64,000 bases of DNA from Geobacteraceae bacterium (lineage in GTDB: Bacteria; Desulfobacterota; Desulfuromonadia; Geobacterales; Pseudopelobacteraceae): the NCBI GenBank assembly GCA_013336525.1, contig JAAXTM010000002.1, forward strand, positions 558,001 through 622,000, given 5' to 3'. Each line of letters opens with the position of its first letter. The first letter of the stretch is position 1. The notes beneath the pieces are model-generated. The model worked only from the letters and a program-made list of their open reading frames with translations. It searched no databases and was not told the origin of the DNA. Shown one piece after another: positions 1 to 64,000 of this stretch. The translations under genes were made by a program, and so were the position numbers.

Positions 1-2134
1 AAAGCAATTGCATAATTATTTGCTTAAGTTGTTTCCGCTGTGCAAAGGATGCCTGTAGACGAAGCGGATGCCAAGGGCAGACAATTGTGGCGCTACCTTC
101 ACCTAAAGCTGGAGGGATTTGAACAACTCCGATTTGCATGACAGGCTTCAGAAGACGCCGCCGATGAGATTCATTCGGGATTTTTGAGATGTATTCCACA
201 AGGCTGCCAAATAGATCTGCAAGCAAGTCACTATCTATTGGAAATAATTCACTGGTTGCTAGCGATCGAATGCTACCAGTGTATTCACCGTTAAATCGGT
301 CAAACAACACCTTTGCTTCTGCTGCCCAATCGCTAGAGATAGTACCCTGTTGAAGTGCTTCATCCACTTCTTTTTTCCACTTGGAAACTAGGCTATATGA
401 CTTTGCCTTAGATTTTGCGGGTACGAATGAACCTTTCCCACTCGCTCCAGTCTGAAATCCAGCTGTTTGCAGAAGGCTAATTGGTGCGGGAACACCTTTT
501 GCTCCTGCTGCATCTCTATCTGCGTGGCATTCAATGAGAGCACTTCTGGCTACATTTTCCGCTAAACGGTCTAGATCCTCAAGATATTCAGAATATACTG
601 ACCATAATGGAAACCGCCAAGTTAGTTTATGTTCCGAGACTATTGAAAAAGTACCTTCTTCTTTTGCTTGAATTCGTACTGTGAATTCAAAGGAATTAGC
701 CACTTTTGAAGATGAATTTTTCTTTTGAATATGCGGTAAAACCTTCTCAGTGAACGCAGTTGTTAAGGTTTCTTTGAAAAAAATCAGATTTGGTAAGAAA
801 GTTTCAAGTTGCTTGTATTGATGCTCAAAAAATTTACACGCCCGAAAATTCATACTTTTAAAATTGTTGGGCTTATTTTGTTTATGTCCGATTAGGAGAA
901 TTGAAAGCTGTCGGCCCTTGTACTCTGAACCGCCTGATGATTGCTCTAGGCATTCAATGATCCCTTGGAATAAATCCTCGCAGGTTATCTCTTTGTCATA
1001 AATCTCTTTCTCCCAACGACGGTAAACTGAAGGATCTACCTCTAGGGTCAAGCGATGTTGATCAAAAAAATCGCGCATTTCATCAGAATCAACCAACTTT
1101 CGCTTTGTATCCAGTCGGTCAAGCATGTCCTCGTCATCAATGTTTAATTCAAGTCCCTCAGCAGTGAAAACCCGTTTCGTTGCTTCGCCTAACCTTTGAG
1201 ATACCTTCTTCTTTTGTCGGCTTAATATTGCTGAAACGGAGGGCCAATCATAGGTAAGAAATAAGTTTTTGCTGGCAGGTGACCTTTCAGGTTTTGATGA
1301 AGCATATTGAAGAAAAGCTTCACGTAGCGATTGATCTTGTAATGGTCCGTCTTCTTCATATTTTTGGAGTGCCTCTTCCAAATCTTGAGTTTCAAGGAGA
1401 TTTAACCTGTCATCACGTTTTCGAAGATAGCTTTCGTTTCGCCAGTGGCTTTCTAATTTCTTTGACCACCCCGAAGGCTGGGTAGCAATTACTTTGTCAA
1501 ATAGCTTGTCAAAACGAGGAACAGAAAGGATTGGCAAATGTCTACCTGCCAGATTTTGAAGGGAATCGTTCCGAGCACCTTTAAATACTTCCCATAAAAA
1601 CAGTGCTGCAACGGATAGGCTTACTCTATGGAGGCTAAAGAGTGCTTGCACGAGTGCTATAGCCTGGGCATCTTGGTCTGGGGAACCGAAAGCCCGCTCA
1701 TGCAATACAATTGGGCTGAGCTCCTTGAAAGCTTCTACCCAGTGGCATGCATTTGCCCGCTCCTCCAAATCCTGAGCCTCAAGACTCGAAGTTGATCCAC
1801 TGGACTGAGTTTCATGCTCAAATTCAGATGAAATATAAAAATAACCGTTCGTCGGCCATCCTCTTACCTCCACTGCATTAACATCTGTTAGATGTCGGGT
1901 TTCAAGATCAAACTCTTTCATCTCCTCACGGTTCAAACAAAAACGTAGAGTCTTTGGACGATCACCATCAGCTTCAGAAGCGTTTACCAGTGCTGCAACC
2001 ATATCCTTCTCAAACCTAGAAAGAATCATGTTGCCTTCGGGTAGTAAGTCTGATTGGTCGGAAACTATTTTACCCTTCAGTAAGCGGTAAGCTACCATTC
2101 CGATAAATCTTGTTTCTATTTTTGCCTGGGACAT
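1..2134 (-). CDS. Partial DptH-like protein of a phosphorothioation-type restriction module (N-terminal 711 codons)
   Basis: An open frame runs from an ATG at 2134 (MSQAKIETRFIGMVAYRLL) to the left edge with no stop; it starts 33 bases after the upstream gene ends. No enzyme motif is visible in the 711 codons present. The last visible part contains the segment ATIVCPWHPLRLQASF; a PxHPLR-type segment is remembered from DptH/DndH-family and HerA-linked proteins, whose ATPase domain comes later in the chain. Known DptH proteins are about 1700 residues, so more than half may be missing here. The DptH call rests mainly on position (third after two DptF/DptG-like genes) and this short motif, so it is tentative. 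It is certainly a real gene: the frame is open for 2.1 kb and co-directional with its neighbours. Confidence 0.55.
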   Translation of the reverse strand, partial: MSQAKIETRFIGMVAYRLLKGKIVSDQSDLLPEGNMILSRFEKDMVAALVNASEADGDRPKTLRFCLNREEMKEFDLETRHLTDVNAVEVRGWPTNGYFYISSEFEHETQSSGSTSSLEAQDLEERANACHWVEAFKELSPIVLHERAFGSPDQDAQAIALVQALFSLHRVSLSVAALFLWEVFKGARNDSLQNLAGRHLPILSVPRFDKLFDKVIATQPSGWSKKLESHWRNESYLRKRDDRLNLLETQDLEEALQKYEEDGPLQDQSLREAFLQYASSKPERSPASKNLFLTYDWPSVSAILSRQKKKVSQRLGEATKRVFTAEGLELNIDDEDMLDRLDTKRKLVDSDEMRDFFDQHRLTLEVDPSVYRRWEKEIYDKEITCEDLFQGIIECLEQSSGGSEYKGRQLSILLIGHKQNKPNNFKSMNFRACKFFEHQYKQLETFLPNLIFFKETLTTAFTEKVLPHIQKKNSSSKVANSFEFTVRIQAKEEGTFSIVSEHKLTWRFPLWSVYSEYLEDLDRLAENVARSALIECHADRDAAGAKGVPAPISLLQTAGFQTGASGKGSFVPAKSKAKSYSLVSKWKKEVDEALQQGTISSDWAAEAKVLFDRFNGEYTGSIRSLATSELFPIDSDLLADLFGSLVEYISKIPNESHRRRLLKPVMQIGVVQIPPALGEGSATIVCPWHPLRLQASFAQRKQLKQIIMQLL

Positions 2135-2167
2135 TTAGATTCTCATTAGTTGTTTGATGTATGGTAG

Positions 2168-3784
2168 TTACATTTCATATAAAGGATTTTCTACATAAGT
2201 ACACCCATCCGACATTCGTCGTGCTAACCCCATATTCTCAAGACGTCGGGTGAGTCGGTCAACGTTTTTACGAAATGGATTTTCTGCTTTGTGGCTGTCC
2301 TGGATTTCAGCGGATCTCTGAGCTTCTTTGTGCCCAATTACGAGATGATACCTATTATAGATATCACTTAAAAACTTAGTTAATTCCTGGCGTTTTTTTA
2401 CACGAATGACTACAAGCATCCGTAAGAAATCATCTGTTGGAGCGTATCTAAGACCTCTGGTCCCTCGACTTGAAACCAAGCCACACTCTTTTCCCAAACC
2501 TCGGTGGATTTCTCCTGTTTTTTTCTTATGTTCTAACTTAGCGTCGTTGAGAAACCCCCGAAAAAATTCCTGTGGTGTGTTAGCAGTAATGTCCCCAGGT
2601 TTTTCGAGATTCCAACAGAATCTCCAATCTTTAGTTGGTGCCCTGGTAAACAATTTAGCAATATCTACAACCTGGTCAATTGGAGAAATTTGGGCGTCAA
2701 GAATATCCTTTATCTCTGCTCGATCAAAAAAATCTGTCAACAGTGATTCCACCGCTATAACTCCCTCTGAATCATTATCAGCGAATGATGCCAAGGATGC
2801 CTGCCGTACTTGATCTAACCGAGGGGCCACTATTTCGCAAACAATTGATCCGAGGCCTGTTTTTGAGGTGCAAGCTCTTGAAGTTTCTAAGTAATAAAGA
2901 ACAAGATGAAATGAAAAAAGTGGAATTAGAAACTCAAAGCAATCTTGGTCTGGAAGGTTTAGATCCAGTAAGCTAAGTACGTCCTCTGCTAGCCTATCGT
3001 AAGCAGGGTGTTTAATATATGGTAGATAGCTTGGTATATTCCCGGCAGAAGCTTTCGCAATGTCGGGATTTTGAATTGCATCTTCAGGAAGAAGTCTCTC
3101 TAGTAAGCGATTTTTTTCTTTCGAAACATTTAATAGATCAATAAATCCCGTTCGTAGGGCAGTTGCAAATGAGGACCTAGAAAGCATTAAGTAGATTATT
3201 TCCCCATTCCGTTTGAAATTTATAGCCTCACGTGTCAGATCTTCTCCCAAGTCCGTGTACATAGCGTCCATACCAATTGGAAAAATAAAACGAGAAGTCC
3301 ATCGGATATTAGAATTTGGATCAAGTGATATTCGCTGAAGAAGTCGAATATGTTCAACGAAATGTTCAAATTTAACAAACCGTTTGCGTAAATAAGCAAG
3401 GTCTGGCAATTGGTTTGTACTCTGAAAAGATTCACTAAAACCTTCGAACCATTTTCCCCATTTTTCCTCATCTGTAAGGCCAATATTTTCAAAGCGATTT
3501 AGAACTGCATTGTTGAAAATAAGATTTCGAAGTAATACGTTTTTTAGAGGTTCGTAGGAAAGGTTGTTGTTTTGGCTGTTGTGGGAAAACAGGGTCGCAG
3601 AGTTCTGGCGAAATAAACTTTCCACTACGGAAAGAAACTCTAAAAATTGAAAATTTCCGGTGGAGGATGAGGATCTAATGCGATGCCCCCAAATCCCTTC
3701 ATCAACCCACATACTTCGCGGTTTTAGGGGGAAATCTAGCAGATTTTCTGAGCCGGTCATCAAGTAATTTTCTGAATTATCCAT
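2168..3784 (-). CDS. DptG-like protein with C-terminal winged-helix-like region
   Basis: 538 residues, starting 9 bases after the stop of the NTPase gene upstream, so clearly the same operon. No catalytic motif, signal peptide or membrane segment is seen. The C-terminal 110 residues (RGTRGLRYAPTDDFLRMLVV, then FRKNVDRLTRRLENMGLARR, ending TYVENPLYEM) look like a winged-helix end in which one strand reports 'marked/not marked' style substrate recognition; a similar ending is remembered for DptG of the DndFGH restriction complex. Length (about 440 for known DptG, 538 here) and gene order F-G-H fit. The function is inferred from context: a DNA-binding or bridging subunit of a restriction complex. 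Confidence 0.45.
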   Translation of the reverse strand: MDNSENYLMTGSENLLDFPLKPRSMWVDEGIWGHRIRSSSSTGNFQFLEFLSVVESLFRQNSATLFSHNSQNNNLSYEPLKNVLLRNLIFNNAVLNRFENIGLTDEEKWGKWFEGFSESFQSTNQLPDLAYLRKRFVKFEHFVEHIRLLQRISLDPNSNIRWTSRFIFPIGMDAMYTDLGEDLTREAINFKRNGEIIYLMLSRSSFATALRTGFIDLLNVSKEKNRLLERLLPEDAIQNPDIAKASAGNIPSYLPYIKHPAYDRLAEDVLSLLDLNLPDQDCFEFLIPLFSFHLVLYYLETSRACTSKTGLGSIVCEIVAPRLDQVRQASLASFADNDSEGVIAVESLLTDFFDRAEIKDILDAQISPIDQVVDIAKLFTRAPTKDWRFCWNLEKPGDITANTPQEFFRGFLNDAKLEHKKKTGEIHRGLGKECGLVSSRGTRGLRYAPTDDFLRMLVVIRVKKRQELTKFLSDIYNRYHLVIGHKEAQRSAEIQDSHKAENPFRKNVDRLTRRLENMGLARRMSDGCTYVENPLYEM

Positions 3785-3793
3785 AATTATTTC

Positions 3794-5650
3794 CTAAACA
3801 ATCTTCAGTAAACGAAAGTGCCCAGTGTGGTCAGTTTCAATGGTACGAACACCTGCAGGTTTGAAATTAGCACGCTCAATATGACGAAGTAACTTGGTTT
3901 TCAACGTGATAATGTCCTCCCAGCACTCTTTCGAAAAGGAATTCGGCATAACACCTTCAGCTACTCTCATCAAGAACTCAAACCTCTCTAGTGTCAGATC
4001 AAAAATATAAGGTTCATGATCCATCCGCCAGATAATATGTAGTTGAGGGACTAAAGTAGTAGGTCCTGGTCTTACAACAGAGATCAATGGTTCGCCAAAA
4101 TCGTCTGTGATTTCCACGCCCATAACAAAAATGTCGCTGATAGGTGCGGATGAAAGGTTGAGTCCTTTTGCTACGTAAAGCTTTCCCTTGTCTTCTGCTA
4201 ACAAGCCAGTCCATATTCTATTTAAACCGAGTATTACTTTTTGGTGAAGTTCTACTGGGACAGGGTCTTGGCTCTCTGCATCCATGAGGTCATGTAGATA
4301 CAACTCGGCATTGTGGAATACCGTAATGCCCCAAATGGATTGGCCAAACAAAGCTTTTGTTACATCTTCTGGATTGGAGGAGAAAAAAATTCGTCTGCGT
4401 TCAGCCAAAAGCGCATCCAATATTTCTGTATCATCTTCTGCGCACCCCTGAATATACCTGTTTAATTTATGATCAAGCAAAGGATCCTGCTGCAGGAATG
4501 GATCAGGAACTACGACAGCGTTGTAAGCTTCTTGAGAGTTTTCCAAATATTTTCCAAAAATGATAAGCTCATCCAGATCTTTTATAGTCTCGTTTCCAAG
4601 CTTTAAGCCTTGCAGGAAACGAAATATAGCAAAGCGCTCACGTCGGCTTTGAGTTAAGTTCTCTCCAAGAAGATTACGATGAAGAACACCTTTGTGAGCA
4701 TCCTCAGTAGATCGGCAATTCCGCAAATCCTCTAATCTTGCAACACCTTGTGGTGCTGTTGTTAATCCAAGAAGTCCATTGGCCATCCACATTAACAACT
4801 CACGAACAGGAATATGTCGATTACAACTGTCGCAAAGACTTATAAGTTCATGTAAACGCCGTTTATATTGAGGGCTTTGCAGTGCACGCAGGTTTCTAAT
4901 TAGGGGAGAATTTAAGCCAAACTCTTTGAGGTCGGGACGGGCCAAGCAATCGAGCCATTCTGCTCTGGATAAAAATGCTTCATAAATAATTGAAAAAAGT
5001 TGGCGAGTTGATACCAAACTCAGATTGAAAAAACTTAGACGATAGTCTGATTTCTGAAGATTTCGCGCATGCATCTCTGTTATGAGATTAACCAGCCGAT
5101 TAGCTGGCGACAACGGAGGTAGTCGGCTCCATAACTCGGCAAACTGACCATCATTTATTGCAATTATGAAAATTCGTTCAGTGGGTCCATCTCCAAAAAT
5201 TGAATCAGAAAATTCCTCAAGAAACGTCAGAACATTTGATGGGAGCGGCTGATTATCTTGCGGCTCGAAAAAGGCAGAGAAGTCAAACATGAATGTAAAA
5301 GTTAAAGATTTTCCGTGCCAATCAACGACTTTAGTGGCCATTTTCTCTTTTGGTGCATTTGAATCAAAGAGTTTTTGCCATAGGGAATAGCAAAGTGACG
5401 TTTTCCCGTCACCTGCCATGCCTGTAAGAATGACGTTCTCCAACGCATTAAATGGCTTTCGGTTGCCATCATCCGTAAAGAACAAAGGGAAAAGTGAAGA
5501 CTCTAATGGATGCTCAAAGCTAATGGGAGCCACTTTATAGCGACTCGCAAAATTAGCGATCTTTTCCGCAATCATACTGTCGTTCTGAGCAGTTGGAGCA
5601 TAGCCACGCAAAAAACGAATCCACTGCTGACCTAGTGTGTTTTCAATCAT
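3794..5650 (-). CDS. DptF-like P-loop NTPase
   Basis: 618 residues. A Walker A motif, ILTGMAGDGKTSLCYSLW, lies at about residues 74-91 (Lys83), preceded by a short N-terminal helical region. A Walker B-like strand, IFIIAINDGQFAELW, follows about 85 residues later, with Asn-Asp in place of a classic Asp-Glu. The x-G-D-G-K-S/T style of P-loop is remembered from DptF of the Dnd-dependent restriction complex, and this is the first of three genes in F-G-H order. It ends 9 bases before the next gene and starts 10 bases after the DndC-like gene. Alternatives are a STAND- or KAP-type NTPase unrelated to DptF. Probable role: ATP-driven subunit of the effector half of the locus. Confidence 0.5.
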   Translation of the reverse strand: MIENTLGQQWIRFLRGYAPTAQNDSMIAEKIANFASRYKVAPISFEHPLESSLFPLFFTDDGNRKPFNALENVILTGMAGDGKTSLCYSLWQKLFDSNAPKEKMATKVVDWHGKSLTFTFMFDFSAFFEPQDNQPLPSNVLTFLEEFSDSIFGDGPTERIFIIAINDGQFAELWSRLPPLSPANRLVNLITEMHARNLQKSDYRLSFFNLSLVSTRQLFSIIYEAFLSRAEWLDCLARPDLKEFGLNSPLIRNLRALQSPQYKRRLHELISLCDSCNRHIPVRELLMWMANGLLGLTTAPQGVARLEDLRNCRSTEDAHKGVLHRNLLGENLTQSRRERFAIFRFLQGLKLGNETIKDLDELIIFGKYLENSQEAYNAVVVPDPFLQQDPLLDHKLNRYIQGCAEDDTEILDALLAERRRIFFSSNPEDVTKALFGQSIWGITVFHNAELYLHDLMDAESQDPVPVELHQKVILGLNRIWTGLLAEDKGKLYVAKGLNLSSAPISDIFVMGVEITDDFGEPLISVVRPGPTTLVPQLHIIWRMDHEPYIFDLTLERFEFLMRVAEGVMPNSFSKECWEDIITLKTKLLRHIERANFKPAGVRTIETDHTGHFRLLKIV

Positions 5651-5660
5651 TTTGGATGTC

Positions 5661-6485
5661 CTAAAGTTGACAAATCAAGCAACCTTCACGGATAGGTGGT
5701 TCATAGTCCATGCCAGCAAGTATAGACGCTAAAGGAACATTTTTTCTTCTTTGGCGTTGTTTTGCTTGGACTTTTTCATGATTTTCTATGATCTGCTGCA
5801 TTCTTTCAGGTCGCTCCAGCTCTGCGAGCGATTCCTCTTTGCTCCAGAAGAATATATTCCCGTTTACACGGTTTGGTTTTTCGTAAGCCTTAGCCATTTC
5901 ATAATATTCAGGATGCTTTTGCTTCAACCTGACCCATTCGATTTTTTGTTGATAAAAGCAAAAATAGCAGCCTGAGCGACTGCGTCCCCACTCAGTATAC
6001 TTAGGTAGGCCAACACCCGACTCGATTAAGATTTTGACAACATCCTCGTACGCGATTCCATCAGTACGAAAAGGAAAGGATGGTATTATGTTTGGTTTGT
6101 GACTTATGTAACCGACTCGGTCTTCATCTGATCGTATTCCTATATAATTAATACATTCATCGCCACCAACATAATCCTCAAATGGTTTAAGTTTCATCAT
6201 GCTCGTGCACCATCTTCTATGATTCGATGGGAGCATGCCACCATATCGTCTCAATAAATCGTCGAAGGTTGTGCCAAAAGTAGTGCGAACAACCTTGGTG
6301 CCCAAATAACCCTCAAGTTTTTCCAAATATTCGTATGTTTCCGGTAGCTCTTTACCGCTGTCATGGAATATGTATTCCATCCCTTCAACACGATCTCGCA
6401 TGTAAATTGCGAGGGCGGCAGAATCCTTACCACCGGAGAGGCTTAGGATGTGTCTTACCTTATTCCTTCCTATTATGTCAGACAT
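5661..6485 (-). CDS. Compact DndC-like PAPS-reductase-family PP-loop enzyme
   Basis: 274 residues. The PP-loop ATP pyrophosphatase motif SGGKDSAA is at residues 17-24, and five well placed cysteines follow: RRWCTSMM (Cys93), SGCYFCFY (Cys173, Cys176) and GCLICQL at the extreme C-terminus (Cys269, Cys272). This cysteine set could hold a [4Fe-4S] cluster, as in DndC, which activates or transfers sulfur during DNA phosphorothioation. It is much shorter than DndC (about 500). BrxP of type 4 BREX is another PAPS-reductase-fold relative. The cell's true sulfate-assimilation PAPS reductase is unlikely because of the neighbours (defence-type ATPases) and lack of other cys genes. Lies 20 bases after the big ATPase gene and 10 before the DptF-like gene. 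Confidence 0.8.
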   Translation of the reverse strand: MSDIIGRNKVRHILSLSGGKDSAALAIYMRDRVEGMEYIFHDSGKELPETYEYLEKLEGYLGTKVVRTTFGTTFDDLLRRYGGMLPSNHRRWCTSMMKLKPFEDYVGGDECINYIGIRSDEDRVGYISHKPNIIPSFPFRTDGIAYEDVVKILIESGVGLPKYTEWGRSRSGCYFCFYQQKIEWVRLKQKHPEYYEMAKAYEKPNRVNGNIFFWSKEESLAELERPERMQQIIENHEKVQAKQRQRRKNVPLASILAGMDYEPPIREGCLICQL

Positions 6486-6505
6486 TCATACTCCATAGTT
6501 AAACT

Positions 6506-9500
6506 CTAATTCTGTCCATCTTGCTGCCATAACAAGCCAGCCGCAGCAGCTAAAGCGATTTTCCCATGTTCCCCGATTAGAGATCTTAAAGATGTTTTTA
6601 AGTTTTCAAGCAGTTCATCGTCTTCTGGTTTCCAACTAAGAACTTCTTGGACTTCCGAACCGTCGGACTGAGTTACAGTAAGCCGGACACGTCTACTTAA
6701 CTCATCACCTGCAACGGTAGCATTGTTAAAATGCACTGACTCTACACGAAGGAAGCGGGGTACAAGCGACTCCAGGTTTTCAAAGAATATCGATTCATCA
6801 GTATGTCGCCAACGTTCAGGAGATTTCTTGGCAACCAAAGTGGCAACAGACTCAATCCACTGAGTGCTCGAAAGGGCTGAGTCTCCTAATCGTAATACAA
6901 ATGCCTTAAAATCTAAGTCATAAATGTGATCTGCTATTTTTGCTGATCTGGTTGCCAGTATCTTACGAAATTCATCAAAATCTCCTTTGAGGCTAAACGC
7001 ATCCTGAAGGCCAGCACGTATTCGATACATGAGGGCCGGGTAGGCGTTCCTGAGTTCTGCAATTGCTTCTGTCAGCCCAGTAACAAGTTCACTGATCTGG
7101 TCATCAGTGAAATTTTCCGTCTTGACTATTGGAAATCCCAAGGCTTCTGGAAGTTCCTTGAAAAGTAATGTCACTGGTTGTCGAGTAGCAAAAAGAAGAT
7201 CGCGGACTTTACGAGACCTTGGAGTTAGTACTTCACGAGCATGCTGGACAAATTCCGGAAGTGACACAGCAAACGACACTAACGGTCGAACAACTGTTAA
7301 AACATCTGGACGCTGATTTGTGTTGGTACCAAGCGCCTTTGCTAATTGTTCATACACAGCCAAACGAACACCACTCACAGAAGAGTGCTGAAGAGAAAAC
7401 ATTTCAGGCTCTTTATTTAGCCGTTGAAATTCTTCACCACCAACTTTGAGAAGAAAGCTCCCATCTTCATAAACTGAAGTTTCTTGCCAATGTCCGGCAA
7501 GGTAAACAGCTACAAGTAGAGGCAAGAGCCCATCTCTAACTCCGAAGGGTACCCGACGAAGTTCGTCATAAATTCTATTAACTTCTACACGATCAAGATC
7601 GGCCTCCAACAGTAATTCATGGATTCGCTTTAAACTGGGTGCGAGACGACAAGGATCCTCAGTTAATTCGGAAAACTGGATAAATCGCCAAAGTTCGCCA
7701 TCCTGTACATGAAGTCTTCCCTCTTTAAGCACAGACAAATAAATTGCCAACTCAGGTGGGTTCCGATCACAATCAAAACCAAGACAATTCTCCGTTGACC
7801 GATTTGCTACTGCTTCGATCAGGAGAGTTCGAGCACGAGATGCCGCTGCGCTAGTCACTCGACGGTTAATAAGTTCATTAAGGACAATCGGACACTTATA
7901 GTAAAGTTCGTCGCAGACAGCACTCAGATAACCGGCAATCCCACGATGTTCTTCTACTTGAATTTCTATGCCGTTGTTAAACCAATGAATTGGACGTTTA
8001 CGATCTACTATAAAATCTGTCAAAAACTGCAACTCTCTGTGAAGAGCAGCTTTTAGTCGTTCGATTTCGTCACGTACATAATCAAGTGCAAATTGGTCAA
8101 AAGATAATTCACGTGCGTTAGAGCGTACCCATTCCCAACGCTTGACCTCAGAAATAAGATGAGTCATACCTGCAACAGGATCGCTTACTCCACATATCAC
8201 ATGCTTTGGCAGAGTCTGAAATTGAGCCAACTGGTCTGCAGCTCGTTGCTCTTCAATTGAAAAAGGTATTATGACAACTATCGTTCCATCAGCAGAATCT
8301 TGATCCACAGCATTTTGTAGCGCTTGCTCTGCATTCATTACTTGAACATATTGAACTGAGAAGTGCCGTAAATTCCCTGTCTCAACATAATGCCGTCGAG
8401 CTACCAAGTTTCTTTCAGGGAGATAATCCAATAAAGTGGACGCAAGAGGCTCTCTACCTCCGATTGCCTCATCTGCTTGTCGCAGTAAGTCCTCTAAGTT
8501 TGCGCTGGTGTGTGGCCACAAAGAAAGGCCTTTTGCCGTTCCTCGCTCGTGTAGCAATCGCAATTCAGATACTAGGCGCTCAATAGTGTCTTCGGCATCA
8601 GATTCTGATTCAGATTCTGATGCTAGTAGAACCTCCCGAGTCGAAGGAAGCGCGGGATCGTCAATCATATTTAAAATAGCAGTGCTCTTCAGAAGTCGTT
8701 CAGCAGTCTCTCCATAACCTGCACCTTTATCCACCACAGACTCTGCAACATCCCAACGTGCGCGAGATGGTCCAGAACCCAGTTGTGAAAGGTTTGATCT
8801 GAAATAATCGTAGAGGTCAGAAATTCGGTATAGTTTCCCGTCAATGCTGACTCGTTCAGCAAACGCTCTAAGACCAAATGGCTCAAAAGAGGTTAGAAAA
8901 CTTACTATTGATCGTTCATTCTGACCAAATTTCCGAAGCAATGCTACCAAGACAGGTAGAACAATAGGATTAATCGGGAAAAGCCTGGGTGAGAGAGAGA
9001 TAAGGTATTCTTCAGCAGCAAGCGACCCATAAAGGCCGCAAGTGATAGCCCTGTGCATCATTTCGCGCATCAAGCTCCGCACCTTATCTGGTAAATGGGT
9101 CTCCTGAAGCCCCAGCGTTTCGGCCAGTAGAACTGCAGTCTGCTCAACTGGTTGTGCAAAAACGATTTCCTCAAAACGACCCGCTACTTTGTCCCATTCT
9201 TTCTTGGCGATAGCATCTGCAGCGGCCGAATAAGATGCAAACCCTTGGTGTAATAATGCCAATACCATGAACGGCTTGCCGTTGCTTCGAGCAGCCCTTT
9301 CACCAAGACGCTGCAACAAAAAGATATCATCAGCTTCTGGGTGTTGAGCAGCAAACCGGAGATTTTGCCCTAACTCATCCAGCACAATCAGTAATCCATC
9401 ACCAATTTTTTCGGTTCTTATTCGATCTCCGAGACGATCCAAGTGATTCAGGATTTCCTCGTTAGAGTCGGCTGAATAGAGGCCAGAACTATTGCCAAAG

Positions 9501-9889
9501 GCCCTAATCTCTGTTTCCCGAATCCCACGCAAAACACACGTCCGAAGTGGTTCTAGATCACCTGTTACCAGGATAGGTTCCAGTTTTACTCGTTCGCCAT
9601 TCCAGCTTTGTAGTTCCGGAGGTAGTTTCTCATCATGACCTGCTGCTACGCGTGCCAATGCCAGCGCAAAGCTTGATTTACCTGTACCATAATCACCAGT
9701 TAGTCGCCAGGCACGTTGGGAAGAAGCATGTTGAAGTCCGCTCGACACTCTTTGTAGTGTTTCGCGGACCAAGTTTGTTACTACATAGTGTTCACTAGAC
9801 CGTGGGTCATCATAATCTACTGCCACATCAACCGAACGAAGAAACGCAGGTCGGACTCGAAAAAGACTCGCAATACATTGAATATCCAT
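6506..9889 (-). CDS. Large P-loop ATPase, BrxC/PglY-sized, DUF4007-associated
   Basis: 1127 residues. Walker A GDYGTGKSS is at residues 65-73 and a Walker B strand LLIVLDELG at 166-174, placing the ATPase domain at the N-terminus; the remaining 900 residues are helical with no motif recognised. Architecture and size resemble BrxC/PglY ATPases of BREX loci, but no PglZ or PglX accompanies it. The start ATG overlaps the DUF4007 stop codon by one base (TGATG at 9887-9891), so the two proteins are probably made together and may act together. A run of Ser-Glu-Ser-Glu-Ser-Asp near residue 435 (about 8585-8620) looks like a flexible linker. Likely role: motor or remodelling subunit of the modification half of the system; this is inference. 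Confidence 0.75.
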   Translation of the reverse strand: MDIQCIASLFRVRPAFLRSVDVAVDYDDPRSSEHYVVTNLVRETLQRVSSGLQHASSQRAWRLTGDYGTGKSSFALALARVAAGHDEKLPPELQSWNGERVKLEPILVTGDLEPLRTCVLRGIRETEIRAFGNSSGLYSADSNEEILNHLDRLGDRIRTEKIGDGLLIVLDELGQNLRFAAQHPEADDIFLLQRLGERAARSNGKPFMVLALLHQGFASYSAAADAIAKKEWDKVAGRFEEIVFAQPVEQTAVLLAETLGLQETHLPDKVRSLMREMMHRAITCGLYGSLAAEEYLISLSPRLFPINPIVLPVLVALLRKFGQNERSIVSFLTSFEPFGLRAFAERVSIDGKLYRISDLYDYFRSNLSQLGSGPSRARWDVAESVVDKGAGYGETAERLLKSTAILNMIDDPALPSTREVLLASESESESDAEDTIERLVSELRLLHERGTAKGLSLWPHTSANLEDLLRQADEAIGGREPLASTLLDYLPERNLVARRHYVETGNLRHFSVQYVQVMNAEQALQNAVDQDSADGTIVVIIPFSIEEQRAADQLAQFQTLPKHVICGVSDPVAGMTHLISEVKRWEWVRSNARELSFDQFALDYVRDEIERLKAALHRELQFLTDFIVDRKRPIHWFNNGIEIQVEEHRGIAGYLSAVCDELYYKCPIVLNELINRRVTSAAASRARTLLIEAVANRSTENCLGFDCDRNPPELAIYLSVLKEGRLHVQDGELWRFIQFSELTEDPCRLAPSLKRIHELLLEADLDRVEVNRIYDELRRVPFGVRDGLLPLLVAVYLAGHWQETSVYEDGSFLLKVGGEEFQRLNKEPEMFSLQHSSVSGVRLAVYEQLAKALGTNTNQRPDVLTVVRPLVSFAVSLPEFVQHAREVLTPRSRKVRDLLFATRQPVTLLFKELPEALGFPIVKTENFTDDQISELVTGLTEAIAELRNAYPALMYRIRAGLQDAFSLKGDFDEFRKILATRSAKIADHIYDLDFKAFVLRLGDSALSSTQWIESVATLVAKKSPERWRHTDESIFFENLESLVPRFLRVESVHFNNATVAGDELSRRVRLTVTQSDGSEVQEVLSWKPEDDELLENLKTSLRSLIGEHGKIALAAAAGLLWQQDGQN

Positions 9890-10839
9890 CAGGCATCCCT
9901 CTTGTATGCTTCAGACAGAAGAAGCTTAAGGCTACTCAATGGTTGCAGCCGTTGTATGACCCGTTGGTTTGCACCTTCCAAGACTGTGAACTCCTTAGGT
10001 CTATTTTGAGCCAACAGAACTAAACGATCTCGAACTTCCGCTTCAGGCATCCGAAACACTCGACCTGGACTGCATCGCCCAAATGCGATGCTTGAAAATA
10101 AGACGGTTTGGTCATCTCCTGCAAAGCTGTTCCACCAGTCGTGCAAACAGTACCTAAAAAGTTCATTTGGAATTGAGTTTTTTTTCTGAACGTCTATAGA
10201 ATATAATGGATCACGACCACGGTCTCCGCGGCGCTCCCCGAACTTTCTAATGAAGCCAAGGCTCGACAGTGGGCTATCCAACAGGTCTTCGGGTAGGCGA
10301 CCCGCAACGCTTTCAGAAGCTACGTAGGTTCTCAGGAATACGTCCAGATGCTGTCGCAGAGTAGTCTCAGATAACGATCTTGGGTATGTGTCTGTCTCGG
10401 CTTGGAAAGCCTTTAATGCCTCACTGAAAGTGAACTCTGGCTCATGGCACATATTAATAAGCCAGTGCCACGCAAAGAAAGGTCGTGATGTATTGGTAGA
10501 CGCCCTCCAGTGCAGCAGCCAAATAGTTCGCTGATCTTCTAGAAAAGGATCAGCACCATAAGTACCGAAGATTGACTCCCCAAACTCAGTTACCTGCCAG
10601 CAGCCGTCCTGGCGAAAAATCACTCCGAAGTATTCACTCCAGCACTCCAGAGCCATCACCATATTCTTTCCCAATCCCAATAGTCGCATTCCATCTCTAG
10701 GATTAGTAAAGGGGTCTTTCCCTTGGGACACAGCTGACACTGCTTTGGGAAGCCAAGCTACTCGTAACGGAAAAGTCTCATGGCCGGAAAACGAAAAACG
10801 CTCGGCCTGATGTTCATTATTATTTGAACTTTTTTGCAT
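9889..10839 (-). CDS. DUF4007 family protein
   Basis: 316 residues. The N-terminal signature FSFSGHETFPLRVAWLPK (about residues 15-32) matches the remembered DUF4007 hallmark sGHesF-x-R-x2-W-x-K. The rest is helical, with possible winged-helix character in the middle (LGLGKNMVMALECWSEYFGV, residues about 52-71). DUF4007 proteins are uncharacterised but recur beside PAPS-reductase-like and large ATPase genes in defence islands; I recall this from comparative genomics, not from any search. Here it is upstream of and one base overlapped with the 1127-residue ATPase gene. A DNA-recognition role for the modification complex, filling the place of DndB or DndE, is a guess. Confidence 0.8.
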   Translation of the reverse strand: MQKSSNNNEHQAERFSFSGHETFPLRVAWLPKAVSAVSQGKDPFTNPRDGMRLLGLGKNMVMALECWSEYFGVIFRQDGCWQVTEFGESIFGTYGADPFLEDQRTIWLLHWRASTNTSRPFFAWHWLINMCHEPEFTFSEALKAFQAETDTYPRSLSETTLRQHLDVFLRTYVASESVAGRLPEDLLDSPLSSLGFIRKFGERRGDRGRDPLYSIDVQKKNSIPNELFRYCLHDWWNSFAGDDQTVLFSSIAFGRCSPGRVFRMPEAEVRDRLVLLAQNRPKEFTVLEGANQRVIQRLQPLSSLKLLLSEAYKRDA

Positions 10840-10864
10840 ACACCTTACACCTTCTGCATTTTGG

Positions 10865-11080
10865 TTAAGCCTTCTTTTGTTCTTGTCTAATTTCTAAGTC
10901 TGCTGCACCACCGACTTTAACCCATTCATCTACTTCATCTCTTTTGAATTTCCAAAGGCGTCCCATACGGTGGGCAGGCATGCCATACCTCTCTCTCCAA
11001 CGGTACACAGTATCGCTACTGACACCAAGGTATTTGCCTATTTCATCTACCGATAACCAGCGGTCTTCCATCTCGGCCAT
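10865..11080 (-). CDS. Small excisionase-type helix-turn-helix protein heading the cargo operon
   Basis: 71 residues, one MerR/Xis-like winged HTH: WLSVDEIGKYLGVSSDTVYR followed by RMGRLWKFKRDEVDEWV. This 'DNA-binding domain, excisionase family' fold is common both in true excisionases and as the first gene of defence operons. It is 25 bases upstream of the DUF4007 gene, co-directional, and starts from ATG at 11080 with AGGAA nine bases upstream. Because it is far from the recombinase and at the head of the cargo operon, an autoregulator of the operon is more likely than the excision factor of the element, but the latter cannot be excluded. Confidence 0.8.
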   Translation of the reverse strand: MAEMEDRWLSVDEIGKYLGVSSDTVYRWRERYGMPAHRMGRLWKFKRDEVDEWVKVGGAADLEIRQEQKKA

Positions 11081-11494
11081 ATTGACAATTCCTCATGGCA
11101 ATTTAATGCCACGTTTTTGAGATAAAGGCGGTCATATTTGGGCACAATACTCCCAAAATAATATATTTGAGAAGAATACTTAGGCATAGGCCGGTTGTCA
11201 ACCGCAATTTGCCGCAATAAGCCGCAATAGACAGTTTTGAAGCATAGTTTTTATCATATCGCTTCAAAAATCTCGCAGTGTGGTTATTTGGATCAATTGC
11301 CATTCATGCTTTCTATTTCAGCATAGTCACCAAGGTATTTACACACTCTCAGTTCCACCTGAACCAAGTACTGCAATAAGCTGAAATAATACTATGTTAG
11401 GAACATAAATGAGTTGACAATCAAAAAAATCATGCTCAAACTGAATTGCATAGATTCAATCGAAGGCAGACCGTCAAAGAGATGAGGGGTTGTT
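11081..11494. promoter_or_regulatory. Non-coding divergent control region
   Basis: About 410 bases with no convincing gene, between the minus-strand cargo operon and a plus-strand membrane protein gene. It is AT-rich and should hold the promoters for both. It contains phased decamer repeats (listed separately). A TTGACA hexamer at 11414-11419 on the plus strand is a possible -35 for the 11495 gene, but the -10 position (CAAACT, 17 bases on) is poor. No hairpin terminator was seen. Confidence 0.5.
11201..11230. repeat. Three helically phased decamer repeats (RCCGCAATWN) upstream of the cargo operon
   Basis: Read directly: ACCGCAATTT, GCCGCAATAA and GCCGCAATAG follow each other with an exact 10-base period at 11201-11230, about 120 bases upstream of the HTH gene start. 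A further related pair, CTGCAATAAG and CTGAAATAAT, lies at 11371-11390. A period of one helical turn suggests cooperative binding on one face of the DNA, for instance by the HTH protein encoded at 10865-11080. The binding partner is inferred. Confidence 0.5.
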
Positions 11495-11824
11495 GTGGGA
11501 CAAAAATTTAGAGCGTTCATAATATCGGCTTCTGGAACGGCTCTCCCCTGTCTTATTGCGGGAGCAATAGTCGGCATATTTTTTAGATCGTCATTCTGGT
11601 ACTGGACACTGGGTATCGCTGTTCTGGCATTATTTTACGTATGCCTGGACCGCATCCCAGTCCGTCTGTTTGCTGGATCAATGCGAGGGTTATCGCTTTG
11701 GTCGCTCCTGAAGTACGGATTTGCAAGCACCGAAAAAAGGCCTGTCATTTCAGAAGAGATGGTGAATGAAGAAAATGAATGGCGCACAATAACTTATAAT
11801 CATTTCTACGGAGATGATCGGTAA
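11495..11824 (+). CDS. Small membrane protein of unknown function
   Basis: 109 residues from a GTG at 11495 with GAGGGG upstream. Two hydrophobic segments (about residues 7-30, FIISASGTALPCLIAGAIVG, and 33-52, SFWYWTLGIAVLALFYVCL) are followed by a basic, soluble tail. Not recognised. It is the only plus-strand gene in the left part of the element and its 3' end overlaps the convergent gene 11806-12135 by 19 bases. It might be an exclusion or accessory membrane protein; nothing in the sequence decides this. Confidence 0.6.
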   Translation: MGQKFRAFIISASGTALPCLIAGAIVGIFFRSSFWYWTLGIAVLALFYVCLDRIPVRLFAGSMRGLSLWSLLKYGFASTEKRPVISEEMVNEENEWRTITYNHFYGDDR

Positions 11825-12135
11825 ACCGAAAACTCAAACGCTCCTTTTATTTTCAATATGGCATCCCTATTCAGACTTAAACTTCCAATAAATTCAGCAA
11901 TCACCTCATAAGGTGGTGTTTCATAAAAATAGATGTTTACCCCTTCTGTATTTTCCAGATGTGTCAAAGCCACCAAAGGAATAGCTATTTCATGGCCTGC
12001 TACGGTCAGTAGAGCCCCATATTCAGTTACTGCCAGTTCAATCTCGTCATCATTGATTGTAGATGGAAGTGAAATGTCTTCCGATGTTATGACGATTAAA
12101 CCGTCCTGGACTAATAGGATTGTGTTTGAAACCAT
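11806..12135 (-). CDS. Hypothetical protein, last gene of the transfer operon
   Basis: 109 residues, acidic, no membrane segment or signal. The ATG follows the TAA of traG with no gap (TAAATG), so it is translated as the last known gene of the transfer operon. Predicted mainly beta (MVSNTILLVQDGLIVITSED at the start). Not recognised. Its tail overlaps a convergent membrane protein gene by 19 bases, and no hairpin terminator separates them. Confidence 0.65.
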   Translation of the reverse strand: MVSNTILLVQDGLIVITSEDISLPSTINDDEIELAVTEYGALLTVAGHEIAIPLVALTHLENTEGVNIYFYETPPYEVIAEFIGSLSLNRDAILKIKGAFEFSVYRSSP

Positions 12136-15100
12136 TTATCGCCCCTTTGTGAGTGGTGATGCCGGACCCTTTGGTAAATTGGATGACTTACTTTGATTTT
12201 GAAGGATTTTGCTAGTTCTCTGAATGCCTTGATAAACCTCATGAGATTTCTCTGCCGCTGTGCGACTGGAATCTCTTCTCGCCGTTTCTTCAGCTCGTTG
12301 AGCTTTCTCCATCCTATTCTCACGGTCTTGCTTCAATTTCATATTGGGTCTAACGATTGCAGAAGCGTCACTTATCAGTCCCGCCGTCTCATGCAGTGCA
12401 CCCTGGCCAACGGCAATCGTAGTGGCTGCCGTGCCTGCATCAATAGAGCGTCCTTCTCTGAATTCCTGGGTAGCTGCACTCCCGGCCAGATTTTGCTTGG
12501 ACTCAACTCTCGTCCCAACCACCTGCGAACTCGAATAATCTGCCTTGACCCCGCCATCGGCACGGACACTTCCGGTAATTCCACCACCTGACCTGGTACT
12601 GACAACAGCCGCCCCCTGCTGTGACGACTGAACAAACTGATCCTCAGTGATTTCGGAACGCTGCCCGGCAATAAGATTCCCGCTTTTGTCCATCTTCCCC
12701 TGAACCTGGGAGTAGTGCAGGTTGCCATCCTTGTCCTTGGCGTACATCAGAACATTACCGTCAAGCCCATTGGAAAATGAACCGCCGACTACCTCCATAT
12801 TGCCGGATTTCTCATTCTTGGCGTAATACCAGTCGCCATTGACCATCATCTGCTTGCCGCCAGCCTGGATCATGTAGCTGCCGGATTTGCGCGAGACATT
12901 CAGGGACTGGTTTTCGTAGCCGGTCTTGATAAAATCACCGACTGTCTTACGCAGCCCCTTGTCTGTGGTCGACACGTTCCGATCCAGACGTTCGATATCA
13001 GTCCCGGTTTTACTCTGACCGAGATCGAACTTCTGCACCCGACCACCTTGATCAATGGCAAACGACGCAAGATTGCCGTTCCGGTCGTAATCTGCCTTGT
13101 AGTCGAAAGCCTGGCCGGACAGCTTGGCAACATGAGAAGCGGCACTTTGGAATCCGGCAGCACGGAGTTGTTTCTGCATTTCAAGAGCTTGTCCTCTGTC
13201 ACCTTTGGCAACGGTACCTGAATCAGACGAATTGACGATCCCGCCATCCATGCCGACATTGACAGCACTCTTACCGTCAGATGTCGTGAAGTTTATATTC
13301 TGGCCCTCCATCGCCTTCTGCATCTCGACAAAGCCCCGTTCGGTCAGATGTCCGTTCTGATACATCTCAGGATCGTTCTTGAGTTGAGGAGCGATCCTAC
13401 CTACCATTTGATCCGCTGCTGCGTGGACTAGCTGATTGCGGGCGATCCTCCCTGAAACATCATTGCTGGTGAGCTGCTGATAGTTGTCGTAACCTCCCCC
13501 TGCATAGATTCCCTGGATCTTGCCACCGGTTTCCGTTGCCAAGACATGACCAGCTTCCATGCCGGCAGCAACCGGACCGCCCATTTGATTTGAGAGCCCG
13601 GTTACCTCAGAAGCATGTTTGCTCTGCTGGAATTGGGCATTCATCTGCATGAGCTGTCCGGACGAGATCCCGTAGTTATCGGCAATCCTGTTCACCGCAT
13701 CAGCATTGGCAAAGTCCCCAAGGGCCGTAACCTCAGAACGCATGGCATGGAAATCTCTCCAGTTTCCGTTGAAACCTAATGACCTGGCGGCGGCATAAGC
13801 ACCCATCTCCCCCTGCAGTTGCCCGACACTCTTATTCATGTTAGCAGTCAAGAAGTCAGAGTAGTTTTCACCGGAGCCAAAGACATTTGCCAAGGCCCGG
13901 TCATTGGCAACTCCCATCTTGGCAAATGCCAGAGTATCGCCACCATAGCTGCCTGAAACAACATCCTTGGTCGCAGCAGACTTGTCGAGTCCCAACCGGC
14001 CATCAAAGGATTTCAGCTCGTAGGCTGATGACAGACCGCCTTCCCGCATGGCCCTGCCGCTACCACCGAAACCGATTGATCTGCCAATCTCGCTATCAGC
14101 AGATATTCTGCTCGAAAAATCCATCCCGAAGTCCCGGATCATATCACTCGATGCAGTTGTCTTGGCCGACATCCCGACCAGCGATTGCGCCTGTCTCGCC
14201 TGGAAGCTGTGCTCGTTACTCCATGCCTGCGTCGGCATGGCTGTCACGTTGCGCTGCATGGCTGATGCTCTACCGGCTGGATCTTCCACCTCATGTGCCG
14301 CCCGGGTACCTGCCGACTGCACCTGATTGACCATCCCCCCGGCCATCATTGACATAGCGTGCCCGCCGAACCGAATCAACATCCCGGTAATAACTGTAGC
14401 CAGCATCATCCCACTCATCCGGAGTGTGCCAAACATCCCAAGGATCTTCACCGTTTGATCGGGGAAGAAGTAGAGCGCATCCATGCCGAGCTTGTTCTGC
14501 CGCACCATCTCATAGGCCCGATTGGCATAGTCCACGGCAAATTGGTGAACTATGGCATCGGTGACACCCCAGGCAGTGAGCCAGATGAAGAATCCAGCGA
14601 TGATTCCCACAGCTTTGCCGATCAGAGGTGTTGGGATGAAGAGTGCCAGGAACGGCAGTAATCCAACCGCAATGGCCGTGAGCGCCGCCTTCATGATCGG
14701 CAGCCATTCGTTGGCTGATTTCATAGCCCCAGAGGCGTTGAGCAGAAACTGATAGTTGGTGGCGCCGGATGCGTTGCCACTGCGGAAAATCTCCTCCAGC
14801 CTCTGGGAGACGTATGCCTGTTTCAGGAAGTCATCAATGCTCGCCGCTCCGAGACCGGTCCCGGCGTTCACGTTGTTCAGCACCGTCTTGCATTGGGTCA
14901 GGGCAGCGGCATCAGTAACGTCGTAACCAAGATTGGCGCAAACCGATTCGATATTCTTCCCCAGATTGGCCGGGGTGAGCGCAGCCTTGATGTTGGTCCA
15001 GGAGTCAGTACAGGTAAGCGCCTGGCCCTGCGGGTTGGCGGCATTGAAGTAGACCGTCCAGATGGCCGGGTTGATCGCTTTGTCCAGGGAGCCAACAAAG

Positions 15101-15750
15101 TTGGTGGTAGTCTTGCGCAATTCATCCACCGTAAGGTTGGCATTGGGGTTCATCAGTGCGTAGGAAACACAATCCTTGACGTATCTCCGCATAGAAGCGT
15201 CCAGATTGCTGTCCACTGCTGACAGGGGAATACTGGTCAGTTGAGCGAGCCCCAGGAATCCTTTCCCACCGGCCTGCGTCTGGTAGTTCAACGGATCACC
15301 GGCAGTGGTGACGATATCCACCAGACCCCGCTCGATCTTGTTCAAAATACCGGCCACTGCCACAACGCCGTCAGGTATTCCACCCACCGCCTGGTTCTTA
15401 TTGAAGACCGGATCATAGACATGGATAGTCCCTTTGGGGACGACCAAGGCGAGATAGACCATGACGCCGATCAAAGTCGGCACGATCCAGGTCATGACGG
15501 AGCCGTTGGCTGTTCCCAGCGACTTGGCAAAGACCGTCACCCCGCCAAAGAAGAGCCCGGCGGTGATGACAACGAAATAGAGTGACTTGTAAGCGTTGTC
15601 GCCGAAGATCAGTGCCAGCTTACCGAAGGCATTCACGACGGCATCGTGACCTCCCCAGACGTAGAACTCCATGTCCAGAGCCAAGGCCATGGTTGGTATG
15701 AGCACCAAGAGTGCCGTAAAAACGAGCCTAGATACTGTCCGTATCGACAT
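12136..15750 (-). CDS. traG: TraG, mating-pair stabilisation protein (F-type)
   Basis: 1204 residues. A signal-like N-terminus (VSRLVFTALLVLIPTMALAL) leads into the TraG-N domain, with membrane segments near residues 55-75, 88-108 and a cluster at about 355-455 (AIAVGLLPFLALFIPTPLIG and following). The last 700 residues are hydrophilic, rich in Gly, Ser and Gln, and predicted periplasmic. In F-type systems TraG-N helps pilus assembly and the C-terminal part stabilises mating pairs and contacts the exclusion protein. Its first codons overlap the end of the upstream membrane protein gene by 23 bases, and a small gene follows directly at its stop codon. The family call is secure from layout and its place with TraN and TraU. 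Confidence 0.85.
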   Translation of the reverse strand: MSIRTVSRLVFTALLVLIPTMALALDMEFYVWGGHDAVVNAFGKLALIFGDNAYKSLYFVVITAGLFFGGVTVFAKSLGTANGSVMTWIVPTLIGVMVYLALVVPKGTIHVYDPVFNKNQAVGGIPDGVVAVAGILNKIERGLVDIVTTAGDPLNYQTQAGGKGFLGLAQLTSIPLSAVDSNLDASMRRYVKDCVSYALMNPNANLTVDELRKTTTNFVGSLDKAINPAIWTVYFNAANPQGQALTCTDSWTNIKAALTPANLGKNIESVCANLGYDVTDAAALTQCKTVLNNVNAGTGLGAASIDDFLKQAYVSQRLEEIFRSGNASGATNYQFLLNASGAMKSANEWLPIMKAALTAIAVGLLPFLALFIPTPLIGKAVGIIAGFFIWLTAWGVTDAIVHQFAVDYANRAYEMVRQNKLGMDALYFFPDQTVKILGMFGTLRMSGMMLATVITGMLIRFGGHAMSMMAGGMVNQVQSAGTRAAHEVEDPAGRASAMQRNVTAMPTQAWSNEHSFQARQAQSLVGMSAKTTASSDMIRDFGMDFSSRISADSEIGRSIGFGGSGRAMREGGLSSAYELKSFDGRLGLDKSAATKDVVSGSYGGDTLAFAKMGVANDRALANVFGSGENYSDFLTANMNKSVGQLQGEMGAYAAARSLGFNGNWRDFHAMRSEVTALGDFANADAVNRIADNYGISSGQLMQMNAQFQQSKHASEVTGLSNQMGGPVAAGMEAGHVLATETGGKIQGIYAGGGYDNYQQLTSNDVSGRIARNQLVHAAADQMVGRIAPQLKNDPEMYQNGHLTERGFVEMQKAMEGQNINFTTSDGKSAVNVGMDGGIVNSSDSGTVAKGDRGQALEMQKQLRAAGFQSAASHVAKLSGQAFDYKADYDRNGNLASFAIDQGGRVQKFDLGQSKTGTDIERLDRNVSTTDKGLRKTVGDFIKTGYENQSLNVSRKSGSYMIQAGGKQMMVNGDWYYAKNEKSGNMEVVGGSFSNGLDGNVLMYAKDKDGNLHYSQVQGKMDKSGNLIAGQRSEITEDQFVQSSQQGAAVVSTRSGGGITGSVRADGGVKADYSSSQVVGTRVESKQNLAGSAATQEFREGRSIDAGTAATTIAVGQGALHETAGLISDASAIVRPNMKLKQDRENRMEKAQRAEETARRDSSRTAAEKSHEVYQGIQRTSKILQNQSKSSNLPKGPASPLTKGR

Positions 15751-16468
15751 GTACTACTCCTGCATCAATCAATTTAAGGTTGCGCCTCCATGCGAAGAGC
15801 ATGGCGATAATGGGAATGATGATGAACACCGCCGTGGAAATTAGGACAAAGTAGGCTGAAATAAGGAAGATCCCCTTGAATCCCTGGACCCAGTTATATA
15901 TTGAGTAAACGGTGCTTTGAGAGGTCTTGGTGTAGTAGAGCTTGGTCACTGCCCACACCACGTTCTTGTCTGTGAAAATTTTGAAATAGAGGAAATGGAA
16001 AGCAATGAAGGCCACAACCGCCTTAACGATGGCCCCGAAGATCATTCCGCCCAGGAGGTTTAGCACCATGGCACGTGTGTACTCGCCGATAAAGCATGTG
16101 GAGGCCTTGGCCATGAAAATGGCGTAGCCCAACGAGAACCCCAGCGCCAACAGGAAGGCGCTGAACTTGTCGAAGAAGGTCGGCGACGGGTCACCGAACA
16201 TGGGGATGTACTGTTCGATCACCCCTATGGCAACAGGAGTCAGGAATGCCGAAACAATTCCCGAGGCAAAGGAACTCCTGAATCCCACTTCCATGAATTC
16301 AAGCCTCTGCTTGGTAGTCAGGAAGCGGGACTTGATCATGCAGCCTCCCAGTTCGTTGGCGAAGTTCTGATCGATGTACGAAATTGCCTCCAGGAGCCCT
16401 CGCGGGTGGATCTCATTGCTTGGTGGTACCGGCATGATATCCGGAGTGCTGTTACTATCCTTCGACAC
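15728..16468 (-). CDS. Polytopic inner-membrane protein of the transfer operon
   Basis: 246 residues with about five membrane segments (for example FSAFLLALGFSLGYAIFM, MVLNLLGGMIFGAIVKAVVA and VLISTAVFIIIPIIAMLFAW). The 3' end overlaps traG by 23 bases and the start is 8 bases after the preceding small gene's stop. Not a family I recognise. Its place directly upstream of traG would suit an entry-exclusion or TraG-assembly partner, but that is inference only. Confidence 0.65.
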   Translation of the reverse strand: MSKDSNSTPDIMPVPPSNEIHPRGLLEAISYIDQNFANELGGCMIKSRFLTTKQRLEFMEVGFRSSFASGIVSAFLTPVAIGVIEQYIPMFGDPSPTFFDKFSAFLLALGFSLGYAIFMAKASTCFIGEYTRAMVLNLLGGMIFGAIVKAVVAFIAFHFLYFKIFTDKNVVWAVTKLYYTKTSQSTVYSIYNWVQGFKGIFLISAYFVLISTAVFIIIPIIAMLFAWRRNLKLIDAGVVHVDTDSI

Positions 16469-16476
16469 GTCCTCTC

Positions 16477-16728
16477 CTATCCCGTGAACGATCTGATCAG
16501 GTTCATGATCCCGCCGCCATAGGCGACGATTGCCGCCAGCAGCAGGCAGATGGCAGCCAGGGTAGGATTACGCTGTCGGACTCCTACCCAGAAGGCCGAG
16601 ATCACAAGGGCAACGAAGAAGAAACGCCCCCAGAAACCGTAGAGCAGCGTCGCGAATAGTTTCTGCCAGAAGCCGGTATACGCAGCCTGCCCCATATAAT
16701 GCAGGGGATTAAGTTTCTCAATGGGCAC
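16477..16728 (-). CDS. Small double-spanning membrane protein of the transfer operon
   Basis: 83 residues from a GTG at 16728 (VPIEKLNPLHYMGQAAYTGF), chosen because GAGAGG stands six bases upstream and because a longer frame would overlap the S26 peptidase gene by 120 bases with unlikely residues. Two hydrophobic helices follow (FFFVALVISAFWVGV and LAAICLLLAAIVAYGGGIM). Not recognised; perhaps a small scaffold of the type found between traF and traG in F-like clusters. Confidence 0.6.
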   Translation of the reverse strand: MPIEKLNPLHYMGQAAYTGFWQKLFATLLYGFWGRFFFVALVISAFWVGVRQRNPTLAAICLLLAAIVAYGGGIMNLIRSFTG

Positions 16729-16738
16729 GGAATTCCTC

Positions 16739-17233
16739 TCAAAAGATCGGGTAGGCTTTCGCCAGGATGCGGTTCTTGTCCACGAAACCGAAATAGCGGG
16801 AGTCGTAGCTGTCCTTGTGCTGTCCCATGACGAACATGACTCCCTTGGGGATTTGACCATTGAAGACGAAGTGCTGCAGTGGTTCCCCCTTCAGTGAGAT
16901 GTCTTTGGCACGTACCAAATACTCGCCGTTGCAGTAGAACTTCTTCTCCGCATCGACGGTGAGCTGATCCCCTTCGTTGCAGCCGATGACCTTCAGCATC
17001 TCCTCCGACTTTTTCATACCAACCTTGGCCGCAAATTCCTTATGGTGAAACAGTACGTAATCACCCCTCACCACCTTGTCCGGGTTACGCGTGAGCCAGT
17101 AGATCCGGTGCTTGAGAGAAGGCGTGAGAGTGACACTGAACTTGTAGGGGATCAGAGTTCCCGCAACTATCAGGCAAGTGATAGCCAGCCAGAGCCGCCA
17201 GTTATGGAAATCAAGGTTTAACGGTTTCGGCAT
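16739..17233 (-). CDS. traF: TraF-type S26 signal peptidase-like protein
   Basis: 164 residues from the ATG at 17233 (an upstream ATG at 17251 is also possible; both overlap the end of trbI). One N-terminal membrane anchor (RLWLAITCLIVAGTLIPYKF) is followed by a periplasmic S26 domain: SLKHRIYW carries the nucleophile region, GDYVLFHH is the box-C-like strand, KVIGCNEGD the Lys region, and FVMGQHKDSYDSRYFGFVDK the terminal GD/NS-DSR box. TraF/TrhF peptidases process or cyclise pilin in conjugation systems; here a TraA pilin is encoded in the same operon. This is the S26 TraF of the RP4/TrhF type, not the thioredoxin-like TraF of plasmid F. Confidence 0.8.
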   Translation of the reverse strand: MPKPLNLDFHNWRLWLAITCLIVAGTLIPYKFSVTLTPSLKHRIYWLTRNPDKVVRGDYVLFHHKEFAAKVGMKKSEEMLKVIGCNEGDQLTVDAEKKFYCNGEYLVRAKDISLKGEPLQHFVFNGQIPKGVMFVMGQHKDSYDSRYFGFVDKNRILAKAYPIF

Positions 17234-17603
17234 TGCGTACCACCGCGTCACCCATGATGATCACCCGGTTCTTTGGAATTGCCGTGATGACGTTTTCCAG
17301 TCGGTCGAAACTCTTCTTCAATTCGTCATCATTCAGTTTGCCGGCCAGATAGTTGTCCCGCTGCTGAGCGATGTACCCCTTGATATCGACTGCAACTACC
17401 TTCTGCGCGAACCATCGGTCATAGCCAACAATGGTGGCCAAAGATGCTCCTATAGAGACCACCACACAGATCGCTATCATGGAAACAAGACTTGGATGCT
17501 GTTTGGGATGCTTTTTGGGATACTCTTTAGGTACCGAAACGGCATCCTTGTTGTCTTCAGTCTCCTGAGAGATGTTTGTCTCCATGCTGGTTTCATCATT
17601 CAT
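17211..17603 (-). CDS. trbI: TrbI-like F-type transfer protein
   Basis: 130 residues: a 40-residue charged cytoplasmic leader, one membrane span (LVSMIAICVVVSIGASLATI, about 40-60), then a periplasmic part with VVAVDIKGYIAQQRDNYL and a heptad-like stretch. This layout and the V-D-x-K-G motif fit TrbI of F-type systems, a non-essential protein that affects pilus length and retraction. It lies between trbC and the S26 peptidase gene, with the latter overlapping its 3' end. Confidence 0.65.
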   Translation of the reverse strand: MNDETSMETNISQETEDNKDAVSVPKEYPKKHPKQHPSLVSMIAICVVVSIGASLATIVGYDRWFAQKVVAVDIKGYIAQQRDNYLAGKLNDDELKKSFDRLENVITAIPKNRVIIMGDAVVRNAETVKP

Positions 17604-17626
17604 GCGTATGTTCCCTCTTTCCTTAT

Positions 17627-18613
17627 TCAGTTTTTGTTTGCCGGAGTGGAAAGCAAAGCGGCCAGGGACTGCGATCCTGTTTCCCTCTGGATCTGATCAA
17701 GCAGATATTCCAAGCGGGCATCCCCGTACGCCGTATGGAAATCCGCAATAGTGGCATTCTTGGCATCACCTTCACTCAAGCCGGCATCCTCAGCTTTGAG
17801 CCCTCGGGCATAAACAACGGCGGGTACCCGGTCAATCTGGTACCGCCGGAACAACAGGGGATCTACTGCCAGGCTTGCCGGTACCATCTCGCATTCTCCT
17901 TCCTGTGGGCGGCACGACTGGTCACGCTGGAGTACTGAGGCGATGAAGCTGATGGTCGGCTGGATCTTCGTCATCCCATCTACGAACCCGCGCATGACCA
18001 GGGTGACGTTCGGGTCTCCCAGGCGGGACACAGAAGCGGCATAGTTCCTGATCGTCTGGAGCGGCATGGCCGAGGAAACGAAAACATAGATGCGCTCGGA
18101 GTTGGTGAGTTTCCCTTTGCTTTCTTTTTTGGCCTTATCTGCGTAGTAGCCGGTGACCTTATCCCCAAAGACTTCTTTCTTGATTCGCTCTGTCTCACTC
18201 AATACGCGCAACTGAAATTCATCAGAGTGGTAGTAGGAATCAAGCGTTCCGGCCAAATCAGACATTTCGCGGTCATTGCGGTTTTTGGGAATTGCCAATC
18301 GCTCTGCAAGTTGGTCGGCTTTGGCCAGGGTATTGGCAAGATCCGGCACACTCATTCCTTCCACGTCAGTCTCCTTCCACACGGTTCCATTCACAACAAC
18401 CTTCACCTTTTTAAGCTTCGTCTGGATGAAGGCTCTGCCGGGTTTACCGCTACACGTGCCCACTTTATTGAGATAAACCGTATCCTCGACGATCCTATCC
18501 ACGATGCAGCAGGTATCGGGGGTAGTGATATATCCAGGATTACCGGCAGCAGATACAGCCCAGGGTGCAGCGATAAATAAACAGGACATCAATTGAGTGC
18601 ATAGCCGACGCAA
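17627..18613 (-). CDS. trbC: TrbC, F-type pilin assembly protein
   Basis: 328 residues from a TTG at 18613, chosen because AAGGAGGG stands five bases upstream and gives a proper signal peptide (RRLCTQLMSCLFIAAPWAVS). An ATG at 18589, overlapping the traU stop, is the alternative. The TrbC domain is in the second half: RIYVFVSSAMPLQTIRNYAA (about 170-190) and the closing VPAVVYARG segment, a thioredoxin-like fold without the catalytic pair. TrbC is periplasmic and needed for F pilus assembly, acting with TraW; traW lies two genes upstream. Confidence 0.82.
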   Translation of the reverse strand: MRRLCTQLMSCLFIAAPWAVSAAGNPGYITTPDTCCIVDRIVEDTVYLNKVGTCSGKPGRAFIQTKLKKVKVVVNGTVWKETDVEGMSVPDLANTLAKADQLAERLAIPKNRNDREMSDLAGTLDSYYHSDEFQLRVLSETERIKKEVFGDKVTGYYADKAKKESKGKLTNSERIYVFVSSAMPLQTIRNYAASVSRLGDPNVTLVMRGFVDGMTKIQPTISFIASVLQRDQSCRPQEGECEMVPASLAVDPLLFRRYQIDRVPAVVYARGLKAEDAGLSEGDAKNATIADFHTAYGDARLEYLLDQIQRETGSQSLAALLSTPANKN

Positions 18614-19617
18614 CAGACCCTCCTTCGTGTCAGTGACCAGAGAAAATTGTCAGGAGACGTGTTGGTAGTCCCGAAAGGCGGGTTCTTTGCCGTTCCCCAG
18701 ATCAGCGAGGGCCTGCCAATGGGTATGCAGTCGTTGCCACGTACCGGTCTAGCTATCTGGAGACGGTAATTGCTTTTGACGAGAATCGGCGTCACGACCC
18801 CGGCACTGGCGCACTGGTTGATGCCGGTATCATAGAGAAGCGTTTCTCGCCCGAGCTTGAACAGCATCCGGGCCGCCAGCCCGGCATTGACGTTGAGGGG
18901 ATTGTTTTCGATCATGCTCCCTGACAGGGGATAGAAAGAGCCCCAGCTCCCCATACACCAGAACAGGGGATCAATCGGATACGTAACAGTTGCCGCCACG
19001 CTGTCGGCAACGCACGCCAACTGCGAAACCGGATTACCGAACAGGAGCGCCTCCGGGTTGATGATGAAGGACAGGCTGTCATCGTTCCACATGGGATCGA
19101 CTTCCGTCATGTAGGCCAGGTCGAACGCCCGGTTCTCCGCGCAGGGGAAATCCATGAACAGCTTCAGGATCGACCAGGCTGGGAAGTAGAAGTAATGTGC
19201 CTGCTGGAAAGCAAAGTCCGAATCGCCGTACTCCTTGCTGCGGATCTCTCCGGATGAAAAGCCGGGCTTCGGGTTGGTCATGCCGGTGCCCATTACCGGG
19301 AAGCAGAACGGGTCCTTGACCGTCTCGATCAGACGGGCATGCTCCCAGAAAGCAGTTGACACGCCAAGGATCAGTATCCCTTTGCTGTCCGGACAGGCAC
19401 AGACCGGTGAAGTGACGTTGCCGGGAGCCGGCTCGGCGCCATTGCCGTAGGAGACGCTCCCCATCTTCACGGGGAACATGCATTGCCAGCAAATATCGGT
19501 CACTGGGTTGAGCACCTTACCCTTGCAAGCACCGCCAGCCCCGTAGGCAACTGGTACTGTTAGAAAGAGCGTGACCAATACGATGATAGTTATGTTATTG
19601 CTCAGGTTCATCCTCAT
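18589..19617 (-). CDS. traU: TraU, conjugal DNA-transfer protein
   Basis: 342 residues with a signal peptide (TIIVLVTLFLTVPVAYGAGG) and many cysteines, including ICWQCMFPVKMG, VCACPDSKG and DPFCFP, all hallmarks of the F-type TraU family. The disulfide-rich periplasmic protein is needed for DNA transfer more than for pilus formation. It overlaps the lipoprotein gene upstream by 23 bases and trbC downstream. A DsbC-like isomerase earlier in the operon would help it fold. Confidence 0.88.
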   Translation of the reverse strand: MRMNLSNNITIIVLVTLFLTVPVAYGAGGACKGKVLNPVTDICWQCMFPVKMGSVSYGNGAEPAPGNVTSPVCACPDSKGILILGVSTAFWEHARLIETVKDPFCFPVMGTGMTNPKPGFSSGEIRSKEYGDSDFAFQQAHYFYFPAWSILKLFMDFPCAENRAFDLAYMTEVDPMWNDDSLSFIINPEALLFGNPVSQLACVADSVAATVTYPIDPLFWCMGSWGSFYPLSGSMIENNPLNVNAGLAARMLFKLGRETLLYDTGINQCASAGVVTPILVKSNYRLQIARPVRGNDCIPIGRPSLIWGTAKNPPFGTTNTSPDNFLWSLTRRRVCCVGYALN

Positions 19618-20065
19618 ACCGCACCTTGAATTCGGACCCTTCGTCCGTGATTATGATGGCCGCTCCGTTGCTTCCGGTCGGATATCGACCGACAGATCCT
19701 TTGCCACGATTGGAATTGCTGTTGGCCTCTAGTTGCTCTGGCGAAACAGCACCCCAGTCGTGGCCACGGAATCGACTCTGCACTGCCAGCAACTCTTCCA
19801 TGAATTTCCCGTTACTGCTGAAGTCATCCATAACTTTTCGCGACAGGACAAATTGCTTACCTCTATCTGTATCTGAAGATTCCGAGGACTTGCTGGTGAC
19901 AGCCCTCCCTGCTTTGGCAACCCAGTTGACCGGTGCCAGGATGGGTGCCGCCACGGACGGCAGTCGGGTTGTTTCCTCGACGTTCGTCCAGGATTCGTGT
20001 GAGCAGCCGGCGCAAAGCGCCAAGATGCCAGCCATACAGAGTGATTGAGTAATAAGTGAATTCAT
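19595..20065 (-). CDS. Small lipoprotein of the transfer operon
   Basis: 156 residues with a lipoprotein signal: SLCMAGILALCAGCSHESW, lipidated Cys at about residue 21. The mature part is hydrophilic, without recognised domain. The 5' end overlaps traW by four bases and the 3' end overlaps traU by 23, so it is certainly in the operon. Not recognised. Probably an outer-membrane-anchored accessory of the TraW/TraU/TrbC assembly group. Confidence 0.65.
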   Translation of the reverse strand: MNSLITQSLCMAGILALCAGCSHESWTNVEETTRLPSVAAPILAPVNWVAKAGRAVTSKSSESSDTDRGKQFVLSRKVMDDFSSNGKFMEELLAVQSRFRGHDWGAVSPEQLEANSNSNRGKGSVGRYPTGSNGAAIIITDEGSEFKVRYEDEPEQ

Positions 20066-20718
20066 TGGGCTCCTTTCTTGTCTTGTGACGATCTGGACGC
20101 AGCTTTTGCCTTGCCAACCGGCAGCGCGACTTCAGTTACCTCCATCAACCGACCCTTCTGCTTGATGACCGATGGTACGGCCTTCAGCTTGAGGCGTTCT
20201 ATCATCTTCCGGTCGGCATAGAACAATGGACGACTGATCCGCTTCGACACACCCCCGAAATTCCCCTCGGTCAGGAGGAGCGTTACATCGAGTCGCTTGT
20301 CATACTCGGAGGCGGCAAACCACTTCACCTGATCCGGGTCGGTGCCGTTGATGATCACCAGCGTTTTCGGATAGGTCACGTAATCGAGCGGATTGAAGGT
20401 GTAACCCTTGGGGTAGAGAATGCTGCCCTTGCCGTCTGGTACGTCGATCTCGGTTGTATAGGTCATGTCAACCGGGAAGCTCCGGCTCCGCTTCGCCCGC
20501 GGCAGACTCGCCTTGTCCGGCGGTCCCTGGTAATTCTCGACCTTCCGCTTGTCCAGCACCTTGTTCCAGTCCACTTGCCGGGCCCGTGCTTCGATCTCGG
20601 CCAGGGCATCCCGCTCCGTGATTCGGTACGTGGTTCCGTAAGTACCAATCACCTTGGCTTGCGCCGACGAAATACCAAGCACCAGAGCTATCACTGCCAA
20701 TCCTGTGCGCCTGATCAT
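20062..20718 (-). CDS. traW: TraW, F-type pilus assembly protein
   Basis: 218 residues with a signal peptide ending SSAQAK. The segment VIGTYGTTYRITERDALAEI at the start of the mature protein and YPKGYTFNPLDYVTYPKTLV in the middle are TraW family signatures. TraW is a periplasmic protein that works with TrbC in pilus assembly. The start overlaps the traN stop by four bases (20715-20718). Confidence 0.88.
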   Translation of the reverse strand: MIRRTGLAVIALVLGISSAQAKVIGTYGTTYRITERDALAEIEARARQVDWNKVLDKRKVENYQGPPDKASLPRAKRSRSFPVDMTYTTEIDVPDGKGSILYPKGYTFNPLDYVTYPKTLVIINGTDPDQVKWFAASEYDKRLDVTLLLTEGNFGGVSKRISRPLFYADRKMIERLKLKAVPSVIKQKGRLMEVTEVALPVGKAKAASRSSQDKKGAQ

Positions 20719-23700
20719 TTCGGCGTCGCCTGGTACTTGTTCTGGATGTTTTGCATGATGGTCTGTTGTGAACCATCAATCTTGGTAGCAAGATCCTTCT
20801 GTACATCTTCGAAATATTCCGAAAGATCGATCCTCGAAAAATCCAGTGCCTGGAATTCGTCTGGCGTAAAGCCGCGGCAGTTGGGTGCTTCGGGTACACC
20901 CCAGCCGCCGTTCGGCTGAAATGATTGCAGTTGCGGTCTCCCTTGTTCATGTATGATCCTCGCCATTTTCGAGTTGAAGCAGCAGAAACTCTTGGCCTTC
21001 TGCACACATCCCACCAACGGCCACTTCTTCTGGCAGTAGTCCCCCACGTAGTGGCACTGTTTGCCTTCTTTCTGCATCCCGGTCTGAATGTCACCCTGAT
21101 CACATCCGCTTCCCATCAGCACCTTCATTACTACCAGGACGACTACTGCGATTATGATGGTGGCTGGGTTGAACAGGGCAGCGGCATACGCCTGCAATCC
21201 AGCTCCAAGGGCAGAAGCTCCTGTCGCTCCGCTGGCCATGGTTGCGTACGCACCTGTTGCTGCCGCTCCTGATAGGGTTGTCGTAGTTCCGGCAGCGGAT
21301 ACAACTGTCATGGAGGTGACTGCACCGGTAGCAGTGGTAGATATCGCCGAAATCTGAGCTGCACCGGTCACAAGTGCGTTGCCGTAATAGGCGACCTGAC
21401 CGATTTCATAGGCCATCTGAATGCCCTGAACCGCTGTCGAGATGCTGCTGCCGGTATCTTCCGAAGCCACCTTGTCGCTCTCGCAGCAGTTGTTGAGGTA
21501 CCCGACCGTCATACCGGGGGGACGGCAACGTGACGCTTTTCCGTTGAAGATGTAGATCTGGCCGAGGCAATTTCCATTTGCATCTTTCGGCCCGTCATCC
21601 TGAAGCATTGACTCGTCGAGAGTGGTCGTCACCTCAGATCCGGGCGCTCCGGGATTGAAACAGGGGTTCGGGGAGCACTGCATCTTGTTCTGGTATTCCA
21701 TGCAAGCATACTGAGTCCCGAGCGGACAGGTATTGAACCCCTCGAAGCAGCTGTCCTTCTGCGGATTGTAGATACCGGCGGCGCTGCAGATCGGCACCGC
21801 CTCGCACTTGCCGATGGGAAGCGGTGTGTATGTTGTTCCCGCCGGGCAGTTGTGCTGGACTTCGGAAACGCACTTATCAAGCGTGGTTGAAAAAGTAGTG
21901 GTAGCGGCCTGGGAGAAGGTTGGGTCCTTGGGACAGGTAACAGGTTGAAGGCACTTGAAGTCAGCCTGACTCCAGCCGTAGGTGCCGCAATTGCGGGTCA
22001 GCGTGGCCTGGCAGACGTTGAGGCTCGCGTCATAAGAACCATTGGCGCATACCGGCGACGAGAAACAGAGATTGGCGGCAGCATCAAAAGAGTAGGTGCC
22101 GCAGTCCCTGGTAATGGTTGCTTCGCAGAGGTCAGTTGTGGTGTTTAGGGTGCCGTTCGGACAGGAAGGCACAAGAATACACAGCCCGCTGGCGCTGTCA
22201 TAGGTTCCCTGGGTGCAGGTTGGCGTATAAGCGGCCCAGCAGACATCCATGTTTGGGTCGAAGTTGCCGCCTGAACAGGTCGGGTTGGTTGCAGAAAGGC
22301 ACTGATTACCATTGATGAGAGCCTGACCGGCAGGACAGACCATCTGGGTCGAAGCCATCGTGAATGCCCCGGATAACATCCAATCACTTGCCGGTGACCC
22401 ATCGGCACAATAACGATCCATGAAGTAGTAGCTGCAATTGCCAACGCTATCGCATTGCAACGCCGACAGAGCGTAACCGGTACTGGTCAGCTCGGTTCTT
22501 GCCAAGAGACTGAGGGGGGACTGAATCGTAATAGCGTCAGAGCCGAGGCAACAGTAATTTGCAGCAACATTCACCTGCCCCTGGGGGCCATTGGGGCAGG
22601 AGATACTTACATTGCAGCAGGAGTCTGCATACGGTGCGCAAAGAAACGATTGAGGACTGCAGGATAAAACCTGTTGTGCGCTGGCACCGGTGATGGCGTC
22701 ACATTTGTTTGTGACCACATTGTACGTGGTGCCTGCCGGGCATTCGGGAGCTTTTTCGCAGCGCCCCCGGGAACTGTTATAATTGTAGCCTCCCGGACAA
22801 GATGGCACGAAGGGTTGGACGCAGAGATTGTACGAGGCGTTGTAGCTGCCATAGGTACAAATAGGCGACCGTTCGCACTTGCCTGTCGAACCGTTGTAGG
22901 CGTAGCCATTGGCAGTGTCGCAGACCGGCATCCATGCTTTTTCGCACCGATCCTTTGCCGAAATGAACACTCCTCCGTCAGTGCATGTTGCCGACTTCAC
23001 ACAACGGTCGTAGGTCTGACTGGCCGGGTTGGCGTCATAGGAATAGCCAACGGGACAATCGTTTTGAACCAGTTTCTCACAGCGGTCGGCAACCGGACTG
23101 AAGGTGCCGTTTTCCGGACAGGTCACTGCCTTGATGCATTTGTCGATACCAGAATCCCAGGTGTAGCCGCTGCCGCACACGTTCTGAGCAGTGGCCTGAC
23201 ACATGTCACGAGTTGTCTCCAGAGTAGAGCCAGCCGGACAGACTGGTGCGGTAAAGGTTTCAACGCATTCCGTGGAACCGACCGGGCAGAATTGTCCTTG
23301 AGTCGTCTGAATGCAGTTGGCTGTTTCTCCCGGGTCACCGGCATAGCCGTTGTTATTCAGATCCTGACCGCACATGATGTTGTTGATGGCATTGGGATCA
23401 GGTGGTGGCGGGGGAGGTGGCGGCGGTGGCGGAGTGATCGTGCCGGGATCAATGTACGACAGGGCACAGTCGAGCTTGCCGGAAAATTCGACGATCTGTG
23501 AGCTTCTTGTCCCATCGAGACCGCTGGACCAAATCCCGTCACTACCCATGACGACTGCCTGCGGGTCCTGTCCGGTATAGGCGCCAGCAGCCGGCCACTT
23601 CGTGAATGGAAGTCCCGATCCGTCAATAGCGTTGAATCCGACAGGCCCGAACTCTTTCCAGGCGTCAATGTAGGTGCTCTTATCCGAGGTTGCTGTCCCC

Positions 23701-24089
23701 AGATACGCGCCATAGCGCTTGATCAGGAAATCCAGTGTCTGCTGGCTGTCCACGCTGACCGGCTTGGCCGCCCCGAACTGTCCAAGAGACAACATCCTCT
23801 TGAGCGAGGCCGTGTCAGTGCCGGTCATCAGGTACTCCCGACTGATGTTCGCCGAAAAATCGAAATAGATGTCGGGAAGCGACTGGCTGCCACTGACGGC
23901 TGATTTGGCGATGGCGTAGGTTTTGCCGTTGAATTCGGTGAAGAATGCCAAGGCATCGCTGTAACGATGAGTGGTGCCCGTCGTGATGGTGTCCTGGCAA
24001 CTGACAACAGCTTGAGCCGTGCTGGTTATCCCGGAGAGGGAGAGCAGGAGCACGGCATAGAGAACTGAGTAGGCAATACGGAATAGCAT
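20715..24089 (-). CDS. traN: TraN-like mating-pair stabilisation adhesin, double length with Cys-rich repeats
   Basis: 1124 residues from the ATG at 24089, chosen because the signal peptide (MLFRIAYSVLYAVLLLSLSG) starts there and the upstream gene stops five bases before. A non-Cys N-terminal domain ends at a tract of eleven prolines (about residues 219-230, DNA 23400-23432). Then come more than ten cysteine-rich repeats of 30-40 residues with the theme C-x-NG-x-Y-x7-C, to about residue 860. A hydrophobic stretch (FNPATIIIAVVVLVVMKVL, near 980) precedes a final Cys-rich part. F TraN is about 600 residues and binds a receptor in the recipient's outer membrane; the repeats here roughly double it. 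The family call rests on Cys-richness, place before traW, and size. Confidence 0.75.
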   Translation of the reverse strand: MLFRIAYSVLYAVLLLSLSGITSTAQAVVSCQDTITTGTTHRYSDALAFFTEFNGKTYAIAKSAVSGSQSLPDIYFDFSANISREYLMTGTDTASLKRMLSLGQFGAAKPVSVDSQQTLDFLIKRYGAYLGTATSDKSTYIDAWKEFGPVGFNAIDGSGLPFTKWPAAGAYTGQDPQAVVMGSDGIWSSGLDGTRSSQIVEFSGKLDCALSYIDPGTITPPPPPPPPPPPDPNAINNIMCGQDLNNNGYAGDPGETANCIQTTQGQFCPVGSTECVETFTAPVCPAGSTLETTRDMCQATAQNVCGSGYTWDSGIDKCIKAVTCPENGTFSPVADRCEKLVQNDCPVGYSYDANPASQTYDRCVKSATCTDGGVFISAKDRCEKAWMPVCDTANGYAYNGSTGKCERSPICTYGSYNASYNLCVQPFVPSCPGGYNYNSSRGRCEKAPECPAGTTYNVVTNKCDAITGASAQQVLSCSPQSFLCAPYADSCCNVSISCPNGPQGQVNVAANYCCLGSDAITIQSPLSLLARTELTSTGYALSALQCDSVGNCSYYFMDRYCADGSPASDWMLSGAFTMASTQMVCPAGQALINGNQCLSATNPTCSGGNFDPNMDVCWAAYTPTCTQGTYDSASGLCILVPSCPNGTLNTTTDLCEATITRDCGTYSFDAAANLCFSSPVCANGSYDASLNVCQATLTRNCGTYGWSQADFKCLQPVTCPKDPTFSQAATTTFSTTLDKCVSEVQHNCPAGTTYTPLPIGKCEAVPICSAAGIYNPQKDSCFEGFNTCPLGTQYACMEYQNKMQCSPNPCFNPGAPGSEVTTTLDESMLQDDGPKDANGNCLGQIYIFNGKASRCRPPGMTVGYLNNCCESDKVASEDTGSSISTAVQGIQMAYEIGQVAYYGNALVTGAAQISAISTTATGAVTSMTVVSAAGTTTTLSGAAATGAYATMASGATGASALGAGLQAYAAALFNPATIIIAVVVLVVMKVLMGSGCDQGDIQTGMQKEGKQCHYVGDYCQKKWPLVGCVQKAKSFCCFNSKMARIIHEQGRPQLQSFQPNGGWGVPEAPNCRGFTPDEFQALDFSRIDLSEYFEDVQKDLATKIDGSQQTIMQNIQNKYQATPK

Positions 24090-24094
24090 CTGGT

Positions 24095-26098
24095 TTACCT
24101 CGACTGCATCGGCTGCTTCTGGCCGCTGGAACAGATATTGTCCTTGCCTGCCAGCCTGAGCGTCTGAATGACCGTGGCAGCCTCGGCAAACTCGTTGATG
24201 CACTGGCAATCGATAACGATTTCTTCTCCCGGGTCGGCAGGACAGCTGTTGTTGATGCAGGTCTTGTAGAAAATGTCATAGGACTGTGCCGGTACCCGCA
24301 TGTCAGTGACATTTCCGGTCGTCGTCACCTGGGTGTCGGTCTTGGCGATGCGTGTTTTGCAGGCCACTTCACATTCGGACGCCGGGTCCCGTTGCGGCAG
24401 GTTGATGCTACCGTTGGCAATGTTCCACCCCGTAGGGCCGAGTCGTGGGTCCTGAAACGTCAGATTCGCTGTGTTGTCGCTGGCAGAAGAGACCACCTTC
24501 CCGAAACGGGTCGCCACATCAGAGAAGTCGTATTGCTGACTGCCGCAGACGTACGTACGCTTCTTGTGCCACCAGTCCCGGCAGATCTTGTTGGTACCCA
24601 CCTGGCCGGTGAAGTTCTTACAGGAAGGGAGCGGGTTGAAGCCGGTCGGATTGAAGTTCTGGTAGGTCACGACTCCGTCGATATCTTCTTCCTTCAAGCG
24701 ACAGTCCGGATCGTTGGCCAGGGTGGCACACTTGTCCTCAACCCCCTCGGTGTAGGCGTCCTCTTTGAATTCGAAAAAATAGCTCCAGTCGAACGAGACA
24801 CCTTGAGCACCCTTTGCCGGACAGACAATGCCGGTCTGGACTGACGTGTCGAATCCGTTGATGACTCCGTCTACGGATGCCGAAGCGGAATTGCAGCCGC
24901 CGCCACTCATGTTGTTCATGTTGAAGGTAGCGGACATGAGCTGGCCGAGCTTGGCCGGGTCTGGTGTGGACACAGTGACGGGTTTAACTGTATGCCAGCC
25001 ATCTCCGCCCGGACTGCCGCCGCAGTTGTTGTGGGCCGCTCCCGGTCCTCCGGGGCCGGTATCCAGGTATTCCAATTGATAGGTTAGATCATCGACCTTA
25101 TGAACCCGTATGTAGACCAGGTGATCGGTACAAAGTGCACTGCTTCCTGAGTCGTTGAAGGACGTGGTGGTAGTATCAACACGGCCAGCCCGGTCAACCG
25201 TGCAGATGCTTGACTTGCCCTGAGCCTCCCGGGCCGCACCCGAGTTGGAGATCATGTAGTAGAAACTGCTCGGGTCGGATGATTGGGAGATGGCAGCAGA
25301 ATCCCGAGCTGCCGTCAACTGGGGCCAGTTGGTGTAATACCCCGTCAGGGTATCCACTGTTGGGGAGGAAGCGAATGCCGCGACACTCGTGGCGGCATTG
25401 TTCGTTTTGGTGGTCACTTGCCCGTAATAGGTAATGGTGGTGATGTCGGTATTGACGTTGGTAATGGTGAAGGAGGTATTGCTGGTATGAACTGCATTGA
25501 CAATACCCCCACCGATATCCTTCAACACGATGGCGCTGTTGACCCAGACCAGGTTGCTGCCACAACTGCTGTTGATGCAATAGCAGCCACCGAGATCGGT
25601 AATGGACGCCGGTGCTTCAGTGACCCGGCCATCAGCATCGGCGGCCCACGTATAATATTTGCAATTCGTCCAGCTACCGGCATTACAGGAGATGAAGCCG
25701 TTGGCGCAGACCCCTGACACAAGCGACGGCACAGCGTGAACATTGTCGATGGTGCCATCAGTGTTTAGATCCTGGCTGACGATAACCTGCTGCAGGTCAC
25801 CGGTTCCTGACGGCTGTATCATCACCTCCAGGAATTTTGCCGATGAGGGGGCGTTCAGGGTTGCCGGGAAGCTGGTAGCGCCGTTCACCGTCTGCATGAG
25901 GTTCGATGAGTTGGTCATCGGCAACGAGATGTTGCTGTTGACAGAATTCTTACTGCCGAACCGGGAGAGCGCCGACTGACCGGCATTCTGGCCAGCGGTC
26001 TTCCCATCGATTCCGAAGGCAGACGTGCTGCCTAACGTCACAGACATCATCAGACTAACTGCGGTATTTCTTGACCATCTCACGGATTGCATCCTCAT
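24095..26098 (-). CDS. Large secreted protein of the transfer operon, unknown
   Basis: 667 residues. The ATG at 26098 overlaps traC by 44 bases but gives a full signal peptide (RSVRWSRN-like basic start, then TAVSLMMSVTLGSTSAFG); a shorter start at 26050 would lose it. The mature protein has scattered cysteine pairs (GGCYCINSSCGSN; CKNFTGQVGTNKICRDWW; VIDCQCINEF) and Thr/Ser-rich stretches typical of surface proteins. It sits between traC and traN, five bases from traN. It may be an N-terminal part of a split TraN function or a separate adhesin; no family was recognised. Confidence 0.65.
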   Translation of the reverse strand: MRMQSVRWSRNTAVSLMMSVTLGSTSAFGIDGKTAGQNAGQSALSRFGSKNSVNSNISLPMTNSSNLMQTVNGATSFPATLNAPSSAKFLEVMIQPSGTGDLQQVIVSQDLNTDGTIDNVHAVPSLVSGVCANGFISCNAGSWTNCKYYTWAADADGRVTEAPASITDLGGCYCINSSCGSNLVWVNSAIVLKDIGGGIVNAVHTSNTSFTITNVNTDITTITYYGQVTTKTNNAATSVAAFASSPTVDTLTGYYTNWPQLTAARDSAAISQSSDPSSFYYMISNSGAAREAQGKSSICTVDRAGRVDTTTTSFNDSGSSALCTDHLVYIRVHKVDDLTYQLEYLDTGPGGPGAAHNNCGGSPGGDGWHTVKPVTVSTPDPAKLGQLMSATFNMNNMSGGGCNSASASVDGVINGFDTSVQTGIVCPAKGAQGVSFDWSYFFEFKEDAYTEGVEDKCATLANDPDCRLKEEDIDGVVTYQNFNPTGFNPLPSCKNFTGQVGTNKICRDWWHKKRTYVCGSQQYDFSDVATRFGKVVSSASDNTANLTFQDPRLGPTGWNIANGSINLPQRDPASECEVACKTRIAKTDTQVTTTGNVTDMRVPAQSYDIFYKTCINNSCPADPGEEIVIDCQCINEFAEAATVIQTLRLAGKDNICSSGQKQPMQSR

Positions 26099-28502
26099 AA
26101 CTCACTCCGCCATCAACCATTGCCTCTATTTCAGTTATCTCGCTCGCATCAGACGTGAAGACGTAGTAGGAGAAAGGATCTACGGCCAATCTGCCGACTC
26201 CGACGCCGAAAGGAGTGTCCATGAAGATCTCCGAGTACTTGGGCTTGTTGCTCTTCGTTGACTTGAGAATCCGCATGGTAAAATCGTCGTAATCCATCAG
26301 CTTCTCGTCCAGAGCCTTCTCGAAGTCGGACGACTCCAGATAGAATTTGAAGGCCGAGTTATTCCGGATGACATCGCCAACCCCGCCGAAGAGCTTCATG
26401 TCGAGTACCGACTGGGTGATTATGGTGAAACTGCCATGGTATTTGCGGGCACGACGGTACCCTTCCTCAATGACCTCCTTCAGGGTCGAACTCTCTCCAA
26501 GGAATTGCCATGCCTCATCAAAAACGATCAGTCGCTGATCCGACTTGTCGGAGAGATAGAGATCCTGGGTTACGGCATTGATCACCTGAAGGGTGACTAC
26601 CCGGAACAGTTCCTTACGGGACTTGAGGTGCTCCAGTTCCAACACCACGAACTCATCATTGGAGATGTCGAGACTGCTTTTGCCGTTGAAGAAACGGCCA
26701 AATGTTCCGTCGCTCTTGAAGTCGGCCAGGTTAAAAGCAAGCCGGGAAGCAGCCTCCTTGATCTCGCCACCCTCTGACGAGTAGTGGTCGAAATTGAACA
26801 GGTACTCGTGGACGGTATCGATATCTGCATCGTTGCCCTTCTGCTGCCAGGCCCAGCGCACCGCTCCCTTGATGAGGGTCATCTCTGTCTCGCTGGGGAT
26901 GGTTTTTCCGGTGGAAAAGACCATCTGGGCGACGATGGGAGCGATAACCGGGATGTCGTACTCGGGATCGATGATGTTGGTGAAGGGGTTCAAGCAGACC
27001 TGGGAGTCCTCGCTGAAGTCCAGGTAGCGGGCACCGAACAGCTTGGTCATCTTCTTGTAGGACCCGCCGATGTCGATGATCCGGATTTTCGATTTCATGG
27101 CGAAGTAGTTGTAGACCAGATAGTTGATAAAGAAGCTTTTGCCGGCGCCGCTGGAGGCGCAGACCATGGCGTTGTGGTTGTTGACTCCCTTGTTGAAGAT
27201 GTCGAGACCGAACAGATTTCCCTTGCGTCCGGCGAAGAGCATTACCGGTTTGCCCAGTCCGGAGAAGTCCCCCTGTACCGGTAACATCACGGCGATACTG
27301 TCCACGGGGAGAATATGGTCCCGGTCAAGGGTGTCGATGTTGCTGCCGTGGTCGTAGAGACCGAATGGCAGGGAAGAGATGAACAGGATGGGAAGAATCC
27401 CCTTATCCTCCTGCATGACATACCCTTGCCCCTCCCAGACCCGCTTGGCCCTGGTGACGGACTCGTTTACCAGCCATTCGTCGCTGCCGTAGACCCACAT
27501 GATAGGAATTACCCGGTAGAATTTGGTGCCCCGTTCCAGTTCATCAACCGCCCAGAGGTACTCGTCTTTCTTTCTGGCCAGCGATGGGGCGAAACTGCCG
27601 ACACCCTGCTGCTGCAGGACCATGTTGCATTTGGTGTGGAGTTTATTCTTCTGGTTCCTCAGGACGATATTCAGCGTAAAGAAGAATGGCGTCCGGATCT
27701 GATCGGAATCGGTAGCCATCCCCATGATTCCACCAAAGAGTTGGTTGGTCTGAATCGGGTCGCCATTTAGAGGGAATGACTTCGGGGTGACGCAGCGGAA
27801 GTGTCGAGAACCGAACTTGAGAGAAGAGAACCTTTTCTCTACCTTGGTCCCGAGCAGTACCTGCTTGCGGATGATATTGCGATCATCATAGTGGCTGCTA
27901 TTTGCAGACGGGTCCTCATTCAGCATGCGTCTCAGCCAATCCAGCAAGTTCCCCGGATTGACAACAACCGGTGATAAGCCGGCGCCACGCAGCACTTCCT
28001 GGATTGTTCCGAACACTTCATCAAGATTTACATGAGCACTATCCTTCACCGGAAACTTGACCGTAAAAAACATCCTGAAGTTTCGGATCGGAATACCGCT
28101 CAGACAGCCGAGGCCTTCCACACCTTCCTGAAAGAAGCGGGACACGTTGTCAGAAACATCGCGTACCAGTTTGCTGTCGCGCAATTTCATGGAAGTGTAA
28201 GTGTCCACAATCTGATTCACAAAGGGGTCGGCAAACAGGATGAACTGCATGATCGAGCCATCAGGCAGGTTTACACGGAACAACCCCTCCAGAGTCCTGA
28301 TGGTAGTCTCACAGGCAAAAGCCAGGGGAGCACACTCCCACATCATCCCGAAGGTGTTGTCAGTGTTCAGATAGATCTGATTCTTGGGGTCATGGGCAAT
28401 CCACGGGAAATATTCGGAAAAATTGTCTCGTTCGGTGAGGCGGCGCAATTCGCTCCTGGTGAAGCCTCCTCCACTTCCAAACAACGCTGACGCTACTCCC
28501 AT
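26055..28502 (-). CDS. traC: TraC, F-type secretion ATPase (VirB4 family)
   Basis: 815 residues. Walker A VCASSGAGKSFFINYLV lies near residue 450 and Walker B RLIVFDEAWQFLG near 660, with the TraC-F N-terminal domain before them (GMMWECAPLAFACETTIRTL). This cytoplasmic hexameric ATPase powers pilus assembly and associates with TraL at the membrane; traL is encoded upstream. It starts two bases after traV's stop region and its 3' end overlaps the next gene. Confidence 0.92.
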   Translation of the reverse strand: MGVASALFGSGGGFTRSELRRLTERDNFSEYFPWIAHDPKNQIYLNTDNTFGMMWECAPLAFACETTIRTLEGLFRVNLPDGSIMQFILFADPFVNQIVDTYTSMKLRDSKLVRDVSDNVSRFFQEGVEGLGCLSGIPIRNFRMFFTVKFPVKDSAHVNLDEVFGTIQEVLRGAGLSPVVVNPGNLLDWLRRMLNEDPSANSSHYDDRNIIRKQVLLGTKVEKRFSSLKFGSRHFRCVTPKSFPLNGDPIQTNQLFGGIMGMATDSDQIRTPFFFTLNIVLRNQKNKLHTKCNMVLQQQGVGSFAPSLARKKDEYLWAVDELERGTKFYRVIPIMWVYGSDEWLVNESVTRAKRVWEGQGYVMQEDKGILPILFISSLPFGLYDHGSNIDTLDRDHILPVDSIAVMLPVQGDFSGLGKPVMLFAGRKGNLFGLDIFNKGVNNHNAMVCASSGAGKSFFINYLVYNYFAMKSKIRIIDIGGSYKKMTKLFGARYLDFSEDSQVCLNPFTNIIDPEYDIPVIAPIVAQMVFSTGKTIPSETEMTLIKGAVRWAWQQKGNDADIDTVHEYLFNFDHYSSEGGEIKEAASRLAFNLADFKSDGTFGRFFNGKSSLDISNDEFVVLELEHLKSRKELFRVVTLQVINAVTQDLYLSDKSDQRLIVFDEAWQFLGESSTLKEVIEEGYRRARKYHGSFTIITQSVLDMKLFGGVGDVIRNNSAFKFYLESSDFEKALDEKLMDYDDFTMRILKSTKSNKPKYSEIFMDTPFGVGVGRLAVDPFSYYVFTSDASEITEIEAMVDGGVSYEDAIREMVKKYRS

Positions 28503-28504
28503 GT

Positions 28505-28999
28505 CTACTCCTCCTCGCCGGATGTAACGGAGTCACCCATCAACCAGCGCGGTTCATCAACGAAGAAGTAGACATAGCGCAGCATGTAGAATTCATTGTC
28601 CTGGCCGGTGTATGGCAGAAGGAGCACTCGCATGGTTTTCGGAGGAGCAACAACCGGTGTGACCGGTTCCTTCAGAAGCCCGCTGAATTTGTCGAACAGT
28701 GCCGATTGGTAGCGGTTGTAGGTACCGTTCTCTTTGGCCGACGAATGCAGGGAGATATCCTTCTTGCCTTCGGTGCAGAGACCGGCTGCTGCATTGTCAG
28801 CATTGCAATCGTCTTCCTTGTGTTCTGCAGGCGCTTCGCTTGATTTGCCAGGACTTGCTGTCGATTCCTTGTAGGCGGTTTGCACCGAAACGCACTTGCC
28901 GTTGCTGGTTTCAGGGCAGCTAAAGCTGCTTTCGTAGGGGTTGAGCAGGGCACAGCCGCTCATTGTCAGCATTCCTATAGTAATAAGGGCTTTCTTCAC
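28505..28999 (-). CDS. traV: TraV, outer-membrane lipoprotein of the transfer core complex
   Basis: 164 residues with a lipobox MLTMSGCALL (lipidated Cys at about 16) followed by NPYESSFSCPETSNGKCVSV, the TraV family signature with its two extra cysteines. The C-terminal segment MRVLLLPYTGQDNEFYMLRY is also typical. TraV anchors TraK and TraB in the outer membrane. The start overlaps the traB stop by four bases. Confidence 0.9.
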   Translation of the reverse strand: MKKALITIGMLTMSGCALLNPYESSFSCPETSNGKCVSVQTAYKESTASPGKSSEAPAEHKEDDCNADNAAAGLCTEGKKDISLHSSAKENGTYNRYQSALFDKFSGLLKEPVTPVVAPPKTMRVLLLPYTGQDNEFYMLRYVYFFVDEPRWLMGDSVTSGEEE

Positions 29000-30264
29000 T
29001 TTCCGCCTCCCTTGGCAATTTTCTTGATGTCCAGATTGATTCCTTCGCTGATGACCAGTGTCACCGGCTTTGTGGCTCCGACTTCTATGACCGGCATGGT
29101 TTGCCTGGCCAGTTCCATGTAGAACTTCTGGATCTCTTTGAAACCACTCGACAGGCCGGACCCAAGCCCAGACATGGCAATATCTTTGGGGTCAACGGTT
29201 TGTGTTGTACCGAGAGGGCTTACGGACATGGTTGTGGCCGCAGACTTAATCGCGTCACCGGCACCGCCGAAGAAACCGGCTAACATGCTCCTGGCGATCA
29301 TAGATCCCATCTTGGCAACGACCCGGCCTCGCAGGCCTATTTTGCCGTCTTCATCAACGACGAACCCTTTGATCTTCTGGTCGACTACCGCCTGCCCCTT
29401 ACGGTCGAGGCATGACAGGGAAACGAGCAGCAGTTCCGCACGCTCGGTTGCCAGGTTCCCCTTGCCGTCGGCGATAACAAAGCACCCTTTGAGGTTTGCC
29501 TTGACGCTATTGGGCAGTACCGCTGGAGTCTTTACCCTGAGCAGCACCGGAACCGGATTTCCTTTGGCTTCCGAAGTGGTTGGAGCGTCCAAGCCACTCA
29601 ACAGAGTCGCCTCCATAAAGGAAGGGGGCAGATAAACCTGGACGGTCCCGACGTCTTTTTTTTTATCATCCACATCAGCCTTGGCTGATTTACCTGATCC
29701 GGGAGACGAAACGATGGCGATATCACCGATTTCGGTTTCGGGTGGAGACTGCAGCTGACCTGCTGCCATTCCTTGAGCTGTGGCAGGCGGTGGGGGAAGC
29801 GAGATGCTGCTGCCTTGCGGCATCGGTGGAATTGGAGGCAACGGTTGTTTTGATATTGCTGTCCTGCCAGAACCGGTCTTTTGCAATTGGCCCTGCTGCT
29901 GAGTATGATTGTCTCCCGGTACAGCGGGGGCTGTGCCGATCTGAGCCACCGGCGCTGTAGTCGGATCACCTTTTTTCTCACGGGTGATCTCATCGAGTCT
30001 CTTCGTGAGTTCGGCAACCATGTCGTCACGCTTGGCAATCTCCTTCTGGCTTTCGAGGAATTGTGACTTTTCAAGGAGTTTTGGCTCGATGCTCAAGGGC
30101 GCCTGCTTCACACTTTTATTGAGAGCAGGATCTTTCCCTTTGTTCATGACGTAATAGCCAATCGTAAATACGGCCACCAGAATGCAGCCAGTCATAATCC
30201 AGACAAGATTTCGGCGCTGACTGCCACTTAGACCGTTCCAGAAAGACAGGAGCTTATTTTTCAT
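28996..30264 (-). CDS. traB: TraB, core-complex scaffold (VirB10-like)
   Basis: 422 residues: cytoplasmic leader, one membrane span (NLVWIMTGCILVAVFTIGYY), a coiled-coil stretch (EKSQFLESQKEIAKRDDMVA), a Pro-rich linker (PPIPPMPQGSSISLPPPPAT), then the C-terminal VirB10-type beta domain (VQVYLPPSFMEATLLSGLDA). It bridges inner and outer membranes together with TraV and TraK. It overlaps traK upstream by 11 bases and traV downstream by four. Confidence 0.92.
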   Translation of the reverse strand: MKNKLLSFWNGLSGSQRRNLVWIMTGCILVAVFTIGYYVMNKGKDPALNKSVKQAPLSIEPKLLEKSQFLESQKEIAKRDDMVAELTKRLDEITREKKGDPTTAPVAQIGTAPAVPGDNHTQQQGQLQKTGSGRTAISKQPLPPIPPMPQGSSISLPPPPATAQGMAAGQLQSPPETEIGDIAIVSSPGSGKSAKADVDDKKKDVGTVQVYLPPSFMEATLLSGLDAPTTSEAKGNPVPVLLRVKTPAVLPNSVKANLKGCFVIADGKGNLATERAELLLVSLSCLDRKGQAVVDQKIKGFVVDEDGKIGLRGRVVAKMGSMIARSMLAGFFGGAGDAIKSAATTMSVSPLGTTQTVDPKDIAMSGLGSGLSSGFKEIQKFYMELARQTMPVIEVGATKPVTLVISEGINLDIKKIAKGGGK

Positions 30265-31204
30265 CGTCTGCCTCCTGTACGTCTGACTCGGTACGGTTTT
30301 CTGAGGACTCTTTTGGGTTGCCAGATTTGTTGACTGTCAGACTCTGCGTTGGTTGATCCATTACCGGCAGGTCACTGGTCAGTCTACGAACTCCCTGTTT
30401 CTCGGCACGTTGCTCCACCACAAAAACTCTGGAAGTGTCTCCTGCTCGCAGAACGTGACGTTCAAGAGATACAGCTATGGGGTTCTCCACCAGTGCCGTA
30501 CGCAGAAACATCTTCTCGTTCATCTTGAATTCGGGAGTTTCTCCCCGCAGTGATGCCTCGTACTCCTTGATCCTGAGACCTTCACCCTCGATATCTACAG
30601 TTCGTTTGAGAGTCAGAAGGATTTCACGGAACGTGAAGAAACGTTTTTCTTTCTTGTTGATGCTGTAGGAGTCCGGAATGTTCTCGGTGTAAACTTCCCT
30701 GATCGCCTTGAGCACTTTCTTCTCGAAGGGTAAACCGGCATAGAGAGACAGGTTCTCCTTGATCTTCTTCTCCTGGCCGGAAGTGAGGCGGATTATTTGG
30801 GATGGCACTCTTTGGGGGAATGCGACCATGCTGAAAACCTTGTCACCGCAGACGACGTAGAGTTCGGTCGGTGTCGATGAGTAGGAAAACTTGTCTCCTT
30901 TCTTAATCACCTTGAACTTCACAAATGCATCCTTGCCGGTGATCTTGATCGTTACCCCCTTCTCGGTGGAGGTCAGGACTTCTCGAATGTCAGTTGGGCA
31001 GGAGATCCGATTTATGTCGGAACTCGACAGCCGAATACCGGTTGACGATTCGGGCAAGACAACGGTCGGAAACTCCCCTTCGACCGGCTTTTCAATAGCC
31101 TGGTCAATTGAAGCTTTCTGTCTCTGGAGACCACCTTGTTCCACTGCATGCGCCAATGTCGGCACCAGCAATGCAGTCAGTAAAGCAAACGTTTTACGCA
31201 TCAC
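30254..31204 (-). CDS. traK: TraK, secretin-like core protein (VirB9-like)
   Basis: 316 residues with a signal peptide ending LAHAVEQ. The region QGGLQRQK... to DINRISCPTDIREVLTST and AFVKFKVIKKGDKFSYSSTP matches TraK's beta-rich N-terminal half. TraK is held at the outer membrane by TraV and contacts TraB. It is a little longer than F TraK (about 240). Overlaps traE by four bases and traB by 11. Confidence 0.85.
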   Translation of the reverse strand: MMRKTFALLTALLVPTLAHAVEQGGLQRQKASIDQAIEKPVEGEFPTVVLPESSTGIRLSSSDINRISCPTDIREVLTSTEKGVTIKITGKDAFVKFKVIKKGDKFSYSSTPTELYVVCGDKVFSMVAFPQRVPSQIIRLTSGQEKKIKENLSLYAGLPFEKKVLKAIREVYTENIPDSYSINKKEKRFFTFREILLTLKRTVDIEGEGLRIKEYEASLRGETPEFKMNEKMFLRTALVENPIAVSLERHVLRAGDTSRVFVVEQRAEKQGVRRLTSDLPVMDQPTQSLTVNKSGNPKESSENRTESDVQEADDEK

Positions 31205-31776
31205 GCCCCCTTGTTCTCGCCTTGCGCTGGCTTCTCATAGAGACGCACCAAGACGAATTTTCCGTTTTCGAAGCGGTATTCGATGAGGTAGACCTTCAGA
31301 ACGTCCTCTGCCTTCTGATCCACCATGTAGGTCTTCTTGGTGCCGGTCACTACGAGGCGCCTTTTCTCGGCATCGTTGATGATAGAATGAATGTAAAAGG
31401 CGCTGGAGGCCTTGGTGTTTTCGATTTTGTCCGCCAGTTCATACAACTCTTTACGTGATGCCTGGAACTCGGCGGGGTCGTAGACGGCCAGCAGTTCGCT
31501 AAACTGCGACCGGACGTTTACCGGGTTGTAGGTAAGTGCCAGACTCAGGATGTAGCGTGTAAATTCCTTGAGATATTCGTCCGAGGCTTTGTCACCTGAA
31601 ACCGAGATCTTTGAATTGATGGTCGGCGGCACGAGAATCACCCGTTGACTGTTCAGGGCAGTGAACAAGCCCGCAGTGTTGATAACAACGGCGATGCCGA
31701 GCGCTACGACCACGAACTTGAGCAGCCGGTTCTCGGCAAATATGTTGGAACTTTTTTGCAGAAATATGTCGAGGTT
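31201..31776 (-). CDS. traE: TraE, F-type pilus assembly membrane protein
   Basis: 191 residues from a GTG at 31776, chosen because AAGGGAG stands eight bases upstream and because an ATG at 31824 would overlap traL by 23 bases. One N-terminal membrane span (LLKFVVVALGIAVVINTAGL) is followed by a VirB5/TraE-like periplasmic domain with LALTYNPVNVRSQFSELLAV. TraE belongs to the VirB8-like group and acts with TraL and TraK in F pilus assembly. Confidence 0.88.
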   Translation of the reverse strand, partial: NLDIFLQKSSNIFAENRLLKFVVVALGIAVVINTAGLFTALNSQRVILVPPTINSKISVSGDKASDEYLKEFTRYILSLALTYNPVNVRSQFSELLAVYDPAEFQASRKELYELADKIENTKASSAFYIHSIINDAEKRRLVVTGTKKTYMVDQKAEDVLKVYLIEYRFENGKFVLVRLYEKPAQGENKGA

Positions 31777-31801
31777 CACTTCTTTGCTCCCTTTGTAGTG
31801 G

Positions 31802-32068
31802 TCATTCCAGAAAATCTCTTTCAAAGAACTGCGGGTAACCCTTCATCGGTGCCAAGCCAATGAAATAGAGTATGTGGCGCAGAAAACCACGTGGGTACTG
31901 TCGTTTGAAGCGGCTGTATGCCCACGGTACGATGATCATTGTCAGCCAGAGATATCCACCGAACTGTTGGGCTAAGATAAAACACGCCGTCATGATTGCC
32001 AGGTCATCAGGCTCGAACCAGAGGACCTGAAACGGCTGCGTCAGATATTGGGGAAACTTGCGAGTCAA
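31802..32068 (-). CDS. traL: TraL, F-type pilus assembly protein
   Basis: 88 residues. The opening KFPQYLTQPFQVLWFEPDDL followed by two hydrophobic helices and a basic stretch (YSRFKRQYPRGFLRHILYFI) is the TraL/VirB3 family pattern. This small inner-membrane protein positions TraC. It follows traA after a GC hairpin and precedes traE. Confidence 0.92.
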   Translation of the reverse strand: MTRKFPQYLTQPFQVLWFEPDDLAIMTACFILAQQFGGYLWLTMIIVPWAYSRFKRQYPRGFLRHILYFIGLAPMKGYPQFFERDFLE

Positions 32069-32100
32069 GTCTGTCTCCGTTCATGGCTACAAGATGGTGA

Positions 32101-32118
32101 GGGGGGCTTTCGCCCCCC
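32101..32118 (-). promoter_or_regulatory. Very stable GAAA-tetraloop hairpin between traA and traL
   Basis: On the minus strand the transcript reads GGGGGGC-GAAA-GCCCCCC, a perfect seven-pair GC stem closed by a GNRA loop, eleven bases after the pilin stop codon and before the traL start at 32068. No U tract follows, so it is not a classic terminator. It could stop 3' exonucleases and keep the pilin message in excess over the assembly genes. The structure is read directly; the role is inferred. Confidence 0.65.
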
Positions 32119-32129
32119 CCCGGTTGTGG

Positions 32130-32429
32130 CTAGATGATCATCCCAAGCGAGGTGACGATCTTGTCCGAGTTGATGACGAGCACTCCTCCCAGGATGCAGA
32201 GGACTGCCGGAACCAGCTTTTGCTGGATCATGACGACGACGCCGGCAATGATGGCAAGAACCCCGGCAATAGCGCCGAAAGGTCCCTTGAGGATGTCGGT
32301 GATGAAGAAGTCGTAGGCCTCGAAGCCAAATGAACCGGCTACGGGGGCAACGAGGGCCATGGCCTGGGATGCCGCCAGCGTTACGATCATCGCAACGAGG
32401 GACATCAGAAGCATTTTCCGCTTGTGCAT
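32130..32429 (-). CDS. traA: TraA propilin (VirB2-like)
   Basis: 99 residues: a long leader with basic start (MHKRKMLLMSLVAMIVTLAA) ending SQAMA, then a mature pilin of about 74 residues with two hydrophobic helices (GPFGAIAGVLAIIAGVVVMI and LVPAVLCILGGVLVINSDKI) divided by a short polar turn. This is the F/VirB2 pilin layout. The S26-type TraF in the same operon may process it. It follows the DsbC-like gene and is followed by a strong hairpin. Confidence 0.88.
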   Translation of the reverse strand: MHKRKMLLMSLVAMIVTLAASQAMALVAPVAGSFGFEAYDFFITDILKGPFGAIAGVLAIIAGVVVMIQQKLVPAVLCILGGVLVINSDKIVTSLGMII

Positions 32430-32483
32430 GCATTTCTCCTTTGAGCTGTTGGTGTGATGGTCAGACGATGTTGCAAAATAGAT

Positions 32484-33236
32484 TCAGTGTGTTTGCGGCT
32501 TGCTCACCTCCTTTCCCTTGTCCAGCAAACCGGTTATCCGTTGGATGTCTGCACCATTCACGTGAGCACCTTCGATCCAGAGTGCCGGTGTTCCTCGTAC
32601 GCCAAGCCCAGCCGCAATCTTCTCCATCTCCTCCAGTTGCTGTTGCTGTGCGCCATCGGCTATGGAGATAGGTTTCCCGTCCAGCACTCCCTCGAATACC
32701 TCATGGAATGCCTTGTCCCTGTCAGATTGCGACAGAATGTAGCGGGCCTTTTTCTCTGCGTCGGGATGTATCCTGCGTAGCGGGACGAAATAGACGTAAC
32801 GGGTCACGTCAGTTCGCTTCGAGAGGAAGTTGTCAACTTTGCGGCAATAGGGGCAGTCAGGGTCGGTGAACTCGATGACCTTTTTCGGGCCGTTGCCTAT
32901 TTTCAGGGCTTTATCCAGGGGGAGACTGTTGATTCGTTCTGCAACAACCTTCTCCCGCATCTCGGCTGTCAGGTTTTTGCCGTCTTTGGTCCAGATTTCA
33001 CCAAAAAAGAGGTATCCTTCGGGGCTGAAGTAAAATACCTGTTCGCCTGCGGTGATCTCATATAGGCCTTTGAGCGGCGATTCCCTGAAGCCATCCAATT
33101 TCATATTTGGAAAGGTCTTCATCAGGGTCTCTTTCTCCATTCTCAGATTGTCGTTAGCCATAGAGAAACCCGCCGCAGTCACGATGAACATCATCAGCCC
33201 GCCGACCATAAGTTTCTTGTTATTTGCGGTCTTCAC
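32484..33236 (-). CDS. DsbC/DsbG-like periplasmic disulfide isomerase
   Basis: 250 residues from a GTG at 33236, whose TGA-overlapping GTGA joint and AAAGGAGGAGAT sequence make it the evident start. One N-terminal span/signal (MVGGLMMFIVTAAGFSMAND) leads to a DsbC N-terminal dimerisation domain and a thioredoxin domain with active site DPDCPYCRK (Cys128, Cys131) and the cis-Pro loop GTPAL. It should shuffle disulfides in the Cys-rich TraN, TraU and TraV proteins encoded downstream. Dsb-like genes are frequent in F-type transfer regions (TrbB, DsbC). Confidence 0.88.
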   Translation of the reverse strand: MKTANNKKLMVGGLMMFIVTAAGFSMANDNLRMEKETLMKTFPNMKLDGFRESPLKGLYEITAGEQVFYFSPEGYLFFGEIWTKDGKNLTAEMREKVVAERINSLPLDKALKIGNGPKKVIEFTDPDCPYCRKVDNFLSKRTDVTRYVYFVPLRRIHPDAEKKARYILSQSDRDKAFHEVFEGVLDGKPISIADGAQQQQLEEMEKIAAGLGVRGTPALWIEGAHVNGADIQRITGLLDKGKEVSKPQTH

Positions 33237-33838
33237 ATCTCCTCCTTTCGTATTCCGATGATTTCTACTCTTCTGTTTTGTTGTTTGTCCTGCGAGGCAG
33301 GGCAGCATTTGCCTTTGCCTTCGATAGTGCCGATGTGCACCCCCTTGGCCTTCAGAACCGTGGCAACCGCCTCTGCTCTACTGAAGGACAGTTTTTTGTT
33401 GTAATCATCCGTACCGATTGTGCAGGTGTACCCGGTTACATCGACGGCATTACCTGCGGGAATATCCCTTGATATCTTTTCCAGATTGCCATGCTCAAAT
33501 TGGGAAAGCCTGGAACTGTTCAGCTGAAAGTGAACTGTCCCGAGTAGCCCTTTGATTTCAGGCAGCTCATTTCTGGGTGTAACAGTGACAACGTCTGGTT
33601 GCGTAGCGGGTGGTTGTATTGTCATCGGGTCGCTCATTCTCACCGCAAGCTTGGCAATGGCAGGGAGGATGGTCAGCTTGTTGTCCGGGCAATCGGAACA
33701 GACAACAAAAGTGTCCCCACTCTGGGCTGATGCGGCATCAAAGGAATACGCGAATGGTCGTTGGCGTATCTCCGAAGCGAAACTTGACAGTGGAATGAGA
33801 AAAACGAGTGACGCAGTGGTCATGAACTTTGCCAGCAT
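33233..33838 (-). CDS. OmpA-domain outer-membrane/periplasmic protein heading the transfer operon
   Basis: 201 residues from the ATG at 33838 (GGAGGA six bases upstream, and a signal peptide KFMTTASLVFLIPLSSFASE begins there). The C-terminal half is an OmpA-like peptidoglycan-binding domain: VHFQLNSSRLSQFEHGNLEK and VDVTGYTCTIGTDDYNKKLS. Two Cys pairs are added (VCSDCPDN; KGKCCPAS). Its stop overlaps the dsbC-like start by GTGA. It is the first gene of the transfer operon and may attach the apparatus to peptidoglycan. Confidence 0.75.
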   Translation of the reverse strand: MLAKFMTTASLVFLIPLSSFASEIRQRPFAYSFDAASAQSGDTFVVCSDCPDNKLTILPAIAKLAVRMSDPMTIQPPATQPDVVTVTPRNELPEIKGLLGTVHFQLNSSRLSQFEHGNLEKISRDIPAGNAVDVTGYTCTIGTDDYNKKLSFSRAEAVATVLKAKGVHIGTIEGKGKCCPASQDKQQNRRVEIIGIRKEEM

Positions 33839-34084
33839 GAGTCCTCCGGAAATTTGATCTTCATATTGATTATCTTCAGGGGGGGAAGGTGCGAGGGTAG
33901 TCTTTGCGAATTCTTCTTTGTAGAAGTGCGAAAATTCTGAAGATAGGCCAGACCTTGGCGGCCTCGACCATACACTTGCAGTTACCAACTGTGGCGAGAA
34001 AACGAGTAGCGTGAATTGTTCAAATATGAGGAGTTCTGGAAAAGGATTGGGTTACAGAAGGTACAGAAGGAAGGGGATATTTAT
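33839..34084. promoter_or_regulatory. Intergenic region upstream of the transfer operon
   Basis: About 245 bases with no gene between the terminator after hipA and the OmpA-like gene. It must hold the promoter of the long minus-strand transfer operon, but I cannot point to convincing -35/-10 boxes. Confidence 0.4.
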
Positions 34085-34122
34085 AAAAAAAGCCGCAAAC
34101 TCCAGAAGAAGTCCGCGGCTTT
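34085..34122 (-). terminator. Intrinsic terminator after hipA
   Basis: On the minus strand: AAAGCCGC-GGACT ... AGTTT-GCGGCTTTTTTT, a stem with an A/U-flanked GCCGC/GCGGC base and a U-rich tail at 34085-34091, starting about five bases after the hipA stop. It separates the hipBA operon from the transfer operon. Confidence 0.8.
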
Positions 34123-34127
34123 CAGTC

Positions 34128-35420
34128 TCATCCTCGCTGGTGCCGTCTAGCGAGATCTTTTAGGGGCCCTGGTTCCAACCCCTCGAAAACATATGGATTC
34201 AATATCTGATTTCCCCACATCAAATTTCGATCAACTTCGCTTAACGATGCATTGTCACAGACAGTCGACCAATTCTGCTCGATGCACGTTATCTGTTTAG
34301 CGATAATGTCGACGGCCTCCTCTTCAGAGAGGAGAAATTGCGGAGCGGCAGCAATGCAGGTGGTGATCCGGCTTGACCGATCTTCTCCCGCGATCAGCAT
34401 TGCCTGTGTGGCGGTTTGCCCATGGCGACCCTGTGGGCAGATATCGTATGCAGGGGTTAACATCAACATCTGCCCATCCCAGAAAGCTGCATGATTGCGG
34501 GCGTGGTCGTCAGTATTGCCAACTAGGATATTGAACACGATGCGGGAAAACAGTTCGCGCAATGTTCCGGGAGCATTTCTGAATTTACTCCGGATAATTT
34601 CGGCCAACGTTTCGTAGCTTGCGTAACGGGCCATCATCTCATCCAGAGTCAACATCGTCAGTGCCGAAACCAGGCTCTTGCGCTGCCACCCGTTGGCCGT
34701 TGCCATCCGATCAAAACGTTCAACAAGTAGCACATCCTTACCGGCGGCACGTTCCAGAGAGACCGGCGCCACATCAATGCCAGCCATGGCAGCTAGTCTC
34801 ATTGCGACATACTCTGCTTTGACGACGGAGTAGAGGTCGGTGGAAGTGGAAAATTTCGCTATAAATTTCCGGGAATCGCTTTCTATGAGGGCCTTGGGGC
34901 GCGCTCCACCGATAGAGGTGCCATGCTGAAGTGCCTGGGCAAGCTCAGGAGTTAGCGGAATACCCTTCTCGACACGCTCGGTCGCCTCAATCAGTTCTTC
35001 AATGGGGGCTCCTGAGGCATATCGTGGCTCGTACTGCGTAGGCGATAGCTGGAAATCCAGGGCGCCTATCCGGTCGGACCCTGACTCGATAAGGTAACTG
35101 AGTTCGTCGAGTGCTGCCGGATCGATTCCTGATGCTTTATTTCCGAACTTCTTGTTCAGTATTACCCTGCGTCCCCAGGCATCAGGAGCCGCATCCCGCA
35201 GACATCCAGGAATAGAAAGTCCAGAAAGGAGAGGAAGTAGCCCCTGACGCAGGGGAAGTTCAGCGTCGTAAATCGGTATAGCATTGCCGCGCTGAAGATA
35301 GCTTTTACCGTAGTTGAAGACATATGTCGTCCCTACGGCCGTAAGCATCCCGGCAACCACCGGTTCTGTCTCCCCAGGGAGCCAGATCCAGACATATATT
35401 TCTTTGTAATCAGAATTCAT
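34128..35420 (-). CDS. hipA: HipA family serine/threonine kinase toxin
   Basis: 430 residues. The HipA N1 domain (MLTAVGTTYVFNYGKSYLQR) is followed by the kinase core with the P-loop-like GTSIGGARPKAL, the catalytic loop ILVGNTDDHARNHAAF (Asp in TDDH) and the Mg-binding LTPAYDICPQ. In E. coli HipA phosphorylates glutamyl-tRNA synthetase to stop growth; here it forms a module with the upstream HTH gene, overlapping it by 11 bases. On an integrative element such a module would help retention. Confidence 0.92.
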   Translation of the reverse strand: MNSDYKEIYVWIWLPGETEPVVAGMLTAVGTTYVFNYGKSYLQRGNAIPIYDAELPLRQGLLPLLSGLSIPGCLRDAAPDAWGRRVILNKKFGNKASGIDPAALDELSYLIESGSDRIGALDFQLSPTQYEPRYASGAPIEELIEATERVEKGIPLTPELAQALQHGTSIGGARPKALIESDSRKFIAKFSTSTDLYSVVKAEYVAMRLAAMAGIDVAPVSLERAAGKDVLLVERFDRMATANGWQRKSLVSALTMLTLDEMMARYASYETLAEIIRSKFRNAPGTLRELFSRIVFNILVGNTDDHARNHAAFWDGQMLMLTPAYDICPQGRHGQTATQAMLIAGEDRSSRITTCIAAAPQFLLSEEEAVDIIAKQITCIEQNWSTVCDNASLSEVDRNLMWGNQILNPYVFEGLEPGPLKDLARRHQRG

Positions 35421-35748
35421 CGTTTACCTTCACAGTGCTGCGAACCAGCTTGGGTAGAAGAGCCAGTTTATCGTCTATCCGGCTTATATTCCTGGAGATG
35501 TTTGCGTTTCCTTCATCCCCGAACAGGTTCACTCCAACCAGGTTGGCGACCTCGAACACCAGGCCGATCTCACACTTCGTATCACCGCGCTCGATCTTCT
35601 GCAAGGTTCTTCTGGAAATCCCCGCCCGTCCGGACAGCTCTTCCTCGGTCATCTTGCGTTCTTTCCTGCCAAGCCGGATGAGCTTGCCCAACAGCTCAGC
35701 TGCATCACGGGTCTGACGGAGATATGTGCGGTTCACAGGAGAGGCCAT
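35410..35748 (-). CDS. hipB: HipB-like HTH antitoxin
   Basis: 112 residues with an XRE-type helix-turn-helix: LGKLIRLGRKERKMTEEELS, then GRAGISRRTLQKIERGDTKC. The C-terminal tail is charged. It overlaps hipA by 11 bases and should bind HipA and repress the operon through the inverted repeat just upstream at 35758-35810. The start at 35748 leaves the operator 9 bases upstream. Confidence 0.88.
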   Translation of the reverse strand: MASPVNRTYLRQTRDAAELLGKLIRLGRKERKMTEEELSGRAGISRRTLQKIERGDTKCEIGLVFEVANLVGVNLFGDEGNANISRNISRIDDKLALLPKLVRSTVKVNDEF

Positions 35749-35757
35749 AAGACACCA

Positions 35758-35810
35758 AATGGATACTATCGTAATCGCGTAGTAGTTACTTGAGTACGAT
35801 AGTATCCATT
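35758..35810. promoter_or_regulatory. 16-bp perfect inverted repeat, candidate HipB operator
   Basis: AATGGATACTATCGTA at 35758-35773 and its exact reverse complement TACGATAGTATCCATT at 35795-35810, separated by 21 bases, lie immediately upstream of hipB. E. coli HipB recognises TATCC/GGATA pairs, and both words are present here at the outer ends. A promoter would lie between or beside the arms. Confidence 0.8.
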
Positions 35811-35835
35811 GCAGTGAATTCAGTCAAGATGTATT

Positions 35836-36246
35836 TCATGTTTGCCCTGAACGGTCTTTTGGATGTGCATTTGATGCAAAGGTATGATCGGCGTACGTTT
35901 TTAGATTATTCACTAGACCTGTAATGAATGCATAACGGTCCAGCGGTCCCATCTGCCGTAACGATCTATCAATTTCAGGCATCAATGCTACTGTTTCGGG
36001 AAGGTACAAGTTATTAACTGGGATTTCCTTCGGTATAAGATCCCCCAAAACAAGAGTATCCAGCGATTGACCTTCACGATGGCAAAATGCAACAATTTTT
36101 TTGAACGGTATCGAGTTCCGTGCTCTCCATGAGCCTATCGTGGTCTGGCTAATATTGCCTAGCAGTTTCCCGAGTTGGGCGTCTGACTTTAGGCTTCTTA
36201 TTGAACGAATCTCGTCAAGAATTTGAGAAGCGGTTCTGATGGTCAT
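35836..36246 (-). CDS. CI-N-terminal-type DNA-binding protein
   Basis: 136 residues. An HTH of the phage CI N-terminal type is seen: SLKSDAQLGKLLGNISQTTI followed by SWRARNSIPFKKIVAFCHRE, much like the one in the CI-type repressor at 42000. No S24 peptidase domain follows, so it would not respond to RecA. It overlaps the upstream gene by four bases. Function unknown; perhaps a regulator of transfer or partition genes. Confidence 0.7.
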   Translation of the reverse strand: MTIRTASQILDEIRSIRSLKSDAQLGKLLGNISQTTIGSWRARNSIPFKKIVAFCHREGQSLDTLVLGDLIPKEIPVNNLYLPETVALMPEIDRSLRQMGPLDRYAFITGLVNNLKTYADHTFASNAHPKDRSGQT

Positions 36247-36593
36247 CTTGTCAGTCCCTTAAATACGTGATCGACTTGAGGCGTAGGGATATTAGCCCTC
36301 TGCAAGTACAATGCTATCAAGTCCTCCGGTCCATCAATATGTATGAGTTCAGCCAAGGTCAGACCGCCAGATATTCTTATCAACGATATGGCTTGTGGCT
36401 TGACAAATCGTGACAAGAATTCGTTGCCAATTTCTATCGGGTCAATAGAACATGATTCAAAAGTACAACCCGACTTAATCGAATTTGGCCTGCTGCTATC
36501 TTTGTATTCAACTTTGTACTTTCGAATCGGTGTTGTTGAAAACTTCAGCCGATAAGGACATGAGATACAATGCTCTGCCGTATGTTGGGTCAT
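36243..36593 (-). CDS. Hypothetical protein with Cys pairs
   Basis: 116 residues. N-terminal HCISCPYRLKF and SGCTFESC could make a small metal site; the C-terminal half is helical. Not recognised. Shares a four-base overlap with the downstream CI-N-type regulator, so the two are probably co-translated. Confidence 0.6.
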   Translation of the reverse strand: MTQHTAEHCISCPYRLKFSTTPIRKYKVEYKDSSRPNSIKSGCTFESCSIDPIEIGNEFLSRFVKPQAISLIRISGGLTLAELIHIDGPEDLIALYLQRANIPTPQVDHVFKGLTR

Positions 36594-36632
36594 AATTCCC
36601 TCACGTTGTTGATGTGAAAAATTGAATTTCTG

Positions 36633-36953
36633 CTATTCCAGTATTTTTCCAAGCACTGATTCGCAGTAATCCTCTGTAATACCGGCTTGCGCAGAGTTGC
36701 CTCGATCTGCCTGTTCTTGACGTTTGGCCGGTACTTCCGTTCGCTGCTGCTCTACACCATCATGCACCGGGTAATGCGTAGGCGGTGTCTCGCGAACCAT
36801 GAGCTCCATGACCTGAGAACCTTGCTCCGATGCTAAAAAGTGCTTGAGGGCCTCATGAGCGTATGCCGATTGCTTCCGGCTTTTACGGAGGCGTGCGAAA
36901 GCATTGACGATGTCGGGATCATAGGTTTTTATCTTGAGCGTGAACTGGGCCAT
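36633..36953 (-). CDS. parR: ParR-like partition adaptor
   Basis: 106 residues, with a ribbon-helix-helix-like N-terminus (FTLKIKTYDPDIVNAFARLR, then KSRKQSAYAHEALKHFLAS) and a charged flexible C-terminal tail. It starts nine bases after the stop of the ParM-like gene. ParR proteins bind centromere repeats and cap ParM filaments through the C-terminal tail. The call relies on layout plus neighbour. Confidence 0.75.
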   Translation of the reverse strand: MAQFTLKIKTYDPDIVNAFARLRKSRKQSAYAHEALKHFLASEQGSQVMELMVRETPPTHYPVHDGVEQQRTEVPAKRQEQADRGNSAQAGITEDYCESVLGKILE

Positions 36954-36962
36954 GATTCACGC

Positions 36963-37844
36963 TCACATTCCGCCAGCGAGTGAACGGAATCCGCGGGCAT
37001 TCGCAAATTCCGGAACCGGCAGGACGATTACCTCAATATTCTTTGCCGGAAAGCCATCCTTGAGCAGTGCGGCTCCGCCACCAAACAGCAATACCCGGTC
37101 GAAATCGGCATGCATTCCAACGTGCGCCTGCAACTCTCCCTGGACATCCCGAAGGATGTGCTCGATGTAGGCAACGCCGGCATCGCTGATTTCTCTTCTG
37201 ACATCGTGTCGCTCGAATCCGTATTGCAGATAACCCTTCTCGATCAGGAAAGCTATTTCGACCGGGGTAAAAGTGCCGGAAGGTGCCAGGTCCTTGATGC
37301 GTGGCAGCAGATAGCTGGTTGCCATTTGGTGAACACCCCGTTTGTTGAGGGTCTTGCCGTAGATGATCTGTCTTTTCTGAGGAGAAAAGAGCGTAAAGAT
37401 GATGGTGTTGAATCCGATGTCTATTCCCAGCACGTTGCCTTCAGGGCGTTCCTCGACATTATCCAGGTAATCCCTGAGTCCACCGAGTCCTTGCGGGAAT
37501 ATGGCAACGTCAGTGACGAGCGCTCCAGTCAATGCCTTTGCTAGGGCCGGAACCGCTCCGCCAGGTTTGTTTTGATCCTGCCAATAGGAATATGGCAGAC
37601 CAACGGCGAGTGTTACTATCCCTTCTGCTCTCGCCGCCTTGAAACAGTGTCCAACAAATTCTGGATAAAACCTTACAAGCTCTTCCATTGTTTTCAGGTA
37701 GGACGACCCTGATGACAACAGAGCTTCTTCGCCTAACAGCAGGTTTTCACCGTCATACCTGAATGCGGAAATAATTCTCCCCTTACGATCCTCATACATC
37801 CACTTCGCCGACGAAAATCCCAGATCACAAACCAGCACTCCCAT
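36963..37844 (-). CDS. parM: ParM/StbA-like actin-fold partition ATPase
   Basis: 293 residues from the ATG at 37844 (AAGGAGG seven bases upstream). The actin-fold motifs are in order: phosphate-1 VLVCDLGFSSAKW at the start, phosphate-2 VLGIDIGFNTIIF (about residue 165) and the adenosine motif VLLFGGGAALL near 258. It polymerises to push DNA copies apart in plasmid segregation. With ParR downstream and a repeat-rich region upstream, this is a complete type II partition locus, unusual for an integrated element. Confidence 0.88.
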   Translation of the reverse strand: MGVLVCDLGFSSAKWMYEDRKGRIISAFRYDGENLLLGEEALLSSGSSYLKTMEELVRFYPEFVGHCFKAARAEGIVTLAVGLPYSYWQDQNKPGGAVPALAKALTGALVTDVAIFPQGLGGLRDYLDNVEERPEGNVLGIDIGFNTIIFTLFSPQKRQIIYGKTLNKRGVHQMATSYLLPRIKDLAPSGTFTPVEIAFLIEKGYLQYGFERHDVRREISDAGVAYIEHILRDVQGELQAHVGMHADFDRVLLFGGGAALLKDGFPAKNIEVIVLPVPEFANARGFRSLAGGM

Positions 37845-37860
37845 GATTGCCTCCTTGGAG

Positions 37861-38051
37861 AATATTTTGGGGAACAAAACGTCCCCTACACCTATAATCT
37901 TGCGGGGGGGAAGGTGAAGGAGACGTTTTTGGGGAATATTTGGGGGAATATTTAGGTTCCATTCAATTATGGACCCTTTTTCGGTACCTTTTTGTTCCCC
38001 TAAAAAGGCTCCTTACCTCTGTTTGCGATACATGGAGAACTTTTGTTCTCC
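37861..38051. repeat. Candidate parC centromere: repeated GGGGAAYA words and a hairpin
   Basis: Between parM and the next upstream gene: TTTTGGGGAACAAAACG (37866 on), TTTTTGGGGAATATT and TGGGGGAATATTT (37926-37952), and the inverted TTTTTGTTCCCC (37989-38000). A perfect 7-bp stem GGAGAAC-TTTT-GTTCTCC sits at 38034-38051. Clustered short repeats upstream of parMR are typical of centromere sites bound by ParR, which also represses the operon. The repeats are read directly; the role is inferred. Confidence 0.6.
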
Positions 38052-38059
38052 ACGTTGCG

Positions 38060-38656
38060 TTATTGGTTTTGTATCTGGGCGATCATCAATTCCAGGCGTT
38101 TGATTTGCTCATCAAACCGGAGCGCCACCAGAAAGCGCTGCAGTGCATGCTCCAGATCAATACCACCGGCGTTTATCGCCGGATTGCTGATCATCTCGGC
38201 AACATAGGCATTGCGGTCGGGATGCCAGACAATGGTTACTGATGGATGAGAATCATGTATCCTGATGGTTGGGACCCTCTGTGGCGGATCTTCACCAAAC
38301 ATCCGCGCATAAACGGCAGGAAAGTCTCTCTTTAATGCTACATGGACATCTCCTTGTTCACCTTGTGCCAGCGCTCTTGCCGCTTTTACAGGATCAAAGC
38401 CCCATCCTTTACACCAGCGCGGGAAGGAATAGCCTTTCTTCCGCAGAACGGATTCCCATTTGGCATCGATTCCGTATGACCTACGCAGACCTTCTTTTGG
38501 GAGGGTATCAATGTGGCCGGCACCCCTGAGCAGATCATGAATATGTTCGGCGCTGCTCTTGTTCAGTGTCCTGGTTATTTCGATAACGCTCAAACCGGAG
38601 TTAAATGCCTCCTCTATTCGCGAGTTGAGCGTTTCTTCCAGATTTTCTATTCTCAT
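38060..38656 (-). CDS. Hypothetical protein (198 residues)
   Basis: Starts at ATG 38656, preceded by AAGGAGAA; a longer frame begins at 38689 but lacks a ribosome site. It opens with a helical segment (MRIENLEETLNSRIEEAFNS) and a possible HTH (LSVIEITRTLNKSSAEHIHD), so DNA binding is possible. The rest is not recognised. It lies between the partition locus and the replication region and may belong to either. Confidence 0.6.
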   Translation of the reverse strand: MRIENLEETLNSRIEEAFNSGLSVIEITRTLNKSSAEHIHDLLRGAGHIDTLPKEGLRRSYGIDAKWESVLRKKGYSFPRWCKGWGFDPVKAARALAQGEQGDVHVALKRDFPAVYARMFGEDPPQRVPTIRIHDSHPSVTIVWHPDRNAYVAEMISNPAINAGGIDLEHALQRFLVALRFDEQIKRLELMIAQIQNQ

Positions 38657-38743
38657 TCCGATTCTCCTTGCGTTGATGAGGTACAACATATCTAAAAGAA
38701 CAAGTTCTTATAGATATGTTTAGTTGTCGACTCTGACAGATGT

Positions 38744-39205
38744 TTATGACCAAAAATTATCGTGGTTCCCCTCCAGCATGGCCAACTGGATCAAGGTATG
38801 TTTACGACTTCCGGAACGAGAATGACGGCGAAGGTTGTAGGCCGCCTGGCGAACTCGATGAATTTTGAAATGCGGGTACTCGATCTCGAAGTGTTGCCGG
38901 ATGCGGTTGGCCATATCTCTAGCTCGGAGTTTTGCCCCAGGTTTGAGATTGAGATAGTTGCTAAGGATGTATCGTTCAATTTTACCGAAATTGGGGAAAG
39001 CCAGCATGACCGCCCTCTTATCTGGTTTGAAAGTTTTATTCATCTGGGCAACGTACCATTCGTCTGTCCAGATTCGACAGAGAGCAGAAAGAAGCTGCTG
39101 ATTACTATCCGTAAGCGGGGATTCGATGATGCGGTCTTCAGCAAGGCGCCTGAGCACCTTCTGGGATAATGGCTTGAACTTCTTGATTGCTGCATTGCGT
39201 TTCAT
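38744..39205 (-). CDS. Hypothetical basic protein (153 residues)
   Basis: Starts at ATG 39205 with AAAAGGAG upstream; the frame continues upstream to 39265 but without a ribosome site. Strongly basic ends (MKRNAAIKKFKPLSQKVLRR and AAYNLRRHSRSGSRKHTLIQ) suggest nucleic-acid binding. Not recognised. Close behind the sigma-like gene. Confidence 0.55.
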   Translation of the reverse strand: MKRNAAIKKFKPLSQKVLRRLAEDRIIESPLTDSNQQLLSALCRIWTDEWYVAQMNKTFKPDKRAVMLAFPNFGKIERYILSNYLNLKPGAKLRARDMANRIRQHFEIEYPHFKIHRVRQAAYNLRRHSRSGSRKHTLIQLAMLEGNHDNFWS

Positions 39206-39261
39206 TATGGCTCCTTTTGCGGGTTGTAATAATCGGTTGCTGTTGCCGTGAAGTGTTTCGA

Positions 39262-39906
39262 TCATGAAGGCGGGCTTCTTGCCGAGAAACCCAAATGCGT
39301 GAAGTCCTGAGTGGCTACACAGCCAGACATTATGTCCCGGTGTTTTTGAGTCACGAGCCTCATGCGGTCAACGACTATGGTTCCGTTGTCTGCGAGCTGC
39401 TTTATCCGTCTGAACGCCCTTTTCAAAGTGTCACGGACATTAAAATCCGAGCAGCCGTAAAGTTCAGCGATCTCGTAGGTGGATAGTTTCCCTTGTTCCG
39501 CTACCCCCAGGGAGAGAGACAGGGTTTCCCTTTCCTTTTCCGTCAAGTGGTGGGAAATAGCCTCGAAGATCGACTCGATGTCAGCACCATCATCACTCCC
39601 GTGAATCGTCTGTTCGACTGCCTCAATGTCGCCATAACAGATATGCGAAGGAATCGAATTGGACCCATGGGTGAAGTTAGGGTCGGGAGTCAGAACGCTG
39701 ATCTTGTTCCGGAATGTGGTCCAGAAGGCAGCCTCGAACGGGATATTCTTCTCCTGACTGCGGAGAACCGCGACGAATGCAGCCTCGTATGCCTCTTGCT
39801 GAAAGTCGCACATTTCATAGGGGGTGAATTTCCGATACTGCCTGATCTTGCTCTTGATCGTGGGTTCGTTGTCCTGCACCCATTGCATTGCCTTGAAGAA
39901 ATCCAT
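39262..39906 (-). CDS. Sigma-70-like regulatory protein
   Basis: 214 residues from ATG 39906 (GGAGGT five bases upstream). The N-terminal part, with QQEAYEAAFVAVLRSQEKNI, resembles sigma region 2. The part LTEKERETLSLSLGVAEQGK then LSTYEIAELYGCSDFNVRDT is a clear region-4-type HTH. A 40-residue tail follows. It may be an alternative sigma factor or anti-terminator for element genes. Sits just downstream of a strong hairpin at 39924-39965. Confidence 0.65.
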   Translation of the reverse strand: MDFFKAMQWVQDNEPTIKSKIRQYRKFTPYEMCDFQQEAYEAAFVAVLRSQEKNIPFEAAFWTTFRNKISVLTPDPNFTHGSNSIPSHICYGDIEAVEQTIHGSDDGADIESIFEAISHHLTEKERETLSLSLGVAEQGKLSTYEIAELYGCSDFNVRDTLKRAFRRIKQLADNGTIVVDRMRLVTQKHRDIMSGCVATQDFTHLGFSARSPPS

Positions 39907-39923
39907 GTGACCTCCGCTCAAAC

Positions 39924-39965
39924 AAAAAAAGCCGGTCACGGAAGTTTTCTCCGTAGACCGGCTTT
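39924..39965 (-). terminator. Intrinsic terminator/attenuator upstream of the sigma-like gene
   Basis: Minus strand: AAAGCCGGTC-TACGG ... CCGTG-ACCGGCTTTTTTT, a long GC stem followed by seven U, ending 18 bases before the sigma-like ATG. It would end transcripts from the replication region or act as an attenuator for the downstream operon. Confidence 0.8.
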
Positions 39966-40052
39966 GCCAGCACATTGAAGTGCCCGGCCGTGCCAGATTG
40001 AATCTGTGCTATTAGGTTGTCGTACTACGACTGGAGACCGGGTGTTTCCGGA

Positions 40053-40382
40053 TCACTTTACGGTTTCAGAAAGTCTTACTCCCAAGCATGAAGCGATACG
40101 GATAATTTCCTCTGTAGAGGAGATCTTCCGAAGATGATCTTCAACCTTTCTCCTGATTCTCACGGTGTCCCATCCTGAAGGAAGGTAGATGCCAAAAAGA
40201 TGAATGGTACCGTCTTCAGCAATGCTGATGGTTTGATCACGGAATGCCTTGATGACGACATTGATGTTCGGCAAGCCTTCATCGAGGCGGTATGCATTTC
40301 CGGTATGGGTAATGGTGAGTCCTTGCTGACGTAAATAAGCGATGACAATTGTCACAGCGTCATCAGGAACTGGGCAGTTCAT
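40053..40382 (-). CDS. Hypothetical protein next to the origin
   Basis: 109 residues, alpha-beta, without cysteines grouped in any motif. Opens NCPVPDDAVTIVIAYLRQQG. It is downstream of the iterons and reads away from them. Not recognised; might be a copy-number or replication accessory protein from position alone. Confidence 0.5.
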   Translation of the reverse strand: MNCPVPDDAVTIVIAYLRQQGLTITHTGNAYRLDEGLPNINVVIKAFRDQTISIAEDGTIHLFGIYLPSGWDTVRIRRKVEDHLRKISSTEEIIRIASCLGVRLSETVK

Positions 40383-40447
40383 GGGGGTCCTCCTTGATGT
40401 TTTTCAGCCCCTAATGGTTATAAAAGGTTAAAAGAAGGTTAGGGGGT

Positions 40448-40456
40448 TGTGGAAAA
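40448..40456. other. Near-consensus DnaA box
   Basis: TGTGGAAAA differs by one base from the complement of TTATCCACA and lies 45 bases from the iteron array, the usual arrangement in iteron-type plasmid origins. Confidence 0.5.
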
Positions 40457-40500
40457 CTCTGTAACATCGCGTGCTGCAAAACGAATTTCCGATGTGCTTG

Positions 40501-40651
40501 TCGGCCAAAGGTCAATAGTTCTGCCGGTCTAAAGTCAATAGGTTTGCCGGTCAAAAGTCAGTACCTGTAGGGCTTAGGTCTATACTTTGTCGGTCAAAAG
40601 TCAGTAGTTCGCCGGTCATAAGTCAATACTTGGTAAGTCATAGGTCAATGC
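40501..40651. repeat. Seven iterons of a plasmid-type replication origin
   Basis: An 18-base word, consensus CCGGTCAAAAGTCAATAC, recurs at starts 40501, 40524, 40547, 40568, 40590, 40612 and 40634, that is every 21-23 bases (two helical turns). Copies 1, 4 and 7 are the most diverged. The array lies directly beyond the 3' end of the TrfA-like initiator gene, the last copy overlapping its stop. This spacing and place are characteristic of an oriV bound by its initiator. Confidence 0.88.
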
Positions 40652-41484
40652 CTCCGTGCGACGGTAACCAGGTCATCCTTGACCTCCCAGGATTCGAGGA
40701 AACTTACTTTCACGAGAACATCGAGCGCTTTTCTCAATTCGATACGGAAATGCCTCAGCTCCATTTCGGAACCGCACAGCTTGATGAGAGTCTCAGCCTT
40801 TACCGGGAAAGGTTTCCGATGACTTGACCAGTAACCAAACAACTTGGATGCGATGCCGTCTGGGAGCGCTCGCCTCGTTTCCCAGTTCACCCTCGTCAGG
40901 AACTCTTCGTCAAATAGGAGGCGCATTTCCTCGCCAACCCAGACTTCCCATCGGGATAGATTTTCATTGTTATCGTTTCTGGATCTGAACTTAAGGATCA
41001 GAGAAACACTGATGAAGGTATCAAGGCGTTTTGATTGGAAGCGGATTGCTGTAGCCTGCATCCTGCTCAAGCAGACACGGAGTCGGTCGTAGCTTTGGCC
41101 CTTGATGGGCCAGCCAAGCATTTTGATGAAAGAATAGGGGGTGAAGTCGATGCAATCGCCAAGATGGGTCTTTTTTGCCAGGTGCATCAGGTGCAACCAG
41201 ACAAGTTCATCATCCTGGCGCAGTTCCTCTCCGCGATAAATTACCTGGCCGTCTCCGATCACAGCTATTTCTGCGTCCTTCATGAAGAGACGAGCTTGAT
41301 TACGGTTCCGGCAATTGAAAAGTGCCGAACGAAGGATTTCATTCGGCATTGCTCTTTGAGTATCAGGCCACTCTGGAAGATACTTTGGTCTCGCTGCGAG
41401 GCTTTCAAGAATGCGTTCGAACGAATCAACGCCGCTTCTATCGTCAACTGAACTTGCTCTGTGTTGGAGTCTATTATGTTGCAA
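40645..41484 (-). CDS. trfA: TrfA-like plasmid replication initiator
   Basis: 279 residues from a TTG at 41484, chosen because GGAGG stands six bases upstream; a TTG at 41550 gives a longer form. Segments such as IYRGEELRQDDELVWLHLMH, FIKMLGWPIKGQSYDRLRVC and the C-terminal LFGYWSSHRKPFPVKAETLI match the TrfA family of iteron-binding initiators (RK2 type). With the seven iterons just downstream, this is a replicon that could maintain the element as a circle after excision. The ribosome site is inside a hairpin (41488-41512) and a small ORF overlaps the start. Confidence 0.85.
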   Translation of the reverse strand: MQHNRLQHRASSVDDRSGVDSFERILESLAARPKYLPEWPDTQRAMPNEILRSALFNCRNRNQARLFMKDAEIAVIGDGQVIYRGEELRQDDELVWLHLMHLAKKTHLGDCIDFTPYSFIKMLGWPIKGQSYDRLRVCLSRMQATAIRFQSKRLDTFISVSLILKFRSRNDNNENLSRWEVWVGEEMRLLFDEEFLTRVNWETRRALPDGIASKLFGYWSSHRKPFPVKAETLIKLCGSEMELRHFRIELRKALDVLVKVSFLESWEVKDDLVTVARRH

Positions 41485-41647
41485 TGGCCACCTCCCGGGA
41501 TCGCGGAGGTGGTGACGGTGAAACTCTAATATGTTCGGTTTCACGCACAAAGGCCTGGCGTTCGAGGTCCCGACGGATAATATCCATCACACGATCAAAC
41601 CTGGCTTCAGGGTCTGGAGATTTTCTGTATTCGATGGTTACCTTCAC
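41474..41647 (-). CDS. 57-codon leader ORF overlapping trfA
   Basis: A GTG at 41647 opens VKVTIEYRKSPDPEARFDRV and continues in frame to TAA at 41474, overlapping the trfA start by 11 bases. It has a balanced, protein-like composition with an amphipathic helix (MDIIRRDLERQAFVRETEH). A weak GAGTAGG precedes the GTG, and a stop codon lies two codons upstream. Ribosomes finishing it would open the hairpin covering the trfA ribosome site, so it could serve as a coupling leader as well as a small protein. Confidence 0.5.
   Translation of the reverse strand: MKVTIEYRKSPDPEARFDRVMDIIRRDLERQAFVRETEHIRVSPSPPPRSREVAIAT
41488..41512 (-). promoter_or_regulatory. Hairpin sequestering the trfA ribosome site
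   Basis: CCACCTCC and GGAGGTGG (8 bp, nine-base loop) form a perfect stem on the minus-strand transcript. The second arm is the Shine-Dalgarno sequence of trfA (TTG at 41484). Initiator synthesis would thus depend on translation of the overlapping leader ORF. Confidence 0.65.
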
Positions 41648-41774
41648 GGCCTACTCGCAACAAACAGAAGATTAACTAAACATTTTGATGAAAATATTAA
41701 ATACGTATGCTATAAATGATGAGTAAATGACGATTGTCTGTTCCATATAGACGATAAACCGTTTGCAAATATCA

Positions 41775-41969
41775 TCAATCGGCCCAGAGTGCATCAAATG
41801 GCCAACCTAATTCTTTGGCAATCAGCCTTTGCAGACGTTGTGATTTTGCTCTGCCGCTGATTACGTGATAGACCGCAGTACGATGTACCCCTGCTTTTTC
41901 AGCGATATGTGATCCTGATATTCCTTTCTGCATCATCAGGACCTTTATTTTAAGCGCTTTCCTCATCAT
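41775..41969 (-). CDS. Small phage-type HTH regulator
   Basis: 64 residues, one HTH: LMMQKGISGSHIAEKAGVHR then TAVYHVISGRAKSQRLQRLI, followed by GWPFDALWAD, the ending common to Ner/Nlp-like and plasmid HTH proteins. It is divergent from the CI-type repressor with only about 30 bases between starts, forming a bistable-type pair. The start ATG overlaps a perfect palindrome, a likely operator. Confidence 0.8.
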   Translation of the reverse strand: MMRKALKIKVLMMQKGISGSHIAEKAGVHRTAVYHVISGRAKSQRLQRLIAKELGWPFDALWAD

Positions 41970-41974
41970 GATGA
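41963..41974. promoter_or_regulatory. Palindromic operator candidate TCATCATGATGA
   Basis: A 12-bp perfect palindrome covers the start codon of the small HTH gene and lies 26 bases from the repressor start. It is a plausible binding site for either regulator. Confidence 0.45.
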
Positions 41975-41999
41975 TTATTGTTGCATAAGGATGAAAACC

Positions 42000-42692
42000 A
42001 TGTCAAGCCAAAATCTTCAAAATGATGATAATTTGATTGAAACTATCATCGAAAAGCTGAAAAAAGCCCTTGATCTGAAGAATGATACGGATGTCGCAAA
42101 AGCGCTAGAAAGCGACCCAAGGCTGCTTGGAACCTGGAAAAAACGGGGAACAGTTCCGTACGATAAAATCATCAAATTGTGTATCAGGCATAACATCAAT
42201 TTGCAGTGGATTTTCTCAGATGATAGTTCTCTTCCGACGGTGTGCCGTGACAATGGACTTGTCTCGGAGGCTGATGGCTACGTCCGGGTTCCTCGTTACG
42301 AGGTAAAGGCCAGTGCTGGCGGAGGTGCAATTATTCATAGCGAACAGATTGTAGATCACTTGTATTTCAAGACAGAGTGGGTAAAAAATGTGTTGGGAAT
42401 CCCCAGGGATTTTCTGGCACTCATTTCAGTTCAAGGCGATAGCATGGAGCCTACCCTGAGCAACGGCGATCTGATCTTGATCGATGTCCGGACGTCGAAG
42501 GTTGAAGATGGCGCTATATACGTTGTGCAATACGACGATGCCTTACTTGTGAAGCGTCTTCAGAAGAAGTATGACGGCTCTGTTGTGATCCGAAGCGATA
42601 ACACCCTATACGAGCCTGAAATTCTGCATGGGGAAGAGGCGTTAAATCTTAAGATCGTCGGTAGGGTGGTTTGGGCCGGCGGGGTGATTTAG
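42000..42692 (+). CDS. CI/LexA-like S24 repressor
   Basis: 230 residues from ATG 42000 (AAGGA eight bases upstream); an ATG at 41991 is less well placed. A CI-type N-terminal HTH (DTDVAKALESDPRLLGTWKK) is followed by the cleavage linker KASAGGGA and an S24 peptidase domain with ALISVQGDSMEPTL (Ser148) and DDALLVKRL (Lys185). RecA-stimulated self-cleavage in DNA damage would relieve repression, so excision and transfer are probably SOS-controlled. The recombinase gene starts 15 bases downstream on the same strand. Confidence 0.9.
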   Translation: MSSQNLQNDDNLIETIIEKLKKALDLKNDTDVAKALESDPRLLGTWKKRGTVPYDKIIKLCIRHNINLQWIFSDDSSLPTVCRDNGLVSEADGYVRVPRYEVKASAGGGAIIHSEQIVDHLYFKTEWVKNVLGIPRDFLALISVQGDSMEPTLSNGDLILIDVRTSKVEDGAIYVVQYDDALLVKRLQKKYDGSVVIRSDNTLYEPEILHGEEALNLKIVGRVVWAGGVI

Positions 42693-42706
42693 ACAGGAAT
42701 GACGGG

Positions 42707-44209
42707 ATGAACGTTGGGATATGGATAAGGGTATCAACAGAAGACCAGGCGCGGGGAGAATCGCCAAAGAATCATGAAGCCCGTGCTCGGATGTATGCAG
42801 AACTCAAGAGATGGAACATAGTAGACCTGTATGACCTGTCAGGTGTTTCAGGCAAGGATGTCCTTGACAATCCTGAAGCCAAGAGAATGCTTGATGACGT
42901 AGCCGCTGGTCGAATACAGGCTCTTATCTTCTCAAAACTTGCTCGCCTTGCCCGCAACACCAAACAACTCCTCGAAATCTCCGACTACTTCCAAAAGCAC
43001 GATGCTGCACTCGTAAGCCTTGAAGAGAGTATTGACACATCCTCTCCTGCGGGCAGACTCCTCTATACCGTTATCGGCGCATTGGCTCAGTGGGAGCGTG
43101 AGGAGATCTCTGCCCGTGTCGCAGCATCAATTCCTATCAGGGCAAAGTTGGGAAAGAATACTGGTGGAAAAGGGGCCTTCGGTTATCACTGGGTTGATGG
43201 AAAGATCGTTCCCAATCCGGATGAAGCTCCAGTTGTCAAAAGGGCATACCAAATATTCCTTGAAACCGGCAAGCTGCTCACCACCTGTAATCAACTTAAA
43301 GATGAAGGGCTCTATTCAAGGAGCAAGAAGGTTTACAGGCCGACATCTCTCAAGCGGCTTCTCTCGGATACAATCTACAAGGGCATACGCAGAGCCAACT
43401 ACGCAAAGAGTCTTGGTAACAAGAAGAATTGGGTGCTGAAACCGGAGTCAGACTGGGTTTATACCAACGTGCAACCGCTGGTGTCGGAAGAGGACTGGGA
43501 CGCAGCGAATAAAATCTTTGAGGAGACTGCTCGACGATACACATCATTCAAATCGGTTCCAAAGGTTGGAAGGTTTTTGTTTTCAGGAATATTGAAATGC
43601 CAGTGCGGAGAAAAACTGTACGTTGCTCCATATCCGTCGATGAAGATTCCCCGTTATGCTTGCAAGAAATGTGGGATGAGAATCAACGAGGACATCATCG
43701 AGGATAACTTCCAGAATGCCTTGAAGGAGGTGGTTGTCGCACCTGAACAGCTTGGTGCCAACGAAGATCTGGAAAAAGAATTGGTGGAAAAGCAGGAGAG
43801 ACTTGAACTGCTGAAGAAAGAGCAGAAGGAAGTAAACGGGAAAGTTGATGTTTTGATCGACTTGTACGGTAAGCAGGTACTTGATCAAAACGGGTTCAAA
43901 GAAAGATACGATCCGATTAAGACCAGGCTTGACAACATTACCCTGGAGATCCCCCGCCTGCAGGCAGAGATTGATTTCATCAAAACAAATGAGATTGCCA
44001 AGTCGTATGTAATCGAGAGAGCAACTACGCTGGCGTCACTGTGGCCTTCGTTGAGTTATGAGGCTAGGCAGCAAGTCGTGAAAGAACTTGTCGAGAGGAT
44101 TGATGTCGGCGAGGATTCCCTTCATTTTGTCTTCTTTTATATCCCTTCGTTCGCGCCAGTAGAGAAAGGTTCACACATCTCCAGGGGTTCATGGCAGCCA
44201 CCAGCATGA
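42707..44209 (+). CDS. Large serine recombinase (integrase of the element)
   Basis: 500 residues from ATG 42707. The resolvase-type catalytic domain holds [10 protein letters not shown] (nucleophile Ser10) and [18 protein letters not shown] with the conserved arginines; a 'recombinase' domain follows, then a zinc ribbon ([20 protein letters not shown] followed by CKKCGMRI) and a coiled coil (about 355-440). It lies at the element's right border with its last codons in comM DNA: the stop TGA at 44207-44209 is host sequence. It catalyses integration into, and with a directionality factor excision from, comM. Runs in line with the CI-type repressor gene. Confidence 0.95.
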
Positions 44210-45236
44210 CTCTGGCCGGATAGGTCAGCGACAGAAGCGAGCGGGAAATGGTAACTTTACCATCCTCAATCGGTTGCCTGAGGACTTCGAGAACATTTTT
44301 CTTGAATTCAGGCAGTTCATCGAGGAACAGCACGCCGTTGTGCGCTAGCGAGACTTCTCCCGGCTTCGGAGTCGTGCCGCCGCCTATTAATCCAACATCG
44401 GAGATTGTATGATGCGGTGACCTGAACGGCCTGACCGCCAACAGAGCGCGTTCTTTTTCAAGCATGCCGCTGACACTGAAGATCTTGGTGGTTTCGATAG
44501 CTTCGTCAAAGGACATGCGCGGCAGGATCGTCGGGATACGGCGGGCAATCATCGTCTTTCCTGAGCCGGGGGGGCCTATCATCAGAATATTATGGCTTCC
44601 GCTCGCGGCAATTTCCAGTGCGCGCTTAGCATGCTCCTGACCCTTGACCTCGCTGAAATCCTCTCCGTATTCACAGCCGCTGGCAAACAGCTCCTGCAGA
44701 TCTACCCGGCACGGCTCGATGATTTCACGACCACTCAGAAACTCCACCACCTGGGAAAGGGACGTGGCGCCGATGACATCAATTCCTTCGACAACTGCCG
44801 CTTCGGGGGCGTTTTCCGCCGGAAGGATCAGGCCGGCAAGACCGGCACGCTTTGCGGCAACAGCCATCGACAGCGCACCCCTAATCGGCTTAAGCCCGCC
44901 ATCCAGCGACAGCTCCCCCAGCAGGATATAGTCATGCAATCGCGGCCCCTTGACCACGCCGGTGGCGGCGAGGATGCCGATCGAGATCGGCAGGTCGTAG
45001 GCGGTCCCCTCCTTCTTGATATCAGCCGGGGCCAGATTGGCGGTAATACGCCGGGGGGGGAAATCGTACCCGGAATTTTTCAATGCCGCCTTGACGCGAT
45101 CCTTGCTCTCCTTGACCGCACCGTCCGGCAGACCGACAGTGGCAAAGGCGGGGAGGCCGGGGGCGATATCAACCTCGACATCCACCAGAATGGCATCAAT
45201 TCCGATCAGGGCACTGCTGAAAACTTTTGCAAGCAC
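44064..45236 (-). pseudogene. comM: comM (YifB, Mg-chelatase-like AAA helicase), 3' truncated by the element
   Basis: 390 residues, of which the first 349 or so are ComM (usual length about 505): opening [20 protein letters not shown], a Lon-like domain, and the AAA part with [15 protein letters not shown] and [10 protein letters not shown]. The frame then crosses the junction after AAMNPW and ends in about 40 unrelated residues coded opposite the recombinase 3' end. The C-terminal AAA lid and Cys motif (CPCG) are lost. ComM is a branch-migration helicase in natural transformation, so the host is probably reduced in transformation while the element is integrated. Confidence 0.93.
44182..44192. 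other. attL junction between element and comM
   Basis: On the plus strand, GGGGTTCATGGCAGCCACCA from about 44184 onward is the complement of the comM codons for VAAMNP. Left of it the sequence departs from the expected CPCG codons. The crossover therefore lies in CAGGGGTTCATGG. Serine recombinases use a two-base core, which cannot be fixed without the left end. Confidence 0.75.
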
Positions 45237-45328
45237 GAAAAACCCCCACTTAAATCAATGATGAATTTTTAATTATGGATTTTGAATTGTTTTAATTCAG
45301 CATCCAAAATTTATAATTCAAAATTGCC

Positions 45329-46126
45329 TTACGCTTTCAGCATTATAAAGCCCATCTGCCGCCCCGACTCTTCCTTGTCCCTGCGATATGAAAAAAATTG
45401 TTCACTGTGACAGCAGACACACTGATCGGAGGTTTGGATCGAATCTGATGTAAGACCTGCTTGCATCAGCAGTTCATGGTTGGCTGCGGCCAGGTCGAGT
45501 TGCCACTTGCCGGGATTCGTCAACTCTGCACACAAATCCCAGGTTATACCGCCCTTGTGGAAAGCATGTCTGACCGGTTCATCAACTTCATAGCAGCATT
45601 TTTTGATGCACGGACCTATTGCAGCCTGAATCTGGCCAGGATTAGAACCGAATTCCGACTGCATACCGGCCACCGCTTTCAAAACCAGTCTGTCAGCGGT
45701 ACCTTTCCAACCGGCGTGAACAACGGCAATGATCTTCTTGTCAGGATCACAAAGCAGTATAGGAGCACAATCTGCTACACAAACACCTATCATGACATTC
45801 GGCTGATTGGTAATAACTGCATCTCCCTCTACAGAAAGGAAATGACTGAAATCTTCATTTGGTTCGTTGATTACTAGAATATCACTGCCATGAACCTGGC
45901 GCGGAGTCACCAGCGACTCTTGGTTGACACCAAAAGCGCGGGCAAGAAGACTGCGGTTCCCCTCAACCGCTGCCTGCTGGTCCTGCGTGTTCATACCGAG
46001 GTTAAGCGAGTTGTAGGGGGGGCGAGAAACACCTTCATGGCGGGTAGTAAAGCCTTGTGTTGAACATTGTGACCCCGGGAAAACGACTTCAACATACTGG
46101 ATACGGCCGATACGATTCATCTGCAT
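45329..46126 (-). CDS. pgeF: Peptidoglycan editing factor PgeF (multicopper polyphenol oxidase-like, YfiH)
   Basis: 265 residues from ATG 46126 (TTGGAGGAAAGTACC upstream; the TTG there is not the start). Family motifs: TTRHEGVSRPPYNSLNLG, RQVHGSDI, ADCAPILLCD, VHAGWKGT and the metal-ligand end CVCCHSEQFFSYRRD. PgeF removes wrongly inserted L-Ser from muropeptides; the fold was earlier called laccase-like. Single gene between the comM remnant and dedA. Confidence 0.92.
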   Translation of the reverse strand: MQMNRIGRIQYVEVVFPGSQCSTQGFTTRHEGVSRPPYNSLNLGMNTQDQQAAVEGNRSLLARAFGVNQESLVTPRQVHGSDILVINEPNEDFSHFLSVEGDAVITNQPNVMIGVCVADCAPILLCDPDKKIIAVVHAGWKGTADRLVLKAVAGMQSEFGSNPGQIQAAIGPCIKKCCYEVDEPVRHAFHKGGITWDLCAELTNPGKWQLDLAAANHELLMQAGLTSDSIQTSDQCVCCHSEQFFSYRRDKEESGRQMGFIMLKA

Positions 46127-46240
46127 GGTACTTTCCTCCAACCCGATAACGGGATAAATTCATTAGCGAAGTTTTTTTTGCAATGAACCGCAGAAAACAA
46201 CTTCTAATTTACTAAGATTCCTTTTGCCTTCCAGGCCAAA

Positions 46241-46846
46241 TTAGGCTTTACTGCAGTTGCGCTGTCGCCAGATATATACCGCTACCAGAGCGGCACTGGA
46301 CAAAACAACCCAGAGTACTGCCTTATGTGAATACTGCATAATCAGCTGTTGGTTCTCTCCGATTGTATAGCCGATGAAAGTCAGGATGGTACACCAGATA
46401 CCGGCACCAAGAAGAGTGTAAACGGTAAATTTGAGGTGGTTCATTCCCGCTACACCGGCCGGGATCGAGATTAGATGACGAATTACCGGCAGGAGGCGAC
46501 CGATAAATGTCGATATTTCACCATGTTGCAGGAAGAATCGCTCCACCCTTTCGAATTTGTCTGGCGGAATCAGTACATACTTGCCATATTTGAGGATCAG
46601 CGGCCGGCCAAGATAATGAGAAACGTAATAGTTGGCATACGCTCCGATAAGGCTGCCGACCGTTCCGCAGAGGATGGCGACCCACATGTTCATTTTACCC
46701 TGATAGGCCAGATATCCGGCCGGCGGCATAACCAGCTCACTCGGCACCGGAATGATTGAGCTTTCCATGGCCATCAGCAGTACAATACCGGGGTAACCCA
46801 TTGCACCGATCGTGTCCAGCAGCCACTGGATGAGGGTGTGTATCAA
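46241..46846 (-). CDS. DedA family membrane protein
   Basis: 201 residues if started at the TTG 46846, which has AAGGGAG eight bases upstream; the frame is open to 46891. It has the DedA segments AMESSIIPVPSELVMPPAGY and FIGRLLPVIRHLISIPAGVA with about five membrane spans. DedA proteins are half-transporter flippases of undecaprenyl phosphate or other lipids. Divergent from the lipoprotein gene. Confidence 0.9.
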   Translation of the reverse strand: MIHTLIQWLLDTIGAMGYPGIVLLMAMESSIIPVPSELVMPPAGYLAYQGKMNMWVAILCGTVGSLIGAYANYYVSHYLGRPLILKYGKYVLIPPDKFERVERFFLQHGEISTFIGRLLPVIRHLISIPAGVAGMNHLKFTVYTLLGAGIWCTILTFIGYTIGENQQLIMQYSHKAVLWVVLSSAALVAVYIWRQRNCSKA

Positions 46847-46933
46847 GCAAACTCCCTTCGCAAAAAGATTAGAATGCCCTTTATACCTCAACTGAACAAT
46901 TCGGGCAACAGCAGATAAAAAGGAGAAACAACT

Positions 46934-47344
46934 ATGGCAAGGCTGGTAAAAGGATTTCTGGCTGTTATTTTTCTCATGTTAACCGCGTGTGCTACCCAGA
47001 CAGGCCTTAGTGAGGAATTTGATCGGAGCGTGAAAGCGTATAACCGTTTACTCAGATGGCATGAAATTGAAAGTGCCGGTGCTACCTACCTTGATCCGGA
47101 ACTGCAGGAAGATTTTCTGAAACAGACTGAAACTCTGAAAAAAAAGGGCCTCTCGGTTACTGATTTTCGCATACTCTCTTCCAAGTACATTCCGGAAAAA
47201 AAGTCCGGTGATGTGATCGCTGAATTTGATTATTACATTCTTCCTTCAAACAGAATAAAAACTATTTCGTACCATCAGGACTGGGTCTATCAGGAGAGCA
47301 TCAAGAGCTGGAAACTTAAAAGCAAGTTGCCGGCCTTTGAATAA
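46934..47344 (+). CDS. Putative lipoprotein
   Basis: 136 residues with a lipobox: [14 protein letters not shown] (lipidated Cys19). The mature part, with [20 protein letters not shown], is a small alpha-beta domain of the NTF2-like kind by pattern. Not recognised by name. Starts with GGAGAAACA upstream and precedes xerC by 17 bases, so the two may be one transcript. Confidence 0.8.
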
Positions 47345-47361
47345 ACCAGGAATTATCAGGC

Positions 47362-48264
47362 ATGACATTATTTGAGCAAATTAAATATTTCACTGCATAT
47401 CTTCAAACCGAGCGTGATGTCTCACCGCACACTCTGGCAGCCTATAGCAGCGACCTGGCACAACTGCTGGCATTCGTTATGCGCGAAAAAGGGGAAACTG
47501 CCACCGCTCAAGACATTGATCATCTGCTCCTCAGGCGTTATCTGGCCGGGCTGTCAAAGGACACCAAGAAAAGTTCCATTGGCCGTAAGCTGGCAGCAAT
47601 CCGTTCGTTTTTCCGTTTCCTGTTAAGACGCGGCACCATTACCGGGAACCCTGCCGAACTGGTTGCAACGCCAAAAAAAGAGCAGCGACTACCGTTTCAT
47701 CTCGACATCGATCAGGCCACCACTTTGATGGAAGCACCTGACGACGAACAGAAATACGCACTGCGCGACCGGGCAATCCTGGAATTGCTTTATTCAAGCG
47801 GTCTCCGTGTTTCCGAGCTGACCGGTCTGGATATTGATGGGCTTGATCTGGTTGGCGGCATGGTACGGGTAACCGGAAAAGGTGGGAAGGAGCGAATTGT
47901 CCCGGTTGGCGGCCGGGCCCTGCAAGCACTAAAAAACTATCTGGATCTGAGGGGCGATCATGAAGCTAAGGGCGCTCTTTTTCTCAACACTCGCGGTGGC
48001 CGCATCAACCGCCGCAGCGTGGCAAGGGTCGTAGAGGTCCACGTCACTAGAATCGCAGCATTCAAGCGGATTTCACCTCATACCCTTCGGCACACCTTTG
48101 CTACTCACATGCTGGAGGGTGGTGCTGACCTCCGCGCCATTCAGGAACTACTCGGTCACGCTTCACTCTCTACCACACAGAAATACACCCATGTCAGCAT
48201 CGACCGCCTTATGGATATCTACGACAAAGCCCACCCTAAGGCCCATACGAAAAACGGGGAATAA
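47362..48264 (+). CDS. xerC: Tyrosine recombinase XerC
   Basis: 300 residues. N-terminal SAM-like core-binding domain, then catalytic domain with all six residues: Arg149 (SGLRVSELT), Lys173 (GKGGKE), His240 and Arg243 ([10 protein letters not shown]), His266 (LLGHASLS), Tyr275 (QKYTH). With XerD it resolves chromosome dimers at dif. Chromosomal and outside the element. Confidence 0.92.
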
Positions 48265-48324
48265 GTTCCCTTATCCCCCGCAGCCTGAATAGATTGTAAT
48301 TCAGATTTAGCGGCCACTCCGCTA

Positions 48325-49011
48325 TCACCCGATCTTGACTTCTACCTTGTCACCCTCACTAACCTTAAGCTTTCTTTCTATCCCTGGACCAACAACGACC
48401 GAGCCATCATATTGATGGTCCATTTCTTTCAAGATCATAACCGGAAAGGTACCGCTGGTACCTGCAGCAACATTTGTCAGAATCAGTTTTTTGAAAGGGG
48501 TCTTGTAAAAGTCAGAGATATATTGAGATGTGGACTGACTGACGGCAACCATGCCGAGTGCATCAAAGCTGGCACTGGTCTCTTTATTGGCTAGGTGGCT
48601 GATATTCATCCGCAGCATGCCATCGCCTGATCCTGAATCCTCTGCTGCAGGCGCCTGAACCGCTGAAGGGACATCCCCGGGAAGTTTTGCTTCGAGCTTT
48701 TTGACTGCGAGCTTAAGCGTTATCGACAAAACCTGAAGATTTATACCATTGGCACATAACAGGAAGAGCATCGCTCCCGGAAACGCTTTGACGAGGACGT
48801 GACCGTCTGTATAGCGGAAATCGATAAGATCAAGCGTTTCAGATATCTGCAGACCATGAGTACATTCCAGGGTCAATGAAGCGGCTTTCTTTAGTGACTC
48901 TGCATCTATAAGTGCAGAACATGCGTGGGCAAGCACCTCTCCTTTGGGGCTAAAGAGCGCACTACCCATCACACCATCTACGCTGTTTATATGTTGCAGG
49001 ATATCCTTCAT
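48325..49011 (-). CDS. Roadblock/LC7-like protein
   Basis: 228 residues. The N-terminal part (INSVDGVMGSALFSPKGEVL to about residue 110) has the roadblock/LC7 pattern linked to small-GTPase regulation; a C-terminal part with PVMILKEMDHQYDGSVVVGP looks like a separate beta domain. It is 12 bases downstream of the DUF4388 gene. Such pairs are common in Desulfuromonadales and Myxococcota and are thought to serve polarity or motility signalling, but no MglA-like GTPase is adjacent. Confidence 0.7.
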   Translation of the reverse strand: MKDILQHINSVDGVMGSALFSPKGEVLAHACSALIDAESLKKAASLTLECTHGLQISETLDLIDFRYTDGHVLVKAFPGAMLFLLCANGINLQVLSITLKLAVKKLEAKLPGDVPSAVQAPAAEDSGSGDGMLRMNISHLANKETSASFDALGMVAVSQSTSQYISDFYKTPFKKLILTNVAAGTSGTFPVMILKEMDHQYDGSVVVGPGIERKLKVSEGDKVEVKIG

Positions 49012-49023
49012 GATACGGTTCCC

Positions 49024-49725
49024 CTACTTTGCCGGCACAAATGCAGACTTGATCTCGGTTTCAACGCTGTCCAGGTTGCAGTCAGACTTGACCGCAATGC
49101 TCAAATAGTGTTGTTTGGAATCATACAATAACAGATTGTAGTTTGTCGTATGGACAGCAGCAACCTTGATTTCACCCAACCCCATCAGGTCACCAATACC
49201 GTTGCCGGTTTTGGCCAACAGAACACCCTTCGCCGCCAGTGCTACCGCTTCGATACTGGAATCCTGAACCGGTGAGCCCTGTTTATCGAGTAAAACGGCG
49301 TAGGTGATATTATTTATTTCCTGCAGACGTGCTGCAATTTTACTCATTGTGCGGCGGGGCGTTACTTCCGGACCGGCAGATTTATTGGCAGTTGATCCAG
49401 CATTTTCTTCGTCAAGACGCCGAAGGGCTTCAAGCAGCAGAAAATCTGTGCGGTAATGGATCGTGCAGACGTTAGAAGTCATTTCAGGGTGAATATTAAA
49501 CATGCCACCCGGCCACTTGATAATTTCGTAAATGGCCTGCTCGCCGGACTCATCACCCTGCACGGCATGTATTATCTCGCCATCAACAAAATAGATTACA
49601 CCCTGGCTGTCTCCATATTCTACGGAAATTGCCCCGGTATATTTATTGTGTCCTTTAAGCTGAATGACATCAGTCAAGGAAAGACCGGCCACCGAACCTT
49701 TGAAACCGCTATTGTCTTGAGACAT
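49024..49725 (-). CDS. DUF4388-domain protein
   Basis: 233 residues from ATG 49725. DUF4388 at the start (GFKGSVAGLSLTDVIQLKGH, GAISVEYGDSQGVIYFVDGE) followed by a roadblock-like C-terminal part (EINNITYAVLLDKQGSPVQD). DUF4388 (PATAN-type) domains occur with GTPase-activating partners in deltaproteobacterial signalling. Same operon as the roadblock gene downstream. Confidence 0.78.
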   Translation of the reverse strand: MSQDNSGFKGSVAGLSLTDVIQLKGHNKYTGAISVEYGDSQGVIYFVDGEIIHAVQGDESGEQAIYEIIKWPGGMFNIHPEMTSNVCTIHYRTDFLLLEALRRLDEENAGSTANKSAGPEVTPRRTMSKIAARLQEINNITYAVLLDKQGSPVQDSSIEAVALAAKGVLLAKTGNGIGDLMGLGEIKVAAVHTTNYNLLLYDSKQHYLSIAVKSDCNLDSVETEIKSAFVPAK

Positions 49726-49836
49726 CTGTGCCAACCTGTAGAAGGGATAAAATCCATACAATTCACTTATGACGGACTCTACTTAAACCATAACTGCGAT
49801 GCAAGTTCAAGTATGAATGTACTGAACACATAAAAA

Positions 49837-49860
49837 AACCCGCCGGTTTCCCGGCGGGTT
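49837..49860 (-). terminator. Intrinsic terminator of the CoA-transferase gene
   Basis: Minus strand: AACCCGCCGG-GAAA-CCGGCGGGTT followed by a U run, 28 bases after the stop at 49888. Perfect 10-bp stem. Confidence 0.9.
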
Positions 49861-49887
49861 CTCTTTACTTATGAGGGGTCAAATCTT

Positions 49888-51486
49888 TTAGTCTTCGCAG
49901 AGGTCGACCTTGACGTCCCAGTTTTTAAGCTTCATGGTGCCGTTTTTCTCAAGGTTCAGGTGCATCTTGAAGGCGCGATCCCACAGCTGTGGCTCATGCC
50001 CAACCTTGCGCTTGAGACAGTCGGCCTCGGCAATTTTCAGATACTCGTTCAGCTGATCCTTGTAGTCCGGATGAGCGCACTTCTCAATGATACGGCGAGC
50101 ACGATCCTTGGGAGCCAAACCGCGAAGGTCGGCCAAACCCTGCTCGGTGATCACGCAGTCAAGGTCATGTTCAGTGTGGTCGATGTGCGAGCAGTGCGGT
50201 ACCACGCAGGAGATACCGTTTGGATCTGTCTTTGACGGACGTGACGAAGGAGTATGCATCATCTTCAGATAACCGTTGCGCAGGAAGTCGCCGGAACCGC
50301 CAAGGCCGTTGATCATACGGGTACCGCCAACCAGAGTGGAGTTGGCGTGTGCGTAGATGTCGATCTCAACCGGGGTATTCATGGCGATACAACCCAGACG
50401 ACGGATCGGCTCAGGTGCGTTGGATATAGAGAGCGGGCGCAGGGTGATCTTGTCGAAATACTTGTCCATGTTCGCAAAGAACTTAGGGAAACCCGGTTCA
50501 GCGGAGAGTGACAGAGAACACGAAGATGCTGCGTCCAGTTTACCGGAGTCAAACAGGTCGAGCATAGTGTCCTGAAGCACCTCAGTATAGACGGTAAGGT
50601 TGCTGAATGGCCCTTTAGCCAAGCCGCCGATAACGGCATTGGCGATGGAACCAACACCGGACTGAATCGGCAACAGGTTTTTCGGCAGGCGGCCGGCTTT
50701 TACTTCCTGGGTAAAGAATTCGATGACGTGGTTTGCAATCGCTTCGGAGGTATCATCCTGCTCGGCGAAAGCACGTCCCTGATCACGGAGTTTGGACTCA
50801 ACCACAGCAATAACCTTGCTCGGATCGCAAGGGATAGAAATTGAACCGATACGGGAATCAGCCTTGGTGATATTGAAAACCTGGCGGTTTGGAGGTGTCA
50901 GCGGAGTCAACAGGTCATGGATACCCTTGAAAGATGGCTGTCCGGTGTTGACCTCAATAATTATCCTGTCGCAGATCATCAGAATTTCCGGAATAACACC
51001 GCAGGATGAGGTAGGTACAAGGCTTCCATCTTCCAGTATCTCGGAAACTTCAATGATGGCAAGGTCAAGCTTCCCTGTCGGGGAGTCCTTGGTGTAAAAA
51101 CCGTAGCCCAGATCCTGGGCAAACAGAGAAAGGTGCTTGTCACCCATACGGATGCGCCCCTGGTTGATCCCGGCGGCGATGTCCTTGCCGGTCTGATATG
51201 GCCAGCGACGGTCGATCATATCATTTTGCGCCCAGCGGTTTTCAGTCTCAGCACCAACTGAGGCGCCGATGAACAGGTTGAACTTAAGTTTACCCTGCAG
51301 GTTATTTTTTTCTACGTGCTCAGCAACAGCAATAGGTACAACTTTAGGGTAGCCAGCCGGGGTAAAGCCAGACCAACCCAGATTCATACCATCCTTAAAG
51401 AAATCAACGGTCTGCTCGGCGGTCATTACCTTGTTCATAAGCGACTTGCATTGTACCCGGTCTTGAAGAGTTCCATAATCTGACAT
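49888..51486 (-). CDS. ato: Acetyl-CoA hydrolase/transferase (probable succinyl:acetate CoA-transferase)
   Basis: 532 residues, full-length member of the acetyl-CoA hydrolase/CoA-transferase family: NLGWSGFTPAGYPKVVPIAV, GSVGAETEN-like GASVGAETENRWAQ, and the active-site region ITEQGLADLRGLAPKDRARR. In Geobacter this enzyme activates acetate with succinyl-CoA in the TCA cycle during Fe(III)-type respiration. Single gene, strong terminator after it, 200 bases of leader before the next gene. Confidence 0.88.
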   Translation of the reverse strand: MSDYGTLQDRVQCKSLMNKVMTAEQTVDFFKDGMNLGWSGFTPAGYPKVVPIAVAEHVEKNNLQGKLKFNLFIGASVGAETENRWAQNDMIDRRWPYQTGKDIAAGINQGRIRMGDKHLSLFAQDLGYGFYTKDSPTGKLDLAIIEVSEILEDGSLVPTSSCGVIPEILMICDRIIIEVNTGQPSFKGIHDLLTPLTPPNRQVFNITKADSRIGSISIPCDPSKVIAVVESKLRDQGRAFAEQDDTSEAIANHVIEFFTQEVKAGRLPKNLLPIQSGVGSIANAVIGGLAKGPFSNLTVYTEVLQDTMLDLFDSGKLDAASSCSLSLSAEPGFPKFFANMDKYFDKITLRPLSISNAPEPIRRLGCIAMNTPVEIDIYAHANSTLVGGTRMINGLGGSGDFLRNGYLKMMHTPSSRPSKTDPNGISCVVPHCSHIDHTEHDLDCVITEQGLADLRGLAPKDRARRIIEKCAHPDYKDQLNEYLKIAEADCLKRKVGHEPQLWDRAFKMHLNLEKNGTMKLKNWDVKVDLCED

Positions 51487-51687
51487 TTACTACCTCCAGT
51501 TTGTTTATTGTGTTTACAGGCCAACAACCTGTGCTTAAAAGCATCTGAAATAATTTTGCGCGGCAAAAGAAACTGTATAAATATCAGTAATTTACCGTAA
51601 AGCGGTCTGCACTTGTGCCGAAGTAGAACCGGATTTTACGCATACCGATATGTTTCGTCAAGATAAAAAGTATACATATATATAATG
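51487..51687. promoter_or_regulatory. Upstream region of the CoA-transferase gene
   Basis: About 200 bases without a gene; it must contain the promoter of the CoA-transferase gene and the 3' region of the Dabb gene. I see no clear boxes. Confidence 0.3.
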
Positions 51688-51978
51688 TTAACTTTCGTAA
51701 TCAACCGCCACAATAGACGAGCAGACCGCCTTCATGTGCGGGACAACCTCTCCGGCGTGATACGGATGAACCTGATAAGCCTGTAAATCTTCAAGAGAAT
51801 CAAATCGGGTTGTGAGCGCTATGTCGTACGAACGCTCAGATCTGATGACATCGACACCGGCCTCAAGATGGCGAAGCAGGTCAATCTTGCCGTCCATGCT
51901 GAGCAGCTTGTTTCTGGTAGCAGCCAGGATTTCAGTGGCAGGGTCCGTCAGTTTGAATAAAACAATGTGAGTAATCAT
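51688..51978 (-). CDS. Dabb family stress-responsive A/B barrel protein
   Basis: 96 residues: MITHIVLFKLTDPATEILAA, GVDVIRSERSYDIALTTRFD and VHPYHAGEVVPHMKAVCSSI are Dabb-domain signatures. Dimeric alpha-beta barrels of this kind are of unknown role in bacteria, sometimes stress-related. Confidence 0.9.
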   Translation of the reverse strand: MITHIVLFKLTDPATEILAATRNKLLSMDGKIDLLRHLEAGVDVIRSERSYDIALTTRFDSLEDLQAYQVHPYHAGEVVPHMKAVCSSIVAVDYES

Positions 51979-52023
51979 GGTTTGATTCCTTTCTTGTCAA
52001 GAGTGAGTTTAGTGTTCTACTTT

Positions 52024-52728
52024 CTATTGTTCAGAAGAGGGGAGTTGTCGCAGAAAAACCACATACGCCCCGCTACCACCCATTTCACGGGGAGCCGGAG
52101 CAAATTCCAGAACCGTCGCCCGTCCGGCATCTCTAAGCCATGAAGCTACCGCCTGATGAAGCACCGGCTCCTCGGCTGAGTGGAGGCCTTTACCGGTGAT
52201 CACCAACACGGCCTTTTGCCCCTTCTTTTGAGCAGAAAGCAAAAAACCGGGCAAAGCATTAAGTGCTTCTTCACGTGTAAGGCCATGCAAATCAAGCTGA
52301 TGACTGACTGAAACTACGCCGCGCTTCACCTGCCTGAGACGATTTCCGGCCAGCGTTTGCAATTCACCTTCATCTGGAACAGAATCGGTAAATTTTGTAT
52401 CCAGCTTCAATCTGCCGATTTCCTCAAGAAAAACAGAATTTTCCACAACCGGAAGTTCCTCTGCCGATTTCAATGCAGTTTTTTGCAGTGGGTGTAAACC
52501 TGCTTTAGCGGGCCTTTTGCCTGACGCCTGAAACGGGCGTACATCAGCCACAGCTTGAAGGAACAGATCCTGGCCATTATCAGCCGGCTCAGACTTTTTT
52601 TGAACAGCGGGCTTAATCGACTCTGCTGGTTCTGCCGCCAAAACAGCGATCCCCTTCAAGGCCCCAAAAGGGGTAACCTGAAATTCTTTCGCTTTAGGCG
52701 GATTTTGATGCTGCTTCTTTTTTGCCAC
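52024..52728 (-). CDS. Smr-domain protein
   Basis: 234 residues. A low-complexity N-terminal 120 residues precedes a C-terminal Smr domain with HQLDLHGLTREEALNALPGF, VLVITGKGLHSAEEPVLHQA and the ending GGSGAYVVFLR. Smr domains are nucleic-acid endonucleases (MutS2-type, SmrB-type). It lies four bases downstream of the OmpA-like gene. Confidence 0.88.
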   Translation of the reverse strand: MAKKKQHQNPPKAKEFQVTPFGALKGIAVLAAEPAESIKPAVQKKSEPADNGQDLFLQAVADVRPFQASGKRPAKAGLHPLQKTALKSAEELPVVENSVFLEEIGRLKLDTKFTDSVPDEGELQTLAGNRLRQVKRGVVSVSHQLDLHGLTREEALNALPGFLLSAQKKGQKAVLVITGKGLHSAEEPVLHQAVASWLRDAGRATVLEFAPAPREMGGSGAYVVFLRQLPSSEQ

Positions 52729-52732
52729 CTCT

Positions 52733-53578
52733 TTAATCCTTTGCTACCAGTGTTATTTCAATTCTGCGATTCTTCGCCCGGCCTTCTTTGGTGCTGTTGT
52801 CAGCCACCGGTTTATGTTCGGCAAAAGCCGCGGCGGAAAGATTGAGCGGGTCAATCCCCTGCTGTTGCAAAAACCTGGTTACATTGATAGCGCGAGCGGC
52901 AGACAGTTCCCAATTTGTAGGAAAGGTACGAGTCAGTGCGCCGGTGATTTGAACAACATCAGTATGCCCTTCAATACGAATCGCCTTGTCAGTTACTTTT
53001 TTCAGCGTTTCAACCATCTTATTAAGAATATCCAGCCCCTCCGGCTTAACATCGGCTCTACCGGAATCGAACAAAATGGCGGCCTCCATATTAACTGTAA
53101 GCTTGCCCTTCAGTTCAGAGATGGTAACCTGTCCCTGAGCAATTTCGTTCTTCATATTGGCAAGCAGCTGCTCGTATGTGACACTGACCTCTTTAACTTT
53201 TTCCTCTTTAACTCTTTGCAGCTCAGAAATATCATCATTCAATTTACTGTTTTCAGCCTTCAGTTCCGTCACCTGCTGACGTAATTCACTGATATTTTTT
53301 GATAATGTATCCGACTTTGCTCTAAGAATCCCTTCCAGCTGTTTTTTATCAGCAGCAAGTACAGCTGCATCCTCAGTAAGGCGGTTAAATTTGGCCTTCA
53401 GTGCTGAATTTTCCAAGGAAAGCTTATTGTAAATCTGCTGCAGTTCCGCCAAACCCTTGGACAAACTATCGGCCTCTTCAACCTTTTTCAAGTACTTGCT
53501 TTCGGCAACCAGACAACCACTGGCAGAAACCATAAACAGGGCACAGACCGCGTAAGCAAGCAAACGTTTGATCATCAT
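52733..53578 (-). CDS. OmpA/MotB-type lipoprotein with coiled coil
   Basis: 281 residues from ATG 53578 (GGGAGG five bases upstream). Lipobox VSASGCLV, then a long coiled coil (about 30-150), then an OmpA C-terminal domain: MEAAILFDSGRADVKPEGLD, AIRIEGHTDVVQI and AKNRRIEITLVAKD. It attaches to peptidoglycan, anchored in the outer membrane. Downstream is the Smr gene; divergent from cobM. Confidence 0.87.
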   Translation of the reverse strand: MMIKRLLAYAVCALFMVSASGCLVAESKYLKKVEEADSLSKGLAELQQIYNKLSLENSALKAKFNRLTEDAAVLAADKKQLEGILRAKSDTLSKNISELRQQVTELKAENSKLNDDISELQRVKEEKVKEVSVTYEQLLANMKNEIAQGQVTISELKGKLTVNMEAAILFDSGRADVKPEGLDILNKMVETLKKVTDKAIRIEGHTDVVQITGALTRTFPTNWELSAARAINVTRFLQQQGIDPLNLSAAAFAEHKPVADNSTKEGRAKNRRIEITLVAKD

Positions 53579-53760
53579 CAAGCCTCCCAAAAAATATTTT
53601 CCTCTGTTTTATACCATACAATCCGTATTTGGGTAGTGCTGAATATGAAGCATTCCGAATTTGTGACCACGAGAAAACCGGCACCAACTTGACATAACGG
53701 CGCTTTAAGACTACAAGAACAGCACCGGTTCTATTGAAATTATGCCGTGACGGAGAGCTA

Positions 53761-54540
53761 ATGGCAGCCAAAATATCTTTTGTAGGTGCGGGACCTGGAG
53801 CGGCTGACCTCATCACCATCCGTGGTGCTCGACTGCTGCGTCATGCCGATGTAGTCATATTTGCCGGTAGCCTTGTGGATCGTAAACTGGTGCAACTCTA
53901 TGCAACCAAGGCTGATATTTATGATTCCGCCGGGATGACACTTTCCGAGGTCATCACCGCCATGATGGATGCTGTAGAATCCGGACAGAGTGTCGTCCGC
54001 CTGCACACAGGAGATCCATCTATATACGGGGCCATTCAGGAGCAGATGGAGGCGCTGGACAGGCTGGGAATCGATTACCAGGTTGTCCCGGGTGTAACCA
54101 GCGCCTTCGCCGCAGCGGCAGCACTCCGGCAGGAACTGACCCTGCCGGAGGTTTCGCAGACAGTCATCATCACGCGCATTGAAGGGCGCACTCCGGTGCC
54201 GGAGAGTGAACAATTGCACGCAATCGCGGCTCTCGGTGCCACAATGGTAATCTATCTTTCGGTCGGCATGGTTGAAAAGGTAGTTGACCAGTTATTGCAA
54301 GGAGCCTATACGCCAAACACAGCTGCGGCGGTAGTCTGCCGGGCCTCATGGGATGACGAGCAGATTATTCGATGTACTCTGTCCGATCTTGCAGAAAAGG
54401 TTCGGCAGGCCGGCATCGATCGCCAGGCTCTCATCATCGTCGGCGATGTGCTGGCCGCACGCCGTGAAGGGCTAAAGGCAAAATCACTGTTGTATGATGC
54501 CGAATTTTCGCATGGCTTCAGGGAAGGTCACCTTGCCTGA
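53761..54540 (+). CDS. cobM: Precorrin-4/cobalt-precorrin-4 C11-methyltransferase
   Basis: 259 residues from ATG 53761 (GGAGAGCTA upstream). The tetrapyrrole methylase motifs are clear: FVGAGPGAADLITIRG, LHTGDPSIYGAIQEQ and VVPGVTSAFAAAAALRQEL. It adds the C11 methyl group from SAM in cobalamin synthesis; with cbiG next to it the anaerobic (early cobalt) route is implied, where it is called CbiF. Other cbi genes are not in the window. Confidence 0.9.
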   Translation: MAAKISFVGAGPGAADLITIRGARLLRHADVVIFAGSLVDRKLVQLYATKADIYDSAGMTLSEVITAMMDAVESGQSVVRLHTGDPSIYGAIQEQMEALDRLGIDYQVVPGVTSAFAAAAALRQELTLPEVSQTVIITRIEGRTPVPESEQLHAIAALGATMVIYLSVGMVEKVVDQLLQGAYTPNTAAAVVCRASWDDEQIIRCTLSDLAEKVRQAGIDRQALIIVGDVLAARREGLKAKSLLYDAEFSHGFREGHLA

Positions 54541-55609
54541 AGCCATGCGGGTCGCAATAGTTGCTATAACCAGGAGGGGAGCTCAACTGGGCCAGAGGCT
54601 GTCTGAAAACATGGCCGGGCTAGAATTCTACGTATCCCGCCGCTACGCCGCATTTGCCGGCAACCGCTACAACAGCTTTGAGCCGAACGAGCTGAAAACT
54701 CTGATTTCATCTTTCTGGAATCAGTATGATGGTCTTGTGTTGATCATGGCAACCGGTATTGTGGTTCGGATGATTTCACCGCTGCTGCAATCCAAGGAAA
54801 CTGATCCGGCGGTTGTAGTCATGGATGATGCGGGCAGATTTGCCATTGCGCTCCTTTCCGGGCATCTGGGTGGCGCCAATGAATTGGCGGGACGGTGCGC
54901 CTTTACCTCAGGGGCCTGTGCTGTCATCACCACCGCCACCGACGCCAACGACCTCCCCTCCTTCGACATGCTGGCCAAGGAACAGGGGTGGACTATCGAC
55001 GATATCAGCAAGGTGAAGGCCCTCAATACACTGATGCTTGATAACGAAGAAATTGCCGCTTTCGATCCGACCGGTAAAACCGGACCCTGGCTAAATGACC
55101 GGGGAAACGTCACCTTTTATGGAACTATTGCCGAAGCTGCCAACAGTGGAGCGCGTGGTTTTTTGTTTGTCACCAATAATATTCTGGCGGAGAAGACCAG
55201 CCTGATAAATGCCTTGATCCTCCGTCCACGCAATCTGGTACTTGGTCTCGGTTGCAATCGCGACACACCGGCTGATGAAATAGAAGCGTTTGTTATGGCC
55301 CATCTCAACAATCTTTCCCTATCCCCAAAAAGCATATTCTGTATCGCCTCGGTAGCAGCTAAACGTGATGAAGCCGGCCTGGTTGAATTTGCCGGACGTC
55401 TGGCTGTTCCGCTGCGCTGTTTTGAGGCTGATGAGCTGAATCAGGTCGCCTTTCCATCGCCACCATCGGAGCACGCCCTGGCGGCCGTCGGTGCCGCCGG
55501 TGTCGCCGAACCGGCAGCTATTCTCGCCTCATCCGGGGGACTGTTGCTGCTGGAAAAGGTAAAATCCTCGAATGTCACCTTGGCGGTGGCAGAGCTGAAG
55601 GGGGGTTAA
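54533..55609 (+). CDS. cbiG: Cobalt-precorrin-5A hydrolase CbiG
   Basis: 358 residues if started at TTG 54533, overlapping the cobM stop with GGGAAGGTCACC upstream; ATG at 54545 is the other choice. N-terminal CbiG domain: VAIVAITRRGAQLGQRLSEN, DGLVLIMATGIVVRMISPLL and FAIALLSGHLGGANELAGRC. The C-terminal domain (LVLGLGCNRDTPADEIEAFV to SSGGLLLLEKVKSSNVT) is complete. It opens the delta-lactone ring of cobalt-precorrin-5A. Confidence 0.9.
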   Translation: MPEAMRVAIVAITRRGAQLGQRLSENMAGLEFYVSRRYAAFAGNRYNSFEPNELKTLISSFWNQYDGLVLIMATGIVVRMISPLLQSKETDPAVVVMDDAGRFAIALLSGHLGGANELAGRCAFTSGACAVITTATDANDLPSFDMLAKEQGWTIDDISKVKALNTLMLDNEEIAAFDPTGKTGPWLNDRGNVTFYGTIAEAANSGARGFLFVTNNILAEKTSLINALILRPRNLVLGLGCNRDTPADEIEAFVMAHLNNLSLSPKSIFCIASVAAKRDEAGLVEFAGRLAVPLRCFEADELNQVAFPSPPSEHALAAVGAAGVAEPAAILASSGGLLLLEKVKSSNVTLAVAELKGG

Positions 55610-55614
55610 TTGAT

Positions 55615-56610
55615 ATGACTAAACTGCCGATTATCGCCATCACAATGGGAGACCCATGTGGGATCGGTCCGGAAATAATAATAAAAGCATTGCAATCGCC
55701 TGAAGTATCACAGCTCTGTGTGCCTTTTGTGATAGGCGACCGGGCTGTTCTGGAGCGGGCGCTTGCCCTCTGCGGCTCTTCACTGAAGATCAGTGAAGTA
55801 GCTGCCTCAGAAGATGCCCGGACCGTCCTGAATGGCAACATTCCTTTACTGTCCCTATCAAAACTTGGAGCAGCCGACATAATATACGGCGCTCCCTCCG
55901 AAGCTGCCGGAGATGCTGTCTACCGCTATATCTGCCATGCGGCGCATCTCTGCCTTGATGGACAGGTAGCTGCTATGGCAACCGCTCCTATCAACAAGGA
56001 AGCGATGCATCGAGCTGGTCACGATTATCCCGGCCATACCGAACTGCTGGCCGAATTATGCGGGACGGATAATTTTGTGATGATGCTGGCCGGCGAAGTC
56101 CTGAGGGTCAGTCTGGTGACGATTCATGAATCGCTGATTGATGTACCGCACCTCATTACTATTGACAAGGTTCTTAAGACAATTCGTATTACTGCAGAAG
56201 GGATCGCACGCCTGACCGGAAAGAGCTCACCGAAGTTGGCTGTCCTGGCCCTTAACCCTCATTGTGGCGAAGGTGGGAAATTCGGCGCCGAGGAGACGGA
56301 GATCATCGCACCGGCGGTTAATGCCGCCAGACAGGAGGGGATCGATGCAATAGGACCGCTATCAGCCGACACCCTGTTCCATTTTGCTCAGCAGGGTTGC
56401 TATGACGGCGTGGTAGCCATGTACCACGACCAAGGGTTAATCCCGCTCAAGATGCTTCACTTCGACGATGCGGTCAATATCACCCTTGGATTGCCAATCA
56501 CTCGCACCTCGGTTGATCACGGCACAGCATATAACTTGGCAGGCAGCGGTAAAGCTTCTGAAAAGAGCCTGCTTGCGGCAATCAGAATGGCCGCTATGAT
56601 GGTACGATAA
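55615..56610 (+). CDS. pdxA: 4-hydroxythreonine-4-phosphate dehydrogenase
   Basis: 331 residues, the PdxA length. Motifs: AITMGDPCGIGPEIIIKALQ, TAPINKEAMHRAGHDYPGHT (metal His), VLALNPHCGEGGKFGAEE and MYHDQGLIPLKMLHFDDAVN. Starts five bases after cbiG. PdxA makes 3-amino-1-hydroxyacetone 1-phosphate in pyridoxal phosphate synthesis. Confidence 0.95.
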   Translation: MTKLPIIAITMGDPCGIGPEIIIKALQSPEVSQLCVPFVIGDRAVLERALALCGSSLKISEVAASEDARTVLNGNIPLLSLSKLGAADIIYGAPSEAAGDAVYRYICHAAHLCLDGQVAAMATAPINKEAMHRAGHDYPGHTELLAELCGTDNFVMMLAGEVLRVSLVTIHESLIDVPHLITIDKVLKTIRITAEGIARLTGKSSPKLAVLALNPHCGEGGKFGAEETEIIAPAVNAARQEGIDAIGPLSADTLFHFAQQGCYDGVVAMYHDQGLIPLKMLHFDDAVNITLGLPITRTSVDHGTAYNLAGSGKASEKSLLAAIRMAAMMVR

Positions 56611-56661
56611 ACCGTTGCTTTCCGCTTGCACTCGTCGCCCGTTTTTCGTAGACTCCCGATC

Positions 56662-57741
56662 ATGACAACCTTCGAAACCATATCCGCAAAAGTCCGTGCT
56701 CGTCAGCGCATTACCGCCGACGAAGCGCTATTTCTGTTCAGATCCAACGACCTGCTGGGGATCGGCGAATTGGCAGCACTGGTCAATGAACGTAAAAATG
56801 GCACAAACGTTTTTTTTAACGTCAACCGCCATATCAACCCGACCAACATCTGCGTCAACCGCTGCGCATTCTGTGCCTTCTCCCGGACCGCCGGTGAAGA
56901 TGGCGCCTATACCCTGGCACTCGACGAAATCTGCCGTAGGGCACGCGAGGCAGAGGGAGAAGGAGCCACCGAAGTTCATATCGTCGGCGGCCTGCACCCG
57001 GATCTGGCCTTCGAGTTTTATGAAGAGGCACTCCGCGCCATCCGCCACACCGCTCCAAAGCTGCATATTAAAGCATTTACCGCTGTAGAGATTGAATATT
57101 TTTCCCGCATTTCCGGCCTGACGATAGAGCAGGTGTTTGAGCGCCTTATGGCTGCCGGCCTCGGCTCAATGCCGGGTGGAGGAGCCGAAATTCTGGTGGA
57201 AGAGATCCGGCAGAAAATCTGCCCTGAAAAAATTTCGGGGGCGCGCTGGCTTGAGATTATCCGCCTGGCACATCTGGCAGGACTAAGAACCAATGCTACT
57301 ATGCTCTACGGTCACGTCGAAAACGCTGCCGACCGCGTGTCACATATGGAAATGCTGCGAACCCTGCAGGATGAGACGGGTGGTTTTCAGGCTTTTATCC
57401 CGCTGGCATTTCAAGCTGAAAACTCCGATCTGAAACTGGACATCAAGGGGACTTCCGGCCTGGATGACCTCAAGACATTGGCAATCGCACGAATTTTTCT
57501 CGATAATTTCGATCATATAAAAGCGTACTGGATCATGCTGGGTGAAAAAATCGCCCAGGTCTCACTCGCCTTCGGGGTCAACGATCTCGACGGCACTGTG
57601 GTGGAAGAGAAGATCGGGCATGACGCCGGGGCCCAAACGCCGCAGGCCCTGGCCAAGGAGGGTATCATCCGCCTGATCAAAAAAGCCGGTAAAGTTCCGG
57701 TGGAGAGGGACACTCTGTATCACGCCATCCGTAGTTACTGA
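56662..57741 (+). CDS. mqnE: Aminofutalosine synthase MqnE (radical SAM)
   Basis: 359 residues from ATG 56662. The [4Fe-4S]/SAM motif NICVNRCAFCAF (C-x3-C-x2-C) is at about residues 70-81, and LGSMPGGGAEIL and GHVENAADRVSHM are MqnE/CofH-family segments. It adds the radical from SAM to 3-(1-carboxyvinyloxy)benzoate in the futalosine pathway to menaquinone. Its stop overlaps the next start (TGATG at 57739-57743). Confidence 0.88.
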   Translation: MTTFETISAKVRARQRITADEALFLFRSNDLLGIGELAALVNERKNGTNVFFNVNRHINPTNICVNRCAFCAFSRTAGEDGAYTLALDEICRRAREAEGEGATEVHIVGGLHPDLAFEFYEEALRAIRHTAPKLHIKAFTAVEIEYFSRISGLTIEQVFERLMAAGLGSMPGGGAEILVEEIRQKICPEKISGARWLEIIRLAHLAGLRTNATMLYGHVENAADRVSHMEMLRTLQDETGGFQAFIPLAFQAENSDLKLDIKGTSGLDDLKTLAIARIFLDNFDHIKAYWIMLGEKIAQVSLAFGVNDLDGTVVEEKIGHDAGAQTPQALAKEGIIRLIKKAGKVPVERDTLYHAIRSY

Positions 57742-58814
57742 TGTACTCTATGACCTACGACGTCTGTACTAGGAGAGAATATGACTCTCTTGGCCTTTTA
57801 CTCGCCCCTGTCAAAAAAGGCCTTTTTCAGAGTTCCCTCCGTCGTCTGCATACTCAATTTGACATTTTTGCACGTACATGCCCTGCTCCGTTCCCCGCTC
57901 CTGGGCTTATTGTCACCCAGGAGATTCGCACCCAGTGTGAGCTTTATCTGCCGATTGTCGAGATAGCCGCCGTTTTCAATCGCCTTTATTCTGCAGCACT
58001 GAGGTATCCACCGGTCCTCTCCAGCACGCTGTTCCACAACGCTTTAAGCTGGGCTGACTGTTTAGCCGCCCTGCCGACGCAGTTCCAGTTCAGCGCCAGT
58101 CCGGCGCGACTTCTTGAATCATTGCTGGCTGACAACTCTCTACTAACCAGGTTTCTGTTCGCATCATTCCTGCCCGATCGCTTCTATAGCAGCAACGTCC
58201 GCTATCCCCTGCAACGGGATTTTATCAGGGAGTGGCTTGTTTCTAGAAAAAGGGAAACCGTTTGCTGCCTTGATGCTGCCTGCGGCACCGGCGTGGAGAG
58301 CTACGGTCTGGCTCTGCAGCTGCTAAAAGATGGGTTTTCACCTGAACAGGTCCGTATCGATGGCTGGACATTGGAACCGCTGGAGGTCTGGGCGGCAACC
58401 CATCGCCGCTTCCCCCACGACCGGCACCGAGAAACGCGCTTTCGGGAAGCAACAGCCGGATTCTTTAAAAATGGCTTCCAGACGCACATCTGCTTTAACT
58501 GTGTTGATTTGACCCAAATTGACATCAGCCAGGCTTTGCCAAAGTGCGAGGCTGTTGTTTGCGGCCGATTCGACCTTATCCTCTGTAATGGACTTCTGGG
58601 GGGGCCGATACTTCATAACAAAGAACCATTGGAGCGGACCGTCCACAATCTGTCAAAGCTGCTTTCGCCGGGGGGAATCCTGCTGGCAGCCGACAATTTT
58701 CACGGCGGCTGGAAACAGAAATGCCCGCAGTCAAAGCTGCGGGCATTGTTTGAAGCAGAGGGATTAAAGTATATTGAACCTGGCGAAGGGGTCGGTGGCC
58801 TAAAACCTTATTAA
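57741..58814 (+). CDS. CheR-like SAM-dependent methyltransferase, unknown substrate
   Basis: 357 residues, coupled to mqnE by TGATG. The N-terminal 160 residues are unrecognised and Cys-poor. The SAM fold follows: motif I CLDAACGTGVESYGLALQL (about 175-193), post-I WTLEPLEVW, and FDLILCNGLLGGPIL in place of CheR's FDLIxCRNVL. It has CheR architecture without its chemotaxis partners. The coupling to mqnE suggests a role with menaquinone or a related small molecule; this is inference. No family name is recognised. Confidence 0.7.
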   Translation: MYSMTYDVCTRREYDSLGLLLAPVKKGLFQSSLRRLHTQFDIFARTCPAPFPAPGLIVTQEIRTQCELYLPIVEIAAVFNRLYSAALRYPPVLSSTLFHNALSWADCLAALPTQFQFSASPARLLESLLADNSLLTRFLFASFLPDRFYSSNVRYPLQRDFIREWLVSRKRETVCCLDAACGTGVESYGLALQLLKDGFSPEQVRIDGWTLEPLEVWAATHRRFPHDRHRETRFREATAGFFKNGFQTHICFNCVDLTQIDISQALPKCEAVVCGRFDLILCNGLLGGPILHNKEPLERTVHNLSKLLSPGGILLAADNFHGGWKQKCPQSKLRALFEAEGLKYIEPGEGVGGLKPY

Positions 58815-59783
58815 CAGCCCGCCCCAAGTCAAGCCGCCGCCAAAACCCATAGCCAGCACCAGATGACCAGGCTTGATTGTGCCGTTGCGCAGGTTTTCAT
58901 CCAGCACCAAAGCCACAGAAGCGGCCGAGGTATTGCCGCATCGATCCAGATTGAGCAGGAAACGTTCCTTGGGGAAATCACTCTTTTTGGAAATGAAGTC
59001 TATCATACGCACATTGGCTTGATGCGGAATGATATAATCAAGATCAGCCGGAGTGATACCGGCTTTTGTACAGAGCGTGTTGATAATATCCGGAATAACA
59101 TCAGTTGCAAATATGTAGACCTGCTTGCCGGCCATTTGGAAATATATTTCGCGGGCCTCTATCGAGTCGGTAGTAACAGGATTACGTGAACCGGAAGATG
59201 GCACCTGAATTAGCGGCCACCCCCTGCCGTCACTGCGCATGTAAGTATGCTGAACCCCTGTATTGACATCACCGCCGCTGCTCAGGATAGCGGCACCGGC
59301 ACCGTCGCCAAATAGCGGACAGCTGTTCTTGTCGTTGAAGTCGAGAATTTTTGAATAGGTGTCAGCACCAATGGCCATTACGGTTTTGTATTTACCGCAC
59401 TTGATAAAGTTGTCGGCAATTTCCAGCGCATAAACAAAACTGGAACATACCGCATTGACATCAAATGCAAAAGCGTTCTTGGCGCCAATGTTCTCCTGAA
59501 CAATGCAGCCGGTTGAGGGGAGGCTCATATCAGGTGTTGAGGTACCAACAATGATGCAGTCGATTTCCGAGGCATCAATACCGGCCGCTTCCAGTGCATT
59601 TTTTGCGGCAACAGTGGCCAGATCAGAGGTGGCCTGATCGGCATGCGCAAAGCGCCGCTCACGAATACCGGTACGGCTATAAATCCACTCGTCCGCATTT
59701 TCAACCAGATAATCAAAATGACTGTTTGGTATCACCCGATCCGGCAGACATGAACCGCTCCCGATGATTTTTGAAATGATCAT
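58800..59783 (-). CDS. fabH: 3-oxoacyl-ACP synthase III
   Basis: 327 residues with the full Cys-His-Asn triad: NAVCSSFVYAL (Cys113), IIPHQANVRMID (His254) and CGNTSAASVALVL (Asn284). It begins fatty-acid synthesis from acetyl-CoA and malonyl-ACP. Not in a fab cluster; a single convergent gene with a 15-base 3' overlap with the methyltransferase gene. A secondary-metabolism KAS III is possible but nothing here suggests it. Confidence 0.93.
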   Translation of the reverse strand: MIISKIIGSGSCLPDRVIPNSHFDYLVENADEWIYSRTGIRERRFAHADQATSDLATVAAKNALEAAGIDASEIDCIIVGTSTPDMSLPSTGCIVQENIGAKNAFAFDVNAVCSSFVYALEIADNFIKCGKYKTVMAIGADTYSKILDFNDKNSCPLFGDGAGAAILSSGGDVNTGVQHTYMRSDGRGWPLIQVPSSGSRNPVTTDSIEAREIYFQMAGKQVYIFATDVIPDIINTLCTKAGITPADLDYIIPHQANVRMIDFISKKSDFPKERFLLNLDRCGNTSAASVALVLDENLRNGTIKPGHLVLAMGFGGGLTWGGLLIRF

Positions 59784-59898
59784 TGCTTCCCCAATTCCGC
59801 TCGCACTGGCGAGCGAATTTCATTTTAAATAAATACTTTTCACTTATCTCACAAAATAACACCGTTTGTCAAGAGCGGCACGCGACATTCGGTTACTG

Positions 59899-60216
59899 TT
59901 ATTCTTTGAATCGGAGTATATCGACAATTGAAAACGTCCACACCAGAAAAAAAGTCGCCAGAACGACTTTAGCAAATCCCGTTGCTCCATCAAGTGATTT
60001 CATCACATCAGCAGGTGTTATACTGATTGCACCACCGGCAATCTGAGCCGCAATCACCGGCGAAAGACCCCGCAGCAGAACAAACAACGCCATTATCAGT
60101 ACTATGTTGACTAGTACAATTATAATCCCACCGACAACCTTACGGCCGAGATAGAGTTGCCCAAGTCCAGGCAGCACCAGGCCCGAAAGCAATAGAGCCG
60201 TCAATTTTTTATGCAC
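59899..60216 (-). CDS. Small membrane protein (TM2-like start)
   Basis: 105 residues: ALLLSGLVLPGLGQLYLGRK is the pattern of small TM2/DUF-type membrane proteins, with a second hydrophobic segment (GGIIIVLVNIVLIMALFVLL) and a third near the end. Not recognised by name. Divergent from yggT. Confidence 0.75.
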   Translation of the reverse strand: MHKKLTALLLSGLVLPGLGQLYLGRKVVGGIIIVLVNIVLIMALFVLLRGLSPVIAAQIAGGAISITPADVMKSLDGATGFAKVVLATFFLVWTFSIVDILRFKE

Positions 60217-60374
60217 GATTTATCTCCCATATTCCTGTAACTCACTAATTTCATCTGACTTTCAAGCAGTGGAATATTTTTTGACACCCCTGCGGCAGCC
60301 GTTTCTGTTTTGACTTTGCCGTGACATTAAGGCATAGTGAAATCGATTTTAACCTGTATTTCAGGAGCAGACCG

Positions 60375-60701
60375 ATGGTTCTATTTGCAAACATACTGCT
60401 GGCACTGGCCAAACTGGTTGAACTAACAAGCGGAATTCTAACTCTTTACAAATACATTCTACTGGCCAGCGTTGTCGTTTCATGGGTTAACGCTGACCCA
60501 TACAATCCGCTTGTAAATTTTATTTATCGCGTCACAGATCCGATACTCAGGCGTATCCGGAGGCACATGCCCGACACCGGAATGCTTGACCTGTCACCAC
60601 TGGTCGCTTTTGCCGCAATCTATGTTCTGCAGATTATAGTTTTAGATACAGCCTACCATTACCTGTCAAGCACAAGCATGACACTCAAAATGGGGCGCTG
60701 A
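60375..60701 (+). CDS. YggT family membrane protein
   Basis: 108 residues from ATG 60375 (CAGGAGCAGACCG upstream). VNADPYNPLVNFIYRVTDPI and LRRIRRHMPDTGMLDLSPLV are the YggT repeat signatures. Inner-membrane, linked to osmotic stress and sometimes to cell-division genes; exact role unknown. Confidence 0.9.
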   Translation: MVLFANILLALAKLVELTSGILTLYKYILLASVVVSWVNADPYNPLVNFIYRVTDPILRRIRRHMPDTGMLDLSPLVAFAAIYVLQIIVLDTAYHYLSSTSMTLKMGR

Positions 60702-60766
60702 TGTTCTAATCTATTAATCTGCAAATAAAATTCCTTTTACATCTTTCTGAATTTTGCGTAAGCAGA

Positions 60767-60800
60767 CCAAAAAAAAACCCCGGATACTCTCCGGGGTTTT
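60767..60800. terminator. Bidirectional terminator between yggT and cspA
   Basis: CCCCGGA-TACTC-TCCGGGG with an A run on the left (11 A, that is U in the cspA transcript) and four T on the right. Serves cspA best. Confidence 0.85.
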
Positions 60801-60822
60801 CGGTTCTGAATTGAAGTTGGCC

Positions 60823-61023
60823 TTAAATTCTTGTTACGTTCGCGGCCTGAAGCCCTTTCGGACCCTTTGTTACTTCAAAAGTTACTCTATCGCCTTCTGC
60901 AAGGGATTTGAAACCTTCGCCTGCGATTGCGGAGAAATGGCAAAATACATCCTCGCCACCTTCCTGCTCAAGAAATCCAAAACCCTTGCTGTCATTGAAC
61001 CATTTTACTGTTCCGTTTACCAT
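60823..61023 (-). CDS. cspA: Cold shock protein (CspA family)
   Basis: 66 residues from ATG 61023 (AGGAGAAG upstream). [20 protein letters not shown] carries RNP1 and [10 protein letters not shown] carries RNP2. Binds single-stranded RNA/DNA. A TTGACA box at 61107-61112 (minus strand) suggests a promoter with an untranslated leader of several tens of bases, as for cold-shock genes. Confidence 0.96.
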
Positions 61024-61122
61024 GTGCTTACTTCTCCTGATTCTTCTTAATGATTTTATCCGGAAATATCCGAACTTTTTATACCCTATCAGTATCGTAC
61101 AAACCATGTCAAGCAAATTAAA

Positions 61123-62046
61123 TCATGATTTGAATTTATTTTGAATAATTTTTCGGGCTTGTGCCAACTGGTCTCCACCCCCCTCAATCCAGTTGATAGT
61201 GATACCATGTCGCTCCATGCGCCGAAACCAGTTCCCTTGGCGCTTTGCAAAATTATGGATCGCACTGTTCAGCCTCTGAAACATGTCATTTTTCTTCATA
61301 TCGCCCCGGAGATACGCACCTACATACCGGTACTCCAGCCCGTAATAATCTAGACGTTCCCACGCTATGCCGCTATCATACAGGCGCTGCACCTCTTCTA
61401 CCATGCCATTATCGAGTCTGTCCCTCAGCCGGACTGTTATACGTTCACGCAACGCTTCACGCTCCCAGTGGATGCCGAGAACAGAGCTCTGCAGACTTGG
61501 GAGCGGTTCACATGCCAAGCGGTTTTCGGCCTCTCCGCGAGCGATCTCAATCGCCCTGACAGTGCGCTCTCGATCCAATATATCAGTACTATTATGTTGA
61601 TCAGGCTTTAAACGCTGTAACTCCTCGACCAGTTCGCTATCTGTTTTCATCGCCAGTCTAGCTCGAAGAGCCTCGTCATACGGTACTTCAACCATGCGAT
61701 AACCACGTAGAGCAGCATCCAGATACATACCGCTTCCACCGCAAATGATAGGAACTGCCCCCCGCTCGCTTATTTCTGCACGGGCTTTCAAAAATCTGCG
61801 TTGGAAATCGAATACGCTGAATTCACTCCCGGCATCCAGAATGTCGATCAAATGGTAAGGAACCTGACCATATTCATGAAGATCCTTGCCGCTGCCGATA
61901 TCCATGCCCCGGAACACCTGTCGCGAGTCAGCTGAAATGATCTCTCCAGCAAACTCCATCGCCAGAGCAACAGCAAGGCGCGTCTTGCCTGAAGCGGTCG
62001 GGCCAAGAACTGCTATCAGACGTGGATCGACACATGGCTCAGTCAT
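61123..62046 (-). CDS. miaA: tRNA dimethylallyltransferase MiaA
   Basis: 307 residues. P-loop AVLGPTASGKTRLAVALAME, then the family's ISADSRQVFRGMDIGSGKDL and GGSGMYLDAALRGY. Adds dimethylallyl to A37 of tRNAs reading U-starting codons. Overlaps uvrC by eight bases. Confidence 0.96.
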   Translation of the reverse strand: MTEPCVDPRLIAVLGPTASGKTRLAVALAMEFAGEIISADSRQVFRGMDIGSGKDLHEYGQVPYHLIDILDAGSEFSVFDFQRRFLKARAEISERGAVPIICGGSGMYLDAALRGYRMVEVPYDEALRARLAMKTDSELVEELQRLKPDQHNSTDILDRERTVRAIEIARGEAENRLACEPLPSLQSSVLGIHWEREALRERITVRLRDRLDNGMVEEVQRLYDSGIAWERLDYYGLEYRYVGAYLRGDMKKNDMFQRLNSAIHNFAKRQGNWFRRMERHGITINWIEGGGDQLAQARKIIQNKFKS

Positions 62047-63871
62047 CTTGCAGCCCTCTCTGAACAGCCTCTGCTATCGTCCGGTTCATCCCAGGTACAG
62101 ATAAAATGTCCTCAAAAGTGGCCTCCTTGATACGCTGCAAACTGCCAAAATGCTTCAGCAGCGCAACACGCCGCTTGGGGCCGACCCCTGGGATTTTTTC
62201 TATCCCGGAGGCGAGTCCTTCTTTTCCGCGCAGCTTGCGGTGATACCCGATAGCAAGCCGATGCGCCTCATCACGAATGGCCGCCAGCAGGAGTAGCGGC
62301 TTTGAGTTTTGCCGTAACACTACCGGATTTTTTCTGCCGGGAAGAAACACCCTTTCATCGCTTTTACTGACGGCGGACTCTGAAGCATTGTGCAACACGC
62401 GACTCTTCGCGAGCGACACCAGATCAAAACTACCCGCCAAGCCAAGCTCTTCAAGAATCTTCTGTACAGCATTAAGCTGCCCAATCCCGCCATCAACTAC
62501 AACCATATCGGGCAGAATGACATTTTCTCTGTTATCAACACGAAATCTCCGGAGAAAAACTTCACGCAGCATGGCAAAATCATCCTGACCAATGACGGTT
62601 TGAATTCGATAGTGGCGATAGTTTTCCCTGTCAGCCTTTCCAGCCGTGAACACGGCACAGCTCCCTACCGAAAAACGGCCCTGAATGGTTGAAATGTCAT
62701 AGCACTCAATCCGCTGAGGAATCCGGCCCAACTGCAGTTTTTTTGAGAGCTCAACCAGCACAGCTTCAGCTGCCGCTTCTTTTCCATCCCGCTCCTGGTA
62801 AGCAGACATGGCATTTTTGCCGGCCAGGGCTACCAACTCACACTTTGTTCCCCGTTGCGGAATAAGGAGTGACACCTTGCTGCCCTTCAGTTCCCCGAAC
62901 AGTTCGGCAAGCGCAGTACGTCCATCAAAATCCAGCGGGAGCAGAATCTCTTCCGGAATAAAAACAGCTCCAGCGTAATACTGCTGCAAAAAAGCAGAAA
63001 TGGCGGTCTCATCGTCCAGTTCCCAGGAAACGTTGAAGAGACGGCTCCCGGAAAGAACCCCGGCCCGAATAAACAGCAAAGCCAACTCAATCCGGCTCCC
63101 GTCACGGTAAAAGCCGACGATGTCGCTATCTCCGCAATTTAACACTACTTTCTGCTTTTCTACTGTAACTTCAATGGAGCGAAGCAGGTTTCGCCAGCGT
63201 GCGGCCTCTTCATAGAGCATTTGCTCTGAAGCATCGGCCATACGGCGCTTGAACTCAGCGACAAGCTGCCGCCCCTTCCCCTCCAGAAAAAGCATCGCCC
63301 CGTCAACAAGAACTGCGTAGGCTTCCTGCGTTATCAGGCCATGGCATGGGGCACTGCACTGGCCAATCTGGTGGTACAGACATGGCCGCTTGCGGGACAT
63401 GCATGTGCCAAGCGGGTAGTGTCGTAACGGAAACATCCTGATCATCTGCCGAAGGACCTCCCGCGCAGCAGAACCGGAGGAATACGGGCCAAAATAGAGC
63501 GCACCGTCGCGTGGTCGTTTGCGCACAATTGTAAAGCGTGCAAAAGACTCATGCGGATCAATCCTTAGCGAAAAATAGGTTTTGTCATCCTTAAGGTCCA
63601 GATTATAGCGGGGGTGGTGCTGTTTGATGAGTGTGTTTTCGAGCAGCAGCGCCTCTTTTTCAGTATCGGTCAGTACAACTTCGATATCAACGACTTTAGC
63701 CATCAAGAACTTGACATGATAGCGAGAATCGCCCGACTGATTAAAGTAAGAACGTACCCGCTGGCGGAGACTGCGGGCCTTACCTACGTATATTATATCA
63801 CCTGCGGCATCGCGCATCATGTATACGCCTGGCGATGGCGGAAACTGCCGTATCTTTTCTTCGAGACTCAT
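62039..63871 (-). CDS. uvrC: Excinuclease ABC subunit C
   Basis: 610 residues, standard length. GIY-YIG domain at the start (SPGVYMMRDAAGDIIYVGKA), UVR motif in the middle (about 205-240), RNase H-like endonuclease part (VVVDGGIGQLNAVQKILEEL) and C-terminal helix-hairpin-helix (IPGVGPKRRVALLKHF). Makes both incisions in nucleotide excision repair. Confidence 0.97.
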   Translation of the reverse strand: MSLEEKIRQFPPSPGVYMMRDAAGDIIYVGKARSLRQRVRSYFNQSGDSRYHVKFLMAKVVDIEVVLTDTEKEALLLENTLIKQHHPRYNLDLKDDKTYFSLRIDPHESFARFTIVRKRPRDGALYFGPYSSGSAAREVLRQMIRMFPLRHYPLGTCMSRKRPCLYHQIGQCSAPCHGLITQEAYAVLVDGAMLFLEGKGRQLVAEFKRRMADASEQMLYEEAARWRNLLRSIEVTVEKQKVVLNCGDSDIVGFYRDGSRIELALLFIRAGVLSGSRLFNVSWELDDETAISAFLQQYYAGAVFIPEEILLPLDFDGRTALAELFGELKGSKVSLLIPQRGTKCELVALAGKNAMSAYQERDGKEAAAEAVLVELSKKLQLGRIPQRIECYDISTIQGRFSVGSCAVFTAGKADRENYRHYRIQTVIGQDDFAMLREVFLRRFRVDNRENVILPDMVVVDGGIGQLNAVQKILEELGLAGSFDLVSLAKSRVLHNASESAVSKSDERVFLPGRKNPVVLRQNSKPLLLLAAIRDEAHRLAIGYHRKLRGKEGLASGIEKIPGVGPKRRVALLKHFGSLQRIKEATFEDILSVPGMNRTIAEAVQRGLQDD

Positions 63872-64000
63872 GATTGCAATTCTACCTGTTTACACCTTGA
63901 ATTGGAAGTGCCTTCATTGACTCGACAGTTGCCTTATTACGAGGCAGTTGCCGATTTTTAAGGCAGCTAACGCAAACAATAAATCATCATGATATCCTGT
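63872..64000. other. Right edge, no gene seen
   Basis: The last 129 bases, upstream of uvrC, show no supported gene; the uvrC promoter is presumably here. Confidence 0.3.

Follow-up and report, generated by a model that had tools for sequence, protein, structure and literature searches.

What is the short PP-loop enzyme encoded at positions 5661-6485 of this DNA, where would it obtain its sulfur, and why does it end in a CxxC motif? The stretch analysed, hereafter the window, comprises 64,000 nucleotides from a Geobacteraceae bacterium (G000:C15:558001-622000) and was read together with the stretch to its left (L002). An earlier, sequence-only reading had taken the protein for a half-length DndC with five candidate cluster or persulfide cysteines and no cysteine desulfurase nearby. 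Much of that description holds up: the open reading frame encodes exactly 274 residues, on the minus strand (the earlier reading gave no strand), the SGGKDS PP-loop is found at residues 17-22, and Cys93, Cys173 and Cys176 were rightly seen as those of a DndC/PAPS-reductase-like PP-loop enzyme, a set that would match the one in relatives holding a 4Fe-4S cluster. The protein has six cysteines in all (93, 111, 173, 176, 269 and 272), and the five candidates, including the two in the terminal GCLICQL, turn out to be exactly the conserved ones; Cys111, which had gone unmentioned, is a cysteine in just 12 of the 89 SspD sequences aligned below.

The comparison of 274 residues with about 500 for DndC, by contrast, concerned the wrong family. 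The protein aligns with positions 1-276 of the 277-position PADLOC profile for SspD, so that its length is normal, and this end-to-end alignment excludes a truncated or half-length DndC. DndC models cover just residues 82-121 (E=1.6e-4), the BrxP model matches only distantly (E=1.8e-9), and Pfam returns the PAPS_reduct domain alone. The protein likewise has neither the length of about 500 residues with a full-length DndC model match nor a pair like DndC's Cys262/Cys273. Nor do the neighbours point to a BREX type 4 system: among 15 proteins scanned none matched PglZ or BrxL, while the sspC product also matches the related BrxC model (1.4e-107). Judging from these profile matches, the protein is almost certainly SspD, the ATP-pyrophosphatase of single-strand DNA phosphorothioation, and as such of a known kind.

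The sulfur donor appeared to be absent because the window is cut before sspA. An SspA of 378 residues is encoded just off the left edge, directly after sspH, whose end the gene overlaps by 4 bp, and two further SspA relatives are encoded in the genome. The earlier proposal that sulfur has to come from a host IscS or another donor is thus unneeded, and recourse to a host desulfurase for want of an operon copy is excluded.

Table 1. Features of the ssp operon and of SspD. Positions are those of the window unless another stretch is named; the alignment counts refer to the 89 SspD rows of alignment A2.
Feature	Position	Strand	Evidence
Small excisionase-type HTH protein	10865..11080	minus	PADLOC mads_1 E=1.9e-15; Pfam HTH_17 E=3.6e-14
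sspB (DUF4007)	9889..10839	minus	PADLOC SspB E=3.4e-97; Pfam DUF4007 E=5.6e-60
sspC, ATPase, 1127 aa	6506..9889	minus	PADLOC SspC 1146.9 bits, E reported as 0
sspD, PP-loop ATP pyrophosphatase/PAPS-reductase-like, 274 aa	5661..6485	minus	PADLOC SspD PDLC02782 E=1.3e-110 over residues 11-273; Pfam PAPS_reduct E=8.3e-12
SspD PP-loop SGGKDS, residues 17-22	6420..6437	minus	S17, G18, G19, D21 and S22 invariant in 89 rows
SspD Cys93 codon (RWC motif)	6207..6209	minus	Cys in 89/89 rows
SspD Cys173 codon (CYFC, first Cys)	5967..5969	minus	Cys in 89/89 rows
SspD Cys176 codon (CYFC, second Cys)	5958..5960	minus	Cys in 89/89 rows
SspD Cys269 codon (terminal CLIC, first Cys)	5679..5681	minus	Cys in 88/89 rows
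SspD Cys272 codon (terminal CLIC, second Cys)	5670..5672	minus	Cys in 88/89 rows
sspF, 618 aa	3794..5650	minus	PADLOC SspF E=4.1e-146
sspG, 538 aa	2168..3784	minus	PADLOC SspG E=2.9e-138
sspH, N-terminal 711 aa in the window	1..2134, crosses the left edge, ends L002:16691	minus	PADLOC SspH E=5.3e-101 (window part), 3.6e-291 (L002 part)
sspA, 378 aa	L002:15558-16694 = G000:C15:553557-554693, about 3.3 kb past the left window edge		PADLOC SspA E=5.7e-94, DndA 2.8e-92

The genes of the window lie colinearly on one strand in the order HTH-sspB-sspC-sspD-sspF-sspG-sspH, with gaps of at most 33 bp, and the excisionase-type HTH protein is likely the operon regulator. SspH, read in two pieces across the window edge, has a C-terminal FtsK/SpoIIIE domain (Pfam FtsK_SpoIIIE, E=1.1e-27). 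By gene content, all components of the published SspABCD-SspFGH kind (PMC8092258) are present, and the locus is a complete SspABCD-SspFGH DNA-phosphorothioation defence locus. According to that paper, SspBCD together with either IscS or SspA introduces phosphorothioates into one strand at CCA, while unmarked DNA is damaged by SspFGH. The likeness to the system of Vibrio anguillarum FF-93 described there extends to sspB, C, D, F, G and H in one operon and to an SspH with the same C-terminal domain. FF-93 relies on iscS, in place of which our locus has a dedicated sspA after sspH; a further difference is that a Mrr nuclease, a GHKL protein and a receiver-like protein also follow here. The SspDs of V. 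cyclitrophicus FF75 and E. coli 3234/A (PMC8092258) belong to the same family as that of the window, and the gene order B-C-D-F-G-H-A is repeated on a Sphingomonas paucimobilis plasmid, where a tyrosine recombinase and a TIR gene come next.

The surroundings point to a mobile carrier. The yifB/comM gene is split, with C15:602163-603224 covering profile positions 1-354 and C15:460330-460791 covering 345-499, a serine recombinase (window 42671-44209; XisF model, E=4.3e-32) lies at the right junction (window 42671-45236), and an F-type TraC-like gene is found between the two halves (window 26055-28502; 528.4 bits, short of the cut-off of 567). From these three features, and on a partial reading of the stretch, we infer that the ssp operon is apparently cargo of an integrative conjugative element of about 141 kb inside yifB/comM. 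A HipA-like protein (window 34128-35420) and a ParM-like actin homologue (window 36963-37877) were also seen, both as weak matches below the model cut-offs.

Beyond sspA lie a Mrr-type nuclease, then an ATPase protein with two GHKL domains, then a receiver-like protein. The Mrr-type restriction endonuclease, whose gene separates sspA from that of the GHKL protein (L002:14628-15524; Mrr_cat, E=2.3e-16), is a possible additional effector. The GHKL protein (HATPase_c_3 and HATPase_c) and its partner occupy L002:10270-14594 (C15:548269-552593), downstream of sspA; the partner is receiver-like by eye and has no Pfam match. Relatives of the GHKL protein occur in 27 of 80 SspD loci, equally at E<=1e-5 and at E<=1e-3, and 23 of these 27 are without detectable sspF, sspG or sspH, which is a weak statement since divergent copies and short flanks escape detection. 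In E. coli CV839-06, a cassette whose integrase lies next to tRNA-Leu unites sspBCD with a GHKL gene of this kind and a partner gene, the latter scoring weakly with Response_reg_2 (22 bits, below the cut-off of 27), and a further relative of the GHKL protein is present on an Acinetobacter record (compare the baumannii paper PMC12421847). The GHKL protein and its partner are possibly an alternative Ssp effector or regulator. Two TIR proteins are also encoded near the operon (L002:624-3718), one ThsB-like (E=2.1e-13) and one of the TIR-SLOG type (LD_cluster2, E=1.7e-59).

Is the terminal CxxC then a property of SspD at large? Alignment A2 comprises 89 rows, namely the SspD of the window, those of eight loci from the genome search and the viral contigs, and those of the best 80 of 546 confirmed genome-contig loci; being the best-scoring ones, these 80 favour close relatives, and the patterns with which they were searched exclude the tail. 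A C-x-x-C-x-x-end pattern is present in 88 of the 89 proteins, so that the outcome which would have refuted the earlier reading, a terminal CxxC not kept among homologues, did not occur. The linker before the tail (residues 229-264) is variable, with a mean majority-residue frequency of 0.41, 0.43 and 0.39 per 12 residues, and given this poorly conserved stretch the conservation of the terminal cysteines in the alignment exceeds chance. The penultimate residue is H, Q or S in 77 rows and the last one L, K or I in 83, with Leu or Lys final after C-x-x-C-x in 79.

The terminal CxxC was also present in all 13 further plasmid SspDs (13 of 76 plasmid records were fetched, ten of them picked since their alignment stopped before residue 269), in both E. 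coli SspDs read from among 25 E. coli records with a match, each of the two having all five cysteines, and in 15 of 15 complete viral-contig SspDs (L034-L037 and L119-L129, L034 and L035 being near-copies and the incomplete L038 uncounted). A search of the phylum gave matches in 58 of 395 genomes, some of which had their loci examined; 11 of the 12 loci at E<=2.3e-40 besides the window are tailed. Alignment A2 contains six of these 12, and L005, L008, L013, L014, L015 and L016 are tailed and outside it. The exception is L012/L220, whose operon also has sspB and sspC; no frame of the 240 bases beyond the gene encodes a tail, so that the tail may not be strictly needed. In that operon (L220:2184-9124), the tail-less SspD (L220:8330-9124) is followed by a 1503-aa protein, kinase-like by eye, and after it by a protein distantly similar to SspG (tblastn E=1e-7).

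The SspD homologues are accompanied by other ssp genes. A match to the window sspB or sspC lies within the same locus in 76 of the 80 genome SspD loci; of the other four, three begin close to the edge of the locus and the fourth, L091, shows no match in its 10 kb of upstream sequence. All 80 carry the tail; within the stretch covered, sspA was detected in 30 of them and undetected in the other 50, and the idea that it substitutes for a missing sspA is therefore unsupported. Furthermore, it is kept in SspDs near sspA, near SspFGH-type genes and near DUF262 (SspE-type) genes. At the least, conservation of the terminal CxxC in SspD is real in the sequences compared, and a role can be assigned to the motif conditionally. 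It has no description in the excerpts of PMC8092258, PMC10853773, PMC12707154 and PMC12839542. The locus is known in kind, and a description of the conserved cysteine tail of SspD was not found in a literature that was covered in part.

The same tail extends to phage. Among the IMG/VR contigs, 66 stand-alone viral loci (L130-L195) encode proteins with a median of 243 residues that are 29-37% identical to the window SspD. All three that were scanned match the phage PAPS-reductase family phrog_424, but so does the window SspD itself (E=5.1e-35), and phrog_424 therefore fails to separate SspD from its phage relatives. SGGxDS is present in 66 of 66 loci and a terminal CxxC in 65, while the combination of RWC, internal CxxC and terminal CxxC is found in 64 under strict reading and in 65 if RYC is allowed. 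These phage proteins thus have the five cysteines of SspD in common with it, but are shorter, and matches to the window sspB or sspC were detected near 0 of 66, compared with 13 of 16 other viral loci. Its retention across partner types, and in a phage clade without detectable sspB or sspC, suggests that the tail serves the chemistry of the enzyme itself and not one partner.

Among controls drawn from other PAPS-reductase-like proteins, unassigned to families, 19 of 20 have no tail: five of six named phage PAPS-reductase-like proteins (six of 52 phage records with a match), all three bacterial relatives (L019-L021) and all 11 complete proteins that match the SspD profile weakly. The last group counted 13, from which the cut L026 and the broken L030 were left out; in L018 and L022 the underlying match contained an internal stop. 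Of the five phage controls without the tail, four carry other cysteines close to the C-terminus (SCSESC in L214-L216, CFCR in L217), and the sole tailed control, L212, groups with the phage tail clade in the tree. In a further alignment (A3) of 55 hand-picked rows, comprising the window, 12 viral SspDs, 17 of the 66 phage loci and 25 of the 80 genome loci, just 24 columns never vary, those of all five cysteines included, an invariance that is conditional because the exceptions L012/L220 and L180 (and also L127 and L129) were left out. In a tree of 79 chosen rows, tailed and tail-less proteins each cluster, with 3 changes needed and none of 500 shuffles as low. The tail may have arisen once or more than once in this tree, several of whose deep branchings are unsettled and whose long branches fall together.

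A PDB sequence search found no SspD structure; the top profile match (E=3.3e-10), and the only PDB match of the single protein at E<=0.1, is 21fy chain C (PptA, 270 aa), whose alignment with SspD ends before the 21fy C-terminus. AlphaFold2 models of the window SspD and of a short-linker relative (SspD and phage rows together) have a core mean pLDDT of 87.7 and 89.0. In both, the tail stays below 50, and the models therefore give no geometry of the tail relative to the cysteine triad. The predicted core resembles APS reductase 2goy (Z 13.6, rmsd 3.7, 175 residues), 4Fe-4S LarE 8cp4 (Z 11.1, rmsd 4.2, 176 residues), NcsA 6scy (Z 10.9, rmsd 3.7, 154 residues) and TtuA 5mkp (Z 10.2, rmsd 3.0, 153 residues). 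PP-loop enzymes without sulfur chemistry score alike (for example NAD synthetase 1xng, Z 11.5; GMP synthetase 2vxo, Z 10.9), and as such the comparison supports the fold and not the function.

So what exactly could the tail do? The closest guides are DndC and the tri-Cys sulfur insertases. SspD has been treated as the equivalent of DndC (PMC10853773, PMC12707154), and the two have in common the PP-loop family, the RW-C and CxxC cluster motifs and a cysteine desulfurase partner (PMC12193691). By motif rather than by alignment, FRW-Cys146 and Cys280-x-x-Cys283 of DndC correspond to RRW-Cys93 and Cys173-x-x-Cys176 of SspD; in DndC, Cys146, Cys280 and Cys283 are common to APS reductase, while Cys262 and Cys273 are specific to DndC (PMC12193691). 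DndC differs in its 540 residues in E. coli B7A and in this extra pair before the CxxC, and the excerpt of PMC12193691 mentions no C-terminal CxxC, whereas SspD has no cysteine between 111 and 173, the stretch before its own CxxC. The LarE/TtuA enzymes have the PP-loop fold (SGGxDS in LarE), and LarE of T. maritima carries three conserved cysteines and is fed by a cysteine desulfurase (PMC9283937). Tri-Cys LarE accepts its sulfur from IscS and, in the model of its authors, delivers it to an adenylated substrate in the form of a noncore sulfide bound to a 4Fe-4S cluster (PMC9283937). These enzymes differ from SspD in their substrates, TtuA is fed by TtuB or sulfide, and a terminal CxxC arm goes unreported in the excerpt (PMC9283937). 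A subset of SspDs resembles BrxP in carrying an additional domain and a Cys-rich stretch (PMC12839542).

The explanation that we consider rather probable is a persulfide relay in which a cluster and a mobile tail cooperate; the family, the operon, SspA and the five cysteines are read from the DNA, and to these we add the chemistry conditionally. Cys93, Cys173 and Cys176 would hold a site-differentiated 4Fe-4S cluster beside the PP-loop, which would adenylate the DNA phosphate. A mobile C-terminal CxxC-x-L arm (Cys269/Cys272) would take the persulfide from SspA and hand the sulfur to the open iron of the cluster, or straight to the activated phosphate, at a site nicked by SspB and with SspC as the motor, after which SspFGH would attack unmarked DNA. 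The arm would play the part proposed for the extra Cys262/Cys273 pair in DndC, and because SspD is without that pair, the tail cysteines are its foremost candidates for a sulfur relay. A C-terminal catalytic cysteine acts in PAPS/APS reductases, to which the arm can also be compared. Since the SspD tail ends mostly in Leu or Lys, and not in a CysH-type motif, this comparison holds by position only. The route from SspA over SspD to DNA is itself called merely likely or plausible in PMC7188994.

The tail could instead be a structural or redox ligand, with one cysteine as the fourth ligand of the 4Fe-4S cluster or with the pair binding metal at the interface with SspB or SspC. That all five cysteines are conserved together is what one site would predict, and modelling of DndC places a fourth cysteine (Cys273), from a mobile loop, on the cluster (PMC12193691). 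We nevertheless consider a ligand role unlikely, if well worth keeping in mind: one ligand would not call for two conserved cysteines, LarE and TtuA function on three (PMC9283937), and the phage clade keeps its tail with detectable sspB or sspC in none of its 66 loci, which speaks against the interface version in particular.

A chemically inactive tail, serving solely as a docking or targeting signal for SspA, seems less probable still. Disordered C-terminal motifs are often docking peptides, and the last two residues of the tail are restricted as well. SspA and SspD form a complex (PMC7188994). Against this reading, the two cysteines are the most conserved residues of the tail. A docking peptide would usually tolerate changes from Cys to Ser. 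That the protein is an ordinary PAPS/APS reductase of sulfate assimilation, as its PAPS_reduct domain and APS/PAPS-reductase fold might invite one to think, can be practically dismissed: its SGGKDS PP-loop is intact, the PAPS reductase model PRK02090 gives 20.1 bits against a cut-off of 154, which leaves no CysH identity, and the gene is set in an ssp operon. With the CxxC on an apparently flexible arm, two point mutants would separate the persulfide-relay model from the cluster-ligand model.

A broader and more doubtful proposal is that SspD represents a mechanistic class distinct from DndC, defined by a tri-Cys cluster and a swinging C-terminal CxxC persulfide arm. This class would include the five-cysteine clade of phage 'PAPS reductases', which would transfer sulfur on their own, possibly to phage DNA or so as to mimic the Ssp mark of the host. 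If so, the phage five-cysteine genes would not be auxiliary genes of sulfate assimilation. As both kinds are annotated as PAPS reductase, the five-cysteine signature may help to tell SspD-type phage genes from those of sulfate assimilation.
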